Of a DNA stretch of 64,000 nt, positions 1 through 64,000 are shown in pieces (the stretch's first letter is position 1; each line of letters begins with the position of its first letter). This DNA comes from a bacterium (GTDB lineage Bacteria > Orphanbacterota > Orphanbacteria > Orphanbacterales > Orphanbacteraceae): the NCBI GenBank assembly GCA_025782575.1, contig JALGYY010000046.1, positions 62,001 through 126,000 on the forward strand, in the 5' to 3' direction. The translations under genes were made by a program, and so were the position numbers. Under the pieces are notes generated by a model, which ran no database searches, was not told the DNA's origin, and saw only the letters and a program-made list of their open reading frames with translations.

Positions 1-414
1 CAAGGGGGGCAATACGGGTCGGCCATGCGGGAGTTCGAGGCGGCGGTCGAGCGGAATCCTGACTATGGTGAGGCGCTGCTGAACCTGGGGGCGGCTGCCG
101 ATCGACTCGGTGACATCGAAAAAGCGATCAGATCATGGGAGAGGGCGATCGAAGTGGCGCCCCAACTCCGGCAGGCTTACCTGAATCTGGCCAGCGCTCT
201 TCGAAACGGGGGGGACCCCGCTGCGGCAGCCGAGCTGATCAACCGCTGTTTCGAGAACACGGGCGACCACGGCGCGACCTACTATCAGTCCGCGTTGACG
301 AAAGTCGCGCTCGGCGATCGGGATGGGGCGCGAAGCGATGCGGAACGGGCCTTGGTGCTTGCGCCCGGTAACACCCGATTTCAAGCTCTGGTCGATGAAC
401 TGGACGGGCCGTGA
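1..414 (+). CDS. TPR-repeat protein, C-terminal part (5' end outside window)
   Basis: The reading frame is open from the first base of the window, so this is the tail of a longer gene; the first ATG inside the window is at 25. The visible part is made of tetratricopeptide repeats: alternating helices with the usual spacing (A-x-x-x-F-E-A-A-V near the start, then Y-G-E-A-L-L-N-L-G-A-A and A-Y-L-N-L-A-S-A-L). TPRs form protein-binding solenoids; nothing visible gives a catalytic role. It ends at TGA 412-414, convergent with the lipoprotein gene. Family assignment is firm; function is unknown because the N-terminus is missing. Confidence 0.8.
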   Translation, partial: QGGQYGSAMREFEAAVERNPDYGEALLNLGAAADRLGDIEKAIRSWERAIEVAPQLRQAYLNLASALRNGGDPAAAAELINRCFENTGDHGATYYQSALTKVALGDRDGARSDAERALVLAPGNTRFQALVDELDGP

Positions 415-430
415 CCCGCCTGGCCGGCCG

Positions 431-1087
431 TCAATTGCCAATTTCTCTGCCGAGTGTATCGATCACGGCAATTAGATCCCGTACATAGAACTCGGACTGC
501 GGATCGATCGGTATTCGACCCAGGCTGTCGACCTGTGCGTTAGCGGAATCGTATTCGGTGAGTGCCACGTACGCCTGCGCAAGAATGAGCCGGAGATCCA
601 TCCAGTCAAAACCGGGATCGTGATCGAAAACGTATCGGATCTCCCTGTCGAGTGCTTCATTCGCCGCATCGATGGCGCCGCTGTTGTCTCTCGGCTCCAT
701 CGCTCGGAGGACGGGCGCCTTGCCGGCATAAGGATCGGGGGAGTCATGACCCCCCGCGATCGCGGAGTCGAATCGATCGTCGGAGGCCTGGAGCGAATCT
801 TCACGCGCAAGAGTCCAGCCGAGACCGGTGTGCGCCTCGGCGTGAGCCGCGTCCAGATCGAGGGCCTCTCGAAACCGGGATTTAGCGGTGGATAGCGTTC
901 CGCTCTCGAAAGATTCCCACCCTTCCGCTGTCAGTTCGGCAGCTGTCGGCGCGCTATCATCATCATCGTCGCCGCTCCCCGTGGGGGTATTGTCGTCGCC
1001 GCAGCCTGCGATCAGGACCGCTAGAAACGTGCTGAACGCCAGAGCGGCTATCGTCCTCTGCATACGTGGCAGCCAAGAGTCGATCAT
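431..1087 (-). CDS. TPR-containing outer-membrane-type lipoprotein
   Basis: A 218-residue protein with a type-II signal peptide: arginine in the n-region, a hydrophobic stretch and a lipobox (L-I-A-G-C, Cys at about residue 29), followed by a very acidic Asp-rich linker. The rest carries TPR-like helices (A-H-A-E-A-H-T-G-L-G-W). An internal ATG at 1063 is possible, but the ATG at 1087 has AGGA about 9 bases upstream. That Shine-Dalgarno lies just behind the stop codon of the subtilase gene, only 15 bases away, so the two are probably co-transcribed. It is likely a periplasmic-side scaffold or adaptor anchored by lipid. No specific family recognised. Confidence 0.8.
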   Translation of the reverse strand: MIDSWLPRMQRTIAALAFSTFLAVLIAGCGDDNTPTGSGDDDDDSAPTAAELTAEGWESFESGTLSTAKSRFREALDLDAAHAEAHTGLGWTLAREDSLQASDDRFDSAIAGGHDSPDPYAGKAPVLRAMEPRDNSGAIDAANEALDREIRYVFDHDPGFDWMDLRLILAQAYVALTEYDSANAQVDSLGRIPIDPQSEFYVRDLIAVIDTLGREIGN

Positions 1088-1102
1088 TCCAAAGTTTCCT
1101 TT

Positions 1103-4100
1103 CTATCGAAGGAGGAGCATCTTTCTGGTTTCACTTCCCCCCATTGTATCCAAACGGTACAGGTAGAATCCACTCCCTACGTGCCGGCCGCCGGAATCGG
1201 TCCCATCCCATCGAATCGAGTGGATTCCGCCGTCAAGCGGTTGATCGATCAGAGTCCGAATCTCCCGGCCGGAGAGGGCGAGAATTTTCAAGCTGACCGG
1301 ACCGGCAGAGCCTGTCTCGAAGGGGATCACCGTAACCGGGTTGAATGGGTTGGGCGCATTGGCCCCGAGCCGGACGACGCGGGGCGGGACGACCATGCTC
1401 GATGCGCCCGGTTCTGCAGAGAGAACGAACGTACCGAACTCCGTTATGCGAACAAATGCCTCCCGGTTCACCTGATCGATCGATGTTTCCAGGCTTTCGC
1501 CCGATCGACGGCGAATGACAATCGCTTCCGGTGGCACGTTTTCCAGTTCGGAATCGAGATAACTCCAGCGGATCAGCGCTTCCGTTTCCGGCGCCTGTCG
1601 CCCGGACATGATCGTGAACGCGTTCGACTTGCTGTCTGAGGACTTCAGCGAGCCGGTCCCGGCTATCTTCCGAATGCCGTCCGTTTCAGCCGGGAAGATA
1701 AGAACCATCTCGCCGGCCCGGTCACGGATACCGGTGACCGAAAGATGGAATCGGCCATCAGGGCTAGTCAGCGCGAGATCTCCTGCCCCGACCACTCCTG
1801 CCGCGATCGCGCTCGATGTGACTGTGCCGTTACCCGATCGATCGTCCGCTTCCCCTTCGATCGCGTAGATCCCCCCGCCAGGTAATTCATACGTGCCGGA
1901 CCAGAGGTTTTCCGACATGTCGAGAAGAGTCATGAGGAGAGGTTCTCCGCCTACTGTCAGGCCGACACTGCTGCTGTCGAGCACCTCTGATCCTCCAAGG
2001 AAAAGGTCGAGCGATTGTGTGAAGTAGGGGTTCTGGAAGACACCGAGATAGAGGGCGGGGGCAGTCTTGTCGGCTGGTCTAGCCGTGTCGAAGGCAGCGA
2101 CCGAATAGTTGGCCGCCGTGTCATAACTGAATGCGATGTAGTAATAAAGGGAGTCGTTCATGAGATCGACATGGTCGAGCGAGTCCGCCGTTCCGGGAAC
2201 CCCGGCGATAGTCGTTCGAGAGGCCCCGCCCACGGCGAAACCGTCCGCGGGTCCCGACGGATAGCCGGACCGGGAGTAGCGGAATTCGATACCGGCGAGG
2301 TCGTCGTCTGATGCGTTTACCCAATGCAGTCGTACGCGGCCGTCATGTGGTTCGGCTTCAAAAAGAGCAGGCGCCGATGGGGGCGTGACGTCAACCACCG
2401 GGGCGGGACTCTCCGGCACCCCTGACACGAATACCGGGTTAGAATAATTGCCCGATTCGTCGTAGGTAAAGAGGGAGTAATAGTAGGTCGTGTCACCTTG
2501 TAAACCGGAATGGGTAAACGAGTCGACCTGGGAAGGCGCGCCGGCGAAGAGACCTTCTGTACCGTTGGGCGCCGGCTCACCTTCTGACGGATCGAGAGGG
2601 GCGCCGTTCGTAGCCCATCGAATCGCGACTCCGGCACCGTCCGGGTCCGGCGGAACTACCCACGACAGACTGACTGCCTGAATCTGACCGACAGCCAGGG
2701 CGCTCATCGGAGGTCCGGGTGCGATTGTATCCGTGGGCGTCGCCGAGTCGGAAACGGCGGATGACATATTCCCGTCCCCGTCATGGGCGAAAGCGGAATA
2801 GAAGTAGGTGGTTCCGTTGGTGAGGCCCCCATGCACAGTCTCATGGCTTCCGTCCGGGGCGCCGAAATAGATGCCGAGCAGGTTGCCGCTCGCTTCGTTT
2901 GCCGGGGGGGAGAGCGTTGACCATCTGACTTCGGCCCTGACAAAATCGGAATCAGAGGGATTCGTCCAGCCGAGCAGAACTTCGCCGTCCCCTTTCACCG
3001 TCTGGAATGCGTTGATCGGTCCTGGAGGGGTTTCATCTCCCGGTGTGGCGGTCCCGTTCAAAACTGTCGATGTGTTTCCCGCCTCGTCAAACGCAAACAG
3101 GCTGTAGTAGTAAGTTGTTCCGTTCGTGAGGCCGGTGTGCGTTGCGGAATCTGATCCGGACGGATCACCTGGGAACGTGCCGACGAAGTCGCCGCCGGTC
3201 GGGCTATCCGGCGCGCTCGATGTGTCGAACCGGATCGATACATACTGAAAGTCGGCGTCTCCCGGATTCGTCCAGTGAAGCGAGACCTGGCCGTCACCGC
3301 CGGTTACCTGGAGCGCGGTTGCCGGACCCGGCGGGATCGTATCGACCGGAACGGCGGAGGCTTCTCCTGCCACCGACACATTGGCCGAGTGATCGAGGGC
3401 GAACGCGGAATAATAGTAGGTCAGACCATTCGACAGCCCCGAATGCATATAGCTGGTGTCTGCGCCCGGTGCCCCTTCGAATGAGCCGAGCGCTGTGCCC
3501 GACAAAGTGTCTGCGGGGTATCCGGCTGTCGAATACATGACGATCGTCCGCGCGAAATCACCATCGGGCGGATTGGTCCATGAGAGCAGAACCTCTTCAT
3601 CCCCACTCGTCGCAGCAAACGACGCGACCGGTGACGGAGCTGTCGTGTCTTCCGGAGTGGCGGCTGCGTTCATCGCCGCCGCGTAGCTTCCCGAGTCATC
3701 GTAAGCAAATGCGGCGTAATAGTAGATCGTTCCGTTCGTGAGCCCGGCGTGGGAAATGGAATCGAGAGAGCCCGGGGCGCCTGCGTAGTCGCCGATCGAC
3801 GTCCCTTCACCGGGATCCGAAGGGAAGGCCGATGTGGAGACCATGATTCTCGTTCCGGTAAATACATCTACCGCCGGGTTGGTCCACCGAAGCAGGATTC
3901 GCCCGTCACCGGGGACGGCGACGAAAGAACTTACCGGGGCGATGCTGTCAGTCGGGACGGCCGACGCCTGAGCTGCGCTTGATGAGTTGTTCCAGTCATC
4001 GAAAGCAAACAGTGAATAGTAGTAAGTCGTTCCGTTCGATAGGCCGGAGTGATTGATTGTGACAGAGGAATTGGGTGCACCTGAAAACTCGCCGGCAGAG

Positions 4101-7100
4101 AGGGCGTCATCCGGGCCGGTCGGATAGCCCGACGAAGAGTAACGGACCCGGGTGAACTCGAAATCAGAGTCCCCCGGGTTCTTCCAGGAGAGTTCAACCT
4201 CGCCGTCGCCGGCGGTGGCGACTACCTGAGTCACGGGGGCAGGCCCGGTCGTATCGGCCGGCGTGGCGGACGCTTCCGCAGGGGCGGATTCGTTATTCAC
4301 CTGATCAACCGAGAACGCGGAATAGTAGTAGGTCACTCCATCCGTTCGTCCGGTGTGATCATAAGAGTCCGGTGATCCGGGGGAGCCTGTGATGTTGCTG
4401 AGAAAATTCCCGGCGCCGGTGTTCGCAGGATAGGTGGTTGTAGAAAATCGAATGTGGGTATGTTTGAAGTCAGCGTCCGGCGGATTCGTCCAGGAGAGCA
4501 AAACCTCACCTTCTCCTGCCACGGCCAGAAAACCGGTGACTTGTGTGGGCGGATCAGTGTCGGCCGGTCTGGCAAAAGCCTGCTCACCTGTCGAGTACGA
4601 TGTGTCGTCCGTTGCAAATGCCGTGTAGTAGTGAAGGACATCGTTCGTAAGACCGGTGTGAGCGAAACTGTCGGCCGACGCCGGGGTATTCGAGAAGACC
4701 CCGCCGTTTCCGTTCTCTACAGCCAGGCCGCCGGCCGGATTGGAGGGAAAGCCGGATACGGAGTATCGAATTGTCGTGGAAGCGAAATCGGGCTCGTTCG
4801 GATTGGTCCATCGAAGGGTGACGGTCGTATCGCCCGGCGTGGCGGTAAATGCAGCTACGGGTTGGGGGAGAGGCGGGGTCGTATCCTGAGGCGTGGCAAG
4901 ATCAGTCACTCCGGAAGAATAGCCGGCTCCGTCATAGGCGAATGCGGTGTAGTAGTACGTAGTGCCGTTCGTCAGGCTCGTGTGCTCATAGGAATCAGAC
5001 GAGCCGGGAGTGTTAACGAACATGCCGGCGAGACTGTTTTCGACCGGGTTGCCGTCCGTCTCGTCCGCGGGGTAACCGAAAGTGGAATAGCGGATGAGAG
5101 TGAGCTGAAATGCCGTGTCTGATGGATTATTCCATGAGAGATCGACCGATTCATTGCCGGCCGTTGCCGCGAATGAGAGTACGGGAGAGGGGGGACCTGC
5201 CGCCGTGTCTTCCGGCGTTGCTTCTCCGGTCGCTTTCGCGGAGTAGTCAGTTCCGTCGTAAGCGAACGCCGAGTAATAGTAGGTCGTTCCATTTGTCCGC
5301 CCCGTATGCTGGTAGGCGTCGCTCGACCCCGGTGAGTTGGCGAACACGCCTCCTCCGCCGTTTTCAACGCCTGTCCCGTCCCCTTCACTCACGGGATACC
5401 CGGACGTGGAATAGCGAATCAGAGTGGACTGGAAGCCGGTGTCAGACGGGTTCGTCCATGATAGATCGACTATGCCGTTCCCCGCAGCTGCGGCAAACGA
5501 CTCGACCGGACCGATCACGCCCCCTCCGGAAGAGGCGGTGTCGATCCAGAGCTGGCCGAAGCCGAATACGCTGTCCTGCCCGGCAGGCCCGAGGTCAATC
5601 GCGGACGACGTGAGCGACGTCCAGACTGAATCAACCGTCCAGCCCGGGTTTCCGGCAAATAGAAGCGCCGCCCCGCCCGCCACATGAGGGGCGGCGGAGG
5701 ATGTGCCGTAGAACGATCCGTACGTATAGTTCTGCGTACCGTCAAAGCCGGTGATCTCCGGTTTCATACGGCCATCATCGGTCGGGCCGTGGGAGCTGAA
5801 CGACTCGATGATTGACGATCCGGCGTTTCCCCAGTACATCGCGCCCACCGAGAGAACGTTTACCGCGTCGGACGGGGTGAGGATGCTCGAACCGACGTCG
5901 TAGTAATTCGTAAAGTCATGATCGATCGAGAAGAGATGGAAGTCATGGTCAGAAGAGGCCGAGACCTTTTCTATGGATACATAATAGGTTCCGGTGCTCG
6001 GTGCGGTATGGACCAGATACTCGGACGGTTGCTGGCCCCCCGACTGCACAGTCGTTGAAGATGCGATCTGTACTTTGGCGCTGTTATAAAGATAGAGATC
6101 GTAGTTCTGGTTCGTCGCCGGCCAGGAATCCCAGGTCAGCATGAGCTGAATCGCCTGGCCGTTCGATGCCGTCAGAGGGATATAGCGGTCGGTTCCCGAC
6201 CAGTCATGGTAGGAATCGACATTGGAATCGGAGTACGTTCCGCCCGCATGTTTCTTGGCATGATTGCCTGCGGAATTAACCCAGAGAATTCCGTTCGAGT
6301 AGGCATCTTCCGCGTATCCGGCGATCGATCCCGTGCCGTCCATGGGGAGGCCGAACCAGCCGACCGAGTGATTGACCACATTGATTCCAAGTGCAATGCA
6401 CGAGTCTTTGGCGTTTTCGAGATCGGTGCCGGTGGCGATCTTCATCAGGTAGAGTTCGGCGCCAGGCGCCATGTCGGCGACAGTCTCTGCTACACCCGTC
6501 CCATGCTGATTGGTCGACTCGAACCCGCTCCCGGAAAAGTCATGGGTCCAGACGACATTCGGCAGCTCCCCCGCTGACACCGAGCTTGTGTAGTTAGTGA
6601 AACCGAGATCGATAATCGCGACTTTGGCACCACTCCCGTCGTTGCCGGCGCTGTGAAAAACGGAAGCGCCGCTGATCGAGACAGCCTGGCTCGTCGCGAG
6701 CGCAATCGGCCGGAGAGGGGCCTGGAGAAAGACGACCTCCTCCGTCGCTGCCAGTTCGGCCAGTCGGTCGACCGGGACCCAGATATCGAACTGGGAGCGT
6801 GACCGTGCGCGCATCACGCCGTCCACTGCCAGAAGCTCCGCATCGGACAACCGGTCCCGTCCATCCCGGATACGGGCGGTAACGAGTAGACGTCCGTTCG
6901 ATTCCTGAAACCCGAATGCCTTCGCCCGGCTACTCGTTCCAATTTTCCCGGAAGCGGCATTCATTTCGATCAAGTGAAGAAGGGAACCGTCAATTTTATT
7001 TCGAATCTCGGGAGTGAGGTTCGGTTCGCTCGCAGCAGTTTCGGGTACGCTCCAGAGAAGAAGAGTGGCGAGAAAGAGTATCGGAATGCCCCGCGAGAAA

Positions 7101-7117
7101 ATTCGGGCAAGAGACAT
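1103..7117 (-). CDS. Secreted subtilisin-like (S8) serine protease with 11 fibronectin-III repeats and FlgD-like C-terminal module
   Basis: About 2004 residues. The start at 7117 is chosen over an in-frame ATG at 7165 because it has GGAGG 8 bases upstream and opens directly into a signal peptide. The S8 catalytic triad is visible: Asp170 (I-I-D-L-G), His205 (Q-H-G-T-G) and Ser473 (G-T-S-S-A-A-P-H), plus the oxyanion Asn region (N-S-A-G-N-H). Residues of roughly 530-1680 are eleven Fn3-type repeats, each with a Y-Y-Y-S-A-F-A-like strand. The C-terminus has N-P-F-N-P near residue 1920, G-x-Y-x-Y-R-L and ends R-K-M-L-L-L-R, a FlgD-Ig/type-IX-like sorting module. It is probably an exported or surface protease acting on extracellular protein; substrate unknown. 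It ends with TAG and is followed by the TPR lipoprotein. Confidence 0.93.
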   Translation of the reverse strand: MSLARIFSRGIPILFLATLLLWSVPETAASEPNLTPEIRNKIDGSLLHLIEMNAASGKIGTSSRAKAFGFQESNGRLLVTARIRDGRDRLSDAELLAVDGVMRARSRSQFDIWVPVDRLAELAATEEVVFLQAPLRPIALATSQAVSISGASVFHSAGNDGSGAKVAIIDLGFTNYTSSVSAGELPNVVWTHDFSGSGFESTNQHGTGVAETVADMAPGAELYLMKIATGTDLENAKDSCIALGINVVNHSVGWFGLPMDGTGSIAGYAEDAYSNGILWVNSAGNHAKKHAGGTYSDSNVDSYHDWSGTDRYIPLTASNGQAIQLMLTWDSWPATNQNYDLYLYNSAKVQIASSTTVQSGGQQPSEYLVHTAPSTGTYYVSIEKVSASSDHDFHLFSIDHDFTNYYDVGSSILTPSDAVNVLSVGAMYWGNAGSSIIESFSSHGPTDDGRMKPEITGFDGTQNYTYGSFYGTSSAAPHVAGGAALLFAGNPGWTVDSVWTSLTSSAIDLGPAGQDSVFGFGQLWIDTASSGGGVIGPVESFAAAAGNGIVDLSWTNPSDTGFQSTLIRYSTSGYPVSEGDGTGVENGGGGVFANSPGSSDAYQHTGRTNGTTYYYSAFAYDGTDYSAKATGEATPEDTAAGPPSPVLSFAATAGNESVDLSWNNPSDTAFQLTLIRYSTFGYPADETDGNPVENSLAGMFVNTPGSSDSYEHTSLTNGTTYYYTAFAYDGAGYSSGVTDLATPQDTTPPLPQPVAAFTATPGDTTVTLRWTNPNEPDFASTTIRYSVSGFPSNPAGGLAVENGNGGVFSNTPASADSFAHTGLTNDVLHYYTAFATDDTSYSTGEQAFARPADTDPPTQVTGFLAVAGEGEVLLSWTNPPDADFKHTHIRFSTTTYPANTGAGNFLSNITGSPGSPDSYDHTGRTDGVTYYYSAFSVDQVNNESAPAEASATPADTTGPAPVTQVVATAGDGEVELSWKNPGDSDFEFTRVRYSSSGYPTGPDDALSAGEFSGAPNSSVTINHSGLSNGTTYYYSLFAFDDWNNSSSAAQASAVPTDSIAPVSSFVAVPGDGRILLRWTNPAVDVFTGTRIMVSTSAFPSDPGEGTSIGDYAGAPGSLDSISHAGLTNGTIYYYAAFAYDDSGSYAAAMNAAATPEDTTAPSPVASFAATSGDEEVLLSWTNPPDGDFARTIVMYSTAGYPADTLSGTALGSFEGAPGADTSYMHSGLSNGLTYYYSAFALDHSANVSVAGEASAVPVDTIPPGPATALQVTGGDGQVSLHWTNPGDADFQYVSIRFDTSSAPDSPTGGDFVGTFPGDPSGSDSATHTGLTNGTTYYYSLFAFDEAGNTSTVLNGTATPGDETPPGPINAFQTVKGDGEVLLGWTNPSDSDFVRAEVRWSTLSPPANEASGNLLGIYFGAPDGSHETVHGGLTNGTTYFYSAFAHDGDGNMSSAVSDSATPTDTIAPGPPMSALAVGQIQAVSLSWVVPPDPDGAGVAIRWATNGAPLDPSEGEPAPNGTEGLFAGAPSQVDSFTHSGLQGDTTYYYSLFTYDESGNYSNPVFVSGVPESPAPVVDVTPPSAPALFEAEPHDGRVRLHWVNASDDDLAGIEFRYSRSGYPSGPADGFAVGGASRTTIAGVPGTADSLDHVDLMNDSLYYYIAFSYDTAANYSVAAFDTARPADKTAPALYLGVFQNPYFTQSLDLFLGGSEVLDSSSVGLTVGGEPLLMTLLDMSENLWSGTYELPGGGIYAIEGEADDRSGNGTVTSSAIAAGVVGAGDLALTSPDGRFHLSVTGIRDRAGEMVLIFPAETDGIRKIAGTGSLKSSDSKSNAFTIMSGRQAPETEALIRWSYLDSELENVPPEAIVIRRRSGESLETSIDQVNREAFVRITEFGTFVLSAEPGASSMVVPPRVVRLGANAPNPFNPVTVIPFETGSAGPVSLKILALSGREIRTLIDQPLDGGIHSIRWDGTDSGGRHVGSGFYLYRLDTMGGSETRKMLLLR
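2065..5515 (-). repeat. Array of 11 fibronectin-III coding repeats
   Basis: Eleven degenerate direct repeats of about 300-340 bases inside the subtilase gene. The most conserved mark, on the plus strand, is an AT-rich block resembling aatagtagtaggt that encodes the Y-Y-Y-S/T-A-F strand, recurring near 2142, 2480, 2790, 3104, 3411, 3717, 4017, 4321, 4625, 4947 and 5272. Each unit also encodes V-x-L-S-W-T-N-P and the A-T-P-x-D-T linker. Repeats have diverged, so these are protein domains, not recent tandem copies. Confidence 0.85.
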
Positions 7118-7174
7118 GTGTCGGTCCTCCGGTGCGATAGCTGAGATGTCTGAGCCGGGAGCCACGCTCTCTTA

Positions 7175-7189
7175 AAAGAGCTGCTCTTT
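7175..7189 (-). terminator. Possible weak hairpin terminator after the acyltransferase/hydrolase gene
   Basis: In the 171-base gap between two minus-strand genes there is an inverted repeat AAAGAG-CAG-CTCTTT (six pairs, three-base loop) followed on the minus strand by a short T/A run. The stem is short and AT-rich and the U-tract is poor, so this is a weak call. I see no other feature in 7118-7288 beyond the Shine-Dalgarno of the subtilase. Confidence 0.3.
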
Positions 7190-7288
7190 CCCCCAATTAT
7201 CGGCATGGTCGCCGGTGCGGATGACGAACCAGGAGGCCGCAAGCGGGGCCGGCCGATCGGAGAAGGAAAACCAGAGAGATTGAACCGA

Positions 7289-9475
7289 TTATGAGGCAGA
7301 TGAGAGGGTCCGAGGCGATGCTGCGCAATTCCGGATGAATCGGTCCATTTGGCGGGCAATTTCGAATCGAGCTTCCCGTCGAACGATTCCATGATGGTCG
7401 TCCTCGATAAGTACAAGCTCCTTATGATCCGTTCCGATTGCGCTCAGGAACTTGGAGGAGCTTTTGGGATTCACGGTCGGATCGTTCCGTGCGTGAAGGA
7501 GCAACACAGGAACATCGATCGTCCCGAGACCTGCGCGGCATTGATCCATGAGCTTGTTCAGTTCAGTCAGTCCGCTGATCGGGATCTTGTGATAGTTGAT
7601 CTCCGGGTTTTCCGGATCATTGTCGACGTAATCGATCTGCCCCTTGCCGATACGGACCTTGCCCAGAAGCTCGTTCCAGAAGCTGACGGCCGGAACGAGA
7701 CGGGCACGGATATCTCCGAGATCGTGGGGGGAGCTGATAGCGACCACACCACTAATATCCGGCCATCCGGAGCCTGCCCCAAGAAGCGCAAGAACTCCAC
7801 CCGTTGAAAAGCCCGCCAGGAAAATCTGGGAACAGCAGCTTCGGAGCACGCTGAATCCACGTCTGTAGGATCGTTCCCAATCCTCCCAGTGAGCGGAGGC
7901 CAGGTCGGCCGGGGAGGTACCGTGTCCCCTCAGCCTCGGGACGTAAACGGAGAACCCCTGCTCATGAAGGAGCTCAGCGAGTAGACGAACTTCTTCAGGC
8001 GCGGCGAGAAATCCGTGGCTCAGAACCACACCAATTTCAGTTTCCTTGCCCCGCAGAAAATAGGGAGCACCGACCCTCCGGGGGGGCGAGACGGCGTCGA
8101 CCCGGTGAAGTTCGTAATCCCGAGCGAAAAGATCCCAGTCGTCACGAATCAGGTAGTCAGCGGTCTCCTCCCGGATCAGCTCAGGCGAGCTCTTGATATT
8201 AGCTTTGAGAATATTGATGACCTCTCGAAGGGGTTCCAGCTCGTTGGCGATTACCATCAGCGGATTCTGTATTCGCACCGTGTGGAACATGTGGAGCATT
8301 TCGAACTGCAGATGATTGATATGATAAGAATGGTCCTGAAGCCGGCAGATACCTTTTTCTTCCGCCAGTCGCAGAATACTTTCAGCCGGGCCGTAGGGTA
8401 GCCCGGCTGCAAGCGCCTCGAGGTCGGTACCGAGTGAGGGGTGCAGGCGATACTTTCCCAGCCGGCGGAGTTCACGCGCCGTGTTGTACAGAGCATGATG
8501 GAAATGTTCAGCTGATATCGCGGACGAAGGAGCGGCACGGATCCCGGCGGCGAAGAGGTGATCCAGATTGATACATAGGTTTCCTACAATCGCACTCATG
8601 AACCGCCTGGTCAGACGGTTCGCTTCGTGTCGCAATAAAAAATTGTTCCGCTCGATTGACCGGATGAAGCGGGGAATCCAACGGCTGAAGAAAAAGTGAC
8701 GGCTGATGAACCCCTCCATCGGGATAGGTTCACCGAATGCGATGTCGATGTCGGTATCAGAGAGAAGGATATTCCCCTCGATTTCCAGTTCTTCCTCCAG
8801 ACGGGGCGGGATTTCGCGGAAAAACCGTTTGACCAGACTCTTGATCGCGTTGTCACCCGGCCGCAGGGGGTAGTAGCTGATTGTGACCGGCACGACAACC
8901 GTCTCTTTCTCCGCGAGCTCGGCTGCCGATTCGAAACCGAATCGCTCTTCCATCTCTCTGGCTTTGGCCGCATCCCCTTTTATGATCGCCCGGCGATAAC
9001 GATTCTTGTAAATTTCCGCCTTGAGGGCGAGCGCGGCTGCCCCGCTCTTGGCGGCACCGACTCCTTTCGGCGCAGTCAGGGAGAACCGGCCGCGGAGAAG
9101 TATTTTCTTGGACTTCAGCATCGTACCTTCGGGATAAATCACCCACTTTCGGCGGCCGGTCATGAGATCGCCGATGATCATATCGTCCCGGCCCGGCTCA
9201 TTGGTCGGGACCACTCCCAGGTTCTTGAGGTATTCGCCGAAGCGGCCGACAAAGAGCTGTTCATCAGCGAGAGTCTGAACAAACTCCCCGAGAGTCTTGT
9301 GGAGCAGGTAGGGTATAAGGAAGGTCTCAGCCCGTGTAAAGTGGTTGATTACGAAGAGCGTCGGCTGGTTACCGAGCTGCTCGACCCCGCTTACCCTGAA
9401 GTTTGCCTTCAGGATTTTGGAGAGCATGCCGATGGCGAAGATTGTCGATTTCTGACTGAGCGTCTCTTGCATCAT
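7289..9475 (-). CDS. Fusion of PlsC-like acyltransferase and alpha/beta-hydrolase (lipase/esterase)
   Basis: A 728-residue two-enzyme protein. The N-terminal third is a glycerolipid acyltransferase fold with N-H-F-T-R-A-E (an H-x4-E form of the usual H-x4-D motif) and Y-P-E-G-T (motif III). The C-terminal third is an alpha/beta-hydrolase: oxyanion region S-H-G-F, nucleophile elbow G-F-S-T-G-G, an acid in A-R-N-D-P-T and a His in D-D-H-H-G. This pattern resembles monoglyceride lipase or carboxylesterase. The middle ~250 residues are an unassigned helical region. It probably remodels membrane lipids, adding and removing acyl chains, but the substrate cannot be read from sequence. It is divergent from the ABC-F gene. 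Two adjacent ATGs (9475, 9472) are possible starts. Confidence 0.85.
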   Translation of the reverse strand: MMQETLSQKSTIFAIGMLSKILKANFRVSGVEQLGNQPTLFVINHFTRAETFLIPYLLHKTLGEFVQTLADEQLFVGRFGEYLKNLGVVPTNEPGRDDMIIGDLMTGRRKWVIYPEGTMLKSKKILLRGRFSLTAPKGVGAAKSGAAALALKAEIYKNRYRRAIIKGDAAKAREMEERFGFESAAELAEKETVVVPVTISYYPLRPGDNAIKSLVKRFFREIPPRLEEELEIEGNILLSDTDIDIAFGEPIPMEGFISRHFFFSRWIPRFIRSIERNNFLLRHEANRLTRRFMSAIVGNLCINLDHLFAAGIRAAPSSAISAEHFHHALYNTARELRRLGKYRLHPSLGTDLEALAAGLPYGPAESILRLAEEKGICRLQDHSYHINHLQFEMLHMFHTVRIQNPLMVIANELEPLREVINILKANIKSSPELIREETADYLIRDDWDLFARDYELHRVDAVSPPRRVGAPYFLRGKETEIGVVLSHGFLAAPEEVRLLAELLHEQGFSVYVPRLRGHGTSPADLASAHWEDWERSYRRGFSVLRSCCSQIFLAGFSTGGVLALLGAGSGWPDISGVVAISSPHDLGDIRARLVPAVSFWNELLGKVRIGKGQIDYVDNDPENPEINYHKIPISGLTELNKLMDQCRAGLGTIDVPVLLLHARNDPTVNPKSSSKFLSAIGTDHKELVLIEDDHHGIVRREARFEIARQMDRFIRNCAASPRTLSSAS

Positions 9476-9570
9476 GATTTCCTGACAGCACCCTGCTATC
9501 CCTACTATCGTTCCCTATCGTCCCCGGCAGGAGGCCGGAACAATCGAACATCTGATACTATGAGCACACT

Positions 9571-11562
9571 ATGATATCTCTGTCGAACATAGAAAAATCC
9601 TACGGTGACCGGACGCTTTTCTCGGGAGTGAACGGGCTGATCAGTGTGGAAGACCGAATCGGGCTCGTCGGGCCGAATGGATCGGGCAAAAGCACGTTGC
9701 TGGAGATCCTTGCGGGACGTCTGGAACCGGATCAAGGTGTGATCGGCCGCAATCGGCGCGCCACGGTGGGTTATCTTCTACAGGAAGTCCCGAAGTTCGG
9801 GGGGAGGACTCTGCTGAACGAGCTTCTGGCGGGCCATGAGAATCTGAACCGGATCGAATCTCAGCTTCGCCTGCTGGAAGAGGAAATGAGGACGACCGAA
9901 GAGCAGGTGGAAATCGAGAGACTCACGGCGCTCCATGGCGATCTGGAGCACAGATTCCAGCAGGAGGGAGGCTACGATCTACCGGCGGAGGCTTCCAAAA
10001 TCCTGGGGGGTCTCGGATTTCCGGAAAGTGATTTCCATCGGGGAACGGACGAGTTTTCCGGTGGTTGGCTCATGCGCCTCGCTCTTGCCAAGCTTCTGCT
10101 CGTCGAGCCTTCCCTTCTCCTCCTGGATGAGCCGACGAACTATCTGGATCTTGAGTCGGTCGTCTGGCTGGAAGGGTATCTCCGGAGCTATGAAGGATCG
10201 ATCGTAGTCGTCTCTCATGACCGGGCGCTGCTCAACAATCTTCCGGAGAAAATATGGGAGATCGACGGACAGCGGATCATCAGCTACACCGGAAACTACG
10301 ACGCTTATCTTCGCGCCCGGGCGCTCCGCGAAGAAGGGCTCGAAGCCCAGCGGAAAGCGCAGGCTCGCTTTCTGAAGAAGGAACAGAGGTTTATCGAGCG
10401 GTTTCGATACAAGAACACCAAAGCGAAGGCCGTTCAGAGCCGGATCAAGCGTCTCGAGAAAATGGACATCCCACCTGAGCTGCGAAGAGACAAGACCGTA
10501 CGGCTCACTCTACCTCCCTCTCCGCCATCGGTCCGCATGCAGGTTGTACTCAGAGGGGTTCATAAGTCTTATAACCATAATGTAGTTTATGAGTCGATTG
10601 ATTTTGATCTGCAACGGGGAGATCGGGTGGCGCTCGTCGGCCCGAACGGGGCGGGTAAGTCGACGTTCATGAAGATAATCGGTGGTTCTCTTGCCATCGA
10701 TCGGGGTATGCGAGAGGTGGGCCGGGGCGTGGAGTTCGGGTACTTTGCGCAGCATCAGGTAGAAACGCTCGACCTGCAGGCAACGCTGCTCGAAGAGGTC
10801 GCTTCCGCGGCGTCGGGCATGTCTACCCAGCAGGTGCGCACCTTGCTCGGTCGTTTTCTCTTTAGCGGAGACGACGCGTTCAAGAAGATCAGCGTCCTCT
10901 CCGGTGGCGAGAAATCGAGAGTGGCCTTCGCCAAATTGCTCGTCCGCCCGCCAAACGTCATTCTTCTCGATGAGCCCACCAGCCATCTTGATATTCGCTC
11001 GTGCGAAGTTCTCGAAGAGGCTCTCCGGGAGTATGAAGGCTCGCTCATCATCATTTCCCATGATCGCCGGTTTCTGGACGGGGTAGCAACACGCGTTCTC
11101 GAGGTGGGGGGGAAAGGGCTCAAAGAATATCTGGGGGGGCATAGCGATTACCTCAGGAAGAAAGAGGAGGAGAGGGCGGAAGCGGATCACAGTGGTCAGC
11201 AGGAGAGCAGTGGCTCGCAGGCGACCTCCGGCGGCGCTCCGGGAGGTGGTAGGAAAACCAAGGAGGAGCGCCGGAAGGAAGCAGAGGCCCGGAACGCGCT
11301 CTATCGACAGATCGGGCCTCTTCGACGGAGTCTAGAGAAACTGGAAGGGGAGATCGAAGCACTCGAAAGCGATTTAGAGGCGACTGAAGAGAAGATGGCC
11401 GATCCCGAGTTCTATCAGGATGGGGACGGCTTTCAAGCGACGTTCCGTGAGTATAGTGACAGGAAGGCCGTGCTGGAATCGAAAACCGAGTTATGGGAGT
11501 CGATCAGTCTGGAAATTGAGAAGCTCACCGCTGATGATGACCAAGGGGTTCAACCTGGCTAG
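9571..11562 (+). CDS. ABC-F family ATP-binding protein (ribosome-associated type)
   Basis: A 663-residue soluble tandem ATPase without membrane segments. NBD1 has Walker A G-P-N-G-S-G-K-S near residue 35, signature F-S-G-G-W and Walker B L-L-L-D-E-P-T-N-Y. NBD2 has G-P-N-G-A-G-K-S near residue 358, L-S-G-G-E-K-S-R and L-L-D-E-P-T-S-H. The charged inter-domain linker (R-F-R-Y-K-N-T-K-A-K-x-x-Q-S-R) is the ABC-F P-site tRNA-interaction motif, and a C-terminal charged coiled coil resembles Uup/YfmR. Known relatives bind the ribosomal E site to rescue or tune translation. The annotated ATG has no obvious Shine-Dalgarno, and the 95 bases before it are shared with the divergent acyltransferase gene. 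Confidence 0.93.
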   Translation: MISLSNIEKSYGDRTLFSGVNGLISVEDRIGLVGPNGSGKSTLLEILAGRLEPDQGVIGRNRRATVGYLLQEVPKFGGRTLLNELLAGHENLNRIESQLRLLEEEMRTTEEQVEIERLTALHGDLEHRFQQEGGYDLPAEASKILGGLGFPESDFHRGTDEFSGGWLMRLALAKLLLVEPSLLLLDEPTNYLDLESVVWLEGYLRSYEGSIVVVSHDRALLNNLPEKIWEIDGQRIISYTGNYDAYLRARALREEGLEAQRKAQARFLKKEQRFIERFRYKNTKAKAVQSRIKRLEKMDIPPELRRDKTVRLTLPPSPPSVRMQVVLRGVHKSYNHNVVYESIDFDLQRGDRVALVGPNGAGKSTFMKIIGGSLAIDRGMREVGRGVEFGYFAQHQVETLDLQATLLEEVASAASGMSTQQVRTLLGRFLFSGDDAFKKISVLSGGEKSRVAFAKLLVRPPNVILLDEPTSHLDIRSCEVLEEALREYEGSLIIISHDRRFLDGVATRVLEVGGKGLKEYLGGHSDYLRKKEEERAEADHSGQQESSGSQATSGGAPGGGRKTKEERRKEAEARNALYRQIGPLRRSLEKLEGEIEALESDLEATEEKMADPEFYQDGDGFQATFREYSDRKAVLESKTELWESISLEIEKLTADDDQGVQPG

Positions 11563-11589
11563 CGATTCTCCCCGCCCGATCTGTACACC

Positions 11590-13623
11590 CTACTGGATAC
11601 CGAACTGATCCTGATCCCAATCGAGCCCGAGAGATTCCGGCGGCGCCATATAGCCGAGCAGTACCGACGCCGCGACAACAGCGGGACTCGCAAGATATCC
11701 CTCTCCGCCGAATCCCATTCGATTCTGCCAGTTCCTGTTGAATGTAGTAATGGCGCGCTGTCCCTCTTTGAGCGCGTCCGGTCCCTGGCCGAAACAGGGG
11801 CCACACCAGGACTCCCGGATCTGGCCGCCCACACTTCGAAGCACATCGGCGACCGAAATCCCCTCCAGCCTGGGATCAGGAGTCTCGATCTTCTCTTTGA
11901 CCCCGGCTGATCCGGGAAACACGACGAATTCCCCCCGCGCTTCCGTGTAACCCTTTGAGGCCGCTGCCTGCAGGATGAGCGCCGCCTGGAGCAGATCTTC
12001 GTAGCTGCCGTTTGTGCAGGATCCGATAAAAGCTTTGTCGAATTCGATCTTTTCTTCGGCCACATCAGAGGCGATGTGGGCATTACCGGGACTGAAAGGG
12101 CGGGCGATCATCGGAACGATTTCTCCGAGATCGAACGTCTCGTCAATCTCAAACCGAGCCTCCGTACCGGGCGCGAGTCTCGGGTAGGGGAACCCGGTCA
12201 TTCCTTTAGATTCGAACCATTCATACGTGAGATCATCGGCGGCGAAGATACCGTTCTGGGCTTCCCCTTCGGCCATCATGTTCGAGATGGTCTGGCGATA
12301 CGGAACGGGGAGTTGTAAGTCGCCGTCAATGAACTCGACCGCCATCCCCTGGGACTGGGCGGCGCCCCACCGGCCGAGAAGGGCGAGCACGATATCTTTG
12401 CCACTGACCCACGGCTGCAGCCTGCCTGTGAATCTGAGCCGCCTCTGGCGGGCGAGGGTGAAGTAGATGTAACCCGTAGACCAGCCGAATCCGAGCGTAG
12501 TCGATCCGACACCGATGCCCAGCGCTCCGTAGGCGCCATAAGCCCGGCTGTGGGAATCGGCTCCCGGCACGAACTGGCCGGGATAGATCAAGCCTTGCTC
12601 GGGGAAGTAGAAATGAAAAATGCCGTCCCCCGGAGAGGCGATATACGGTTTTTTGATTTCCTGCGCTTCGACGAAATCCCGTGAGATCGCCGTCTGCAGA
12701 TTATCCGTCTCTTTCCCTGTGAACACGAAGTGGTCGCTCGCAATCGCAAGCTGCCTGGGGCGAATCGTGTTCCCCCCGGTAATCTGATTGAAGGTGTGTA
12801 TTGAAAACGGGGCTGTTCCGTCCGAGGCCGGAAGGAGGTCGGCATAAAGACGGAGGGTGGCGCCCGGAACGACCGGGGCGTCTCTGTCCACACGGTGAGC
12901 CCAGACGATCTGCTCGGATGTGGTCATCCCTTTCGCCGTCTTGCTGTCGGGCCACTCGATCGAAGGAGTCGTGTCGACCGACCGGGCGAATTCCCGGCGC
13001 CCGATCGCGAAGATCCCGCCTGACTCCCGGATCTCCTCTTCTTTTGCAGTGAGTGGGACCGGGTCATATTTCTTGTTTTGCGTGTGATTAGTAATCGCTC
13101 TGGTGGTCGGATCAAAGCTCAGTTCATCGCCATCCCCGGCGTCTTCGACCGCATCAGGAGACTGCACCACATGAAGACCGAGATTCAGGGCATTCCGCCT
13201 GAAAATATCGCCCATATTCTCGCCGCAGATGATCACGATGAGATTCCCGCACTCCTCTCCGATCGCTTTCAGACCGGCCGGGCTCATTTCACGGGAGGAC
13301 CCGATGGCAAATCGAGCGCCGGCGATGACGAAATTCTCGCCGGCATGAACGCGCTCCCTGAAGTCCGGCATGAGAAAGCGGAACGCTCCCTCTTTCCATT
13401 TCGCATCAAGAGCGTCGATGCTGGTTGAAACGCAATCGGCGGATGGGGTGATCTTATCTGTGTCAATGGCGTCCAGCTTTTTCCCGGGTTGTTCCGGATC
13501 CCAGAATATCAGGGCCCGGCCGCGAATGACGGAGTCGTCCCACTTACCATCCGAACCGTTCTCTGCTGACCGGGCTGGTGGGTCACCTCCCGGAATGAGA
13601 CGGGCCGATTCAATCTGGTGCAT
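11590..13623 (-). CDS. Aconitase-superfamily hydratase with N-terminal swivel domain (AcnB-like order, no HEAT domain)
   Basis: A 677-residue aconitase/isopropylmalate dehydratase family enzyme. The small swivel (LeuD-like) domain comes first (about residues 30-130, with A-G-x-x-F-A-I-G-S-S-R-E) and the LeuC-like catalytic domains follow. All three 4Fe-4S cysteines are present: G-S-C-T-N-G near 535 and W-C-G-P-C near 605. Classical AcnA has the swivel last; AcnB has it before the catalytic domains but behind a HEAT-like domain that is absent here. The substrate may be citrate, 2-methyl-cis-aconitate, homoaconitate or another 2-hydroxy acid. A strong Shine-Dalgarno (AAAGGAG, 8 bases) precedes the ATG. 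It lies in the same minus-strand run as acnA. Confidence 0.88.
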   Translation of the reverse strand: MHQIESARLIPGGDPPARSAENGSDGKWDDSVIRGRALIFWDPEQPGKKLDAIDTDKITPSADCVSTSIDALDAKWKEGAFRFLMPDFRERVHAGENFVIAGARFAIGSSREMSPAGLKAIGEECGNLIVIICGENMGDIFRRNALNLGLHVVQSPDAVEDAGDGDELSFDPTTRAITNHTQNKKYDPVPLTAKEEEIRESGGIFAIGRREFARSVDTTPSIEWPDSKTAKGMTTSEQIVWAHRVDRDAPVVPGATLRLYADLLPASDGTAPFSIHTFNQITGGNTIRPRQLAIASDHFVFTGKETDNLQTAISRDFVEAQEIKKPYIASPGDGIFHFYFPEQGLIYPGQFVPGADSHSRAYGAYGALGIGVGSTTLGFGWSTGYIYFTLARQRRLRFTGRLQPWVSGKDIVLALLGRWGAAQSQGMAVEFIDGDLQLPVPYRQTISNMMAEGEAQNGIFAADDLTYEWFESKGMTGFPYPRLAPGTEARFEIDETFDLGEIVPMIARPFSPGNAHIASDVAEEKIEFDKAFIGSCTNGSYEDLLQAALILQAAASKGYTEARGEFVVFPGSAGVKEKIETPDPRLEGISVADVLRSVGGQIRESWCGPCFGQGPDALKEGQRAITTFNRNWQNRMGFGGEGYLASPAVVAASVLLGYMAPPESLGLDWDQDQFGIQ

Positions 13624-13650
13624 GGGGTCATCTCCTTTGACAGGGGAAGG

Positions 13651-13752
13651 TCAGTTGACGACGACTTCTTCTGATTTGAAATCGTAACAGTGGAACTCGT
13701 TCCCTTCAACTCGACGCCCGGACTTCTCACAGGGCCGGGCTAGAAATTCCAT
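13651..13752 (-). CDS. Possible 33-residue peptide with two cysteines
   Basis: An ATG at 13752 overlaps the last codons of the barrel-fusion gene and opens a 33-residue frame that stops 27 bases before the downstream aconitase-family gene. The product has P-C-E-K-S-G and N-E-F-H-C-Y-D-F, reminiscent of half a zinc ribbon, and ends E-E-V-V-V-N. No Shine-Dalgarno is visible, so expression would depend on coupling to the upstream gene. It could equally be chance or a remnant of a larger gene. The remainder of 13624-13739 holds only the downstream ribosome-binding site. Confidence 0.22.
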   Translation of the reverse strand: MEFLARPCEKSGRRVEGNEFHCYDFKSEEVVVN

Positions 13753-16700
13753 CCGAAGAAGAAATCGGATTCCCAGCCGTCCTCCAGGTCGTCCCGGAGG
13801 AAGCGCTTGGCAAGATCCCAGCGAAGGACGGCGCCTCCGAACCCTGCTCGCGTACCCAGGCCCATCGATCCCTGGAAGTCAGCCTGGGACGGGCTGAACC
13901 AGGCATCGCCGATATCGATGAACGCGGCCCCTTGAAGAGGTGTGAAGAGATCGAATCCGCCGAGCAACAGCCGTAAGGGCATGGGAAATCGGATTTCATG
14001 ATTTGTAAGATAATAACGATCCCCTTCGAGGGAGAGAAAATCATACCCTCTGAGCGTAAGCGATCCTCCGATCAGGATCTCCCTTGGAAACTCCCCTGCT
14101 GAATAGCCGCCACTGAAGCGACTCGCCCAGGTCCATCGTCCCCAGAGGGGGAAGTAGAGCCTGAGATCGGCGAGAGCCGTGCCGCTTCGGGACATCTGTT
14201 CGGGGGCGAATTCGAAGTCGACCGAGTAGATGATGCTGGCGAGAATGCCGGCGCCGAAGCCGTACCCGAAGGGGCCCGGCGTTGTAGTGTCGTAACCGAG
14301 AATTCCCTCGAGGGAAGCCTCGCCGAGCGAATTCATTCCCGGCCTTCCGAGTGGAGATTCCTGAACTCGCTTGACGAGCAGGTTCAGTCCGATCGAGCGA
14401 TATCGGTCGATCGGATGGGAGACGCCGGCGATCACCCCGATCTCTTCCCTGTAGAAAAACCCCCTCTTCTCGGTAAGGAAATCGTTGGCGAATCGGAACA
14501 CACCAAGCTGGTAGTCGTTTCGCCGTTCCAGGAAATGCATGGTGGCGCCCACGGATAGAAACTTGAGGAAATCAGAACTCTGATCGGCATTGGAGCCGAG
14601 AAAGAGTGAGATCTTGCGATTCCCGAGGAGATCGGAAAGACCGAGAAAAGTCTGCTGATAAAATGTACTGCCTGTCAGGAAAAAAATATCAGGTCCGTAC
14701 GATCTCTCGTATGGAGCTGTCTGGAATGCGGTGGGAGGAGGAAGAGTCCAGATCGGCTCCTGGGCGGCGATTTCGATCGGGACCGCCGGCTCGCTTTCAG
14801 ACAAGAGCTCCCGAATGGGGGCGACCCAGATCTGAAAACGAAGGTTCTGATTGGTCAATAAATAGAGGGAATCGCCATCTACGTCGAACGCCTTGATTCC
14901 GATGGCATCATGGGTCACCTGTACGAGCGACCGCGCATCAGGATCGTAAAGATGGACGTTTCGCGCCGCTTCTCCGAATCGGCCGAGAAAGAGAACACCA
15001 TTCTCCCATTCTTTCGGGTTGGCCAGGGGGCGATCGAACGCCAGAACCCTCTCGTCTTCCCGCCCCGGCCCGATGCGATGGATATCGTATCGGCCCGGTT
15101 TTTCAGGGTCGGTTACATAGAGTATGCCGGTCTCCTGCCAATCAAGATCCTTTTCATGGAAAATGTCATTCGTCAGGCGAAGCAGACGGCCGCCGCCGAT
15201 CCGGACTGTATAGAGATCGCTCTGGCCGTCAGCAGTCAATCCGGCGAAGGCGATCTCACGGCCGTCAGGGGAGAGGGTGACGGACTCGATCGTCAGGAGT
15301 GAATCGCTCCGGAATTTCTCGACCAGGCTATCTCCCGAGACGGAGTAGATGTGCACTTCGTCCCGTCCTCGATTGAGAGCCACGTAGGCGAGCCTGTCAC
15401 CCCGCAGCGAGACATTCCCGTTTCCGAGATGAAGAGATTCATAACCCGGCACTCCGGCGTGGGCCGGCTGCAGGTCCGTCTCCCTCCCTCGTACGAACAC
15501 ACGCCCTCGTCCACGCGAGTAGCCGGTATAGGCGACACGCCCGTCGGATGCGCTCGGGGGGCCGTCGAAAACGCCATGGGTTATCTGCTCGGCGTACTCG
15601 TCGATCTCCTCGTCGGAATCAAGATGAACAAGATACCGCCGGCGAACGGCCCGCTCCCACTCTCCGCTCAGTTTTTTCAGGCGCTTCCCGAAGACGTGCT
15701 CGAAAACTTTCTGCTGGTCCGCACCTCGATAGAGACTCCGTAGAAAAAGACCGACTTTGTCTCTGCCGTACTCTTCGCCCAGCCAATGGAAGAAGGATTT
15801 TCCTTCGACATAAATCAAATAACCATGAGATCGAGTTAATTTATGAAAGGGGACAAGGCGGCCGTGATGCACGACATCCCGAAGAACAAGATCGTTGATG
15901 TCCTCCCATTCCGAGGAATAAAACTCGGCCACCCCTTCCATGACGGCGAGCGGAAAAAAGCGGGGTCTGAGATCCGGGGGGATCCAGCTATAGAGTTCCC
16001 GCTCGGCATTGGCGAAACGCTTGGTCGACCGCCGGGCATGAGCCGGGGTAACCGGCCCTGTATACGTGAGACGTCCGACCGCTTCGTATAGAGGGGCGAG
16101 TGCGGCATGGACCTCCCCGAGGCGATCTGGGGAGACGGAGTCGATTCGCAGAATGTCATACTCCATGCGAGAGGAAGCCCACTCACCATCCAGGCGGGAG
16201 AGAGTATCGGCGGAGGATCCGTGGGAGAGCAGCCGGCGTAGATGGCGGCGTGCACCGCTCGAATCGATTGAATTGTTAAAAAATATCGAATCGGTTTCCT
16301 GCATCGACCAGGGGAACTCCCGGTCGACGCGCTGCACCTGGGACCGTATTCCGGGAACGTGATCGGGGATGAGGCCGGCCAGTCGAGCGATCGTGCTGTC
16401 GGGAAATGACGAGAGTGCCAGAAATTCGTTCGGGTTGGTCAGGCGTATGGAGACGGAAACACGCTTTTCCCTCCGTTCCTGATCTTCGAATGAAAAGAAA
16501 AACTGAGGATGCAGATTGGTTTTTCCGAAACGGGCGGGGGGGAGGCCGACCTCATCACCGGTACAGGTGAGCGTTCCGCGGACGAAACGGGGGAGTGACC
16601 CGCGGGGAGATGCGCGGCAGAACCGGCGGGCGACATAGGAGAGGTCCTGCCAGGTCTTCCGCCGATCTTTTGCGAGTTCCCGATTCTTCACATACTCATG

Positions 16701-17267
16701 CCAGCTCGACTCGACGAGTTGCACGGTAAATGCGTGAACGAGTTCGTGACGGATGACATGATTCAGCATGTCGCTCGAGCCGGTGTATGGGAATACGATC
16801 CGCCCTCGTAGAAGGTCAAAGAAACCCTGCGTCCCTTCGCCGACGATGCCGGGTGAAGTGTTGGTTACCTGAAATCTGGTCGCCGAGGTATAGCCCACAA
16901 GTGGAATCCGCCGCCGTTTGCCGACGAGCGTGTCATAGACGACACCCATACTCGTCTCTAGACGGGGATACCAGTCCTCTGCGATGCTGGCGATACGTGA
17001 GGCGAGCGCTTCCTCGTCCATTCGCATGTAGACGTCGAAATGCTCGGTCCGGAGAACCTGGACATCATCAGGTTCGTCCCACTGCACCTTCTGTTTCAGT
17101 GAATAGAGGGTGGGAGGGGTGATCCGGTTCGTGACGAACGAGAGGTCCCTGCTTAGACAGACGTCACCGCCGGCCGCGGCGAGCGCGGGGAACGGCAGGA
17201 TCAGAAGAATGGCAAGTAGTCGTTTCAGAATCGTACCGTGCCGGGGTGGTCGCTCCCATCTATACAC
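13740..17267 (-). CDS. Zincin peptidase / TolB-like propeller / BamA-like outer-membrane barrel fusion
   Basis: A 1175-residue exported protein in three parts. After a signal peptide (about residues 15-32) comes a metallopeptidase domain with H-E-L-V-H (His174, Glu175, His178) and a downstream M-E-G-V-A-E-F-Y around 443-450 that fits the third, glutamate zinc ligand of MA-clan gluzincins. Residues of about 590-840 carry WD40/PD40-type repeats (L-S-P-D-G-R-E-I-A-F; D-L-Y-T-V). The last ~300 residues look like an Omp85/BamA-type barrel: alternating strands, G-G-S-L-T-L-R-G-Y (cf. the conserved R-G-x) and a final Phe. It ends with TAG. It probably sits in the outer membrane with the protease and propeller on the periplasmic side; a role in protein export or surface processing is inference. 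It is 35 bases downstream of acnA. Confidence 0.85.
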   Translation of the reverse strand: MYRWERPPRHGTILKRLLAILLILPFPALAAAGGDVCLSRDLSFVTNRITPPTLYSLKQKVQWDEPDDVQVLRTEHFDVYMRMDEEALASRIASIAEDWYPRLETSMGVVYDTLVGKRRRIPLVGYTSATRFQVTNTSPGIVGEGTQGFFDLLRGRIVFPYTGSSDMLNHVIRHELVHAFTVQLVESSWHEYVKNRELAKDRRKTWQDLSYVARRFCRASPRGSLPRFVRGTLTCTGDEVGLPPARFGKTNLHPQFFFSFEDQERREKRVSVSIRLTNPNEFLALSSFPDSTIARLAGLIPDHVPGIRSQVQRVDREFPWSMQETDSIFFNNSIDSSGARRHLRRLLSHGSSADTLSRLDGEWASSRMEYDILRIDSVSPDRLGEVHAALAPLYEAVGRLTYTGPVTPAHARRSTKRFANAERELYSWIPPDLRPRFFPLAVMEGVAEFYSSEWEDINDLVLRDVVHHGRLVPFHKLTRSHGYLIYVEGKSFFHWLGEEYGRDKVGLFLRSLYRGADQQKVFEHVFGKRLKKLSGEWERAVRRRYLVHLDSDEEIDEYAEQITHGVFDGPPSASDGRVAYTGYSRGRGRVFVRGRETDLQPAHAGVPGYESLHLGNGNVSLRGDRLAYVALNRGRDEVHIYSVSGDSLVEKFRSDSLLTIESVTLSPDGREIAFAGLTADGQSDLYTVRIGGGRLLRLTNDIFHEKDLDWQETGILYVTDPEKPGRYDIHRIGPGREDERVLAFDRPLANPKEWENGVLFLGRFGEAARNVHLYDPDARSLVQVTHDAIGIKAFDVDGDSLYLLTNQNLRFQIWVAPIRELLSESEPAVPIEIAAQEPIWTLPPPTAFQTAPYERSYGPDIFFLTGSTFYQQTFLGLSDLLGNRKISLFLGSNADQSSDFLKFLSVGATMHFLERRNDYQLGVFRFANDFLTEKRGFFYREEIGVIAGVSHPIDRYRSIGLNLLVKRVQESPLGRPGMNSLGEASLEGILGYDTTTPGPFGYGFGAGILASIIYSVDFEFAPEQMSRSGTALADLRLYFPLWGRWTWASRFSGGYSAGEFPREILIGGSLTLRGYDFLSLEGDRYYLTNHEIRFPMPLRLLLGGFDLFTPLQGAAFIDIGDAWFSPSQADFQGSMGLGTRAGFGGAVLRWDLAKRFLRDDLEDGWESDFFFGWNF

Positions 17268-17302
17268 AGAAAAGAGATGTTTGTGTGCCCGTCCGGCCCC
17301 TT

Positions 17303-19993
17303 CTAAAGCATCGTCCGGAGTACATAATTCAAGATCCCGCCATTTTTGTAATAGTCGATCTCATCGGGCGTATCAATTCGGAGAAGCACGGGAAACGTCC
17401 TGGCAATCCCCGAGTCGTCCACAGCTTCGACTTCGAGGCGGCTTCCGGGTGTTAGGTTTTCGGCTATTCCGCGCACATGAAATGTCTCTTCACCTGTCAA
17501 CCCGAGCGAATCTACGCTCCCCCCGTCGACGAACTGGAGAGGAAGCACACCCATGCCTACTAGATTGCTTCTGTGGATTCTTTCATAGCTCTCGGCGATG
17601 ACGGCTCGGATGCCGAGCAGCATGGGGCCTTTCCCCGCCCAGTCCCGCGAGGACCCGGTTCCGTATTCTTTTCCAGCCAGAATAAACAGGGGCGTTTTCT
17701 CGTCTGCATATTTCATCGCTGCGTCAAAAATCGAAATCACTTCGCTGCCGGGGAGATGACGTGTCCAGCCACCTTCTTTGCCTTTAGCAAGCCGGTTCCG
17801 TAGTCTGACGTTGGCGAAAGTCCCGCGTACCATCACTTCGTGATTGCCACGTCGGGAGCCGAATGAATTGAAGTCTGCCGGTTTGACTCCCAGTTCGATG
17901 AGATATCGACCTGCGGGACCGTCTTCCGGTATGGCGCCGGCCGGTGAGATATGGTCCGTTGTGACTGAATCCCCGAGAACAGCAAGCGCCCGGCCCCCTG
18001 TGATATCCGCGGGCGGATCGGGGTCGACGGACATGCCCTGAAAAAACGGTGGTTCCTTGATGTACGTCGAGTCGTCCGACCAATCGAAGAGATCTCCTTC
18101 GATCTGGGGAATGGCCTTCCAGTTTTCCTTCCCACTGAAGACGTCTGCGTATTTCGAGAGGTACTGCTCGGCCTTAACGGATTCGGAAACAACCTCTCTC
18201 ACTTCGTCAAGTGTCGGCCAGATCTCATGGAGATAAACCGGTTCGCCATCAGCACCCTCGCCGAGCGGTTCCTTTTCCAGATCGATATTGATCGTGCCGG
18301 CCAGAGCGTAGGCTACGACAAGCGGAGGGGAAGCGAGATAGCTCGCCTTTACGATCGGACTGATTCGGCCTTCGAAGTTTCTGTTCCCCGAGAGGACTGA
18401 TGAGACGACGAGATCGTGCTCAAGAATCGCCCCGGCGATATCAGGCGCCAGTGGTCCGGAATTGCCGATACACGTCGTGCAACCGTATCCCACCACATGA
18501 AAGCCGAGTTTTTCCAGCGGCCTGAGGAGTCCCGCCTCCTTCAGATATTCCGTGACCACTTTCGAGCCGGGTGCAAGGGAGGTCTTGACCCAGGGCCTGG
18601 ATCGAAGACCCAGTTCGGCCGCCCGTTTGGCGAGCATACCGGCGGCAATCATCACGTTCGGATTCGACGTATTGGTGCAGCTCGTAATGGCGGCGATGAC
18701 AACCGCGCCGTGTTTCAATGCGAATGAATCGCCGTTCCGTTTGATTTCGATCTCGGTTCCCAGTCTCCCTGCCGCTTCTTTCGGCGGGACCTGCAGAAAG
18801 TCCGCGACCGAGGATCGGAAGTTGTCACCCACATCCGGGAGCGCCACCCGATCCTGCGGACGGCGAGGTCCGGCGAGACTCGAGTGAACGGTCGAGAGAT
18901 CGAGCGTCAACACATCGTTGTATGCAGGTTCGGGGTTTTCTTGAGAGTAGTAGAGATCCTGGGCGCGGGTGTAGCTTTCCGTAAGAGCGATCTGATCCGG
19001 ATCGCGCCCGGTTAATTGAAGATATTCGATGGTCTTTTCGTCCACCGGGAAGAATCCGATCGTCGCGCCATACTCCGGCGCCATATTGGATATCGTCGCT
19101 CGATCGGGAAGGGAGAGTGTGGCCAGGCTGGGCCCGAAGAATTCGACGAATTTTCCAACCACCCCTTTCTCCCTCAGCATCTGCGTTACAGTGAGGACCA
19201 TATCCGTTGCCGTGGCGCCCGCCGGAAGTTCCCCTGTGAGCCGGAATCCGATGACTTCCGGGATTAGCATGGAGATCGGCCGGCCAAGCATGGCCGCCTC
19301 CGCCTCGATGCCACCCACTCCCCAGCCTACGATTCCCAGGCCGTTAATCATGGTCGTGTGCGAGTCGGTTCCTACAACCGTGTCGGAATACGCGAGCGTT
19401 TCCCCCTCATCGTCGCGAGTAAAGACGACCTGTCCCAGATACTCCAGGTTGACCTGATGTACGATTCCCGTTTCGGGAGGCACGACCCGGAAGTTCTGGA
19501 ACGCCGACTGGCCCCATCGAAGAAAAACGTAACGCTCCTGGTTTCGCTCGAATTCGAGTTTGCTGTTATAAGCAAACGCGTCCGCCGTTCCGGCTCGGTC
19601 AACCTGCACGGAATGATCGATTACCAGATCGGCCGGCTGGAGGGGATTGATCTTTTGAGGATCGCCGCCGAGGCGAACCATGGCATTTCTCATGGCGGCG
19701 AGGTCCGCTACAGCAGGGACGCCGGTAAAATCCTGCAGCAGGACGCGGGCGGGACGGAACGCGATCTCTTTACCGGAAACTCCCGCGGCGACCGTAGCAA
19801 TGTCCTCTTTGGTGACGAGCCGCCCATCTTCGTATTGAAGCAGATTTTCAAGGAGAATACGGATGGAATAGGGAAGCCTGGCGATGGATCCGATGCCCGC
19901 CGCTTTCAGACGGGCGAGGGAGTAATATTTGTAAGGCCGGCCTTCCACTTCAAGGGTATCGCGGGTCTTGTAGCTATCGAGCGAGCGTGCCAT
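17303..19993 (-). CDS. acnA: Aconitate hydratase, AcnA type
   Basis: About 896 residues, the usual length of AcnA/IRP1-type aconitase, which interconverts citrate and isocitrate in the TCA cycle using a 4Fe-4S cluster. Cluster cysteines are visible in I-T-S-C-T-N-T (near 436) and Y-G-C-T-T-C-I-G (near 503). Other family motifs are D-S-H-T-T-M near 200 and G-S-S-R-D-W-A in the C-terminal swivel domain. The ATG at 19993 is preferred over one at 20050 because GGAGG sits 5 bases upstream and the protein begins at the usual A-R-S-L-D-S-Y. It heads a minus-strand run with the barrel fusion and a second aconitase-family gene. Confidence 0.96.
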   Translation of the reverse strand: MARSLDSYKTRDTLEVEGRPYKYYSLARLKAAGIGSIARLPYSIRILLENLLQYEDGRLVTKEDIATVAAGVSGKEIAFRPARVLLQDFTGVPAVADLAAMRNAMVRLGGDPQKINPLQPADLVIDHSVQVDRAGTADAFAYNSKLEFERNQERYVFLRWGQSAFQNFRVVPPETGIVHQVNLEYLGQVVFTRDDEGETLAYSDTVVGTDSHTTMINGLGIVGWGVGGIEAEAAMLGRPISMLIPEVIGFRLTGELPAGATATDMVLTVTQMLREKGVVGKFVEFFGPSLATLSLPDRATISNMAPEYGATIGFFPVDEKTIEYLQLTGRDPDQIALTESYTRAQDLYYSQENPEPAYNDVLTLDLSTVHSSLAGPRRPQDRVALPDVGDNFRSSVADFLQVPPKEAAGRLGTEIEIKRNGDSFALKHGAVVIAAITSCTNTSNPNVMIAAGMLAKRAAELGLRSRPWVKTSLAPGSKVVTEYLKEAGLLRPLEKLGFHVVGYGCTTCIGNSGPLAPDIAGAILEHDLVVSSVLSGNRNFEGRISPIVKASYLASPPLVVAYALAGTINIDLEKEPLGEGADGEPVYLHEIWPTLDEVREVVSESVKAEQYLSKYADVFSGKENWKAIPQIEGDLFDWSDDSTYIKEPPFFQGMSVDPDPPADITGGRALAVLGDSVTTDHISPAGAIPEDGPAGRYLIELGVKPADFNSFGSRRGNHEVMVRGTFANVRLRNRLAKGKEGGWTRHLPGSEVISIFDAAMKYADEKTPLFILAGKEYGTGSSRDWAGKGPMLLGIRAVIAESYERIHRSNLVGMGVLPLQFVDGGSVDSLGLTGEETFHVRGIAENLTPGSRLEVEAVDDSGIARTFPVLLRIDTPDEIDYYKNGGILNYVLRTML

Positions 19994-20169
19994 GAGGTCC
20001 TCCGTATGCAATTGACCATTTTCCGGTCTACCATTCATCACTGGCGTCAATTATAGAATACTACAGGTGGATGAGAGGGGAAAGCGTAGCCCCCCCGATC
20101 GGCTCCGGAGTGGACGGTCTCGACCAATCTATTATAGAGTGAACGCCGGACCTAACCGGGAGAATTTAA
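19994..20169. promoter_or_regulatory. Divergent intergenic region between acnA and the ygfK-like gene
   Basis: On the minus strand a perfect TATAAT (20055 to 20050) lies about 57 bases before acnA, but no convincing -35 is seen. On the plus strand TGGACG (20111-20116), 16 bases, then TATAGA (20133-20138) is a modest promoter candidate for the ygfK-like gene. Both promoters are tentative. Confidence 0.35.
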
Positions 20170-22173
20170 TTGAGCGAACTCCGACCCCAACCCACCTCGA
20201 TTCTGATTCGACGTGCCATCGCCCAGTGGGATCGGGAGTCGAGTGTCTTCGATCTTCAGAAGCGGCGATTCTTCAGGGGTGTAGCCGGGCTCGATCTTTC
20301 CGTTTCCTTCCATGGGGAGAGAGCGTCCACGGTGATCGGGCCTGCCGCCGGGCCCCATACTCAGATGGCTCAGAACATCGCCCTTGCTTATCTGGCAGGA
20401 GCCCGAATTTTTGAACTCAAGACCGTGCAGGTTCTCGACAGGCTGGTGATCTCCCGGCCCTGCATCGATATGGCGACGGTCGGGTTCAATGTGGAATGGT
20501 CGCAGGAACTGGAAGTGCAGGAAGCCGCCCATGAGTATGCGAAGGGGGCGTATCTTATCCAAGCGCTCCGCGCGATGCGTATTCCTGAAAACATGCCTGC
20601 CGGGTCGGAGGACATTCTGTTCGATGTCAGCGTCGGATATGATCTCGAGGGAATCCGCTCACACAAAGTGACACGTTTTCTGAAGACCATGCTCGATGCG
20701 TCAGACGAGATCGATTCGATCCGGGCGTCCCTTCGGCGCGAGCTCCCTCGGGAGCTTCACTTCCTGGCGGAAATCCCCGTGGAGCCGAAGCTCTCCGACT
20801 GCGTCACTCTATCGACATTTCACGGCTGTCCTGCTGATCAGATCGAGGCGATCTGCACACACCTGATCGAAGAGATGGGCATGCATGTGGTCGTCAAAAT
20901 GAATCCGACGATGATGGGCTATCAGGAGGTTACCGAACTCATTCGGGGGAAGCTGGGATACGACGAGCTGGTCATGCCGGAGGACGCTTTCGAGAACGAT
21001 CCCACTTTCGATGAAGGGGTCGATCTGCTGAAACGGCTCGAGGCGGTCGGTAAGAAAGCGGGACGGATGGTAGGTGCCAAGTTTACAAATACTTTGATTG
21101 TGAAAAACCATAAGGATTTCTTTTCGGACAAGGTGATGTACTTGTCGGGACAGCCCCTCTACGTGCTTTCCCTCGGGCTGGCGGCCCGCTTTCGAGATGT
21201 CATGGGTGCCGGATTCCCGATCTCCTACTCCGCAGGGATCGATGCGAAGAACTATGTCGACGCGGTTTCCTGCGGAATGACTCCGATTACGGTCTGCACG
21301 GATCTTCTCCGGCCGGGGGGGTACGGAAGGCTGACCTCCTATCACCGCGTGCTCGGCGTGGCGATGAAGGAGCATGGTGCGGGCACGATTCCGGAGTTGA
21401 TCGCCGGGATCGATGGGGAGGGAGTCGATCCGGAGAATCGGGATGCGCTCCTGGATGCCTCACTCCGCAATCATCACAAAGCTGCGGCGCGTGCCCTGGA
21501 AGACCCGCGATATCGTTTCGACAAGAACAGCACGGCGCCGAAGAAGATCGGATCCAAATTATTCCTGTTCGATTGTGTGAACTGTGACAAGTGTGTTCCG
21601 GTCTGTCCGAACGATGCGAATTTTACTTATGAAGTGCCGACACGCACGATCGTTTACAGAGACTATGTGGTTCAAGGGGGCAAGCTCACCCCGGAGCAAT
21701 CGGATTCCACTCTGGAAATCGGGAGTGGGAAGAGGCCGACCCATCAGCTCGCTAATTTCGCCGATCTCTGCAACGACTGCGGGAACTGCGATATATTCTG
21801 TCCGGAAGATGGCGGGCCCTATATTGTGAAGCCCAGATTGTTCGGTAGTCGCGGGGACTTTGATGGAAACGGTGGCGGTGGTTTCTATCTGGAACGGCGG
21901 GGAACGGCCCTCGTGGTCCTCGGTCGGCAGGGAGACTGGAACGTGCAGCTCCTGATTGACGGCGACATCGCCACCTATTACGACGGTGTGGCAGAGCTGG
22001 TCTTCAGTGGTGATGACCCCGCCCCATCCGAGGCGAGGATGATTGGCGATGCCCCGGACGGGCATGTGGTACCTGTCGGTTTCTATCACTCTCTTCGTGC
22101 GCTCGTCGACGGCATGCTCGCCGGGGAGGCCGCCTCTTTCGTCGCGGTCGCTCTCGAGCAGGAAACCCTCTGA
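20170..22173 (+). CDS. YgfK-like iron-sulfur oxidoreductase (dihydroorotate-dehydrogenase-like barrel plus two 4Fe-4S motifs)
   Basis: 667 residues from a TTG start with GGGAG 7 bases upstream. The N-terminal ~450 residues match the DHOD-like TIM barrel of YgfK: G-P-A-A-G-P-H-T near the start, T-F-H-G-C-P, K-F-T-N-T and I-S-Y-S-A-G-I-D-A. Two ferredoxin-type motifs follow, C-V-N-C-D-K-C-V-P-V-C-P near 468 and C-N-D-C-G-N-C-D-I-F-C-P near 533, then a ~100-residue tail. As I recall the family, E. coli YgfK is about 1030 residues and has a GltD-like FAD/NADPH domain between barrel and ferredoxin; that part is absent here. E. coli ygfK belongs to a selenium-linked purine-degradation locus, and here a molybdenum hydroxylase lies two genes downstream. 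Electron transfer for that enzyme is a reasonable but unproven role. Confidence 0.82.
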   Translation: MSELRPQPTSILIRRAIAQWDRESSVFDLQKRRFFRGVAGLDLSVSFHGERASTVIGPAAGPHTQMAQNIALAYLAGARIFELKTVQVLDRLVISRPCIDMATVGFNVEWSQELEVQEAAHEYAKGAYLIQALRAMRIPENMPAGSEDILFDVSVGYDLEGIRSHKVTRFLKTMLDASDEIDSIRASLRRELPRELHFLAEIPVEPKLSDCVTLSTFHGCPADQIEAICTHLIEEMGMHVVVKMNPTMMGYQEVTELIRGKLGYDELVMPEDAFENDPTFDEGVDLLKRLEAVGKKAGRMVGAKFTNTLIVKNHKDFFSDKVMYLSGQPLYVLSLGLAARFRDVMGAGFPISYSAGIDAKNYVDAVSCGMTPITVCTDLLRPGGYGRLTSYHRVLGVAMKEHGAGTIPELIAGIDGEGVDPENRDALLDASLRNHHKAAARALEDPRYRFDKNSTAPKKIGSKLFLFDCVNCDKCVPVCPNDANFTYEVPTRTIVYRDYVVQGGKLTPEQSDSTLEIGSGKRPTHQLANFADLCNDCGNCDIFCPEDGGPYIVKPRLFGSRGDFDGNGGGGFYLERRGTALVVLGRQGDWNVQLLIDGDIATYYDGVAELVFSGDDPAPSEARMIGDAPDGHVVPVGFYHSLRALVDGMLAGEAASFVAVALEQETL

Positions 22174-22225
22174 GCGATCCCGGATTCATGATCCCACATG
22201 ACGACAATAAGAGAGGACGCACGTC

Positions 22226-24658
22226 ATGAAACGCCGGATTCGATTTCAGTTCGGTTCGGCGAGGGGGACCGGCACGCTCGGGACATTCTCCGGCGTCTTC
22301 ACGCCAAGCATACTCACAATTCTCGGAATCATACTCTTCCGACGTCTCGGCTATGTGGTGGGGGCCGCCGGACTATGGCAGACGCTGCTCATTATCGCCG
22401 TCGCCAATTCAATCTCCGTCCTGACCAGCCTCTCACTCTCGGCGATCGCAACCAATTTCCGTGTGAAAGGGGGGGGAGACTACTATCTCATTTCTCGAAC
22501 ATTGGGCCTCGAGTTCGGCGGTGCCATCGGAATCGTCCTCTTTCTGGCGCAGGCCGTTTCAATCGCCTTTTATTGCATCGGACTGGGCGAAGTAGTTGCG
22601 GCAATCGCAGGTTTCGACGGAGACATGGCTCCCCGTCTCATCGCTGCCGGGTGTGCGGCGTTTCTATTCATCTTCGCCTGGCTCGGTGCCGACTGGGCTA
22701 CCCGCCTGCAATTCATCGTCATGGTTACGCTCATCGCCGCGCTCGCTTCGTTTTTCGCCGGCGGCGTCGCCGCATGGAGTACCGATTTCTTCCGTGAAAA
22801 CCTCGCAAGGCCTGAGGGAGGGCTCGGCTTCTGGGTGATCTTCGCCATCTTCTTCCCTGCCGTTACCGGGTTTACACAGGGAGTCAGCATGTCCGGCGAT
22901 CTGAAGGATCCGAGCCGGAGCATTCCTACAGGAACATTCGCCGCTGTCGGCCTCTCATCGATCGTTTATGTCGTCGCAGCGCTCCTCTTTGCGGCCGGCC
23001 TTCCCCTCGCGGATATGCGAGCCGATTACGGGATCATGAGCCGCCTCGCCCGATGGGGCTGGCTGATCGAAGCCGGGGTAATCGCCGCTACCGTTTCATC
23101 CGCCATGGCCTCGTTTCTGGGAGCGCCGAGAATTCTGCAGGCTCTCGCAAAGGATCGAATCTTCCGTAGCCTCGTTCCTTTTGCGAAAGGAGTTGGACCG
23201 TCGGAGAACCCGAGAAGGGGTGTCCTTCTTTCAGCCGCCATCGCGGCGCTGACGATTGCCGTCGGGGACCTGAACTTGATCGCGCCGATCGTCTCCATGT
23301 TCTTTCTGATTTCATATGGGCTGATCAATTACGCCACTTATTTTCAGATTCGAGCGGGGAGCCCCTCGTTTCGGCCTCGATTCCGATGGTTTCACAGACG
23401 GCTCAGTCTTCTCGGCGCTCTCGGTTGCCTCGGCGTCATGCTCGCGATCAATCTGACGGCCGGACTCGTGAGCGTATCGCTTCTTTTCGGCATTTATCAA
23501 TTTCTGAAGCACGCGGCGGGTCCTGCCCGTTGGGCCGATTCGAGCAGGGCCTACCTGTTTCAGCGCGTCAGGGAGAGCCTGCTCGCCATGGATTCCGTAA
23601 CGGCCCATGCGAGGGATTGGCGCCCACAGATTCTGGCATTGTCCAGAGACAAGCACCGCCGGGAACAGATTCTACGATTCGCGTCGTGGATCGAGGGGAA
23701 GAGCGGGATCACCACCGCCGTTCGCCTTGTGGAAGGGGAGCGGGACAAAATCTGGCGATCCCGAGGTGGTCTGCAGAGGGAGCTGGCCGCCGACATTGCG
23801 GATTATGGTCTATCCGCGTTTCCTCTTGTCGTAGCCGGGACAGATCTCCGAGCGTCGTTTGAAAATCTGGTGCAGTCTTACGGCGTCGGGCCCCTCCGTG
23901 CCAATATTGTGCTCATCAACTGGGTCGACCAGTTACCGGAGACGGTGGATCCATCATCTGAGCGGTCACTGGGCCGATATTTGAGGGATACGATCCGGCT
24001 CGGCTGCAATCTGGTCATTCTCGACAGTGAAAAGGACGAGTGGGAAGTTCTCGCCGGGCTTGAGCCGGGCCGGCGCCGGATCGATGTCTGGTGGTGGGGA
24101 TATGCCACAAGCCATCTCATGTTACTTCTCTCCTATCTCATGACCAGGACCGAGCCCTGGAGCGGGGCACGGATCCGAGTTTTTGCCGCGTCTGAAAAGA
24201 AAAATCCGGAGCGCACAAGGGATGAGATGGTGAAGATTCTCGATGCGGTTCGGATCGATGCGGAGGCGATTATTCTGCCCCGGTTTTCCCACGATGTGAT
24301 AGTCGAACACTCTGCTGATGCTTCTCTCGTATTCCTGCCCATACGGCTTCGAGGGAATCAGCCTGTCGATCCGTTCGGCGAAAGACTGGAGCCGTTACTT
24401 ACAGCCTTGCCCGTTGTCGCTCTTGCGCTCGCTGCCGAAGATATCCCGCTTGTCGCGGAGCCGGATGAAGGACTCCAAGCCCAGATCGCCGATGCCGTTC
24501 AGGCGGCAGAGGAGGCGGACAAAGCACTCCGCACAGCTGAAAAGGAGCAGGTGCTGGCGGAAGAGCTCGAAAGTCTCCGATCGAAAGCCGAGACCGCCTG
24601 GGCCCGCGCGAAAGAACTGGGCTACCGGAACGGCAGGGGGGGGAAGTCGTCAGTCTGA
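22226..24658 (+). CDS. Cation-chloride-cotransporter-like / APC superfamily permease
   Basis: An 810-residue integral membrane protein. The first ~430 residues contain about 11-12 hydrophobic segments opening with G-V-F-T-P-S-I-L-T-I-L-G, the TM1 signature of SLC12-type cation-chloride cotransporters within the amino-acid/polyamine/organocation superfamily. The C-terminal ~380 residues are cytoplasmic, with an SLC12-type C-domain and a final charged coiled coil rich in Ala, Glu and Lys. Relatives move Na/K/Cl or, in some bacteria, other solutes; the substrate cannot be assigned. It sits between the ygfK-like gene (52-base gap) and the molybdenum hydroxylase genes (88-base gap), so transport of that enzyme's substrate is possible. 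Confidence 0.85.
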   Translation: MKRRIRFQFGSARGTGTLGTFSGVFTPSILTILGIILFRRLGYVVGAAGLWQTLLIIAVANSISVLTSLSLSAIATNFRVKGGGDYYLISRTLGLEFGGAIGIVLFLAQAVSIAFYCIGLGEVVAAIAGFDGDMAPRLIAAGCAAFLFIFAWLGADWATRLQFIVMVTLIAALASFFAGGVAAWSTDFFRENLARPEGGLGFWVIFAIFFPAVTGFTQGVSMSGDLKDPSRSIPTGTFAAVGLSSIVYVVAALLFAAGLPLADMRADYGIMSRLARWGWLIEAGVIAATVSSAMASFLGAPRILQALAKDRIFRSLVPFAKGVGPSENPRRGVLLSAAIAALTIAVGDLNLIAPIVSMFFLISYGLINYATYFQIRAGSPSFRPRFRWFHRRLSLLGALGCLGVMLAINLTAGLVSVSLLFGIYQFLKHAAGPARWADSSRAYLFQRVRESLLAMDSVTAHARDWRPQILALSRDKHRREQILRFASWIEGKSGITTAVRLVEGERDKIWRSRGGLQRELAADIADYGLSAFPLVVAGTDLRASFENLVQSYGVGPLRANIVLINWVDQLPETVDPSSERSLGRYLRDTIRLGCNLVILDSEKDEWEVLAGLEPGRRRIDVWWWGYATSHLMLLLSYLMTRTEPWSGARIRVFAASEKKNPERTRDEMVKILDAVRIDAEAIILPRFSHDVIVEHSADASLVFLPIRLRGNQPVDPFGERLEPLLTALPVVALALAAEDIPLVAEPDEGLQAQIADAVQAAEEADKALRTAEKEQVLAEELESLRSKAETAWARAKELGYRNGRGGKSSV

Positions 24659-24746
24659 CCGTTGCTTCAAGGGACCTGACAGCTGCCGCCTCATTCGAAT
24701 AGGAGTGTGCTACATTGATGGAAACGCAAGTTAAGAGGGAAGGGTC

Positions 24747-25592
24747 ATGACATTCCGAAAGTTCTATACGGCTTCTTCGGAAGAAGAAGCTGTTCGTATC
24801 CGAAGTGAGAGCGAGGGGCGTGTCCGATTCGTGGCCGGTTGTACGGACCTTCTCTGTGAAGACGATCCGGGTGAGATCGCCATCGATGTTCGTCGTGCGC
24901 TCGACTACCTCCGGCGTGATGGTGATGATCTGGTGATAGGCGCCGCGACGCGGGTAGGGGCGATCGATCGATGGCAGGAGGGAGCCGATGCCGACGACGG
25001 TCTCCTTAGAAAATGTGCTCGCGATTTCGCTTCTCATCAGATCAGGAACATGGCGACTGTTGGGGGGAATCTAGCAAGCGCAGTACCGTCTGCTGATTTT
25101 GCGCCCCCTTTGCTCGTTCTGAACAGTCGTTGCGTCATTGCCGGTCCGTCAGGCCGCCGGGAAGTTTCCCTCCATGAATTCTTCACCGGCCCCCATCAGT
25201 CCATTCTCGGGGATGATCTCCTTGTGGAGATTCGTTTCAAGGCGCCCGGAAAAAATATCACCACCGATTGGAGAAAGATCGGAAGAAATCCCGGTGACAT
25301 CGCGAGTATCAACGCCGCCACACTTCTCGAATGGGATGGGAGTGAGGTGCGGCTCGCACGAATCGCGCTCGGAGCGGTGGCACCCACACCGATACACGCC
25401 GACGAGGCGGAGAAAATCATCACTGGCGGCACTCTCAGTGAGGATGTGAAAAACCGTGCAGCGGTTGCAGCGCAACAGGCAGCCAGCCCCATAAGCGATC
25501 AACGGGCGAGCGCGGAGTACAGGGCGCACATGTGTGGGGTACTTACGAAGCGGATGCTGGGATACTGTGCCGAACAAAGGGGGGGGCAATGA
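24747..25592 (+). CDS. Molybdenum hydroxylase, FAD-binding medium subunit (XdhB/CoxM/YgfM-like)
   Basis: 281 residues of the xanthine dehydrogenase/CO dehydrogenase FAD-subunit family. The N-terminal FAD loop A-G-C-T-D-L-L and the second motif A-T-V-G-G-N-L-A-S-A near residue 105 contact FAD, which passes electrons from the Fe-S clusters to the acceptor. The ATG is preceded by GAGGGAAGGG. The stop overlaps the start of the Fe-S subunit gene (ATGA, 25589-25592), so the three subunits are translationally coupled in the order FAD, 2Fe-2S, Mo. Confidence 0.92.
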   Translation: MTFRKFYTASSEEEAVRIRSESEGRVRFVAGCTDLLCEDDPGEIAIDVRRALDYLRRDGDDLVIGAATRVGAIDRWQEGADADDGLLRKCARDFASHQIRNMATVGGNLASAVPSADFAPPLLVLNSRCVIAGPSGRREVSLHEFFTGPHQSILGDDLLVEIRFKAPGKNITTDWRKIGRNPGDIASINAATLLEWDGSEVRLARIALGAVAPTPIHADEAEKIITGGTLSEDVKNRAAVAAQQAASPISDQRASAEYRAHMCGVLTKRMLGYCAEQRGGQ

Positions 25593-26059
25593 TTCTGCAT
25601 CTGAAATTGAACGGAAAACCCCGGGAGTTCGACGTTGCCCCCGGCGAACGCCTGAGCGATGTGCTTCGCAGGGAACAATGCTTCAGCGTTAAAGTAGGAT
25701 GTTCTACGGGAGACTGCGGAACCTGCACTGTCCTCGTAGGCGGGGAGCCGATCGTCAGTTGCCTCATGCTGGCGTGTCAGGCGGAAGGGGCGGAGGTGCT
25801 TACTGTTGAAGGGCTCGGAGAACCGGGAAGACTCGACACTCTGCAAGAATCGTTTCTGGACGAAGGGGCCGTTCAGTGCGGTTTCTGTACGCCGGGGATG
25901 ATCCTTTCCGCTCATGCACTTCTGGAAACCAATCCGTCACCTACTGAAGATGAAGCCCGCGAAGCGCTATCGGGAAACTTGTGCCGGTGCACAGGATATG
26001 AAAATCCTGTGAGGGCGATCCTCGAAGCCGGACGCCGGATGGCGGGAGAAGAGTCATGA
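25589..26059 (+). CDS. Molybdenum hydroxylase, 2Fe-2S small subunit (XdhC/CoxS-like)
   Basis: 156 residues from the ATG at 25589; an upstream in-frame extension to 25532 is not part of the family. The N-terminal plant-type ferredoxin domain has C-S-T-G-D-C-G-T-C plus a later Cys, and the C-terminal helical domain has Q-C-G-F-C-T-P-G and L-C-R-C-T-G-Y. All eight cluster cysteines are therefore present. It relays electrons from the molybdenum cofactor to FAD. ATGA overlaps on both sides tie it to its partner subunits. Confidence 0.95.
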   Translation: MILHLKLNGKPREFDVAPGERLSDVLRREQCFSVKVGCSTGDCGTCTVLVGGEPIVSCLMLACQAEGAEVLTVEGLGEPGRLDTLQESFLDEGAVQCGFCTPGMILSAHALLETNPSPTEDEAREALSGNLCRCTGYENPVRAILEAGRRMAGEES

Positions 26060-28449
26060 GTCGAAGAAATTTCCACGTCGTCGGAAAGGACGTGCGCAAA
26101 GTCGACGGGCGTGAACTGGTCACGGGGGCTCCGGCGTTTGCAGATGACTTCCCTCAGCCGAACATGCTCTATGGCAAAATTCTGGGAAGCCCGCACCCCC
26201 ACGCACGAATCCGGTCGATCGATACATCCGGGGCCGAGGCGCTGGAAGGTGTTCATTCCGTCCTTACCTATGAAAATGTGCCGAGGGCGCGGGGACCGGT
26301 CGGTAGAAGAGCGGATCTCTTCAACAGAGTCCCTTACACCCGTGCCGGGCAGGATTATCCCGAACCATCCCCGTGGGATTTCTTTCTGTTAGACAACAAA
26401 ATGCGATTCGTCGGTGATCGTGTTGCTGCTGTTGCGGCTGAAACGGTTGAGATCGCGAAAAAGGCGTGCGCGCTGATCGAAGTCGATTACGAAATTCTTA
26501 CACCTGTGCTTTCGCCGGAAGATGCTTTCGCGGAAGGTGCACCTATCGTTCACGATGAGCCGGATGTGCAGAAAGCGGAAGATCCTAAGCGCAATCTATG
26601 TGCATCGGTGGATGTCTATCTTCGGGATGTGGAGGCCGGGTTTCGTGAGGCTGATACGGTCGTGGAAGGATCATACTCGGTACCTCGACAGCAACATGCC
26701 CAGATGGAACTTCATATCGCCATCTCTTATTTCGATGAGGACGATCGCCTGACGGTGATCTGCGCGACCCAGGTTCCGTTTCATGTCAGGCGACAACTTT
26801 CGCAATCCCTCGGGCTTCCTGTTAGTCGGATTCGGGTAATCAAGCCCCGGGTGGGGGGCGGATTCGGCGGAAAACAGGAAATGGTGATCGAAGATATCTG
26901 TGCGGCTCTCACGGTGGCGACTCACAGGCCGGTCCGACTCGAGCTGGACCGCTATGAGGATCTGACAGCGGCCCGTTGCCGCCATCCCATGAAACTGACA
27001 TGCAAAACCGGCGTGAAAAAAGATGGATCCCTCACTGCGATCGAGATGATCGCCCTCGTCGATGCGGGCGCGTATGGTTCGCACAGCCCGACAGTGCCCA
27101 CCAATACGGGGAACAAGAACCTGCCCCGCTATCGTTGTCGCAACATGCACTATCGGTTCGACGCGGCATACACGAATCTTACAGTCTCCGGCGCGATGCG
27201 AGGCTACGGCACTCCCCAGGGATCCTTCGCCCTCGAGTGCCATATGGATGAGACTGCCGAGGCGATCGGCATGGATCCGGTCGACTTCCGACTGTCATGC
27301 ACAGTGGTAGAGGGGGATACGGACGAACTTTCACCCTATATCTATGAAGTAAAATCGGAAGCGCCCGGTGATGAAACAAAGCCGGAAGACGTCGCATGGC
27401 CGATCACGAGCTGCGGGCTGCACGACTGCATTCAGAAAGGTGCGGAGGAAATCGATTGGGCACGGAAACGGAAGGAGTTCGACAAGTACAACGTTTCCAA
27501 TCCCGTTGTGCGGAAGGGAATCGGCATGTGTTGCCTCTCACAGGGATCCGGTGTTGCGGGAATTGATACGGCGAATGCGACCGTCCGATTGAACGAAGAC
27601 GGTTCGGCCATTCTCTTTATCGGTGCTGCGGACATCGGTACGGGGGGCGACACTGTGATCGGGCAGATGGTCGCCGAAACACTCGGGATTACGCTTGATG
27701 AAGTGACTGTCTATTCCTCGGACACGGACGTCGTTCCATTCGACTCAGGTGCTTATGCGTCGAGCACAACCTATGTGTCCGGGAATGCGGCGCTGAAAGC
27801 GGCAATCGAAGTGCGGGACGATCTGCTCACCATCGCCGCCGGGCTCATGGGAGAGGAGGCGGGGAACCTTCGCCTGGAAGACCGGCAGATCATCTCATCC
27901 CGATCGTCGAAGAAGATTCCGTTACGCGATGCTGCCATGCATTCCATTTACAAGAACAAAGATCAGATCGAGCACACGGCGAGCCATGTTTCGCCGGTGA
28001 GCCCCCCTCCGTTTGCGGCGCAATACGCTGAGATCGAAGTCGATACCGAAACGGGTGAAGTGCGGGTGGTCGAGTTCGTCACTGCCGTGGACGCGGGGAC
28101 GATCATCAACCCCCAGCTCGCGAGAGGCCAGGTCGATGGTGCGGTGTCGATGGGGCTCGGCTATGCGCTCACCGAAGAGCTGATGCACGACGAAAACGGC
28201 GTGCCGATGAACCGGGGGCTGGTCGACTATAAAATTTTCAAGGCGGTCGGTATGCCGAAGATGAAGACAATTTTTGTCGAAACGTATGAGGCGACCGGGC
28301 CCTTCGGTGTGAAGGCCATCGCGGAGATTCCCACAAATGGAGCGCCGCCGGCAATCGGAAATGCGCTGAAACATGCTCTCGGTGTTCGGATGAGGGATCT
28401 GCCGTTTACTCCGGAGCGGGTCCTCCGGGCGATCGGGAAGATGAAGTAG
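26056..28449 (+). CDS. Molybdenum hydroxylase, molybdopterin-binding large subunit (xanthine dehydrogenase/aldehyde oxidase family)
   Basis: A 797-residue catalytic subunit. It shows the a/b-hammerhead start (G-A-P-A-F-A-D-D), the cofactor-contact motif G-G-G-F-G-G-K, and M-R-G-Y-G-T-P-Q. The catalytic glutamate lies in G-V-K-A-I-A-E near residue 756 (cf. G-x-K-x-x-G-E in xanthine dehydrogenase). The M-R-G-Y/F-G form points to the xanthine dehydrogenase/XdhD and aldehyde oxidoreductase side rather than CO dehydrogenase, whose A-Y-R-G-A-G-R loop is absent. The family hydroxylates purines, N-heterocycles or aldehydes using water. The ygfK-like gene nearby favours a purine or related heterocycle, by inference. 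No XdhC-type maturation or cofactor-sulfuration gene is in the window. It ends with TAG. Confidence 0.93.
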   Translation: MSRRNFHVVGKDVRKVDGRELVTGAPAFADDFPQPNMLYGKILGSPHPHARIRSIDTSGAEALEGVHSVLTYENVPRARGPVGRRADLFNRVPYTRAGQDYPEPSPWDFFLLDNKMRFVGDRVAAVAAETVEIAKKACALIEVDYEILTPVLSPEDAFAEGAPIVHDEPDVQKAEDPKRNLCASVDVYLRDVEAGFREADTVVEGSYSVPRQQHAQMELHIAISYFDEDDRLTVICATQVPFHVRRQLSQSLGLPVSRIRVIKPRVGGGFGGKQEMVIEDICAALTVATHRPVRLELDRYEDLTAARCRHPMKLTCKTGVKKDGSLTAIEMIALVDAGAYGSHSPTVPTNTGNKNLPRYRCRNMHYRFDAAYTNLTVSGAMRGYGTPQGSFALECHMDETAEAIGMDPVDFRLSCTVVEGDTDELSPYIYEVKSEAPGDETKPEDVAWPITSCGLHDCIQKGAEEIDWARKRKEFDKYNVSNPVVRKGIGMCCLSQGSGVAGIDTANATVRLNEDGSAILFIGAADIGTGGDTVIGQMVAETLGITLDEVTVYSSDTDVVPFDSGAYASSTTYVSGNAALKAAIEVRDDLLTIAAGLMGEEAGNLRLEDRQIISSRSSKKIPLRDAAMHSIYKNKDQIEHTASHVSPVSPPPFAAQYAEIEVDTETGEVRVVEFVTAVDAGTIINPQLARGQVDGAVSMGLGYALTEELMHDENGVPMNRGLVDYKIFKAVGMPKMKTIFVETYEATGPFGVKAIAEIPTNGAPPAIGNALKHALGVRMRDLPFTPERVLRAIGKMK

Positions 28450-28467
28450 AAGAATCCGGGAAGGCGG

Positions 28468-29232
28468 TCAGCGGCGGAGCGAATAGCCGCCGTCGATTAC
28501 CAGGATTCGTCCGGTGGTATGGCTCGCTTCTTCAGATGCGAAGTGGAGCACCGCCCACGCGATTTCCTCGGGTGTCGCCACTTTGCGAAGGGGAATCTCT
28601 TTTACCAGCTTCCTGCCGGCCGGGCTATTAAGCGCCTGTTCCGCCATTTCCGTCGCTGTCCATCCGGGAGCGACGGCGTTTACCGTAATACCGGACGGCC
28701 CGAGTTCCACCGCGGCACTTCGCGTGAACGCTTCGAGCCCCCCTTTGGATGCCGCATAGGGCGAGTGGAGCGGCTCACCCAGTAGAGCGGCGGTCGAGCT
28801 GATCGAAATGATCCGTCCCCACCCCTTTTTCATCATGTGACCGGAGACTGCTGATGCCGCCAGCATTGCCCCTTCGAGATTGGTGGAGAGTGTATGTCGG
28901 AGTGAAGCGGGAGAGAGGGTGGGGATCCGATCTTCCTCCCAGATTCCGGCATTGTTGACGAGGATGTCAGGAGGGGCGATTCCGTCGATGGTCTTAGCGA
29001 TCATGTCCTTGATGGACGAGGGGCGGGTCACATCGCAGCGGAGAACGAGGGCCTTGCCCCCTCTCTTTCGAATTTCCCGGGCCACTGCGAAAGCTTCAGT
29101 TCTCGCTTTTCGGTAGGAGAGAGCAACGGAGGCGCCTGCGCTCGCCAGCATCAGCGCGGTCGCTCTCCCGATGCCACGGGATCCTCCGGTTACGAGAGCG
29201 ACTCTCCCTCGAAGATCGATGGCGGCCGGCAT
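28468..29232 (-). CDS. Short-chain dehydrogenase/reductase (FabG-like)
   Basis: 254 residues, typical classical SDR length. The NAD(P)-binding G-G-S-R-G-I-G lies near residue 16, N-N-A-G near 93, and the catalytic Ser (S-I-S-S-T) and Y-A-A-S-K are present. The C-terminal I-D-G-G-Y-S motif resembles 3-oxoacyl-ACP reductases. R-K after the second strand suggests NADPH. Without acyl-carrier or other fatty-acid genes nearby the substrate is open. It follows the flavin reductase gene by 5 bases and is convergent with the molybdenum hydroxylase operon. Confidence 0.9.
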   Translation of the reverse strand: MPAAIDLRGRVALVTGGSRGIGRATALMLASAGASVALSYRKARTEAFAVAREIRKRGGKALVLRCDVTRPSSIKDMIAKTIDGIAPPDILVNNAGIWEEDRIPTLSPASLRHTLSTNLEGAMLAASAVSGHMMKKGWGRIISISSTAALLGEPLHSPYAASKGGLEAFTRSAAVELGPSGITVNAVAPGWTATEMAEQALNSPAGRKLVKEIPLRKVATPEEIAWAVLHFASEEASHTTGRILVIDGGYSLRR

Positions 29233-29237
29233 GTTCG

Positions 29238-29867
29238 CTAGACCTCCGGCCGCTCTTTTTCGAACAACTCTCGTGTCCGTGAATACCAGTGCCGGCCCAT
29301 CCGGCCGACAGCCTTAAGTCGGACAGGATCGATGTGTGTGCCGTCCGGAATGATCTCGTCGTCAACGTGGATTCTGACGATCCGCCCGAGGAGAAGGCCG
29401 GTCGTCACTTCCTCGTCCCCCAGCTCCACGATTCCCTCGAGCCGGCACTCGAAATGGACTGGTGACTCCTTCACCCGGGGAGGGGCTACGAGATCGGACG
29501 GTATGGGGGTCAAACCAGCCGCACCAAACTCGCTCACTTCAGGTGGATAGTCTGCAGACGCCTGCACCATGGGATCGGTGATCGATTCGGTCACCACGTT
29601 GACGACGAACTCCCCGGTCTCTTCCGCATTCCGCCACGTATCTTTGATTTTTCCCCGTTTTGTGCCGACGGAAACTCCCAGTATGGGGGGGGTGCTCGAC
29701 AGGCCGTTGAAGAAGCTGAACGGCGCTAGATTCGTCTTCCCATCAGCATTGATCGTGCTGACAAGCGCGATCGGGCGGGGCACGATCGCACCGATCATGA
29801 GAAAGTACCTGCCCTGTGGTGTCATGTCGTCCGGATCAAATATCATGATTGGAATCGTAGTCGTCAT
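29238..29867 (-). CDS. Flavin reductase-like FMN-binding protein
   Basis: 209 residues of the flavin reductase/flavoredoxin fold: an early P-R-P-I-A-L-V-S-T motif, then N-L-A-P-F-S-F-F-N and, further on, F-V-V-N-V-V-T-E, typical of FMN-binding split-barrel flavin reductases. It probably binds FMN and reduces it or passes electrons to a partner. An in-frame ATG at 29846 is an alternative start; neither has a clear Shine-Dalgarno. The SDR gene follows directly, so the two may act on the same substrate. Confidence 0.85.
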   Translation of the reverse strand: MTTTIPIMIFDPDDMTPQGRYFLMIGAIVPRPIALVSTINADGKTNLAPFSFFNGLSSTPPILGVSVGTKRGKIKDTWRNAEETGEFVVNVVTESITDPMVQASADYPPEVSEFGAAGLTPIPSDLVAPPRVKESPVHFECRLEGIVELGDEEVTTGLLLGRIVRIHVDDEIIPDGTHIDPVRLKAVGRMGRHWYSRTRELFEKERPEV

Positions 29868-30001
29868 TCAATTGGGAGGCAAGCGATTGAATCGGTGAGC
29901 ATGGAACAGTGACGGAACCGATTGAGGGGGCGGGGAGAGGGGGGTATTCTTTCGAGAAGGAGTTTTCAGGTCCCCATGCGATCGAGCCCCCGGAGGAATG
30001 C

Positions 30002-30895
30002 ATGCTCACAATTGATCAATCGGCGCTCCCCGATGGGCTTCGGCTTGGTACATCCTCTTTCAGCAGCAAGGACTGGATCGGGTCGTTCTATCCCGAAAAG
30101 ACTCCGCCCAGTGACTTTCTCGGCCATTATGCCGGGCAACTTGGGACTGTCGAAGTTGACGCTACGTGGTATTCCATCCCGGCGGCTCGGACGGTAGAGG
30201 GCTGGGAGAGAAAAACGCCGGCCGGCTTCACTTTTTCGCTCAAAGTTCCCAAGACGATTACTCATGAGCTTTCGATGGTCGGATGCGAGAAGGAATGGAG
30301 CCTCTTCTGGGAGCGTGTCTCCCTGCTCGGGGAGAAAAGGGGGCCGCTACTCTTTCAGTTCCCCTATGTCGCCAAGGGGAAGGATCCGGATGAATATGCG
30401 ACCGGGGCCCGGTTTCTGGAAAGGCTCGCTACGTTCCTCCCCACGCTTTCAAGTGAGGGGCGCTATGTCGTGGAGGTAAGAAACCGGACCTGGATCAAAC
30501 CCCCTCTTGTCGATCTTCTGCGGAAACATGATGTCGCCCTCGCCCTCGTCGACTATTACACCATGCCCCGTCCGACGGAGATTGTGAAAACCATCGATGT
30601 GAAAACGGCCGGTTTCGGCTACGTCCGTCTGCTCGGCCACCATCGCCGGATGAATGATCTCATTGCCGAGGCCCGTTCCGAAGGAAACCGTGAGAACGAT
30701 TGGGGAAGCCTTCTGCTCAACCGAACGAGGGAGACCGCCGAATGGGTGGGAGTGTTAAAGAGCCTGCTCAAGAGACAGTCCGAAATATTCGCCTATTTCA
30801 ATAATCACTACGCCGGCTTCGCGCCGGGATCGATCGACCTCTTCATCCGGCAATGGCTGCTGGAACAGGGGGGGAGAGAGCCGGAATCCGCTTGA
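30002..30895 (+). CDS. DUF72 (YecE-like) protein
   Basis: About 297 residues from the ATG at 30002, which has GGAGG 5 bases upstream; an in-frame GTG at 29909 would add 31 residues with no family resemblance. Typical DUF72 features are the opening L-R-L-G-T-S-S-F-S-S-K-D-W, Y-P-E-K near 40, E-V-D-A-T-W-Y, F-S-L-K-V-P-K-x-I-T-H and a final N-N-H-Y-A-G-F-A. The fold is a TIM barrel of unknown function; nothing here adds to that. Its stop codon overlaps the -35 element of the downstream folK/pan operon promoter. Confidence 0.88.
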   Translation: MLTIDQSALPDGLRLGTSSFSSKDWIGSFYPEKTPPSDFLGHYAGQLGTVEVDATWYSIPAARTVEGWERKTPAGFTFSLKVPKTITHELSMVGCEKEWSLFWERVSLLGEKRGPLLFQFPYVAKGKDPDEYATGARFLERLATFLPTLSSEGRYVVEVRNRTWIKPPLVDLLRKHDVALALVDYYTMPRPTEIVKTIDVKTAGFGYVRLLGHHRRMNDLIAEARSEGNRENDWGSLLLNRTRETAEWVGVLKSLLKRQSEIFAYFNNHYAGFAPGSIDLFIRQWLLEQGGREPESA

Positions 30896-30920
30896 TGGAG
30901 GGGGGTGCCCTATCTATACT
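30892..30920 (+). promoter_or_regulatory. Sigma-70-type promoter for the folK/pan operon
   Basis: TTGATG (30892-30897), a 17-base spacer, then TATACT (30915-30920). Predicted transcription start is about 30927, leaving a ~68-base leader before the aminotransferase-like gene. The -35 overlaps the TGA of the DUF72 gene. Confidence 0.65.
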
Positions 30921-30994
30921 GCGGGGTGGCGGCTTTCCCGAATCACTCTTGCAGGAGAGAGCGAGATTCTCACTAATCTGAGAGGCCGAGGCTG

Positions 30995-32203
30995 GTGAAA
31001 CGACCATCCGGGCTGTGGCAAAAACCCCTCCCTTTGCGGCGCCGTCTTGTGATCGAAAAGGCCGAGCGCTTTCATCGCCTCTCATCCGACCCCATGGAAG
31101 AGCTGGCGCGGGTACGGAAGAGAGCGGAGAAGCGTGGCGTTCGTGTACTCGACTTTACCCGGCTCTCATCCGACATACCGATTCCGGCAACCGAGCGTTC
31201 ATGCGAAGAGGGGGCGATCAGCGGTCTGATTGCAGAGAAACTCGCTGAATCCAGGGGGCTTTCTCTGGATCCGGCGACCGAGATCCTACCCATTCCGCAT
31301 ATCGATGAAGCCTATCGTCTGCTGACACTGGCGTTCATCAACCCGGGGGACGTGGTCCTCCTACCCGATCCGGCAGACCCCGCCTATCGAACCGCCACGG
31401 TTCTGGCCGGGGGGTGGCCGGTAACGGTCCCGCTTCTTCAGGGGACGGGCTATCTTCCCGATCTGGGACGGATCGAAGCGGAGGCCGCCCTTCGGGCCAA
31501 GACCTTCTTTTTCTCCTATCCCCAATTTCCCACAGGGGCGGAAGCTCCTTCCGAGTTCTATGATGAGCTCATCGGGTTCGCCCGGCGGCACAACATTATC
31601 CTTGCGCATGACGCGACGCTGGCCGGATTCAGGCGGGGTGGCGAAACTCCCGCCGGGCTTCTCGATCATCCGGAAGGGAGAGAGATGGGCATCGAGTTTC
31701 ACACTCTTGCTCCGCTTCATGATACCGAAGGGTGGCGGCCGGGATTTCTGGCCGGAAATCGGGAGATTCTCTTTGCCGTCCGCTCCCTTTTACGTCTTTT
31801 GATGCCCCCCTCAGGAGGAGCGCGGTTCCGGTTCTACCAAAATGCACTCCTGATAGATGAATCAGAGAGAGTGGCGGCGGCCGAAATTTATCGGCAGCGG
31901 GGAGAGCATGTCAGGAACGGTCTCGCAAAGTGGGGCTGGGACGTCCCCGAACAGGCCGGTGAGCGGTTCCTCTGGGTTCGCGTCCCCTATCGGTATCATT
32001 CCATGCGGTTCGCGGCCATGCTGATCAGGCGAGCCGGGATCGCCGTCATTCCGGGTACCGCCTTCGGAGAGTTCGGTGACGAATCGATTCTGGTTTCACT
32101 CTCCGCCAGCGATACCTCGTTGGAGGTCGGTCTCGATCGGATCGGCCGCGCCCTCCCCCGCCGGCTCTTCCGCCGGCTTCAACGGGGGGAGGCATCGGAG
32201 TGA
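30995..32203 (+). CDS. Degenerate fold-type-I aminotransferase homologue lacking the PLP lysine
   Basis: 402 residues from GTG, aligning over its length with class I/II aminotransferases of the DapL/AspC type (L-N-P-G-D-V-V-like strand, G-W-R-x-G-F, C-terminal subdomain). Key residues are changed. The segment that normally reads H-S-L-S-K is H-T-L-A-P, so the Schiff-base lysine is Pro240. The N-N-P-T-G substrate loop is Q-F-P-T-G, with Phe178 in place of Asn. The usual C-terminal substrate Arg is Val or Ser (I-L-V-S-L-S). The glycine/serine phosphate-binding turn before the first helix is P-H-I-D-E. The D of the H-D-A motif remains. It cannot be a normal PLP enzyme; a regulatory or structural role is inferred. 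The stop overlaps folK (GTGA, 32200-32203). Confidence 0.82.
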   Translation: MKRPSGLWQKPLPLRRRLVIEKAERFHRLSSDPMEELARVRKRAEKRGVRVLDFTRLSSDIPIPATERSCEEGAISGLIAEKLAESRGLSLDPATEILPIPHIDEAYRLLTLAFINPGDVVLLPDPADPAYRTATVLAGGWPVTVPLLQGTGYLPDLGRIEAEAALRAKTFFFSYPQFPTGAEAPSEFYDELIGFARRHNIILAHDATLAGFRRGGETPAGLLDHPEGREMGIEFHTLAPLHDTEGWRPGFLAGNREILFAVRSLLRLLMPPSGGARFRFYQNALLIDESERVAAAEIYRQRGEHVRNGLAKWGWDVPEQAGERFLWVRVPYRYHSMRFAAMLIRRAGIAVIPGTAFGEFGDESILVSLSASDTSLEVGLDRIGRALPRRLFRRLQRGEASE

Positions 32204-32697
32204 CCACCGTCTATCTCGGCCTCGGCTCCAATCTGGGCGACCGCCGCCATCATCTTCGGAATTCGCTCGAGCGCCTCGAACAGAACGGGGTTGCCATCCA
32301 GGCGGTTTCCTCGGTCTACGAGACGGATCCGGTCGGCCCGGTGGCGGACCAGCCGGCATTTCTGAATTGCACGGTTCGTGCATCCTATGACGGGGCGGCA
32401 GAGGAGCTTCTCCGCACGGCGATGGCCATCGAAACAGCCATGGGGCGCACGAGAACTGTCGCCATGGGGCCCCGTACGATCGACATCGACATCCTGTACT
32501 TCGGCGATCATGTGATCGACGGGGCGCCGGATCTTATCGTGCCCCATCCGCGGATCCAGGAACGACGATTCGTCCTCATACCCATGACGGAACTTGATCC
32601 CGATCACCCACATCCATCTCTCGGTTCGACGCAGTCCGAGCTACTCGCCCGGACGACAGACAGGAGCGCGGTGCAACTCGTCGGGGAGGTCATCTGA
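32200..32697 (+). CDS. folK: 2-amino-4-hydroxy-6-hydroxymethyldihydropteridine pyrophosphokinase
   Basis: 165 residues from a GTG start inside the preceding gene's stop. It transfers pyrophosphate from ATP to 6-hydroxymethyl-dihydropterin in folate synthesis. Family marks are L-G-L-G-S-N-L-G-D near residue 5, G-P-R-T-I-D-I-D-I-L near 90 (the two metal-binding Asp) and P-H-P-R-I-Q-E-R-R-F-V-L. Folate feeds the hydroxymethyltransferase step of pantothenate synthesis (PanB uses 5,10-methylene-THF), which gives the operon some logic. Confidence 0.95.
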   Translation: MTTVYLGLGSNLGDRRHHLRNSLERLEQNGVAIQAVSSVYETDPVGPVADQPAFLNCTVRASYDGAAEELLRTAMAIETAMGRTRTVAMGPRTIDIDILYFGDHVIDGAPDLIVPHPRIQERRFVLIPMTELDPDHPHPSLGSTQSELLARTTDRSAVQLVGEVI

Positions 32698-32698
32698 C

Positions 32699-33346
32699 TT
32701 GCGGCATACCTACATCGTCGTGGAAGGGGTCATCGGCGTCGGGAAGACCACACTCTCCCGCGCTCTCGCCGGACGTCTGAACGCCGGGCTGAATCTGGAA
32801 GTGGTCGAGGAAAACCCATTTCTTCAGAAGTTCTATGACGACATCCGCTCTTATGCTTTTCAGACGCAGATCTTCTTCCTGCTGAGCCGGTATCGCCAGC
32901 AGCAGGAGATGAAGCAGCAATCGTTGTTTGCCGAGCGTATGATCAGCGACTATCTGTTCGCCAAGGATAGAATCTTCGCCAGCATCAATCTGACAGACGA
33001 TGAAATGCTGTTGTATGATCGTCTGATGGACGCGATTGAAGGGCAGATCCCACCCCCCGATGTGACCATTTATCTCCGTAGCAATACGGACCTCCTCGTT
33101 GATCGAATCCGAAAACGGGGTCGCTCATTCGAAAAAAACCTGACCAGGGACTATCTCGAAGTGCTTCAGGAGGCGTACAATTACTACTTCTCTCATTACA
33201 CCGACGGCCCGCTCATGATCGTGAATTCGAGCGAGGTCGATTTTCTCGGTAGCGAGAGCGATATCGGGGAGCTGGTCGAGCAATTGGATGCGCTGAAGAG
33301 CGGTGTGGCGAATTTCGTGCCCCGCCGCCGCGGGAGGTCAGGATGA
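32699..33346 (+). CDS. Deoxynucleoside kinase (dGK/dCK family)
   Basis: About 215 residues from a TTG at 32699 with GGAGG 9 bases upstream; a longer in-frame extension to 32594 lies inside folK and is not homologous. P-loop G-V-I-G-V-G-K-T-T-L at the start, L-F-A-E-R-M-I-S-D near 80 (the E-R pair of the deoxynucleoside kinase family) and a lid R-I-R-K-R-G-R-x-x-E. It phosphorylates a deoxynucleoside, probably a purine one, at the 5' position in salvage. The stop overlaps panB (ATGA). Confidence 0.9.
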   Translation: MRHTYIVVEGVIGVGKTTLSRALAGRLNAGLNLEVVEENPFLQKFYDDIRSYAFQTQIFFLLSRYRQQQEMKQQSLFAERMISDYLFAKDRIFASINLTDDEMLLYDRLMDAIEGQIPPPDVTIYLRSNTDLLVDRIRKRGRSFEKNLTRDYLEVLQEAYNYYFSHYTDGPLMIVNSSEVDFLGSESDIGELVEQLDALKSGVANFVPRRRGRSG

Positions 33347-34164
33347 GAAAAAGGAAGATGACGCCACGGAGCCTTTTCCTGATGAAGAAGCGGGGCGAGA
33401 AGATCGCCATGCTCACGGCCTACGATTATCCTACGGCTGACATCCAGAACAGTGCGGGGATCGACGCGATTCTCGTGGGTGACACGCTTGGTATGGTCGT
33501 CCTCGGCTACGAGACGACGTTGCCGGTTACGATCGACGATGTGATCCGCCACGCGGCGTCTGTCTGTCGTGCACAGCCTCGGGCACTTGTGATCGGCGAC
33601 ATGCCGTTTCTCTCCTATACGGTGAGCGTTGCCGACGCCGTAACGAATGCCGGCCGGCTCGTAAAAGAGGCGGGGGTGTCCGCTGTGAAGCTCGAAGGGG
33701 GGCGGGCCATGTTGCCGGTGGTGCGCGCCCTGGTGCGCGCTTCGATTCCTGTAATGGGTCACCTCGGCCTGACGCCCCAATCGATTCTCCGGTTCGGCGG
33801 TTACAAAGTTCAGGCCAAGGACAAGCGGGCGGCTGAGAGACTTCTTGAGGCGGCGAAGGCGCTCGAGGATGCCGGATGCTTCGCGATTGTTCTCGAGGCG
33901 ATTCCCGCCACGGTGGCGAAGGTCGTGACCGAAGCGCTTACGATTCCGACGATCGGCATCGGCGCCGGCCCCGATTGCGACGGCCAGGTTCTCGTCACGC
34001 ACGACATGCTCGGAATCTATGACGACTTCACCCCGAAATTCGTAAAGCGTTACGCGGAGATGCGCACCCTCATGAAGAAGTCGTTTGAGGAATACGTCGA
34101 GGATGTGAAGTCGAGCCGGTTTCCCGGGCCTGAGCACTGTTACGACGGAAACGGCGACGCTTGA
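33343..34164 (+). CDS. panB: 3-methyl-2-oxobutanoate hydroxymethyltransferase
   Basis: 273 residues, standard PanB length. It makes ketopantoate from 2-oxoisovalerate and methylene-tetrahydrofolate, the first pantothenate step. Visible motifs are M-L-T-A-Y-D-Y-P, the metal-site D-A-I-L-V-G-D-T-L-G-M, V-K-L-E-G-G and G-H-L-G-L-T-P-Q-S. The ATG overlaps the kinase stop and the stop overlaps panC (TTGA, 34161-34164). No panE or panD is visible in the window. Confidence 0.97.
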   Translation: MRKRKMTPRSLFLMKKRGEKIAMLTAYDYPTADIQNSAGIDAILVGDTLGMVVLGYETTLPVTIDDVIRHAASVCRAQPRALVIGDMPFLSYTVSVADAVTNAGRLVKEAGVSAVKLEGGRAMLPVVRALVRASIPVMGHLGLTPQSILRFGGYKVQAKDKRAAERLLEAAKALEDAGCFAIVLEAIPATVAKVVTEALTIPTIGIGAGPDCDGQVLVTHDMLGIYDDFTPKFVKRYAEMRTLMKKSFEEYVEDVKSSRFPGPEHCYDGNGDA

Positions 34165-35045
34165 CCCCTCCCATCCCCATCGCAAAGAGTGTGGCCGGTC
34201 TGCAGTCGGCCCTCGAGCCTTTACGAAGAGCCGGGAAACGGATCGGTTTTGTGCCTACGATGGGCGCACTTCATGAGGGGCATCTTTCCCTCCTGCAAGA
34301 AGCGAAACGGCAGTCTGATTTCGCCGTCCTGAGCGTCTTCGTGAACCCGGAGCAATTCGGCCCTTCCGAGGACTATGCGCGCTATCCACGAGATCTGAAG
34401 GCCGATGCGGCCCTTGCAGCCGGTGCCGGGGCGGATCACCTCTTTGCCCCGTCGCCGGAGACGGTTTATCCGAACGGTTTTTGCACGCGAGTCGAGGTGA
34501 CCGGGCTCTCGGACCGGCTTTGCGGCGCCCGGCGACCGGGTCACTTCCGCGGCGTAACAACGGTGGTCTGGAAGCTGCTTCAGATCGTCGACCCTGATCT
34601 GGTTTTTTTCGGAGCGAAAGACGCCCAGCAGGTAGTACTCATCCGAAAGATGATTCACGATCTGAACGGTCCATGGGAAGTCCGTTCGGTCGCCACGGTG
34701 CGGGAGGAAGATGGTCTGGCGAAGAGTTCCCGGAATCGTTATCTGGCCCCCCCGGACCGGGAGAGGGCGGCGACGATTCATCGTGCTCTGCGATCCGCTT
34801 TCCAGACGATCGTCCATGGCGAGCGAAGTGCCGGAACCGCGGAGAAAATCGCCGATGCTATCCTTAAAGGGATGGCCGTCGATGTCGAGCATCTTTCAAC
34901 TGTATCCCTTTCCGATCTCGAACCACTCGTGGAGCTTCAGGGAGATGTACTGCTTGCGGTGGCTGCCCGGTTCGGGGAGACGCGGCTCATCGATAATGTC
35001 TGTTTCCGGGTAGCCGGGGACGAAGTAGAGGAGATCCTACCCTGA
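34161..35045 (+). CDS. panC: Pantothenate synthetase (pantoate-beta-alanine ligase)
   Basis: 294 residues from a TTG that overlaps the panB stop. It joins pantoate and beta-alanine with ATP. Motifs: V-P-T-M-G-A-L-H-E-G-H-L-S-L (HIGH-type), V-N-P-x-Q-F-G, Y-P-R-D-L, K-D-A-Q-Q and a K-S-S-R-N near residue 190 corresponding to the KMSKS-like loop (usually M/L-S-S-R-N). The TTG start is supported only by the overlap and by the standard N-terminus. It is followed by the nucleotidyltransferase gene with a one-base overlap (TGATG). Confidence 0.95.
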   Translation: MTPPIPIAKSVAGLQSALEPLRRAGKRIGFVPTMGALHEGHLSLLQEAKRQSDFAVLSVFVNPEQFGPSEDYARYPRDLKADAALAAGAGADHLFAPSPETVYPNGFCTRVEVTGLSDRLCGARRPGHFRGVTTVVWKLLQIVDPDLVFFGAKDAQQVVLIRKMIHDLNGPWEVRSVATVREEDGLAKSSRNRYLAPPDRERAATIHRALRSAFQTIVHGERSAGTAEKIADAILKGMAVDVEHLSTVSLSDLEPLVELQGDVLLAVAARFGETRLIDNVCFRVAGDEVEEILP

Positions 35046-35788
35046 TGAACCGGACGGCGCTCATTCTGGCGGCGGGAGAGGGGACCCGCATGGAATCCTC
35101 ACTGCCCAAAGTGCTTCACATGCTCAAGGGTCGGCCCCTTCTCTCCTGGGTACTCGACGCGATTGACGAAACCGGGTTTGATCGGACGATCGTGGTCATC
35201 GGACACGAGGGAAAACGTGTGCAGGAAGCGGTCGCCAATCGGGGGGTCGAGTTCGTCTGGCAGCGGGAGCAGAAAGGGACGGGACATGCCGTGCTTCAGG
35301 CTGCGCCCCTCCTCGCCCGGCGTGGTGGATCGGTCGCGATTCTGAGTGGAGACGTCCCCCTCGTACAGGCGGAGACGCTCAATTCCCTGCTCGCCGAGCA
35401 TGAGGCGGCCGGTGCGAGTGCAACAGTCATGACCGCTGAGTTCGACGACCCTTCAGGATATGGCAGGATCATCCGCAGCACGGACGGAATGATCGATCGC
35501 ATTGTGGAGCAGAAAGATGCGAGCGAGACCGAGCGCCGGGTGAAAGAGATCAATTCCGGTACCTACTGCTTTGCCGTCAATCCTCTTTACGATGTCCTTC
35601 CGACTCTGGGAATGGACAATGCCGGCGGCGAGTATTACCTGACCGATGTGATCGCCAGGTTTCGAGAGCGGAGACTGGCCGTATACCCGTTCGTTGTCGA
35701 AGACGTCTGGGAGATTTTCGGGATCAATACAAAGAAACACTTAAGCCTCGTGGAGGAGCGCATCGCAGGAGAGGAAACGAATGGATAG
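35045..35788 (+). CDS. Nucleotidyltransferase (GlmU uridylyltransferase-domain homologue)
   Basis: 247 residues corresponding to the N-terminal pyrophosphorylase domain of GlmU: L-A-A-G-E-G-T-R-M with L-P-K-V-L, Q-K-G-T-G-H-A near 75, G-D-V-P-L near 100, G-Y-G-R-I near 140 and Y-Y-L-T-D near 198. GlmU makes UDP-GlcNAc and is normally about 450 residues, with a C-terminal left-handed helix acetyltransferase; that half is absent and the next gene starts inside this one. So it may act on GlcNAc-1-P or another sugar phosphate with the acetyltransferase elsewhere. It overlaps the HIT gene by 8 bases. Confidence 0.88.
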   Translation: MNRTALILAAGEGTRMESSLPKVLHMLKGRPLLSWVLDAIDETGFDRTIVVIGHEGKRVQEAVANRGVEFVWQREQKGTGHAVLQAAPLLARRGGSVAILSGDVPLVQAETLNSLLAEHEAAGASATVMTAEFDDPSGYGRIIRSTDGMIDRIVEQKDASETERRVKEINSGTYCFAVNPLYDVLPTLGMDNAGGEYYLTDVIARFRERRLAVYPFVVEDVWEIFGINTKKHLSLVEERIAGEETNG

Positions 35789-36275
35789 GCTCTGGGCAAC
35801 CTGGAGAATGCCGTATATTGAAAGCGTCAAGGATGAGGGGGATGGCTGCATCTTCTGTGACAAACCGGCCGAGGGGAAGGACGAAGAGAACTACATACTG
35901 CATCGTGGTTCAAAAACTTTTGTCATCGTCAATGCGTTCCCCTATAATCCGGGGCACGTCATGATCGCCCCGTACCGGCATCTGGGTTCTTTCGAAGAGC
36001 TTGATGAAGAGGAGCAGAGAGAGACCATGTCTCTTCTCGCGCTCTGCGAAAAGGTAGTTCGGGAGACCTTCCACCCGGAAGGAATCAACGTGGGAGTCAA
36101 CCTCGGACGGGCGGCCGGGGCCGGCGTGCTGGGTCATCTGCACATGCACCTCGTCCCACGATGGATGGGAGATACGAATTTCATGCCGCTCTTCGGAAAC
36201 GCTCGGGTGATTCCGCTGGGGGTGCAGGAAACGAGTCAACGATTACGAAAGGTTTTTGACAGCTATCGGAGCTAA
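35781..36275 (+). CDS. HIT-family hydrolase/transferase
   Basis: 164 residues. An N-terminal C-I-F-C-D zinc-type pair, N-A-F-P-Y-N-P-G-H and the histidine triad H-L-H-M-H-L-V-P-R-W place it with the HIT proteins related to Ap4A phosphorylase or diadenosine hydrolases. It acts on nucleotide phosphoanhydrides. It is the last gene of the overlapping folK/pan run; the next gene starts 61 bases on. Confidence 0.9.
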   Translation: MDRLWATWRMPYIESVKDEGDGCIFCDKPAEGKDEENYILHRGSKTFVIVNAFPYNPGHVMIAPYRHLGSFEELDEEEQRETMSLLALCEKVVRETFHPEGINVGVNLGRAAGAGVLGHLHMHLVPRWMGDTNFMPLFGNARVIPLGVQETSQRLRKVFDSYRS

Positions 36276-36336
36276 TACGGTATCGAGTCCGCGGCGAAGT
36301 GATGGTGAGACGAGCGAGTAATGACCCGGGGGGGGA

Positions 36337-36825
36337 ATGGTGGCCAGAAAGCGCCGAAAGTCGCGAAAGAAGAAAGACCCGCTCGGGCGACGCGTGGGAA
36401 GGCTGACCACCCGTCTGTTCATCGGCATCACACTCCTTGTGATCGCGCTTTACCTGATTCCCTATTCTCCCCGCCTGGCGGGCGACCGCACTACGGGAAC
36501 CGCTCTTTCGTCCACTCCGGGGGACATTACAGTTCGGGTCCTGAACGGGTGCGGGGAAAAAGGGCTCGCTCTCAAGGCGACTCATTTTTTGCGCGAACTC
36601 GGTTTTGACGTTGTGGAGATGCGGAATGCAGACCATTTCGGGTACAATGAGACCGAAGTGGTTGCTCTAACCGAAAACCGCCTGGCGGCGGATATGGTGC
36701 AGCAGGCCTTCGGAACAGGGAGATTGGTCTACGATCCTGATTCGACCCTTCTCCTGGATGTTTCTGTTACCCTCGGTGCCGACTGCATCGGATTGCCGAT
36801 GAGTATGGAGCGGGAGTCAAACTAG
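36337..36825 (+). CDS. Membrane-anchored LytR_C-domain protein
   Basis: 162 residues. A basic N-terminus (R-K-R-R-K-S-R-K-K-K) and one transmembrane helix (about residues 25-46) are followed by a LytR/CpsA/Psr C-terminal-type domain: V-R-V-L-N-G-C-G-E-K-G-L-A and L-G-F-D-V-V-E-M-R-N-A. Topology predicts the domain outside the inner membrane. The catalytic LCP domain usually paired with it is absent. An ATG preceded by a G-run is chosen. It probably travels with tatA, 50 bases downstream. Confidence 0.78.
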   Translation: MVARKRRKSRKKKDPLGRRVGRLTTRLFIGITLLVIALYLIPYSPRLAGDRTTGTALSSTPGDITVRVLNGCGEKGLALKATHFLRELGFDVVEMRNADHFGYNETEVVALTENRLAADMVQQAFGTGRLVYDPDSTLLLDVSVTLGADCIGLPMSMERESN

Positions 36826-36875
36826 CTGCCCTGCTGATCGCGGGTCGCGCGGCTTCGCTCGGAAGGAGATAGAAA

Positions 36876-37145
36876 ATGGGACTCGGCGGGATCGGATTTC
36901 AGGAACTGCTCGTCATCTTTCTGCTCGTGCTGCTCCTGTTCGGCGCCAAGCGGTTGCCGGAAGTGGGAAAAGCGATGGGGAAGGGGATTCGGGAGTTCAA
37001 GAAAGCCACAAAAGAAATATCCGCCGAAGTCGATCTCGATGAGTTCGAGAAGAAACCGGGAGGGGGATCTCCTGGTGGATCCGATGCCGGGAAGACCGAA
37101 AAATCGGCGGACACCGAAACGTCCTCGACAAAGAAATCGGAATAG
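36876..37145 (+). CDS. tatA: Twin-arginine translocase subunit TatA/E
   Basis: 89 residues. The short N-terminal transmembrane helix starts G-F-Q-E-L-L-V-I-F, runs into F-G-A-K-R-L-P-E-V-G-K and an amphipathic helix (G-K-G-I-R-E-F-K-K-A), then a charged, disordered tail. This is the classic TatA layout; TatA oligomers form the pore for folded-protein export with TatC. GGAAGGAG lies 8 bases before the ATG. No tatC or tatB is in the window. It is followed by a strong terminator. Confidence 0.95.
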   Translation: MGLGGIGFQELLVIFLLVLLLFGAKRLPEVGKAMGKGIREFKKATKEISAEVDLDEFEKKPGGGSPGGSDAGKTEKSADTETSSTKKSE

Positions 37146-37159
37146 TATTCGCCCCAAGT

Positions 37160-37188
37160 AAAAGCTGCCGAGCAACCAGGCGGCTTTT
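37160..37188. terminator. Intrinsic terminator, probably bidirectional
   Basis: AAAAGCTGCC, a nine-base loop, then GGCGGCTTTT forms a ten-pair stem (one G-T pair) with A and T tracts on both flanks. It stands between convergent tatA and the SurA/PpiD-like gene and can serve both strands. Confidence 0.85.
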
Positions 37189-37232
37189 GCATGCCCCTTC
37201 CATTTTTCGGTCTATCAGATCAGAGCCTGAAC

Positions 37233-39026
37233 TCAGCTCTCCTCGTCGGTCGGCCGCCCGTCCGTGATGTCGGCGGAATCTTTCATCCTCTCGAGCCACG
37301 ACGAAAAGACGAAGTCCTGCCTTTGGAACAGAAGGGACCGGATGAGACTCCCCTTCTCGATTTCGAACTGCTGCTCGTTGACCGGGGTAAGGGAGTTACG
37401 AATTACGAAGTAGCTTCCGGTCTCAGTATGCACGGGACCGACCACCACGCTGTCGGGCGCGGCAAAGACCTCGAGGATGAGATCGAGATCGTTTCCGATT
37501 CCTGGAATGGTACCCAGCCTGGTGATGAGCGCGAGAGATTCCGTGTCCTTGCCCGCACTTGCCGCAATCTGCTCGATCGAACGCCCCTCACTCTTGATCG
37601 CTTCGGCCGCCTCATTGACGAACGCAAGACGTTTGTGGCGTTCCAGAGCAAGCTGCACATTACGCTTGACGATCGAAAGAGGCTGGACCTGGGCGGAGTC
37701 CACCCGGCTGAGGGAGAACACGTAGTAACGATCGTTGTGGATGATCGGCTCGCTGATATCACCTGCATCCGCGGTAAATGCGAAAATATTGGCCGGAGGG
37801 AGGTCGCCAACGGTGGGGATGAAATTCCCTGGAGCGAATGGACCGGTAGAGAAAATATCCACCCCCGCTTCGGTGGCGGCTGCCGCAAGAGAGGATTCCA
37901 CGGCATTTCTCTGGAGGTCTTCGGTCTTGTTGCGAACCGCTTCAATCGTTTCGCCGCCGGCATCAAGGCGAAGAAAGATTTCCCGAAGTGTGACGGACCG
38001 GTCATCACCTTCGCCGGTTACGCTTTGGCACTGAATGATCTGAAAGCCTCGATCGTTCTCAATAATATCGGTAATCCCCCCCGGTTCCAGAGCGAAGACC
38101 TTCGCTTCGAGTTCCGGATCGAGGCTTCCCTTGCCGAACGTACCGAGCGCGCCGCCATCATTTTTTGTCGGTCCCTGGGAAAAGTATCGAGCGAGATCCT
38201 CGAACTTCGTTCCCTGCTCGATCCGGGGCACGATCTCATCCTGCAGCTGTTTCCGGATCCGATCTCGATCGGTATCCGTCACCGCGACAGGTATCACGAC
38301 ATATTCGAGTTCGGCTCGCTGGTCGATCCTGTAGTCATTCGGATGATCGTCGTACCATGCCTGGATTTCCTCTTCGGTGACGTTCACTTCACGGTCGGAG
38401 AAATCGGATGGTGAAAATGTGACGTATGTAAAATCGACGGTTTCGTTTGACTGGCGGTACAGCTTGCGGAGCTCACCCTCAGAGACGCGGGCTCCGGCGG
38501 CAACCCTCTGTTGCAGATGATTCGAAGGGAGTTCGCTCCTGAAGTAATCTTCCAGCCACCGCCAATCCACGTTCACATCATTCACGTAGGAGAGATACTT
38601 CTGATAGTCGAATCTCCCATCAGTCTGAAAGGTCTCGCTTTGCTGGAGATCCTGCGGGGGGGAGGTCCTGATGGCATTCACGATCTCGGCATCGGAGATC
38701 ACGATCTCCTCCTCGAGGATCGCGTCCTGCATGATCGTCTGCTTGACCACGCGCTCCCACGCCTTCTCTTCGAGGGCTTTTGCCACGCTCGGCAGGACAG
38801 GCAGATCAGTCTGTCCCCTGTAAATCCGTAGCTCCTCCTGGTAAGCACGGCTGTAGGCTTCCGCGGCGATTTCCCTGCCGTTGACCGTTCCGATCACGCC
38901 CGCCCGCGCTCCTCGATTGCTATTGGACATGACATCCATGCCCCACACACCGAAAATGAGGCCGACGAAGGCGATGATCACGATCCAAAGGATCACTTTC
39001 GTGTTTTGCCTCATCGATTGCAGCAT
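37233..39026 (-). CDS. SurA/PpiD-like periplasmic peptidyl-prolyl isomerase and chaperone
   Basis: About 597 residues from the ATG at 39026, with AGGAG about 10 bases upstream; an in-frame ATG at 39137 would add 37 residues of low-complexity N-terminus. One transmembrane helix (I-L-W-I-V-I-I-A-F-V-G-L-I-F-G) anchors it, as in PpiD. A SurA_N-like helical domain follows. Parvulin domain marks include F-E-D-L-A-R-Y-F-S-Q-G-P and G-G-A-L-G-T-F-G-K-G near residues 300-330. It helps outer-membrane and exported proteins fold in the periplasm. Confidence 0.9.
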   Translation of the reverse strand: MLQSMRQNTKVILWIVIIAFVGLIFGVWGMDVMSNSNRGARAGVIGTVNGREIAAEAYSRAYQEELRIYRGQTDLPVLPSVAKALEEKAWERVVKQTIMQDAILEEEIVISDAEIVNAIRTSPPQDLQQSETFQTDGRFDYQKYLSYVNDVNVDWRWLEDYFRSELPSNHLQQRVAAGARVSEGELRKLYRQSNETVDFTYVTFSPSDFSDREVNVTEEEIQAWYDDHPNDYRIDQRAELEYVVIPVAVTDTDRDRIRKQLQDEIVPRIEQGTKFEDLARYFSQGPTKNDGGALGTFGKGSLDPELEAKVFALEPGGITDIIENDRGFQIIQCQSVTGEGDDRSVTLREIFLRLDAGGETIEAVRNKTEDLQRNAVESSLAAAATEAGVDIFSTGPFAPGNFIPTVGDLPPANIFAFTADAGDISEPIIHNDRYYVFSLSRVDSAQVQPLSIVKRNVQLALERHKRLAFVNEAAEAIKSEGRSIEQIAASAGKDTESLALITRLGTIPGIGNDLDLILEVFAAPDSVVVGPVHTETGSYFVIRNSLTPVNEQQFEIEKGSLIRSLLFQRQDFVFSSWLERMKDSADITDGRPTDEES

Positions 39027-39191
39027 TGTGTCCGATCTCCTGATTAGAGAGCTATCCGTTTCGCCGGCGCCAGCAAATCGTCCCGGGCGCCGAATAGGAG
39101 ACGCCGGATGGGGCATCTCGACCGAGAAGGCTAGCATACGATAGAGGACGGTTCAACCCGGAGCCGAAATTGCCTATTGGGCTCGTACGCC

Positions 39192-39221
39192 TTGACTTCC
39201 GTTCTGCGCGGGTGCTAGATT
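39192..39221 (+). promoter_or_regulatory. Sigma-70-type promoter for the M23 peptidase gene
   Basis: TTGACT (39192-39197), an 18-base spacer, TAGATT (39216-39221). Predicted start is about 39228, so the leader is only ~15 bases with the GGAGG at 39231. The rest of the 216-base divergent gap (39027-39191) shows no clear element. Confidence 0.55.
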
Positions 39222-39242
39222 CCCCACCGGGGAGGAGCATCG

Positions 39243-41618
39243 GTGAGCGGTCGTTTTATGTGGCAAAATATGATGCGAGAGGTCGGGGGTTCAATGGGAG
39301 GACATAGGGCGTTTATAATCGCCGTTTTATTCCTACTCGGCCTCACTACGACCATTCCCGCAACCGCCTCCGATGCACCCGATTATGCGTGGCCTCTTAG
39401 CTACAAAGGATGTCTGACCTCTTCGTTCGCTGAGTACAGGCGGAATCACTTCCATGCCGGTATCGACCTGTCCACCAACGGAAAGACCGGGTTCAAGGTT
39501 CACGCCGCGTCGGACGGTGAAGTGTATCGCCTGAGGGCCTCCCCCTACGGATATGGAAAGGCGATTTACCTCGAATTCCCCGACGGCAAGATTGCCGTCT
39601 ACGCTCACCTGTCGGACTATGCCCCCCGAATCCGCGAAGCCGTAGATCTGGAGCAGCGGAAGAGGCAGCGATATGATGTCGATTTCCGGCTCCCTCCCGG
39701 CCAGAGAATTCCTGTTTCCAGGGGGGAGATCATCGGGTTCAGCGGCCAGACCGGGATTGGAGCGCCCCACCTCCACTTTGAACTGAGGGATGGTGAGGAT
39801 ACTCCGTTGAATCCCGTGAAGAACGGCTTCCCTATCCGTGATGATGTTCCCCCTGAGATTCGGTCGGTTGTCCTGACGCCTCTTGAAGGGACGGCGGAGG
39901 TGGACGGATCCGTTCGGGCGGCCAGCTTCCCATTCGTCTGGTCCGAGACGGATCAGGCGTATCGACTTGAAAAGCCGGTTCATATTAAAGGACCCATCGG
40001 ACTCATGATGCAGACCGATGATCAGCAATCCGCGTGCGAACGGACTCTCGGCGTATATCGGCTGGACTTGAAAGTGGACGATCAGCCGATCTATTCCGCC
40101 CAGTTCGATAAATTTTCCTATGATGTCGCCCATCTCGTGGGTATCGAGTTCGACCAGGGATCGATCGAGAGGGGGGGGAGCAGATATCACCGCCTGTTTA
40201 CGAGCGCGACCAACCTTCTTCCCTTCACTATTACCGATCGCCGGGGGGCGGGTGTCCTTTTCGCAGAAGGGACTGACGGGACGGGAGAAGGAGTGGTTCT
40301 AGAACCGGGGACGCACGAAGTGGAGCTGACTGCGGCCGATGCCAATGGTAACGAGGCGCGAGCCATCGTAGAGGTTTACACTGGCGATCTCCCTGTGATC
40401 CGGCGTGCCCAGATCGCAGGCGAAGGGGAGGTCACCGTCTATCTGGATGATTCACCGGGACGGCTCGGAAAAGTCGAAGTGGCCCGGTCCATTAACGGTG
40501 CCCGCCGCTGGGAGACGAGGCAGGCCCGCTACGTTGCCGAGCGTGGGGGGTGGCTGGCTGACGATTTTCCGCCGACTCAGTCTGATCGAAAGCCGCTGAT
40601 TTTCAGGATCGAGGCGACTACTCTGCATGGCGTTCCTGCGAAACCGGTCTACATTTTCCGGAATTACGACAGCATGCCCACTCCGGAGCCGGTGATGAAT
40701 GTCGGTATCGAGTATCACGCGGACGCCGCTCTGATCGTTCTCGATGTCGATCGCGCTTTCCCCTACACAGTAGAAGCACGGGTCGCGAAAAGTGATCGGT
40801 CGGTCCTCCGGCCGGTGATGGACCAGGTGGCCCCGAGCCAGTGGGAAGGCCTTCTCTCTCTCTCTGATCTGGGATCCGAGCCGGCCTGGGTGACTGTGAC
40901 CATCCGCGGCAGTGATGGAGCCGAGTGGTCAACCGTGCAGGAGATCCGGGCCATGAGGATCGCCGCTTACCGCGGGGGTAAAGTGAGCGACAATGAGGAT
41001 CGGGCATTCCTTAAGGTGCCGCGAACCGCTCTTGTAAGGGATAGCTACTTCAGGATCGAGGAGTTCGACAGGCCCCCACTCGAGGAGGGGCTCACCTATA
41101 TGAGCCCGGCATTCCGGTTCGAGCCGGCAGACGCCCTTCTCCGGGATGATGTGGAAGTCGGGATCGTGCCCTTCCTCGCTTCGGAAGAACGGAAGCGAAC
41201 CTCCATCTACCGGTTGGATATGCATAATCGGTGGAAGTTCATGAGCAGGCCGCAACAGGCCGAAGATGCAACGATCTGGTCGAGGGCCAGAATCCTCTCC
41301 CGATATGCTCTGATACTCGACGATTCGGTCCCAAGAATTTATGGCGTACGCCCCGCAGAGGGTGTGGTCGTCGGTACCAGAAACCCCCGGCTCCAGGCCA
41401 AGGTGACCGACATCGGGTCCGGGTTCGGGAGCGACGACGTCCAGATCCATCTGGATGGGAAGAAGATGATTGCTGAGTGGGACCCGGAGAGGAGCTTGAT
41501 CAGCTATAAAGTGAGATCACCCCTGTCGGTCGGTTCCCACAAGATGACGATTCATGCGAATGACCAGGCCGGGAATACTACCCGGAGGGAAACCACCTTC
41601 TTCGTCTCCGGTAATTGA
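39243..41618 (+). CDS. M23 (LytM-type) peptidase with C-terminal Ig-like domains
   Basis: 791 residues from GTG with GGAGG 7 bases upstream (an ATG at 39294 gives a shorter signal peptide). A hydrophobic export segment near residues 22-40 is followed by the LytM domain: F-H-A-G-I-D-L-S (HxxxD) near 73 and P-H-L-H-F-E-L (HxH) near 178, the zinc ligands. The ~600 downstream residues hold beta-rich repeats ending in an Ig-like domain (P-R-L-Q-A-K-V-T-D and A-N-D-Q-A-G-N-T). It is probably an exported cell-wall endopeptidase, cutting peptidoglycan cross-links, or an activator of one. Size is large for the family because of the extra domains. Confidence 0.9.
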   Translation: MSGRFMWQNMMREVGGSMGGHRAFIIAVLFLLGLTTTIPATASDAPDYAWPLSYKGCLTSSFAEYRRNHFHAGIDLSTNGKTGFKVHAASDGEVYRLRASPYGYGKAIYLEFPDGKIAVYAHLSDYAPRIREAVDLEQRKRQRYDVDFRLPPGQRIPVSRGEIIGFSGQTGIGAPHLHFELRDGEDTPLNPVKNGFPIRDDVPPEIRSVVLTPLEGTAEVDGSVRAASFPFVWSETDQAYRLEKPVHIKGPIGLMMQTDDQQSACERTLGVYRLDLKVDDQPIYSAQFDKFSYDVAHLVGIEFDQGSIERGGSRYHRLFTSATNLLPFTITDRRGAGVLFAEGTDGTGEGVVLEPGTHEVELTAADANGNEARAIVEVYTGDLPVIRRAQIAGEGEVTVYLDDSPGRLGKVEVARSINGARRWETRQARYVAERGGWLADDFPPTQSDRKPLIFRIEATTLHGVPAKPVYIFRNYDSMPTPEPVMNVGIEYHADAALIVLDVDRAFPYTVEARVAKSDRSVLRPVMDQVAPSQWEGLLSLSDLGSEPAWVTVTIRGSDGAEWSTVQEIRAMRIAAYRGGKVSDNEDRAFLKVPRTALVRDSYFRIEEFDRPPLEEGLTYMSPAFRFEPADALLRDDVEVGIVPFLASEERKRTSIYRLDMHNRWKFMSRPQQAEDATIWSRARILSRYALILDDSVPRIYGVRPAEGVVVGTRNPRLQAKVTDIGSGFGSDDVQIHLDGKKMIAEWDPERSLISYKVRSPLSVGSHKMTIHANDQAGNTTRRETTFFVSGN

Positions 41619-41623
41619 GATGA

Positions 41624-41642
41624 CCGGCCCTCTCCGGGCCGG
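41624..41642 (+). terminator. GC-rich hairpin after the M23 gene
   Basis: CCGGCCC, five-base loop, GGGCCGG gives a perfect seven-pair stem just after the stop codon. No T-run follows, so termination is uncertain; it might act as a transcript stabiliser or with Rho. Confidence 0.35.
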
Positions 41643-41684
41643 AATCCAGTACATTGATATTATTTGGAAAGGGTATGCCAACTG

Positions 41685-44600
41685 ATGGCGAAAGACGCCT
41701 CATTCGTCCACCTGCACAATCACAGCGACTACAGCCTGCTCGACGGTGCGCTGAAGATCAAAGACATGGTGGCTGCCGCTGTGGAGCAGAACATGAGTGC
41801 CCTCGCTCTCACGGACCACGGCAATCTGTTCGGTGCGATTCATTTTTATGAGCAATGCCGATCGGCAGGCATCAAGCCGATCATCGGCTCCGAAATGTAC
41901 CTCACCCTTGGAAGCCGGTCCGAAAAAAAGAGTGCTCGTCGGGGGGGGGAGCGAAACTATCATCTGGTCCTCCTGGCCAAGAATGAAGTCGGTTTTCGGA
42001 ATCTGCTGAAACTTTCGTCGACCGCTTTCCTGGACGGTTTCTATTACAAACCTCGGATCGATCCTGAGATTCTGGCGGAGAGGAGCGAGGGAATCATCGC
42101 GCTTACCGCCTGTCTCCAGGGACCGGTGACTCGTCCTCTTGTGAGCGGCGATATGGAGACGGCCAGAGAGAGGGCGGGACTTCTCTCCGATATCTTTGAA
42201 CCGGGCCATCTGTTTGCCGAGCTGCAAAATCATGGTCTCGAAGAGGACGAGATCGTGTGTACCGAGTTGCCGCGGCTGGCGAAGAGTCTCAATCTCCCTC
42301 TCGTCGCGACCAATGATTGCCACTATCTGACACCGGCGCACGCCGAATCTCACGACGTTCTTCTCTGCATCGGTACAGGAAAGGACAGAGACGATCCGAA
42401 CCGTCTCCGCTACACGACGAATCGGAATCACTTTGCCTCGGTCGCCGAGATGCACGACCTCTTCGGCCATGTGCCGGGTGCACTTGCCAACACGCTCAAG
42501 ATTGCCGATATGGTCGATCTCGAGCTTGATCTGAACCGTCTGCTTCTCCCCGAAGTTCCGGTTCCGGAAGAGTTCGAATCGCTCGATGGGCAGCTCGGTC
42601 ATCTCTGTCTGGAGGGTGTGCCCGCTCGCTATGATGAAGTGACCCCGGAGATCGAAGAGCGGATTCGCTACGAACTCGAGGTGATCAAGAAGGTCGGGTA
42701 TGCGGGGTACTTCATTATTGTGCGGGATTTCTGTGCTGCCGCACGAGACAGGGGCATCCCGGTCGGTCCTGGGCGGGGTTCGGCGGCCGGATCGATCGTC
42801 GCCTATCTGCTCGGTATCACCGACGTTGACCCGATCAAGCACAAGCTGCTCTTCGAGCGGTTTCTGAACCCGGAGAGGGTGAGTTTCCCCGATATAGACA
42901 TCGACTTCTGCTATGTCCGGCGGGGAGAGGTGATCGAATACGTCGTACAGAAGTACGGCGAAATGAACGTGGCGCAGATCATCACATTCGGCACCATGGC
43001 CGCCCGAGCCGCGATCCGAGACGTGGGGAGAGTCCTCAAGGTTCCCTATGGCGACGTTGACAGGATTGCCAAGATGGTTCCCGCTGAAGTGGGTATGACT
43101 CTCGACAAGGCGGAAGAGCTCGTGCCTGAGCTCAAGGAACTGCAGAAAGGAGACCGGAATCTCGAGGAACTCATGCTGCACGCCCACAACCTGGAGGGAA
43201 ATTCCCGGCACGCTTCGACCCATGCCGCCGCTGTGCTGATCGCCCCCGGCGACCTCACAGACTATGTGCCTCTCTATCGAACCAGCACGGGTGACAAGAC
43301 GACTCAATGGGACATGAAGGCATGCGAAAAGATCGGCCTTCTGAAAATGGATTTCCTGGGGCTTCGGACGCTTACGGTCATTCATGACGCGATCAAGATG
43401 ATCGAGCGGGAGCATGGGGTGAAACTTGATATCTCCAGAATTCCACTCGATGACCGTGATACTTACAAGTTTCTCACCGCGGGAAAGACGGTCGGGATCT
43501 TTCAGTTCGAGTCTTCGGGAATGCGAGACCTGCTCGTACGGTTGAAGCCGACTTTGTTCGAGGATCTGATCGCCGTTAACGCACTCTTCCGGCCCGGTCC
43601 TTTGAAGAGCGGCATGGTAGACGACTTCATCGACCGCAAGCATGGAAGAAAAAAGATCGAGTATCTCGATCCCTGCCTGGAGTCTATCCTGAAGGATACC
43701 TACGGCGTAATCCTATACCAGGAACAGGTGATGCAGATTGCCCATACCATGGGAGGTTATTCGCTCGGGGAAGCGGACATTCTTCGCCGCGCCATGGGGA
43801 AGAAAGACGAAAAGGAGATGGACAGGAACCGGGATCTCTTTGTCGGCCGGGCTTCCGATAAGAAATACACCAGGAAAGTCGCCGAGAAGATCTTCGACCT
43901 CATGGCTTACTTCGCCGGCTACGGCTTCAATAAGTCCCACTCGACCGCCTACGGCCTGCTTTCTTATCAGACCGCTTATCTTAAGACGCACTACCCGAGA
44001 GAGTTCCTCGCCGCCACGATGACGAGTGAGATGAGTGATAGCGATCGAATCGTGAAATTGATCGCCGAATGTAAGGGGATGAAGATTCCGGTATTGCCCC
44101 CCGATGTCAATCGCTCCCAAGTCGATTTTCAGTGCGAGGAAAAGGGGATCCGTTTCGCTCTCACCGCTGTAAAGAACGTGGGCCGGTCGGCGATCGAATC
44201 GCTGATTGAAACGCGAGACAAAAGTGGTCCTTTCCACTCGATTTTTCATTTCTGTGAAGAGCTCGACCTCCGTCTATTGAACAAACGAGTCCTCGAGTCG
44301 CTGATTCAGGCGGGAGCTTTCGACGAAATGGAAAAAAACCGGGCCTCCCTTCTCGCAGCTGCTGAGGGGGCGCTGGAGAGAGCGAGTCGGTTGCAGACCG
44401 ATCGGATCCGGGGCCAGGGGAGCCTTTTCGACGATGGAACGGGTGGTACGGCCCTCCCTGAACCTTCCCTCCCCCGTCGAATACCCTGGAGCAAGAGTGA
44501 CGCGCTGGAGCGGGAGAAGGGGGTTCTGGGGTTTTATGTGAGCGGCCATCCGCTCTCCGAGTACGCCGATGAGCTTTCCCTGGCGAACGCCCGGACCGAT

Positions 44601-45137
44601 ACACTGAATCGGCTGATTGACAATGAACCGGTGGCGCTGGCCGGCCTCGTGACGGCGATGAAGGTCATTCTGGACAAGAAGGGCAAGTCCATGGCATTCG
44701 TAACCGTTGAGGATTTTCATGGCAGTGTGGAGGCGCTCGTTTTTGCGAGTGTCTTCAAGGAGGCGCGGGCGGCGCTGGAAAGTGAAGAGGCGCTTCTCTT
44801 TCGGGGGCGACTGAGCCTGCGTGATGAAGACCAGCCGAAAATCATCGCCAATGACGTAGTCCGTCTCAGCAAGTGCAAAGAGCGCTTTACGAAGCTCATC
44901 AGGATCTGCGCGCCACTCGAGGACTTCACCGAGGAGTCGTTGAAACAACTCCGGGGTATCTTCGATCGGCATCCGGGGAACTGTCCCGTTCAACTGCTTG
45001 TCAGGACGGAAGAGGCGGGCGATGTAGAAGTCCGTTCCCATCGATTCCGCGTGGAGCCCGGCGATGAATTGCTCGGCAATCTTCGCGAGGCGATCGGAGA
45101 GGAGCACGTGACGCTCGTCGGTAACGCCGCGGAATGA
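41685..45137 (+). CDS. dnaE: DNA polymerase III alpha subunit
   Basis: About 1150 residues, standard DnaE length. The PHP domain at the start has H-L-H-N-H-S-D-Y-S-L-L-D-G and T-D-H-G-N with its metal ligands intact, suggesting zinc binding or proofreading capacity. The polymerase core has P-G-R-G-S-A-A-G and the catalytic P-D-I-D-I-D-F near residue 404; a helix-hairpin-helix region (A-G-Y-G-F-N-K-S-H) and an OB-type domain follow. The ATG at 41685 is preferred over a TTG at 41664 because the protein then begins at A-K-D-A-S-F-V. Its stop overlaps the methyltransferase start (ATGA). Confidence 0.97.
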   Translation: MAKDASFVHLHNHSDYSLLDGALKIKDMVAAAVEQNMSALALTDHGNLFGAIHFYEQCRSAGIKPIIGSEMYLTLGSRSEKKSARRGGERNYHLVLLAKNEVGFRNLLKLSSTAFLDGFYYKPRIDPEILAERSEGIIALTACLQGPVTRPLVSGDMETARERAGLLSDIFEPGHLFAELQNHGLEEDEIVCTELPRLAKSLNLPLVATNDCHYLTPAHAESHDVLLCIGTGKDRDDPNRLRYTTNRNHFASVAEMHDLFGHVPGALANTLKIADMVDLELDLNRLLLPEVPVPEEFESLDGQLGHLCLEGVPARYDEVTPEIEERIRYELEVIKKVGYAGYFIIVRDFCAAARDRGIPVGPGRGSAAGSIVAYLLGITDVDPIKHKLLFERFLNPERVSFPDIDIDFCYVRRGEVIEYVVQKYGEMNVAQIITFGTMAARAAIRDVGRVLKVPYGDVDRIAKMVPAEVGMTLDKAEELVPELKELQKGDRNLEELMLHAHNLEGNSRHASTHAAAVLIAPGDLTDYVPLYRTSTGDKTTQWDMKACEKIGLLKMDFLGLRTLTVIHDAIKMIEREHGVKLDISRIPLDDRDTYKFLTAGKTVGIFQFESSGMRDLLVRLKPTLFEDLIAVNALFRPGPLKSGMVDDFIDRKHGRKKIEYLDPCLESILKDTYGVILYQEQVMQIAHTMGGYSLGEADILRRAMGKKDEKEMDRNRDLFVGRASDKKYTRKVAEKIFDLMAYFAGYGFNKSHSTAYGLLSYQTAYLKTHYPREFLAATMTSEMSDSDRIVKLIAECKGMKIPVLPPDVNRSQVDFQCEEKGIRFALTAVKNVGRSAIESLIETRDKSGPFHSIFHFCEELDLRLLNKRVLESLIQAGAFDEMEKNRASLLAAAEGALERASRLQTDRIRGQGSLFDDGTGGTALPEPSLPRRIPWSKSDALEREKGVLGFYVSGHPLSEYADELSLANARTDTLNRLIDNEPVALAGLVTAMKVILDKKGKSMAFVTVEDFHGSVEALVFASVFKEARAALESEEALLFRGRLSLRDEDQPKIIANDVVRLSKCKERFTKLIRICAPLEDFTEESLKQLRGIFDRHPGNCPVQLLVRTEEAGDVEVRSHRFRVEPGDELLGNLREAIGEEHVTLVGNAAE

Positions 45138-45889
45138 CCCGCCCGCTGATTGATCTCCCCGCCAACTCCTATCAGATATTTGCTGCACTCTATGATGGCG
45201 GGCGTTTCGATCGTTATTCCCTTTCTCTCGCCGATCGGGTCGAGAGCCTGGCTGAACAATACGGACCTGCTGTGGTCGAGGTAGCCTGCGGCACCGGTTC
45301 GCTGCTAGCCGGGTTGTATCGGAGCGGGCGCACCGTTCTCGGCGTCGATCTATCGCCGGATATGCTCCGATACGCAAAGGGCAAGCTGGATGGCCGCGTG
45401 GTGACGGGAGAGATGACAGCTCTTCCCGTTCGGGGTGGATGGGATCTGGCTCTCTGTTTCTATGACAGCCTGAACTATCTTCCTGACAGCGATCATCTGG
45501 CGGCGACCTTTCAGGAATTCCGTCGTATTCTCAGGTCGGGGGGGGGATTCTCTTTTGATGTCAATAATCGAGCCGCCTACGAAGAAGTGTGGGCCCACTC
45601 CTCTCCCTATGAAGTGGATAGCGAAGCGGGGCGCATCACCATCCGGACAAGCTGGGATCCGGCGCGCATGATCGGTGAGGCGGTGGTTGATGCCGAACCG
45701 GGCTACGGGGAAGATGGGATCATCTATCGATCGCGGCACTTCCAGCGTTGCTTCGAGTCGGACGAGATCGAGAGGGTTCTGGGGAAAGCAGGATTCAAGG
45801 TTCGGGAGAGGGAGACGATCGATCCGTTTCCCGAGGAGGGTGAGTTCCAGGTGGACGCGAAGGACCTCTGGCTGGTTGAGGCGATATGA
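45134..45889 (+). CDS. SAM-dependent class I methyltransferase
   Basis: 251 residues. SAM motif I V-V-E-V-A-C-G-T-G-S near residue 50, the acidic strand G-V-D-L-S-P-D-M-L and the post-motif F-Y-D-S-L-N-Y. This is a class I methyltransferase of the type often called 'methyltransferase domain 25'; substrate unknown. It is coupled to dnaE and queG by ATGA overlaps, so co-expression with replication and tRNA modification is clear but the meaning is not. Confidence 0.88.
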   Translation: MTRPLIDLPANSYQIFAALYDGGRFDRYSLSLADRVESLAEQYGPAVVEVACGTGSLLAGLYRSGRTVLGVDLSPDMLRYAKGKLDGRVVTGEMTALPVRGGWDLALCFYDSLNYLPDSDHLAATFQEFRRILRSGGGFSFDVNNRAAYEEVWAHSSPYEVDSEAGRITIRTSWDPARMIGEAVVDAEPGYGEDGIIYRSRHFQRCFESDEIERVLGKAGFKVRERETIDPFPEEGEFQVDAKDLWLVEAI

Positions 45890-46866
45890 GCGGTGAAGTG
45901 GCGGAGGTTACACCGGACGAGGCGAAGCGGATCATCGTGCGTGAGGGCCGGCTGCTCGGCTTCACAGCGCTCGGCGTTTCTCCTGTCACCCTCCCCGATG
46001 TTGAAACCGAGCGATTGCGGGAATGGCTCGGCCGAGGGTACCAGGGGACGATGGATTGGATGGCCAGGCGGCCGGAGGGGCGTACCGATGCGGAATCGCT
46101 TCTTCCCGGCGCGGCCTGCGTGCTTCTTGGCGCGCTTGAATATTACAGCGAACCGGCGCGCCCTTCTGATCCGGCCGGGGGACGTGATCCGCGAGCCCGG
46201 ATTTCGATGTATGCGGAGGGGCGTGACTACCACCGCGTATTGAAGGGGCTCTGGAAGAGGCTGATGCCGGTCATCGAGAAGGTCCTTCCAGGTGTGCAGG
46301 GGCGCTGGTTCGTCGATTCGGCGCCGATTCTGGAAAAGGCCTACGCCGAACGGGCGGGGCTCGGCTGGCGGGGCAAACATACTAATCTGATTCGGAAAGG
46401 GACAGGGTCCTGGTTTTTCATCGGCGGAATCGTGTTGGACCGCGCGCTCCCGTTCGATTCACCGGCGACGGATCATTGCGGGTCATGCACACTCTGCATT
46501 GACGCCTGTCCTACCGATGCGATCACCGAGCCCTACACAGTCGACTCGACGCGGTGCATCTCCTATCTTACAATCGAACATCATGGGGAGGTTTCCCAGG
46601 AACTGGACGATCTCTCCGGAGACTGGCTGTTCGGGTGCGATATCTGCCAGGAGGTCTGCCCCTGGAATCGCAGATTTCCCGAGGAGACACCGATCAAAGA
46701 TCTCCAGCCGAGGCCGGCGGTCAGGGATCTTTCTCTCCATGATGCTGTTCGATTAGGAAAGAGCGCTTTCGACGAACGATTCGAAGGGATGGCTATTCGC
46801 CGGGCGGGGTGGGACCGTTTTTCACGAAGCGCCGCCCGCGCCATCAGGAACAGGAAAGAAGCATGA
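45886..46866 (+). CDS. queG: Epoxyqueuosine reductase
   Basis: 326 residues. It reduces epoxyqueuosine to queuosine in tRNA (wobble G34) using cobalamin and two 4Fe-4S clusters. Cluster motifs are C-G-S-C-T-L-C-I-D-A-C-P near residue 198 and C-D-I-C-Q-E-V-C-P-W-N near 250; the conserved W-R-G-K-x-x-N-L-I near 165 is also present. No tgt, queA or cobalamin genes are visible here. It overlaps the methyltransferase and def genes by ATGA. Confidence 0.95.
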   Translation: MSGEVAEVTPDEAKRIIVREGRLLGFTALGVSPVTLPDVETERLREWLGRGYQGTMDWMARRPEGRTDAESLLPGAACVLLGALEYYSEPARPSDPAGGRDPRARISMYAEGRDYHRVLKGLWKRLMPVIEKVLPGVQGRWFVDSAPILEKAYAERAGLGWRGKHTNLIRKGTGSWFFIGGIVLDRALPFDSPATDHCGSCTLCIDACPTDAITEPYTVDSTRCISYLTIEHHGEVSQELDDLSGDWLFGCDICQEVCPWNRRFPEETPIKDLQPRPAVRDLSLHDAVRLGKSAFDERFEGMAIRRAGWDRFSRSAARAIRNRKEA

Positions 46867-47381
46867 GTTTACCAGTCAGATTATACGGCGATCCGGTACT
46901 TCGAGACCAGGCCAGGTCCGTAGATGAGATAGACAAGCAGGTACGCGTGCTGATCAAGGAAATGTATGAGACCATGCGTCTGGAGGAGGGGATCGGGCTG
47001 GCCGCTCCTCAGGTGGGTGAACGGCTTCGTCTTCTGGTGATCGATGAAACCGTGATGGAAGGCGAGGAGGAACCGAGGGCGTATATCAATCCGGTGATCG
47101 ACGCTTTTTCACAATCGAAGTCCCTGTACGAAGAGGGATGCCTGTCGATCCCCGGCATCCGCTGCGATGTGGAACGGCCGGACGCGATCCGTCTTACCTA
47201 TACCGATTTCGACGGCCAACGTCTCGTAGAAGAGGTGGACGGGTTGCACGCGCGAGTTCTGCAACATGAGATCGATCATCTTGACGGGGTTCTTTTTATC
47301 GATCGGATCAGCCGAGCACGCAGAAACCTGCTGGGCAAGAAACTCCGCAAGATTCAACGTGAGTCCAGCCTGGAATCGTGA
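46863..47381 (+). CDS. def: Peptide deformylase
   Basis: 172 residues from the ATG at 46863, which overlaps the queG stop; an in-frame extension to 46809 is inside queG. It removes the formyl group from new proteins. Motif I G-I-G-L-A-A-P-Q near residue 44, motif II E-G-C-L-S-I-P near 90 and motif III H-E-I-D-H-L near 136 supply the metal ligands Cys and two His and the catalytic Glu. The stop overlaps the next start (GTGA). Confidence 0.97.
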   Translation: MSLPVRLYGDPVLRDQARSVDEIDKQVRVLIKEMYETMRLEEGIGLAAPQVGERLRLLVIDETVMEGEEEPRAYINPVIDAFSQSKSLYEEGCLSIPGIRCDVERPDAIRLTYTDFDGQRLVEEVDGLHARVLQHEIDHLDGVLFIDRISRARRNLLGKKLRKIQRESSLES

Positions 47382-48798
47382 GTTCCCGTCTGCTACAGAT
47401 CACACTCCCGTTTCTTCTCCTACTGGTCGGCTGTGCACGGGACCTAACCGTTCGCTCAGCCCCGATCAATATTCTGCTGATCACCGTCGACACTCTACGG
47501 CCCGACCGCCTGGGCTGCTACGGCTACGCACGGGCACAAACGCCCCACATCGATCGCCTGGCGGAAAATGGAATCCTGTTCTCCGCCGCGTTCGTTCCGG
47601 TCCCCCGTACATCCCAGACGATCGCCTCGTTATTCACCGGCCTGCCTCCCGCTAGGCATGGTGTGAGGGGACTGGGGGAGATGCTGCCTGCGGACGCGAT
47701 TACTTACGCGGAGATCTTTCGTGATACGGGCTACTTTACCGGAGCGTCGGTCAGCAATTTCGTTTTGACAGGTAAAGGATTCGGCCAGGGCTTCGGCCGG
47801 TTCGTTCAGCATCCCGGAACGGGGGAGAAGAGCCGCGCCCGCCATGTGACCGATGACGCCGTGAACCTGCTACTGGACTCCGGCGAACGCCCGTTTTTTC
47901 TCTGGGTCCACTACCTCGATCCTCACTGGCCTTACTCGCCTCCCGATCCCTGGGCCGACCGATTCATCGGGAGTCCCCGGATGGATGTTCCCAGGCCGTT
48001 CGAGGAATTCTACGAGGGTTTGGTAAGCAAGGGATCGATCCTCTTTCAAAACAGCATGAGTGAGGAGATGAGGCGAGTCGCTTCGGCGCTGTATGATGGC
48101 GAGGTCGCCTACACGGATCACGAAATCGGGCGGCTGCTCGGTGCCCTCGATTCTCTGGGACTTGCCGAAAACACTGTCATCGCATTTACATCAGATCATG
48201 GCGAAAGCATGGGGAAAACGGTTACTACTATGGACACGGTGAGATGCTTTACGATGTCACTGTTCGCGTGCCTCTCATTCTCTCGCTGCCCGATGCCGAC
48301 CTGTGGCCGGGTGCCCGGCAGGCGACCGGGCAGTTTCGAATCTACGATCTTCTACCGACACTCGCAGACTATGCCGGCGTCGGCCGGGCCGGTCGTTCTG
48401 GTGAGAGCGCGCTCGCCTGGCTCGAGGGAGACCGTGAGGAGAGCAGCCGGGTGTTAATTCACTCGGAAAGCGATTACCGGCTCACGAGGGAGGAAAATCC
48501 TCGAAGGGTGAATCGCTTCGAAGGGCGGTGGCGCTCAGTGAGGGATGGTAATCATAAGCTCATCTGGATTCCCGGGGAGGGGCCGGAAACCCCCGACCTG
48601 TATGAACTCTACAATCTGGAGGACGACCCGCGGGAGAGCGAGAATCTGTTTGCAGAAAAATCCGGGGTGGCCGCGCCGTTGCTTGACTTCCTTCGAACGT
48701 GGGATGAGGCGGATCCGGGCGATCCGGGGTTTCCGGGCCGGGATACGCTGTCCGGTGAAGAGGTCCGGTCACTTCGATCCCTCGGGTATGTTCACTGA
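47378..48798 (+). pseudogene. Sulfatase-fold lipoprotein hydrolase, split by a one-base frameshift
   Basis: An alkaline-phosphatase-superfamily hydrolase (about 473 residues if repaired). It starts GTG overlapping def and has a lipoprotein signal (L-L-V-G-C near residue 20). Metal motifs I-T-V-D-T-L-R-P-D and T-S-D-H-G-E-S-M-G are present. The nucleophile region reads R-T-S-Q-T-I-A-S-L, so the formylglycine motif C-x-P-x-R is absent and a Thr nucleophile is likely; a true sulfatase is therefore doubtful. In the first frame homology stops at 48215; the second (from about 48214 to 48798) continues with the expected E-N-G-Y-Y-Y-G-H-G-E-M-L. One base seems missing at the GGGGAAAA run, 48211-48218. 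It may be an assembly error, a real mutation or, less likely, programmed slippage. Confidence 0.75.
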
Positions 48799-48865
48799 AT
48801 GGGTCGAGTCATGTCGGGAAACAGTATGTCTGTAACCTTGTAACTTCCCTGTTTTCAGCATGTTC

Positions 48866-48894
48866 TTGACATTTTCTCATGTCCCGATTATGTT
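48866..48894 (+). promoter_or_regulatory. Sigma-70-type promoter for the cysteine desulfurase gene
   Basis: TTGACA (48866-48871), a perfect -35, 17 bases, then TATGTT (48889-48894). Predicted start about 48901 is almost at the ATG (48904), implying a leaderless or nearly leaderless mRNA. No Shine-Dalgarno is visible before that ATG. Confidence 0.6.
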
Positions 48895-48903
48895 CCAATC
48901 GAT

Positions 48904-50094
48904 ATGAAACTACCAATTTATCTCGATCATCACGCGACTACTCCCTGCGATCCGGCGGTTGTGGAGGCGATGCTTCCCTATTTCGGAGAGCGGTTCGGAA
49001 ACCCGTCCAGTCGGAGCCACGCATTCGGCTGGGAAGCGGAGGACGCTGCAGAACGTGCAAGAGAGGATGTGGCCCGCCTGATCGGATGTCGGTCGAAAGA
49101 GATCGTCTTCACGAGCGGTGCCACCGAGTCGAACAATCTGGCTATTCACGGCACGCTGGCGGCATACAGATCGAAGGGCCGCCACATGATCTCATGTGTG
49201 ACGGAGCACAAGGCGGTACTCGACCCGGCGGCCGCATTTGAAAAGGCGGGGGGCGAGGTGACCTATCTGGGTGTGGATCGTCTCGGCCGGATCGTTCTGG
49301 ACGAACTGAAACAGGCGATTCGTCCGGGCACCGTTCTCGTCACTCTCATGACGGCGAATAACGAAGTCGGAACGATCCATCCGCTGGCGGAGATCGGATC
49401 GATCACTCGAGAAGCGGGTGTTTTATTTCACACGGACGCCGCGCAGGCGGCAGGCATGCTACCGATCGACGTGGAGGCGATGAAGATCGATCTCCTCTCC
49501 CTTTCGGCACACAAAATGTATGGCCCGAAAGGTGTGGGAGCGCTCTACGTGAGAAGACGGAATCCACGGGTCCGGCTTGTGCCGATATCCCAGGGGGGTG
49601 GGCACGAGCGCGGAAGGCGATCAGGTACGCTGAATGTCCCCGGCATAGTGGGTCTCGGTCGGGCGGCGTCGCTGGCTGCCAAAAATATGGCTGCCGGGGG
49701 TGAGAAAATCGCCGCGCTTCGTAATCGTCTTGAAGAGCAGATCCGCGGCGGGATCGAGTCGGTCGTACGGAACGGCGACCCCGATCATTCTCTGCCCAAT
49801 AATCTGAATATGAGCTTCCCGTGGGTGGATGGCGAATCACTTCTCATGGCGATGGAAGATGTCGCTGTATCTCCCGCATCCGCCTGTTCATCGGGAGCCC
49901 ATGAAGCATCGTACGTTCTTCTCGCGCTCGGGATTGATGATGACCTTGCCCGCAGTTCGATCCGCTTCGGACTCGGGCGTTATACGACGGAAGAGGAGAT
50001 CGACTATGCGGCGGCAAAGGTAATCGCCGCAGTCGAGCGTTTGCGCGCCTTTTCTCCTATGTTTGAAAGAGAAGCCGGCCGGGAAACGGCCTGA
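48904..50094 (+). CDS. Cysteine desulfurase (IscS/NifS family)
   Basis: 396 residues, a PLP enzyme that removes sulfur from cysteine for Fe-S cluster and other sulfur assembly. The start M-K-L-P-I-Y-L-D-H-H-A-T-T-P is typical. PLP lysine in S-A-H-K-M-Y-G near residue 203; persulfide cysteine in S-A-C-S-S-G near 327. The A-x-x-S-G-S/A-C-S-S-G loop form resembles class I NifS/IscS. It starts a small plus-strand cluster with an iscA-like gene and nadA; no iscU or iscR is present here. Confidence 0.94.
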   Translation: MKLPIYLDHHATTPCDPAVVEAMLPYFGERFGNPSSRSHAFGWEAEDAAERAREDVARLIGCRSKEIVFTSGATESNNLAIHGTLAAYRSKGRHMISCVTEHKAVLDPAAAFEKAGGEVTYLGVDRLGRIVLDELKQAIRPGTVLVTLMTANNEVGTIHPLAEIGSITREAGVLFHTDAAQAAGMLPIDVEAMKIDLLSLSAHKMYGPKGVGALYVRRRNPRVRLVPISQGGGHERGRRSGTLNVPGIVGLGRAASLAAKNMAAGGEKIAALRNRLEEQIRGGIESVVRNGDPDHSLPNNLNMSFPWVDGESLLMAMEDVAVSPASACSSGAHEASYVLLALGIDDDLARSSIRFGLGRYTTEEEIDYAAAKVIAAVERLRAFSPMFEREAGRETA

Positions 50095-50119
50095 CTGCAA
50101 TAGGGAGTTGGATTTTAGA

Positions 50120-50443
50120 ATGGTTCAGATTACGGAAAATGCGGGAACGCAGGTCAAGAAGTTGCTGGAGCGGGATGGCCGGGACGGCCTCTACCTGAGG
50201 CTGGCTGTCAGGGGGGGAGGATGCTCGGGATTCATGTACGCCCTCGAGTTCGAGATCACTCCCGCAGACGAAGACAAGGTTATCGAGATGGAAGGGGTTC
50301 GTGTGCTCCTCGATCCGAAGAGCAAGATACTACTGAGTGACATCATCCTGGATTGGTACGACGGGCTGGACGGTTCCGGTTGGCGGTGGAACAACCCCAA
50401 TGCAACCGGGACGTGCGGCTGCGGCGAATCCTTCTCGATCTGA
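50120..50443 (+). CDS. Iron-sulfur cluster assembly protein (IscA/ErpA/HesB family)
   Basis: About 107 residues from the ATG at 50120; an upstream extension to 50063 overlaps the desulfurase gene and is not homologous. The three conserved cysteines are visible: G-G-C-S-G-F and G-T-C-G-C-G-E-S-F at the C-terminus. A-type carriers deliver Fe-S clusters to apo-proteins; the neighbouring quinolinate synthase is such a 4Fe-4S enzyme. A GGGAG is 12 bases before the ATG, further than usual. Confidence 0.93.
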   Translation: MVQITENAGTQVKKLLERDGRDGLYLRLAVRGGGCSGFMYALEFEITPADEDKVIEMEGVRVLLDPKSKILLSDIILDWYDGLDGSGWRWNNPNATGTCGCGESFSI

Positions 50444-50459
50444 TCGGACGAGAATCATT

Positions 50460-51542
50460 ATGTCAGCACTCGGGGAATACGCGCCTGTCTCTCTTCCGAC
50501 TGAGGAGATCCTCGACCGGATTGCCGCCGCCAAGAAGAAACTGGGGCAGAGTACCATCATCCTCGGCCATCACTATCAGCGGGACGAAGTCTTCCGGTTC
50601 GCTGATTTCTCGGGTGATTCATTCAAGCTTGCAAGAGACGCCGCCGATCGACGTGACGCCAGGTACATCGTCTTCTGTGGTGTGCATTTCATGGCTGAAA
50701 GCGCCGACATTCTGACTGCCGATGACCAGAGCGTTCTTCTGCCCGATCTCAAAGCAGGCTGTTCCATGGCGGACATGGCGGATATCGATCAGGTGCTTGA
50801 CTGCTGGGAAGTGCTCGGACCTCGCCTGAGTCAGTCGACCATCCCCATTACCTATATGAATTCCTCGGCGGCAATCAAGGCATTCTGCGGGGAGCATGGC
50901 GGAATCGTCTGTACCTCATCGAATGCTCGATCGGTTTACCGGTGGGCTTTCGAGAGGGGGGACCGCATTCTGTTCATCCCTGATGAGCATCTGGGGCGGA
51001 ACACCGGCCACACCATGGGAATCTCCGATGATGAAATGGTCGTCTGGGATCCTCATTCTCCCGTTGGTGGTCTGACTGGCGACGAACTGGAACGGTCCCG
51101 GGTGATTCTCTGGAAGGGCTTCTGCAGTGTCCATATGACTTTTCAGCCGGAGCATTGTGATCGTATGCGCGAGCGGTTTCCGGATGTGAAGATCGTCGCT
51201 CATCCCGAATGCACGGCCGAGGTCGTGGCAAACTCCGACTACTCGGGATCCACAGAGCAGATCATTCGACTGGTGAATGAATCACCCCCCGGAACTCCAT
51301 GGGCGATCGGAACTGAGCATCATCTCGTGGCGCGGCTGAACGAACTGCTTCCCGATCATGAAGTCATGCCTCTTTCTCCCTTCGCGTGCAATTGCGCGAC
51401 CATGTGGCGCATTGATCCGATCAATCTGATGGATGTACTCGAAGGCCTTGTAGTTGGGAAGGTGATCAACCGGATTATCGTGCCGAAAGAGGTCGCCGAC
51501 CCCGCACTGATCGCTCTGGAGCGAATGCTCGCCAACGCCTGA
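50460..51542 (+). CDS. nadA: Quinolinate synthase A
   Basis: About 360 residues from the ATG at 50460; the longer in-frame extension to 50337 runs back into the previous gene. It condenses iminoaspartate with dihydroxyacetone phosphate in NAD synthesis and needs a 4Fe-4S cluster. H-H-Y-Q-R-D-E near residue 38, L-K-A-G-C-S-M-A-D near 100, H-P-E-C and the late C-N-C-A-T-M-W are visible cluster and active-site regions. The nadA and phosphate-permease stops are directly abutted (TGA then TCA), leaving no room for a terminator. Confidence 0.95.
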   Translation: MSALGEYAPVSLPTEEILDRIAAAKKKLGQSTIILGHHYQRDEVFRFADFSGDSFKLARDAADRRDARYIVFCGVHFMAESADILTADDQSVLLPDLKAGCSMADMADIDQVLDCWEVLGPRLSQSTIPITYMNSSAAIKAFCGEHGGIVCTSSNARSVYRWAFERGDRILFIPDEHLGRNTGHTMGISDDEMVVWDPHSPVGGLTGDELERSRVILWKGFCSVHMTFQPEHCDRMRERFPDVKIVAHPECTAEVVANSDYSGSTEQIIRLVNESPPGTPWAIGTEHHLVARLNELLPDHEVMPLSPFACNCATMWRIDPINLMDVLEGLVVGKVINRIIVPKEVADPALIALERMLANA

Positions 51543-52808
51543 TCAGCCGAAGATTCCCTTGAGTGTAAAGAAGAAGAAGGCAGCCAGTACGGCGCCGACG
51601 GGCAGTGTGACGATCCAGGAAAGAATGATGTTCCGGATCACCTGCAGATCGAGAGCGCCAACGCCTCGCGCCAGGCCGACGCCCATTACCGCGCCGACCA
51701 GGATGTGCGTTGTCGAGACGGGCAGGCCGGTTCGAGAGGCGAGGACCACCGTCGAAGCGGCTGCCAGCTCCGCGCAGAAACCGCGGGTCGGGGTGAGCTC
51801 GGTGATCCTCTTGCCGATCGTGCGCATGACGCGATAGCCGAGGGTGACCAGTCCCGTAACGATGCCGGCGCCACCCAGGACAAGGATCCAGATCGGCAGC
51901 TCCGAACTCTGTGCCACTTCACCGCCGGATGTAACGATGGATACTACCGCCGCCAGGGGACCGATGCCGTTGGCGACGTCATTGGAGCCATGGGCGAAGG
52001 CCATGGAGCAGGCCGTGAAGATCATCATCGGCGTAAAGACCTTTTCCACGCTGGCGAAGTGGAAATCAGCGTCCTCGTCTTCCTCGATACGGACGCGCCG
52101 GACCATGAGCCACCCGGCGAAGGCTACCAGCAGACCGAAGGCGAGGGAGACGGCCAGGCTCATCAGCGGCGTCAACTCCAGATTAAGATGTTTGAGCCCT
52201 TTGAACATCGTAACGAGGGAGATCACGAACCCTACCAGGAAGACGTAGGCCGGGCTGTACTTGATCGCGTTCTTCAGCGGAGTCTTGGTGTTCAGGATGA
52301 GTTTCCGGATGCTGATCATGAGGCCGAAGCTGATCACGCCGCCGATGAGCGGCGATATCAGCCAGCTGGCGACGATCTTGCTTATTTTGGCCCAGTTGAC
52401 GGAGTCGACGCCGATGCCGACGATTGCGAAACCGACGACGGCGCCCACGATGGAATGGGTGGTGGAGACAGGCCAGCCTTTGGTAGATGCGATCATGAGC
52501 CAGACACCGGCGGCGAGAAGCGCTGCCAGCATGCCGAAAACAAGAATCTCCGGCTGATCGATTATGGGGGTCGGATCGATAATCCCTTTTCGTATGGTTT
52601 TGGTGACGTGACCGCCGGCGATCACGGCGCCGCCGAATTCGAAGATGATGGCGATCACGATCGCCTGTCTGATCGTCAGCGCGCCGGCGCCGACGGAAGT
52701 GCCCATGGCGTTGGCCAGATCATTTGCGCCGACACCCCAGGTCATGTAGAGACCGAAGATCATGGCCAGTGCGATAAACGCCGTTCCGTATAGAGCGATG
52801 ATCTCCAT
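51543..52808 (-). CDS. Inorganic phosphate transporter (PiT family)
   Basis: A 421-residue membrane protein with about ten hydrophobic segments. The duplicated PiT signatures are G-A-N-D-L-A-N-A-M-G-T near residue 28 and G-S-N-D-V-A-N-G-I-G-P near 285, and the S-T-T-H-S/I motifs near 115 and 365. It takes up phosphate with H+ or Na+. It follows the DUF47 gene by 14 bases, the classic pairing for low-affinity phosphate uptake. Its 3' end abuts nadA. Confidence 0.94.
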   Translation of the reverse strand: MEIIALYGTAFIALAMIFGLYMTWGVGANDLANAMGTSVGAGALTIRQAIVIAIIFEFGGAVIAGGHVTKTIRKGIIDPTPIIDQPEILVFGMLAALLAAGVWLMIASTKGWPVSTTHSIVGAVVGFAIVGIGVDSVNWAKISKIVASWLISPLIGGVISFGLMISIRKLILNTKTPLKNAIKYSPAYVFLVGFVISLVTMFKGLKHLNLELTPLMSLAVSLAFGLLVAFAGWLMVRRVRIEEDEDADFHFASVEKVFTPMMIFTACSMAFAHGSNDVANGIGPLAAVVSIVTSGGEVAQSSELPIWILVLGGAGIVTGLVTLGYRVMRTIGKRITELTPTRGFCAELAAASTVVLASRTGLPVSTTHILVGAVMGVGLARGVGALDLQVIRNIILSWIVTLPVGAVLAAFFFFTLKGIFG

Positions 52809-52822
52809 CTTCAGTACCCCCG

Positions 52823-53503
52823 TCAGCGCGCCAGGAAAAGCATGAGAGTGTCTCCCACGTTCTCGGCCCGATTGGCGACCTCGGCGATGAGTTTGATCAA
52901 ATCATTCCAGAAGATCACGGACACAGGATCGAGGCTCTTTTCGATAGAGAACAGTCTGCGGGCCACTTCGGCGCTCAGATGGTCGGTCTCTGCCTCCGTC
53001 GCTTTCAGCTTGGTCACTCTCTTGCGGGTCTTCTTCGAATATCGTCCGCGGAATCCGACCTCGAGCAGTTCGTCGAGAGTCTCGATCGCCTGAAACGCAT
53101 GCTCGCACGTGTCGCCGACCCGGGAGATGAGAACCGACAGCTCAGGCCAGAGCGCCTCGGGCAGTTCCATCTCGCGCAGCGTAAGGAGCTTGGCGATGTC
53201 TTCGACAGTGTCGGCCATGCCGTCCTGCCTGCTGATCAAGGTCAGGATATCGCGTCGGGCGACGGGGAGCAGAAGAGTCTTTGGCATGTGGTAACGGAGG
53301 TCGTTCTTGATCTTGTCAGCCTTGCTCTCCAGCCGGTCGACACGATCGGCTGCCTCCTCGAGCTTGATCCTGTCACCTTCGTGGAGAGCTTCGAAGAGGA
53401 TAGGCAGCTCCGCGGTGCAGAGCGCCACCAGGCGGATGTGTTCCTGAAGGGGTTCGAAGGGTGACCGGCGCAGGAGGCGTGCCAGCGGGTTGGTCGTCTT
53501 CAT
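52823..53503 (-). CDS. DUF47 / PhoU-like phosphate transport regulator
   Basis: About 226 residues from the ATG at 53503 (AAAGGTGG with 7 bases of spacing); an upstream ATG at 53575 is a weaker alternative. It is an all-helical protein with PhoU-like pattern (E-A-A-D-R-V-D-R-L-E-S-K-A-D and Q-D-G-M-A-D-T-V-E-D), typical of the DUF47 partner of PiT permeases, thought to gate or regulate phosphate uptake in the cytoplasm. A strong promoter lies upstream and the permease gene follows. Confidence 0.9.
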   Translation of the reverse strand: MKTTNPLARLLRRSPFEPLQEHIRLVALCTAELPILFEALHEGDRIKLEEAADRVDRLESKADKIKNDLRYHMPKTLLLPVARRDILTLISRQDGMADTVEDIAKLLTLREMELPEALWPELSVLISRVGDTCEHAFQAIETLDELLEVGFRGRYSKKTRKRVTKLKATEAETDHLSAEVARRLFSIEKSLDPVSVIFWNDLIKLIAEVANRAENVGDTLMLFLAR

Positions 53504-53592
53504 GTTCAGACCACCTTTCCCGGGAAGGGGCCCGGATGAAAGCACGGGAATCGGCTCGACCTCGATTCTTATCAATCGATGGGAGTGCTTTT

Positions 53593-53622
53593 CTTATAGC
53601 AGAGGGAGGGGTCTGATTTCAA
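53593..53622 (-). promoter_or_regulatory. Sigma-70-type promoter for the DUF47-PiT operon
   Basis: On the minus strand TTGAAA (53622 to 53617), an 18-base spacer, then TATAAG (53598 to 53593). Predicted start is about 53586, giving an ~80-base leader. No Pho box was recognised. Confidence 0.6.
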
Positions 53623-53630
53623 GCTGGCGG

Positions 53631-55070
53631 CTACCGGAGTAGAACCCCTTTTCGAACGACTTCCCGTATCCCGCTCCTCGCGCGAAAAAAGTAGATTCCA
53701 CTTCTGACCGGCTCTCCCCGGCTGTCCATTCCATCCCAGATGACCTCCTTTAGTCCGGCTGCGCCCGGGGAAAGGGGAAGTCTGTTGATCTCTCTTCCGC
53801 CGACATCGTAAATTGTGATTTCCCCCTGCCTGCCTGAAAATTCGACAGTCAGGCGAACCGACGGATTGAAGGGATTCGGCATCAGCCGGAGGGCGAGCGT
53901 GGGGTGGACAGGAAGTCCGTTTCCGGGGATTCCGGTCGAGGTCAGCGAAAAGTAATGGTACTCCGGGAGTGCGATGTCGCCGTCGCCGTTTCCGCCGGGG
54001 GCTTGTGGTCCGAGCAGACCGCCCCCCGCAGTCCCGTAACCTGATGCGGCTAGGTAAAGCCCCGCAGGGAGCGGATCGCCGTAGAGTCCGGTCAGGTCGA
54101 GAGTCCCTTCCAGCACTCCGCCGTGCGCCCCATCGACGGATGGGTTGGAGATTACCGTTTCGGCGGCGTCGAACCAACCGCTCCAGCCGTTCGATTCTTC
54201 TGCAGCAAGCAGATAGTCCCATGAGAGAACCGATCCCGATTTGGTCCAGGGGGCGCCTCGGGTAGTGAGGGTATCGGCCAGAATGAACAGGAACCGATCA
54301 TCCCCGTTCGTGGTGCCCGTCCCCTCTGTCGCCAGATAGAGAGTGGATCCGTCGATCGCCCCCCAGAGTGAGAGGGTGCCGTCGGTGGCCAGAAAATTAG
54401 CCGAGTCGTCGAGCTGTCCGTCCATGAAGAACGGAGGGCCCGTTCCGCCGAGCACCGGGATCACCCAATCGGCGCCATTATTGTTATCCCAGATCCCGTT
54501 GTTGTCATGAAAAACGAGGTCAATCGATGTTGCAGTCGAAGGGATGGAGTAGCCGTAACACCACGCCGTGTCGGCGGCGCTCCATATCATCGGATCATCG
54601 AAGACCCCCTGCCAGCCGTTCGTGCCGAGATGAACAGACACAGCTGGGGCGGCTGAAAGTGGCCCCCCTGACGGATCGTAATAAATCGTTACGGAATCGC
54701 CCGCCTCCGGAAACTCAGGTTTCCAGCGAACGGAGTTATCCGGCTCCGCGCCACCCCCGCCGGTCCCTACCCAGACATGCTGAATCGGCGACCGCTTCAC
54801 ATACCCGAGAGAGTCTTCCGCTTCAATGTAGTAATCCAGAAGGACATCCGAGTAGCCGGTGAGGCGAACCCAATACTGATCGGCAATGTGGATCGGGAGT
54901 TCGGTCAAGTCGATTTCGGGCATGTCCCACGGCTCTCCCGCGGGAAACGAACGGCCCGTCATCGTCAGGGAAGTCCATACCCCCACATCGGCGCCGCCCG
55001 CATACGTCTCGTTATGATGAGTAGCCGGATCGTTGGCGCCGTCCCCATCTTCACGAATCATGAGCTCCAC
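53631..55070 (-). CDS. C-terminal part of the GH57-type protein, beyond an in-frame amber codon
   Basis: This frame is in phase with the upstream GH57 frame; they are separated only by a TAG at 55175-55173, and the intervening 34 codons are open and protein-like (G-S-L-W-G-Y, T-F-A-Y-D-V-S-G). The first ATG inside is at 55070. The section holds carbohydrate-binding-like beta domains (V-S-V-H-L-G-T-N-G-W-Q and a DOMON-like D-G-Q-L-D-D-S-A stretch) and the C-terminal FlgD/type-IX-like module (N-P-F-N-P near the end, final R-K-G-V-L-L-R). Alone it has no signal peptide and would not be exported, so it most likely belongs to one protein with the preceding frame. Confidence 0.75.
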   Translation of the reverse strand: MELMIREDGDGANDPATHHNETYAGGADVGVWTSLTMTGRSFPAGEPWDMPEIDLTELPIHIADQYWVRLTGYSDVLLDYYIEAEDSLGYVKRSPIQHVWVGTGGGGAEPDNSVRWKPEFPEAGDSVTIYYDPSGGPLSAAPAVSVHLGTNGWQGVFDDPMIWSAADTAWCYGYSIPSTATSIDLVFHDNNGIWDNNNGADWVIPVLGGTGPPFFMDGQLDDSANFLATDGTLSLWGAIDGSTLYLATEGTGTTNGDDRFLFILADTLTTRGAPWTKSGSVLSWDYLLAAEESNGWSGWFDAAETVISNPSVDGAHGGVLEGTLDLTGLYGDPLPAGLYLAASGYGTAGGGLLGPQAPGGNGDGDIALPEYHYFSLTSTGIPGNGLPVHPTLALRLMPNPFNPSVRLTVEFSGRQGEITIYDVGGREINRLPLSPGAAGLKEVIWDGMDSRGEPVRSGIYFFRARSGIREVVRKGVLLR

Positions 55071-55172
55071 GCGGGCAAGGCCCGAGACATCATAAGCGAA
55101 AGTCCATATAGAGAACGTCGAGTCATGAAGCGATCCTGTTCCTCCCGGGTAACCCCAGAGGCTTCCGGCTCC

Positions 55173-56792
55173 CTAACCGCCCGGATTCCATGGAAGGCGC
55201 TGGGGGAGCCAGATCGTGGGTGCCGTAGCGTCAGATCCGGAAGAGATTACAGGATCAGCTTCAGCAGCAGCCTCGTTGCATGCCAGGGTCGCTTTGATTT
55301 CCATGTCAAGCGACTGCCCATAGTACATGTACCCGCTTTCATATCCTGCCAGGAGAAAGTGCCACGCCCTCTCCGCGGCATTTGCTACCGGGGACGGCTC
55401 GGCGACTTCTTCCGGATCCACCGGGCCGAGGATCTGTTCCGCGGTCTCCACACGGTTCTGCCCGGCGGTCAGGATCGCCCAGTTCCGCTCATCTTCCGCC
55501 CACCCCCCCGGAATGTCGAAATCGCCGAACTCATCGACAAGGGGCCAGTTCCAGTTGATGAATTGAGGGCTGCCGAAATCACCATCCGCGTTGACCCAGC
55601 CTCCATCTTCCACATGAATGAGATCGCCCGCGGGGACCGGGTGATCTGCGAGGTAAGTTGCGATGGTGGTAGGGGAGTAGCCGGTCGATGCTGCCGCATG
55701 ACTGAACTGCGTGACATTCTGATAGTAATAGGAGTAGCCGCCGCTCCATGCGTTATCCCCGTCGTGGGCGAGCAGGATCAGCATGGGCCGGGCCGGATCA
55801 TTGGCGCTCGCGATGGCATCGATCCCGCCCGTACCGAAAAGACCGTATCCTTCCTCCCAGCCCATCGCATTCGCCGCGGGGACGACAACGATCTGGGAGA
55901 CAGTTCCCATACCCGGATCGACGAACTCCGCTCGGTGAGGCGTGAATCCGAATGGATAGGGAACCTTGAGCGAAACTCCCCGCGAGATGGAATGATTCGT
56001 GTAGGTCCCCTGTGCCGGGTTGACCTGGTCGGCGAGGTTCGGCGGATCGCAGTTGTCCGCAGAAGCGGCAAACGGATAGTCGGCGCATGCCCGGGCGACA
56101 TGGAGGTCCGGCACGACCGACCACTCGACTCCTGCATCTGAAAGTGCCGGAATCAGCCTCTCACTGAAGCACATTTCAGCAGGGAAGAACCCCTTGGAGA
56201 AGAGAGTATCCCCCCAGGCGCGCTCATGGATCGCCTTGGCGATGGCGAGTTCCATCCGAAACGCGTTGTCATCCATCAGCGGGCCGATCCCGTGATGGAA
56301 TCCGGTTAGAACCGGTTCCAGCCGAGGGGTGCCTGCCGATGTCGTCCAGCTTCTGGCGGTGCGATAGTGGGCATACCAGTCATTGGCGTATGCGCCCCCG
56401 CTCCACCCGTTCTCCCCCAGGCTGAACAGATTCTCGATCAGGGCGCCGGCGAAGGAGACCTGTGCACCGCCGTCCGGCAGGTCCAGAATGGATGAGATCC
56501 CGTCTTTCGGGTAGTTCTGATAGTCACCGATCCGATCGGGTTTCCCGAAAATCGTCGCCTCATCGTTCAGGCTGTGGCCGAGCAGGATGGTCTCGTGAAC
56601 AGTCTCATATCGCGAAGGGCTGCCCGCGCTTCGGTCGGGCCAATAGATCGGCTGATGCATGTGCCAGAGATACGTCGTATGGACATTCCCGGATGACGAC
56701 GCGGTCAAGGGGGAGAGGAGGAGAGAGGCGAGACAGCATGCGAGAATTCCTTTGTATGGTGCGTGGATCCTCAACGGAGCCTCCTGATGCAT
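55173..56792 (-). CDS. Secreted GH57-type glycoside hydrolase, N-terminal catalytic part
   Basis: About 539 residues from the ATG at 56792; an ATG at 56810 is the alternative. A signal peptide (I-L-A-C-C-L-A-S-L-L-L near residues 15-30) precedes the GH57 barrel: H-M-H-Q-P-I-Y near 45, F-F-P-A-E-M-C-F-S-E near 212 (candidate catalytic Glu) and L-L-A-H-D-G-D-N-A-W-S near 343 (candidate Asp). GH57 enzymes act on alpha-glucans. The frame ends at TAG 55175-55173 after L-P-W-N-P-G-G, and the same frame continues with a plausible C-terminal half. TAG is used as an ordinary stop in at least four other genes here, so general recoding is unlikely. Confidence 0.82.
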   Translation of the reverse strand: MHQEAPLRIHAPYKGILACCLASLLLSPLTASSSGNVHTTYLWHMHQPIYWPDRSAGSPSRYETVHETILLGHSLNDEATIFGKPDRIGDYQNYPKDGISSILDLPDGGAQVSFAGALIENLFSLGENGWSGGAYANDWYAHYRTARSWTTSAGTPRLEPVLTGFHHGIGPLMDDNAFRMELAIAKAIHERAWGDTLFSKGFFPAEMCFSERLIPALSDAGVEWSVVPDLHVARACADYPFAASADNCDPPNLADQVNPAQGTYTNHSISRGVSLKVPYPFGFTPHRAEFVDPGMGTVSQIVVVPAANAMGWEEGYGLFGTGGIDAIASANDPARPMLILLAHDGDNAWSGGYSYYYQNVTQFSHAAASTGYSPTTIATYLADHPVPAGDLIHVEDGGWVNADGDFGSPQFINWNWPLVDEFGDFDIPGGWAEDERNWAILTAGQNRVETAEQILGPVDPEEVAEPSPVANAAERAWHFLLAGYESGYMYYGQSLDMEIKATLACNEAAAEADPVISSGSDATAPTIWLPQRLPWNPGG

Positions 56793-56882
56793 GCAATCCC
56801 CAGTGATCATACTACTACAATTGGGGAGAGAGACGGGGAGGCGCCCCTATTCCCGGCGGGTTTGCAGTTTCTTCCTTTTTTC

Positions 56883-56911
56883 TTGCGAGGTTACATTTTG
56901 CTGGCTATTAT
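56883..56911 (+). promoter_or_regulatory. Sigma-70-type promoter for mtaB-miaB
   Basis: TTGCGA (56883-56888), 17 bases, TATTAT (56906-56911). Predicted start about 56918, which lies past the ATG at 56914 and so supports the later GTG start at 56983. Confidence 0.55.
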
Positions 56912-56982
56912 AAATGGCTAACGTTCTCTCGGCCCAGGTCCACCGTGAAGGTCCGACGAGACTCCCTGACCATGGAGGAGTG

Positions 56983-58272
56983 GTGCCCCGCGCATCCGTC
57001 CATACTCTTGGCTGCCGCCTGAACCAGGCTGAAGGCGCCCTGCTGACCGATGCATTTCGGTCGGAAGGATACGTCATGGTACCTGAATCGGAGCCGACCG
57101 ACCTCATTGTCATTAACTCCTGCTCAGTCACCCGGGGTGCCGAGGCGAAATGCAGGCGGCTGGTCCGCTATCTGCTGAAACGCTCTCCCGGGGCTCACGT
57201 CGTGATTACCGGTTGCTACGCGCAGCTGGACGCCGAGGCGCTCGCGTCAATCGACGGTGTGGATCTCGTGGTGGGCACGGAGGATAAACACAATATTCCC
57301 AGTCTGATAGAGAGCCTGGAGAAACGGCCCACCGCGGAGATCCTCAGACGGCCGATGAGCCGAGGTCCCTTCACGATACCTGAGACGGGATCATTCCGGG
57401 AAACTAGAGCCAACCTCAAGATCCAGGATGGTTGTGACGTCTTCTGTTCGTTCTGCGTGATCCCGTATACCCGGGGCCGCGCGAGAAGCAGGGATCTGGC
57501 TGACTGCCTGCGTGAGGCGGAGAGCCTCGCCGCTCTCGGTCATCGAGAGATCGTGGTAACCGGTGTGAACATCGGTACCTATGAGAATTCCGGTGTAGAT
57601 TTCACCGGCCTGCTGAGCCGACTCACCGAGATCGACTCCATCGACCGTATTCGTATCAGTTCCGTCGAGCCGATGACCATCAACTCCCGGGTGGTCGATC
57701 TGATCGCGGGGAACGAGAAAATCTGTCCCTATCTCCATCTCTGTCTCCAGAGTGGGGACGACCAGGTTCTCAGTTCCATGAAGCGGCCCTACACCGCCGC
57801 CGAGTATGTGAGTCTCTTCCGGCGACTGGAGAGGGCCATTCCGGGGATCGGTGTGGGAACCGACGTCATCGTCGGCTTCCCGGGTGAGACGGACGAGGCG
57901 TTCGAACGCACCTATGCGATTCTCGAGGAACTCCCGTTTTATCACTTTCATGTATTCAGCTATTCCGAACATGGAAGTACCCGTTCCGCCAGGATCGAGC
58001 CGAAGATTCAGCCGGAACAGGTGAAGGCGAGGAGCGAGAAGGTCAGACGTCTCGGCGCGCTGAAGAAGAAAGGGTTCCACGATCGACAGATCGGTCGCAC
58101 ACTCCCGGTGCTCTTCGAAACGAAAGATGAGACGGGAAGCTGGGTGGGTCACGCACCGAACTACTCCCGCGTTTCTGTTGACGGTGCGGGAAATCTCGCG
58201 AACGAGATCAGGCCTGTTCTGATCACGGACAGCCTGGTCGAGGTGGCGCTCGGCGAGTTGGCGGGCGATTGA
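56983..58272 (+). CDS. mtaB: tRNA (t6A37) methylthiotransferase
   Basis: About 429 residues. The GTG at 56983 has GGAGG 4 bases upstream and leads straight into the conserved H-T-L-G-C-R-L-N-Q; an in-frame ATG at 56914 has no Shine-Dalgarno and precedes the predicted transcription start. The UPF0004 domain cysteines (T-L-G-C, N-S-C-S-V, T-G-C-Y) and the radical-SAM motif C-D-V-F-C-S-F-C near residue 150 are present. The N-Q and C-S-V-T forms favour MtaB (t6A to ms2t6A) over MiaB. It is immediately followed by miaB. Confidence 0.93.
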   Translation: MPRASVHTLGCRLNQAEGALLTDAFRSEGYVMVPESEPTDLIVINSCSVTRGAEAKCRRLVRYLLKRSPGAHVVITGCYAQLDAEALASIDGVDLVVGTEDKHNIPSLIESLEKRPTAEILRRPMSRGPFTIPETGSFRETRANLKIQDGCDVFCSFCVIPYTRGRARSRDLADCLREAESLAALGHREIVVTGVNIGTYENSGVDFTGLLSRLTEIDSIDRIRISSVEPMTINSRVVDLIAGNEKICPYLHLCLQSGDDQVLSSMKRPYTAAEYVSLFRRLERAIPGIGVGTDVIVGFPGETDEAFERTYAILEELPFYHFHVFSYSEHGSTRSARIEPKIQPEQVKARSEKVRRLGALKKKGFHDRQIGRTLPVLFETKDETGSWVGHAPNYSRVSVDGAGNLANEIRPVLITDSLVEVALGELAGD

Positions 58273-59624
58273 TTGTGAAGATTTATATCGAGACATATGG
58301 ATGTCAAATGAATTTCTCGGACAGCGAATTGGTGGGGGGGCTTCTCACCGAGGCCGGAGTCGAAGTGGTCGACAATCTGGATGACGCGGACGGCATACTG
58401 TTGAACACTTGCGCGATACGAGAGAACGCTGCCGAGAAAATCTTCCACCGGGTCAAACAGATCGGTTATGCGAAGAGAAAAAGGCCGGACCTTCGAGTGG
58501 GCATTCTCGGCTGTCTCGCTCAGAATCTGAAAGAAGAGCTCCTGGATGATTCCGGTGTAGTCGACTTCCTCGTTGGGCCTGATGGTTATCGCAAGCTCCC
58601 TGAGTTGTTGCGGACCGCCGGCCATGGGCCGCGGCTCGAGACGGAACTCTCGAGAACTGAGACATACACCGACATTCCTTCTCTTCGGAAGTCGGGAGTG
58701 AATGCCTGGGTTACCATCATGCGGGGGTGCGATAACTTCTGTACTTTCTGCGTCGTGCCCTATAGCCGGGGCCGGGAGAGAAGCAGGGGGGCCGACGACA
58801 TCGTGAGCGAAGTGGAGGGGCTGGCTGAAGCCGGTTTCCGGCAGGTCACTCTACTCGGGCAGAACGTAAATTCCTATGGCGCTGCCGGTGAGAGTTTCTC
58901 TTCTCTCATGCGGCGCGTCTGCGACGTAGATGGTATTGATCGCGTTCGGTTCACATCCCCCCATCCGAAAGACTTTCCGATCGAACTGCTCGAACTCCTG
59001 GCTGATCACCCTTCGGCGTGCCCTCACATTCATCTCCCCCTTCAGTCGGGAAGCGATGCCGTTCTACGCAGAATGGATCGTGGTTATACCTACTCTGAGT
59101 ACAGCGAAGTGGTGGCGCGTATCAGGAAGATCGTGCCGGGTGCATCGATTACGACGGATCTCATTGCCGGGTTCTGTGGTGAAACCGAAGATGAGTTCGC
59201 GATGACCCTTCAGGCCATTGAAGAGGTGCGCTATGTTTCCGCGTTCACCTTCGCCTATTCCGAAAGAAAGAACACGATCGCATCGCGACGCTATGAGGAT
59301 GACCTGTCCCGGGAAATCAAACACCAGCGTGTGGCCCGGATGGCCGAAGTTCAGCGCCGGGTATCGAACGAGATCCACAAGGATTGCCTGGGAACCGTAG
59401 TCGATGTGCTGGTGGAAGGAGCAAGCAGGAAAGCGGCGACCGAAGCATTCGGTCGAGATCCCAGGGGTGTGGGAGTCGTTTTCCCGGTAGAGATCGTCGA
59501 ACCGGGCGAATCAGTCCGGGTTCGGATCACCGATACCACGACGAACACGTTGATAGGAGAGAGATTGGATCAGCCCCTGATTGCCGCGAAGGGGAGCGGA
59601 ATCGGGGCTCATTCGGCAATTTGA
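58269..59624 (+). CDS. miaB: tRNA-2-methylthio-N6-dimethylallyladenosine synthase
   Basis: 451 residues. It converts i6A37 to ms2i6A37 in tRNA. The UPF0004 cysteines (Y-G-C-Q-M-N, N-T-C-A-I-R-E, L-G-C-L-A) and radical-SAM motif C-D-N-F-C-T-F-C-V-V-P-Y-S-R-G are typical, with a C-terminal TRAM domain. Start could be TTG 58269 (overlapping the mtaB stop, TTGA) or GTG 58275, which begins the conserved K-I-Y-I-E-T-Y-G-C. Its stop codon overlaps the -35 of the next promoter. Confidence 0.95.
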   Translation: MIVKIYIETYGCQMNFSDSELVGGLLTEAGVEVVDNLDDADGILLNTCAIRENAAEKIFHRVKQIGYAKRKRPDLRVGILGCLAQNLKEELLDDSGVVDFLVGPDGYRKLPELLRTAGHGPRLETELSRTETYTDIPSLRKSGVNAWVTIMRGCDNFCTFCVVPYSRGRERSRGADDIVSEVEGLAEAGFRQVTLLGQNVNSYGAAGESFSSLMRRVCDVDGIDRVRFTSPHPKDFPIELLELLADHPSACPHIHLPLQSGSDAVLRRMDRGYTYSEYSEVVARIRKIVPGASITTDLIAGFCGETEDEFAMTLQAIEEVRYVSAFTFAYSERKNTIASRRYEDDLSREIKHQRVARMAEVQRRVSNEIHKDCLGTVVDVLVEGASRKAATEAFGRDPRGVGVVFPVEIVEPGESVRVRITDTTTNTLIGERLDQPLIAAKGSGIGAHSAI

Positions 59625-59649
59625 AATCGTACAGTCTCTGTGGTATAGT
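59621..59649 (+). promoter_or_regulatory. Strong sigma-70-type promoter for the small cysteine-rich protein unit
   Basis: TTGAAA (59621-59626), exactly 17 bases, TATAGT (59644-59649). Predicted start near 59656. It sits directly on the miaB stop codon and drives a unit ending at the terminator at 59987-60014. Confidence 0.65.
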
Positions 59650-59655
59650 GGATTA

Positions 59656-59765
59656 TCTGTATGTGAGCCGGCTGGGACGCCCTGCCGGCGCGAGGATCCG
59701 GGAGAGGCGAGAGACCTCCCCGATTTCCAATTACTTTTGTCCCCTGGAAATGAGGGTAGCGGGAA
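59656..59765 (+). other. Structured 5' leader or small RNA
   Basis: About 110 bases between the promoter and a GTG start. Two inverted repeats: GCCGGC (59667-59672) with GCCGGC (59684-59689), and GGG-a-GAGG (59700-59707) with CCTC-CCC (59715-59721), a seven-pair stem with a bulged A. The region is followed by an AU-richer stretch and the GAGGG ahead of the GTG. It could be a regulatory leader or a stable RNA; I recognise no known riboswitch. Confidence 0.35.
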
Positions 59766-59960
59766 GTGAACGACAAGAAGAAGAGTATCGAGCTGCTCGT
59801 CAATCCTGCCAGGATTGAAGAACATTCGAAACTGGATGGGTTATTCGGCTGCATCGTCTGTGGCATGCGCTATGATCAAGAAGACTTTGCCGATATGTGC
59901 TGCAAGAAAATTGCGGGCATCGAGAACCTCGGTGGCCGGCGGCAGCACCGCTGGCGCTGA
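59766..59960 (+). CDS. Small cysteine-rich protein of unknown function
   Basis: A 64-residue frame from GTG with GAGG about 10 bases upstream. The N-terminal half is charged (D-K-K-K-S-I-E); the centre has G-C-I-V-C-G-M-R-Y and, later, M-C-C-K-K, so four cysteines as CxxC and CC could bind zinc or an Fe-S cluster or make a redox pair; the tail is basic (G-G-R-R-Q-H-R-W-R). Codon choice matches neighbouring genes. It has its own promoter and terminator, separating it from miaB and nuoA. I do not recognise the family. A competing frame from ATG 59750 is shorter (22 residues). Confidence 0.55.
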   Translation: MNDKKKSIELLVNPARIEEHSKLDGLFGCIVCGMRYDQEDFADMCCKKIAGIENLGGRRQHRWR

Positions 59961-59986
59961 TTTCTTCGTTCAGTTGATCGGATCGG

Positions 59987-60014
59987 GGGGGAGCCTGTTG
60001 CGGGCTCCCCCTTT
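59987..60014 (+). terminator. Intrinsic terminator of the small-protein unit
   Basis: GGGGGAGCC pairs with GGCTCCCCC across a seven-base loop (nine pairs), followed by a T-rich run. It isolates the small gene from the complex I operon. Confidence 0.85.
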
Positions 60015-60035
60015 CTCTATCTCGGCTTTTCGCTC

Positions 60036-60064
60036 TTGACCAGGAATTCCCCGAGACCTATATT
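60036..60064 (+). promoter_or_regulatory. Sigma-70-type promoter of the nuo operon
   Basis: TTGACC (60036-60041), 17 bases, TATATT (60059-60064). Predicted start about 60071, giving an ~89-base leader before nuoA. The remainder of 60065-60159 shows no other recognised signal. Confidence 0.65.
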
Positions 60065-60159
60065 GCACTACGTCGCTTGGAATATGGATCGGGTCCCCCG
60101 TCCGAACGCCGTGCCGGGCCAACCATGCCCCGACAACCTACGGAGATGCAGCGAGTCTG

Positions 60160-60513
60160 ATGAACCCGTACGTACCCCTTCTTGCCGTATTGGTGGTCGC
60201 CTTTTTACTGCCCGTCCTGCTTCTCGCCATCTCATCGGTGGCCGGGCCCAAGCGGGATGAACGTGAAAAAGGTGACCCGTACGAGTGCGGTGTGCCACAA
60301 CCCGATAACCCCCATCACCGATTTCCGATTAAATACTATCTTGTAGCCGTCCTCTTTCTCCTGTTCGATGTGGAAGCCGTCTTTCTTTATCCTTGGGCGG
60401 TGGTTTACAGGGATCTGGGAGTGTTCGGGCTGATCGAGATGTCCATTTTCCTTGGCATGCTCCTGATCGGTCTCATCTACATTTGGAAGCGAGGAGCCCT
60501 CGAGTGGGATTAG
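60160..60513 (+). CDS. nuoA: NADH-quinone oxidoreductase subunit A
   Basis: 117 residues with three hydrophobic helices. The conserved loop Y-E-C-G-V-P near residue 42, R-F-P-I-K-Y-Y and F-D-V-E-A-V-F-L-Y-P-W are diagnostic. NuoA is a membrane-arm subunit at the junction with the peripheral arm of complex I. It opens the operon and overlaps nuoB by 10 bases. Confidence 0.96.
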   Translation: MNPYVPLLAVLVVAFLLPVLLLAISSVAGPKRDEREKGDPYECGVPQPDNPHHRFPIKYYLVAVLFLLFDVEAVFLYPWAVVYRDLGVFGLIEMSIFLGMLLIGLIYIWKRGALEWD

Positions 60514-60995
60514 AGGAGACAGTCGGTCAGAGCGCATTGACCACGAAGATCGATGCCGTCCTGAACTGGGGACGCAAGAATTCTCTCTGGCCTCTGCCGT
60601 TCGGGACAGCCTGTTGCGCCATCGAATTCATGGGGGTCGTCGCCTCTCCGTTCGACATTTCCCGATTCGGCGCCGAGGTCGTTCGCTTCTCCCCCCGCCA
60701 ATCCGACCTGTTGATGGTGGCCGGCACGATTACTCACAAGCAGGCGGTGATCCTGAAGAGAATCTACCACCAGATGGCGGAACCGAAATGGGTGCTCGCC
60801 ATGGGCGCCTGCGCGAGTGCCGGCGCGTTCTATGATAACTACTGTACCCTTCAGGGGATCGATCAGATCATTCCGGTCGATGTCTACATTCCCGGATGTC
60901 CACCCCGGCCCGAGGCGGTACTTCATGCCGTCGTGGAGCTCCAGAAGAGGATCCAGAACGGGGAAAAACCGAAAGGAATGCAGGGAGCGGCGTGA
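60504..60995 (+). CDS. nuoB: NADH-quinone oxidoreductase subunit B
   Basis: About 163 residues from a GTG at 60504 with GGAG 7 bases upstream; a longer frame back to 60393 is inside nuoA. It carries the N2 4Fe-4S cluster: T-A-C-C-A-I-E near 35, M-G-A-C-A-S and P-G-C-P-P-R-P-E-A. N2 is the last cluster before quinone. The stop overlaps the nuoCD start (GTGA). Confidence 0.95.
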   Translation: MGLEETVGQSALTTKIDAVLNWGRKNSLWPLPFGTACCAIEFMGVVASPFDISRFGAEVVRFSPRQSDLLMVAGTITHKQAVILKRIYHQMAEPKWVLAMGACASAGAFYDNYCTLQGIDQIIPVDVYIPGCPPRPEAVLHAVVELQKRIQNGEKPKGMQGAA

Positions 60996-62698
60996 CGGTG
61001 TCCACATCCGATCGAATCGGACGGTTTCTCCGGGAAATGGGGGAAGCGCTCGAGGCAGAACATAATCCATACGGAGAGAAGTCGTTTCGAGTGGCGCCGG
61101 AACAGATCCGTCCCGTCCTCGAGAAACTGCGGCGGGATTACGGTTTCGATCTCCTGCTCGACATCACCGCTATCGACAAAATTGAATTGGGCAAAGCAGG
61201 GGAACCCCGATTCGACGTCATCTACAATCTGAGACCCCATGATACGGGGGATAGAATCCGTCTGAAGACGTCGGTGCCGGAGAGTGACCCGGCCCTCCCT
61301 TCCGTGCAGGATCTCTGGAAAACGGCCAACTGGTGCGAGCGCGAAACCTGGGACCAGTATGGTATCCGATTCAAAGGCCATCCCAATCTGAAACGTATTC
61401 TGAATCACAAAGATTTCGTCGGTCATCCCCTTCGAAAAGATTACGACATCAAGAAACAGCAGTGGCTCTCCGAAGCTGACGACCTTATGGACGAGATGGA
61501 GAAGAAGCGGAAACGCACTTCCGACGCGCTCAGCAAGGAGACTCTGTTCGTTAATCTTGGCCCTTCACACCCCGCTTTTCATGGCGCCATTCGCATTCTT
61601 GCCGAACTTGACGGTGAAACGATTCGAAACTCGGTGAGCGAGATCGGCTATCTTCATCGGGGTTTCGAGAAATCGGCTGAAAAAGGGACCTACACTCATG
61701 TCATTCCCTATACGGACCGTTTGAACTACTTGAGTTCTGTATCGAATAATGTGGCCTACTGCATGCAGGTGGAGCACATGCTCGATGTCGAAGTGCCCCG
61801 CCGGACGCAGGTGATCCGCGTGATCTTGAGTGAACTCGCACGCATTATGGATCACATGGTCTGTATCGGAGCGGCGCTCGTCGATCTCGGTGCCCTGACA
61901 AACTTCTGGTTCCTGTTCAATGAGCGGGAGAAGATCTACGATGTGATCGAAGCGTTGTGCGGCGCGCGGCTCACGCACTGCTATATCCGTATCGGCGGGC
62001 TTGCCCATGATCTCCATGACGGATTTGAAGCGGGTGTTCGGGCGCTGCTCCAGTCCATACCGGAGACGATGACCGACGTGCAGAATCTCGTCGGCCGAAA
62101 CCGGATCTTTCTCGATCGGGTTATCGGTGTCGGCGTCATTTCGAAGGAGGACGCGATTTCGTACGGGTTTACCGGTCCCTGTCTCCGAGCATGCGGGATC
62201 CCGCATGATCTCCGGAAAGACGAACCCTATTATGGTTACGAGGAGTACGACTGGGATGTCGTGATCGGAGAGAACGGAGACACATACGACCGGCTCTGGG
62301 TGCGGTTCGAAGAGGTGAACCAGTCTGTCCGGATCATCGAGCAGGCATTGTCGAGCATGCCGGGCGGACCTGTAAATGTCGATGACAAGCGAATCACGCT
62401 TCCTCCAAAAGATGCCGTTCACGGCAACATCGAAGCGCTTATGAACCACTTCATGTTGATCATGAATGGGGTGGCGCCGCCGGCCGGAGATTCTTATCGT
62501 GCTGTTGAGGCGCCGAATGGTGAGCTTGGATTCCTGATCGTGAGTGACGGCAGCCCCAAGCCGTACAAGATCAAAGTCAGGCCTCCCTGTTTCATGATCT
62601 TCTCGGCGTTCGACGAGATGATCGAGGGGGGGATGGTGCAAGACGCCATCGCGACTCTTGGCAGCCTGAATGTCGTAGCAGGAGAACTGGATCGCTGA
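60992..62698 (+). CDS. nuoCD: NADH-quinone oxidoreductase fused subunits C and D
   Basis: About 568 residues from a GTG at 60992 (GGGAG upstream), in frame with no family homology before it. The NuoC part (first ~165 residues) has W-x-x-R-E-x-W-D-x-Y-G-I. The NuoD part has N-L-G-P-S-H-P-A-F-H-G, I-G-Y-L-H-R-G-F-E-K and the quinone-site region T-G-P-C-L-R-A-C-G. C-D fusion is known from E. coli and several phyla. Together with NuoB it forms the quinone-binding site. The stop overlaps nuoE by one base. Confidence 0.96.
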   Translation: MTVSTSDRIGRFLREMGEALEAEHNPYGEKSFRVAPEQIRPVLEKLRRDYGFDLLLDITAIDKIELGKAGEPRFDVIYNLRPHDTGDRIRLKTSVPESDPALPSVQDLWKTANWCERETWDQYGIRFKGHPNLKRILNHKDFVGHPLRKDYDIKKQQWLSEADDLMDEMEKKRKRTSDALSKETLFVNLGPSHPAFHGAIRILAELDGETIRNSVSEIGYLHRGFEKSAEKGTYTHVIPYTDRLNYLSSVSNNVAYCMQVEHMLDVEVPRRTQVIRVILSELARIMDHMVCIGAALVDLGALTNFWFLFNEREKIYDVIEALCGARLTHCYIRIGGLAHDLHDGFEAGVRALLQSIPETMTDVQNLVGRNRIFLDRVIGVGVISKEDAISYGFTGPCLRACGIPHDLRKDEPYYGYEEYDWDVVIGENGDTYDRLWVRFEEVNQSVRIIEQALSSMPGGPVNVDDKRITLPPKDAVHGNIEALMNHFMLIMNGVAPPAGDSYRAVEAPNGELGFLIVSDGSPKPYKIKVRPPCFMIFSAFDEMIEGGMVQDAIATLGSLNVVAGELDR

Positions 62699-63195
62699 TG
62701 GCAACGACAGAGAAAACAGAGGTGAAGTTCAGCGAGGCACGCAAGCAGGAGATCGAGCGGATTCGCGGCCGATATGAGACTCCTCGCGGGCTCATCATGC
62801 CTCTTCTCTGGATGATTCAGGACGATTACGGCTGGATCTCGTACGACGCGATGGAATTGATCGCCGGAGAGTGTGAAACGAGTCCGGCATGGGTCTACTC
62901 CATTGCCACTTTCTATACGATGTTCGAGTTGGAAAAGCCGATTCGCTATCACCTGCAAGTCTGTAATACGCTTTCCTGCGGGCTCTGCGGCTCGGAGAGC
63001 ATTCTCGCTCATCTGGAAGACAGGCTTGGAATCCAGGCGGGCGAGTCGACAGAGGACGGCCGGTTCCGTCTGACCGCGGTCGAGTGTCTCGCCTCATGCG
63101 GAACGGGTCCCATGATGCAGATGAACGACGAATACTATGAAAGCCTGACCACGGAAAAAGTCGACGCCATGCTCGAGGAGTGGAACTGTGATTGA
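62698..63195 (+). CDS. nuoE: NADH-quinone oxidoreductase subunit E
   Basis: 165 residues, the thioredoxin-like 24 kDa subunit carrying the N1a 2Fe-2S cluster. Cysteines C-N-T-L-S-C near 85-90 and E-C-L-A-S-C-G-T-G-P near 125 fit the family pattern. It belongs to the NADH-oxidising N module with NuoF. Overlaps nuoF by 8 bases. Confidence 0.95.
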   Translation: MATTEKTEVKFSEARKQEIERIRGRYETPRGLIMPLLWMIQDDYGWISYDAMELIAGECETSPAWVYSIATFYTMFELEKPIRYHLQVCNTLSCGLCGSESILAHLEDRLGIQAGESTEDGRFRLTAVECLASCGTGPMMQMNDEYYESLTTEKVDAMLEEWNCD

Positions 63196-64000
63196 GGAAA
63201 CCAAAGTCCTCACGAGCCGAATTCATAAGAAGGATTCCCACACTCTCGAAAGCTATCGGGAGGACGGCGGATACGAAGCGGCCGCGATGGCGCTCGCCAT
63301 GGATCCCGATGAAGTGACTGCCATAGTCAAGGATTCCGGCCTTCGCGGACGGGGTGGGGCCGGTTTTCCAACAGGTCTCAAGTGGACTTTCCTGCCCAAG
63401 GATCGTGACTTTACTTATCTGTGTGTGAATGCTGATGAGAGCGAGCCCGGTACCTTCAAAGACAGGGTTATCCTCGATCTCGATCCTCACCTCATGATCG
63501 AGGGAACTGTCATTTCGTGTCACGCTCTCAAGAGCGAACATGCCTTTATCTACATTCGAGGCGAATTCTGCAGGCCCTATCGCCGTCTCGTTGCGGCCGT
63601 TCAGGAAGCCTATGAGGCGGGGATCCTCGGTGACAACGTACTCGGTACAGGGCGGAAACTGGATATCACGATTCATAAAGGGGCGGGTGCCTACATATGT
63701 GGCGAAGAGACGGCGCTCCTGAATTCGATCGAAGGACTGAGGGGACAACCTCGAATCAAGCCTCCGTTCCCGACAAATCATGGTCTCTTCGGTCGTTCAA
63801 CGGTAATCAACAACGTCGAGACTCTCGCGAACGTGCCTGTCATCCTGAAGGAAGGCGCCGAAGTGTATCGGAGTCGGGGCACGGAGAAGAGCCCGGGTAC
63901 AAGGCTGTTCAGTGTCTCCGGGCATGTGGAGAGACCGGGGGTCTATGAACTGGAGCACGGTGTCTCTTTCAAGGACATGTTGAACGACATTTGTGGAGGT
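63188..64000 (+). CDS. nuoF: NADH-quinone oxidoreductase subunit F, N-terminal part (3' end outside window)
   Basis: A GTG at 63188 opens a frame with no stop through base 64000 (271 codons). L-R-G-R-G-G-A-G-F-P-T-G-L-K-W near residue 59 (NADH site), N-A-D-E-S-E-P-G-T-F near 90 (FMN site) and G-A-G-A-Y-I-C-G-E-E-T-A near 165 are the NuoF signatures. The C-terminal 4Fe-4S (N3) part is beyond the edge. NuoF holds FMN and takes electrons from NADH. Confidence 0.95.
   Translation, partial: MIEETKVLTSRIHKKDSHTLESYREDGGYEAAAMALAMDPDEVTAIVKDSGLRGRGGAGFPTGLKWTFLPKDRDFTYLCVNADESEPGTFKDRVILDLDPHLMIEGTVISCHALKSEHAFIYIRGEFCRPYRRLVAAVQEAYEAGILGDNVLGTGRKLDITIHKGAGAYICGEETALLNSIEGLRGQPRIKPPFPTNHGLFGRSTVINNVETLANVPVILKEGAEVYRSRGTEKSPGTRLFSVSGHVERPGVYELEHGVSFKDMLNDICGG

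Follow-up and report, generated by a model that had tools for sequence, protein, structure and literature searches.

Why would a gene of the class I/II aminotransferases keep an open reading frame once the lysine that holds its PLP cofactor has become a proline, and what is such a protein doing immediately before folK? The gene lies at 30995..32203 (+) of the window, i.e. the whole stretch of 64,000 nucleotides that was analysed, in a draft genome of 4.9 Mb (G000). Its reading frame runs intact from a GTG start at 30995 to a TGA ending at 32203 and encodes 402 aa, and Pfam and NCBIfam matches, a residue audit and an AlphaFold2 model together mark the product as a Lys-less pseudo-aminotransferase derived from DapL. 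The original prediction had described an intact frame that aligns with class I/II aminotransferases, and both statements hold, as the protein matches Pfam Aminotran_1_2 (PF00155) at 90.3 bits against a cut-off of 19.7 and could be aligned with BacF (6l1l) and 2x5d. In that structure alignment Pro240 (codon CCG, 31712..31714, +) falls on the Schiff-base lysine and Phe178 (31526..31528, +) on the asparagine of NNPTG, which contacts O3' of PLP, and an audit against 56 Lys-bearing relatives agrees with both of these predicted replacements.

Relative to the reference L013, whose position numbers the audit uses, the window protein shows K241 to P240, N178 to F, Y209 to L (L209), Y128 to D, S240 to A and R367 to L366, and the G102-S103-K104 turn of the phosphate cup, predicted to be changed, reads H-I-D (codons 102-104, 31298..31306, +). 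Leu366 (32090..32092, +) stands in place of the C-terminal arginine that binds the substrate carboxylate; the predicted loss of this arginine is correct for the window, but orthologue G001 and the second phylum described below keep it. The substrate/phosphate loop with Tyr66 is deleted in the window protein and in all Lys-to-Pro forms. Asp206, Arg248, Pro176 and Pro179 are retained, yet Asp206 and Arg248 are the only PLP contacts left among those audited, so the protein has neither the full set of cofactor contacts and the substrate arginine of DapL nor the Schiff-base lysine of the DapL motif SxSKxxxxxGWR, Pro240 being invariant in five orthologues. At 50 near-invariant positions, each conserved in at least 95% of the 56 Lys-bearing relatives, the window protein keeps 25 residues, whereas none of the Lys-bearing relatives falls below 87% and their median is 99% (leave-one-out). 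To judge from these residues, the window protein is very probably unable to transaminate.

The architecture of PLP fold type I is nevertheless predicted to be intact. An AlphaFold2 model, built from a 30-row alignment that included aminotransferases from IMG/VR contigs, shows a confident full-length aminotransferase fold (pLDDT 86.5, pTM 0.86), and the top PDB matches of this model in Foldseek were BacF 6l1o and 6l1n, at TM-scores near 0.8 (0.83 to 6l1o). BacF of Bacillus subtilis (6l1l/6l1n/6l1o) is the best match among solved structures in sequence (3.7e-40) as well as in fold; at about 25% identity, however, it differs from the window protein in having the lysine (SFSKTFNM) and normal site residues.

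The best NCBIfam models for the protein are those of DapL, LL-diaminopimelate aminotransferase: it scores 231 bits to NF006756 and 216 bits to TIGR03540, well short of the curated cut-offs of 507 and 593, respectively, and by score it is not a DapL. Its nearest relatives outside the phylum are DapL-type: the lysine is present in all 25 first fetched, folK adjoins in 14 of the 25, the Lys-bearing relatives tested against NCBIfam are named DapL, and a dapL with intact lysine stands upstream of folK in many phyla. Thus the window gene occupies the ancestral dapL-folK position, and it is the positional orthologue of dapL (EC 2.6.1.83), descended from dapL at the folK locus. It shares with DapL (TIGR03540 / NF006756) the fold, a full-length alignment and the place upstream of folK and dNK-panB-panC, but lacks the Schiff-base lysine, the phosphate cup, the Tyr66 loop, the ring-stacking tyrosine, the asparagine and the carboxylate arginine, and has instead a basic C-terminal tail, with scores far under the curated cut-offs.

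Downstream on the same strand follow folK (HPPK; 32200..32697, +), a deoxynucleoside kinase gene (dNK; 32699..33346, +, with TTG the likely start), panB for ketopantoate hydroxymethyltransferase (33343..34164, +), panC for pantoate-beta-alanine ligase (34161..35045, +) and a GlmU-type nucleotidyltransferase gene (35045..35788, +), assigned in part by synteny and encoding the first domain only. The GTGA overlap between the stop of the pseudoenzyme gene and the start of folK, taken by the original prediction as tight coupling, is real and conserved in G000, G001, G003 and G002. The gene probably heads the operon, although a co-directional DUF72 gene stops 99 bp before it; in G001 groES occupies the place that DUF72 has in the window. 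In both phyla the folK-panB-panC cluster invariably includes the dNK-family kinase. The nucleotidyltransferase, likewise conserved in the cluster of both phyla, has 247 aa, against about 450 aa in full-length GlmU, and consists of the uridyltransferase half only; the acetyltransferase half must then be encoded at another locus or be absent.

Among the seven species genomes sampled from the window's phylum (G000-G006, all of one family), orthologues were found in G001, G002, G003 and G005 at 44-50% identity, with Ala239-Pro240 invariant. Two alternatives had been named in the original prediction, that a different lysine forms the Schiff base or that orthologues upstream of folK retain the normal residue, and the orthologue alignment rejects both: the five orthologues have no conserved lysine anywhere, so that no other lysine can be a shared Schiff base, and loss of the lysine is common to all five proteins of this phylum and to all four of the second. 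Where contigs allow, the gene order is pseudo-DapL, folK, dNK, panB, panC, GlmU-type nucleotidyltransferase, HIT, LytR_C-like, tatA and SurA-like. In genus g5 (G004, G006) the cluster is otherwise the same but lacks the pseudoenzyme gene, groES being followed directly by folK (junction in L044 and L045), and as a tree of five neighbouring proteins places G004/G006 beside G003 (91/95), the gene was lost in g5 rather than gained elsewhere.

The second phylum was sampled by four species genomes (G142, G279, G386, G387), all of which encode a Lys-less protein at the same locus, followed by folB-folK-dNK-panB-panC. In G142 and G279 the Schiff-base lysine is replaced by proline and Arg248 by glutamine. 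In G386 and G387 it is replaced by methionine (ATG), a single base change from AAG, while most other site residues are kept, including Tyr66, Tyr128, Asn178, Tyr209, Arg249 and Arg367; this pair retains 40-42 of the 50 near-invariant positions and the Lys-to-Pro forms 20-27. In a tree of 67 proteins the nine that lack the lysine group together as a single clade (99/95) with the Lys-to-Met pair branching first, although long branches and odd composition could help to draw the nine together. A tree with the second phylum monophyletic scores below the best one for this protein but is not rejected (p-AU 0.225), which leaves room for more than one order of events within the clade. Two profile searches of nearly the same sample of 386 genomes, with weaker matches partly inspected, found Lys-less relatives in the second phylum only, all other inspected relatives carrying the lysine; two family motifs scanned over 84,980 species genomes recovered only three known relatives, and a scan of viral contigs gave no match. 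In the literature searched we found neither a report of a Lys-less DapL nor a bacterial PLP fold type I pseudoenzyme derived from DapL.

What DapL would have served in these bacteria is the diaminopimelate route to lysine. We found dapB, lysA, dapD, ddh or a DapL over the cut-off in none of the seven genomes of the window's phylum; since most of the genomes analysed are drafts and not fully complete (below 100%), such absences carry some risk. The dapB search also gave no match in the control genomes of Thermus, Deinobacterium and Sulfolobus, whose relatives make lysine via the aminoadipate route, thus a genome without dapB is not necessarily auxotrophic. The second phylum (G386:C263, G387:C76, L183, L184) has mixed markers, G386 and G387 having lysA over the cut-off without dapB, and G142 and G279 dapB without lysA. 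We infer that the diaminopimelate route was dropped, leaving DapL without substrate; only in the window's phylum does this stand on reasonably firm ground. Another, Lys-bearing DapL-like aminotransferase gene is present elsewhere in the genomes of G003, G004 and G006 (L035:1483-2658 (-), L036:1234-2409 (+), L037:1435-2613 (-)), scoring 431-435 bits to TIGR03540, under the cut-off, and adjoining an apparent polynucleotide phosphorylase gene; the remaining genomes of the phylum yielded no such gene.

That selection keeps the protein, as first suggested from the intact frame, is now supported by measurement. The dN/dS ratio was taken from a single congeneric pair, G002 and G005, where it is 0.115 (bootstrap 95% CI 0.078-0.165), similar to the 0.129 of the neighbouring flavin reductase-like gene; between genera dS approaches saturation. 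In this one pair the gene has evolved under purifying selection after loss of the lysine, as in a conserved pseudoenzyme, and selection supports its retention for a function at the protein level. By block (G002 numbering, small numbers in each), dN/dS is 0.056 for residues 1-70, 0.041 for 131-190 and 0.039 for 321-407, and constraint is weakest in residues 191-320 (0.18-0.27, likewise on small numbers per block), comprising the former active-site region and what follows. In class I aminotransferases the small domain is built by the two termini, thus selection seems to act on the face of the small domain more than on the old active site.

Besides what was lost, the nine Lys-less proteins share gains. 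His27, Arg43, Arg47, Arg132, Arg256 and Arg346 are fixed in all nine and variable in relatives, and each of the nine ends in a C-terminal tail 10-21 residues long, 3-7 of them Arg/Lys, against a median of 3 residues in relatives; in the window this basic tail (ALPRRLFRRLQRGEASE, 32150..32200, +) was delimited by the audit and is absent from most Lys-bearing relatives. Predicted pI is 8.7-10.5 in the nine, with a median of 6.3 in relatives and mostly 5-8 in neighbouring proteins (leaving out the dNK of the window, which had been translated out of frame), and the tail supplies most of the excess charge. The constrained termini, the fixed Arg/His residues and the tail suggest, with some uncertainty, that the present job of the protein is binding: the N-terminal 70 and C-terminal 80 residues, with His27, Arg43, Arg47, Arg346 and the tail, resemble a docking face for something acidic, perhaps a polyanion or one of the cluster's own enzymes, for instance FolK, which the conserved GTGA overlap makes the first candidate.

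Taking these data together, we consider it highly probable that a former dapL was stripped of catalysis and kept as a folded, very probably non-catalytic pseudoenzyme after the diaminopimelate route was abandoned. On this account dapL would have stood at its ancestral place before the fol/pan cluster when the route was given up, the cofactor lysine and most PLP contacts would then have been lost stepwise, and the scaffold, its gene coupled to folK, would have been retained for a role other than catalysis, probably binding or regulation. The graded series from Lys-to-Met forms with a nearly intact site to Lys-to-Pro forms with a stripped one is in line with it. Against it, genus g5 has the cluster without the gene, so the pseudoenzyme is not indispensable, and two PLP contacts, Asp206 and Arg248, survive in the window's family. 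These two residues, present in nine of nine and seven of nine Lys-less proteins, respectively, could also speak for a pocket rebuilt for lysine-independent chemistry or for non-covalent sensing of PLP, PMP or another ligand, and in the Lys-to-Met pair the retained site residues make non-covalent PLP binding plausible. The window protein, however, is without phosphate cup, ring-stacking tyrosine, O3' contacts and carboxylate arginine, and dN/dS is higher in the former active-site region (0.18-0.27) than at the termini (0.04-0.06), which leaves a re-purposed site improbable for the family.

PLP fold type I pseudoenzymes are few, and the standard case is LCB1. Like the window protein, LCB1/SPTLC1 of eukaryotic serine palmitoyltransferase is a protein of this fold kept without the PLP lysine, but it belongs to the alpha-oxoamine synthase subfamily of eukaryotes, has the active partner LCB2 and arose by an independent event. 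By analogy, our protein might modulate an active class I aminotransferase, the product of some other locus, by forming heterodimers with it, since Lys-bearing class I paralogues occur in every genome of the family, the superfamily fold is dimeric, with active sites of the DapL homodimer drawing on both monomers (PMC3102117), and LCB1 without its lysine has roles in catalysis and regulation (PMC3794620). Yet these paralogues are only 21-31% identical to the pseudoenzyme, and the Tyr66 loop, which reaches the active site of the partner in class I enzymes, is deleted in all Lys-to-Pro forms, making such a heterodimer possible but less likely; we regard it as unlikely, if slightly less so than a rebuilt pocket. 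Slow decay, in which the frame of a dying dapL survives mainly through translational coupling to folK, would fit the conserved GTGA overlap, the loss in g5 and a dN that between genera is among the highest of the cluster, but purifying selection at the amino-acid level (close to that of the flavin reductase-like neighbour), nine open frames in two phyla and newly fixed Arg/His positions make it the least probable of these explanations by some way.

The retained scaffold of a former dapL thus remains our preferred reading, and to the original prediction it adds DapL ancestry, intermediate Lys-to-Met forms, measured selection, a missing pathway and secondary loss in one genus. More tentatively, the nine may constitute a new family of PLP-fold proteins without catalysis, 'pseudo-DapL', that arose once before the two candidate phyla split and binds and regulates a folate/pantothenate enzyme of its own operon through the Arg/His face and basic tail. 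Annotation of such genes as aminotransferase or DapL would mislead metabolic reconstructions of candidate phyla. As ancestor, Lys-to-Met intermediate and stripped form are found at one locus in living lineages, it becomes directly testable which parts of an active site go first, and which later, in a fold that is itself retained.
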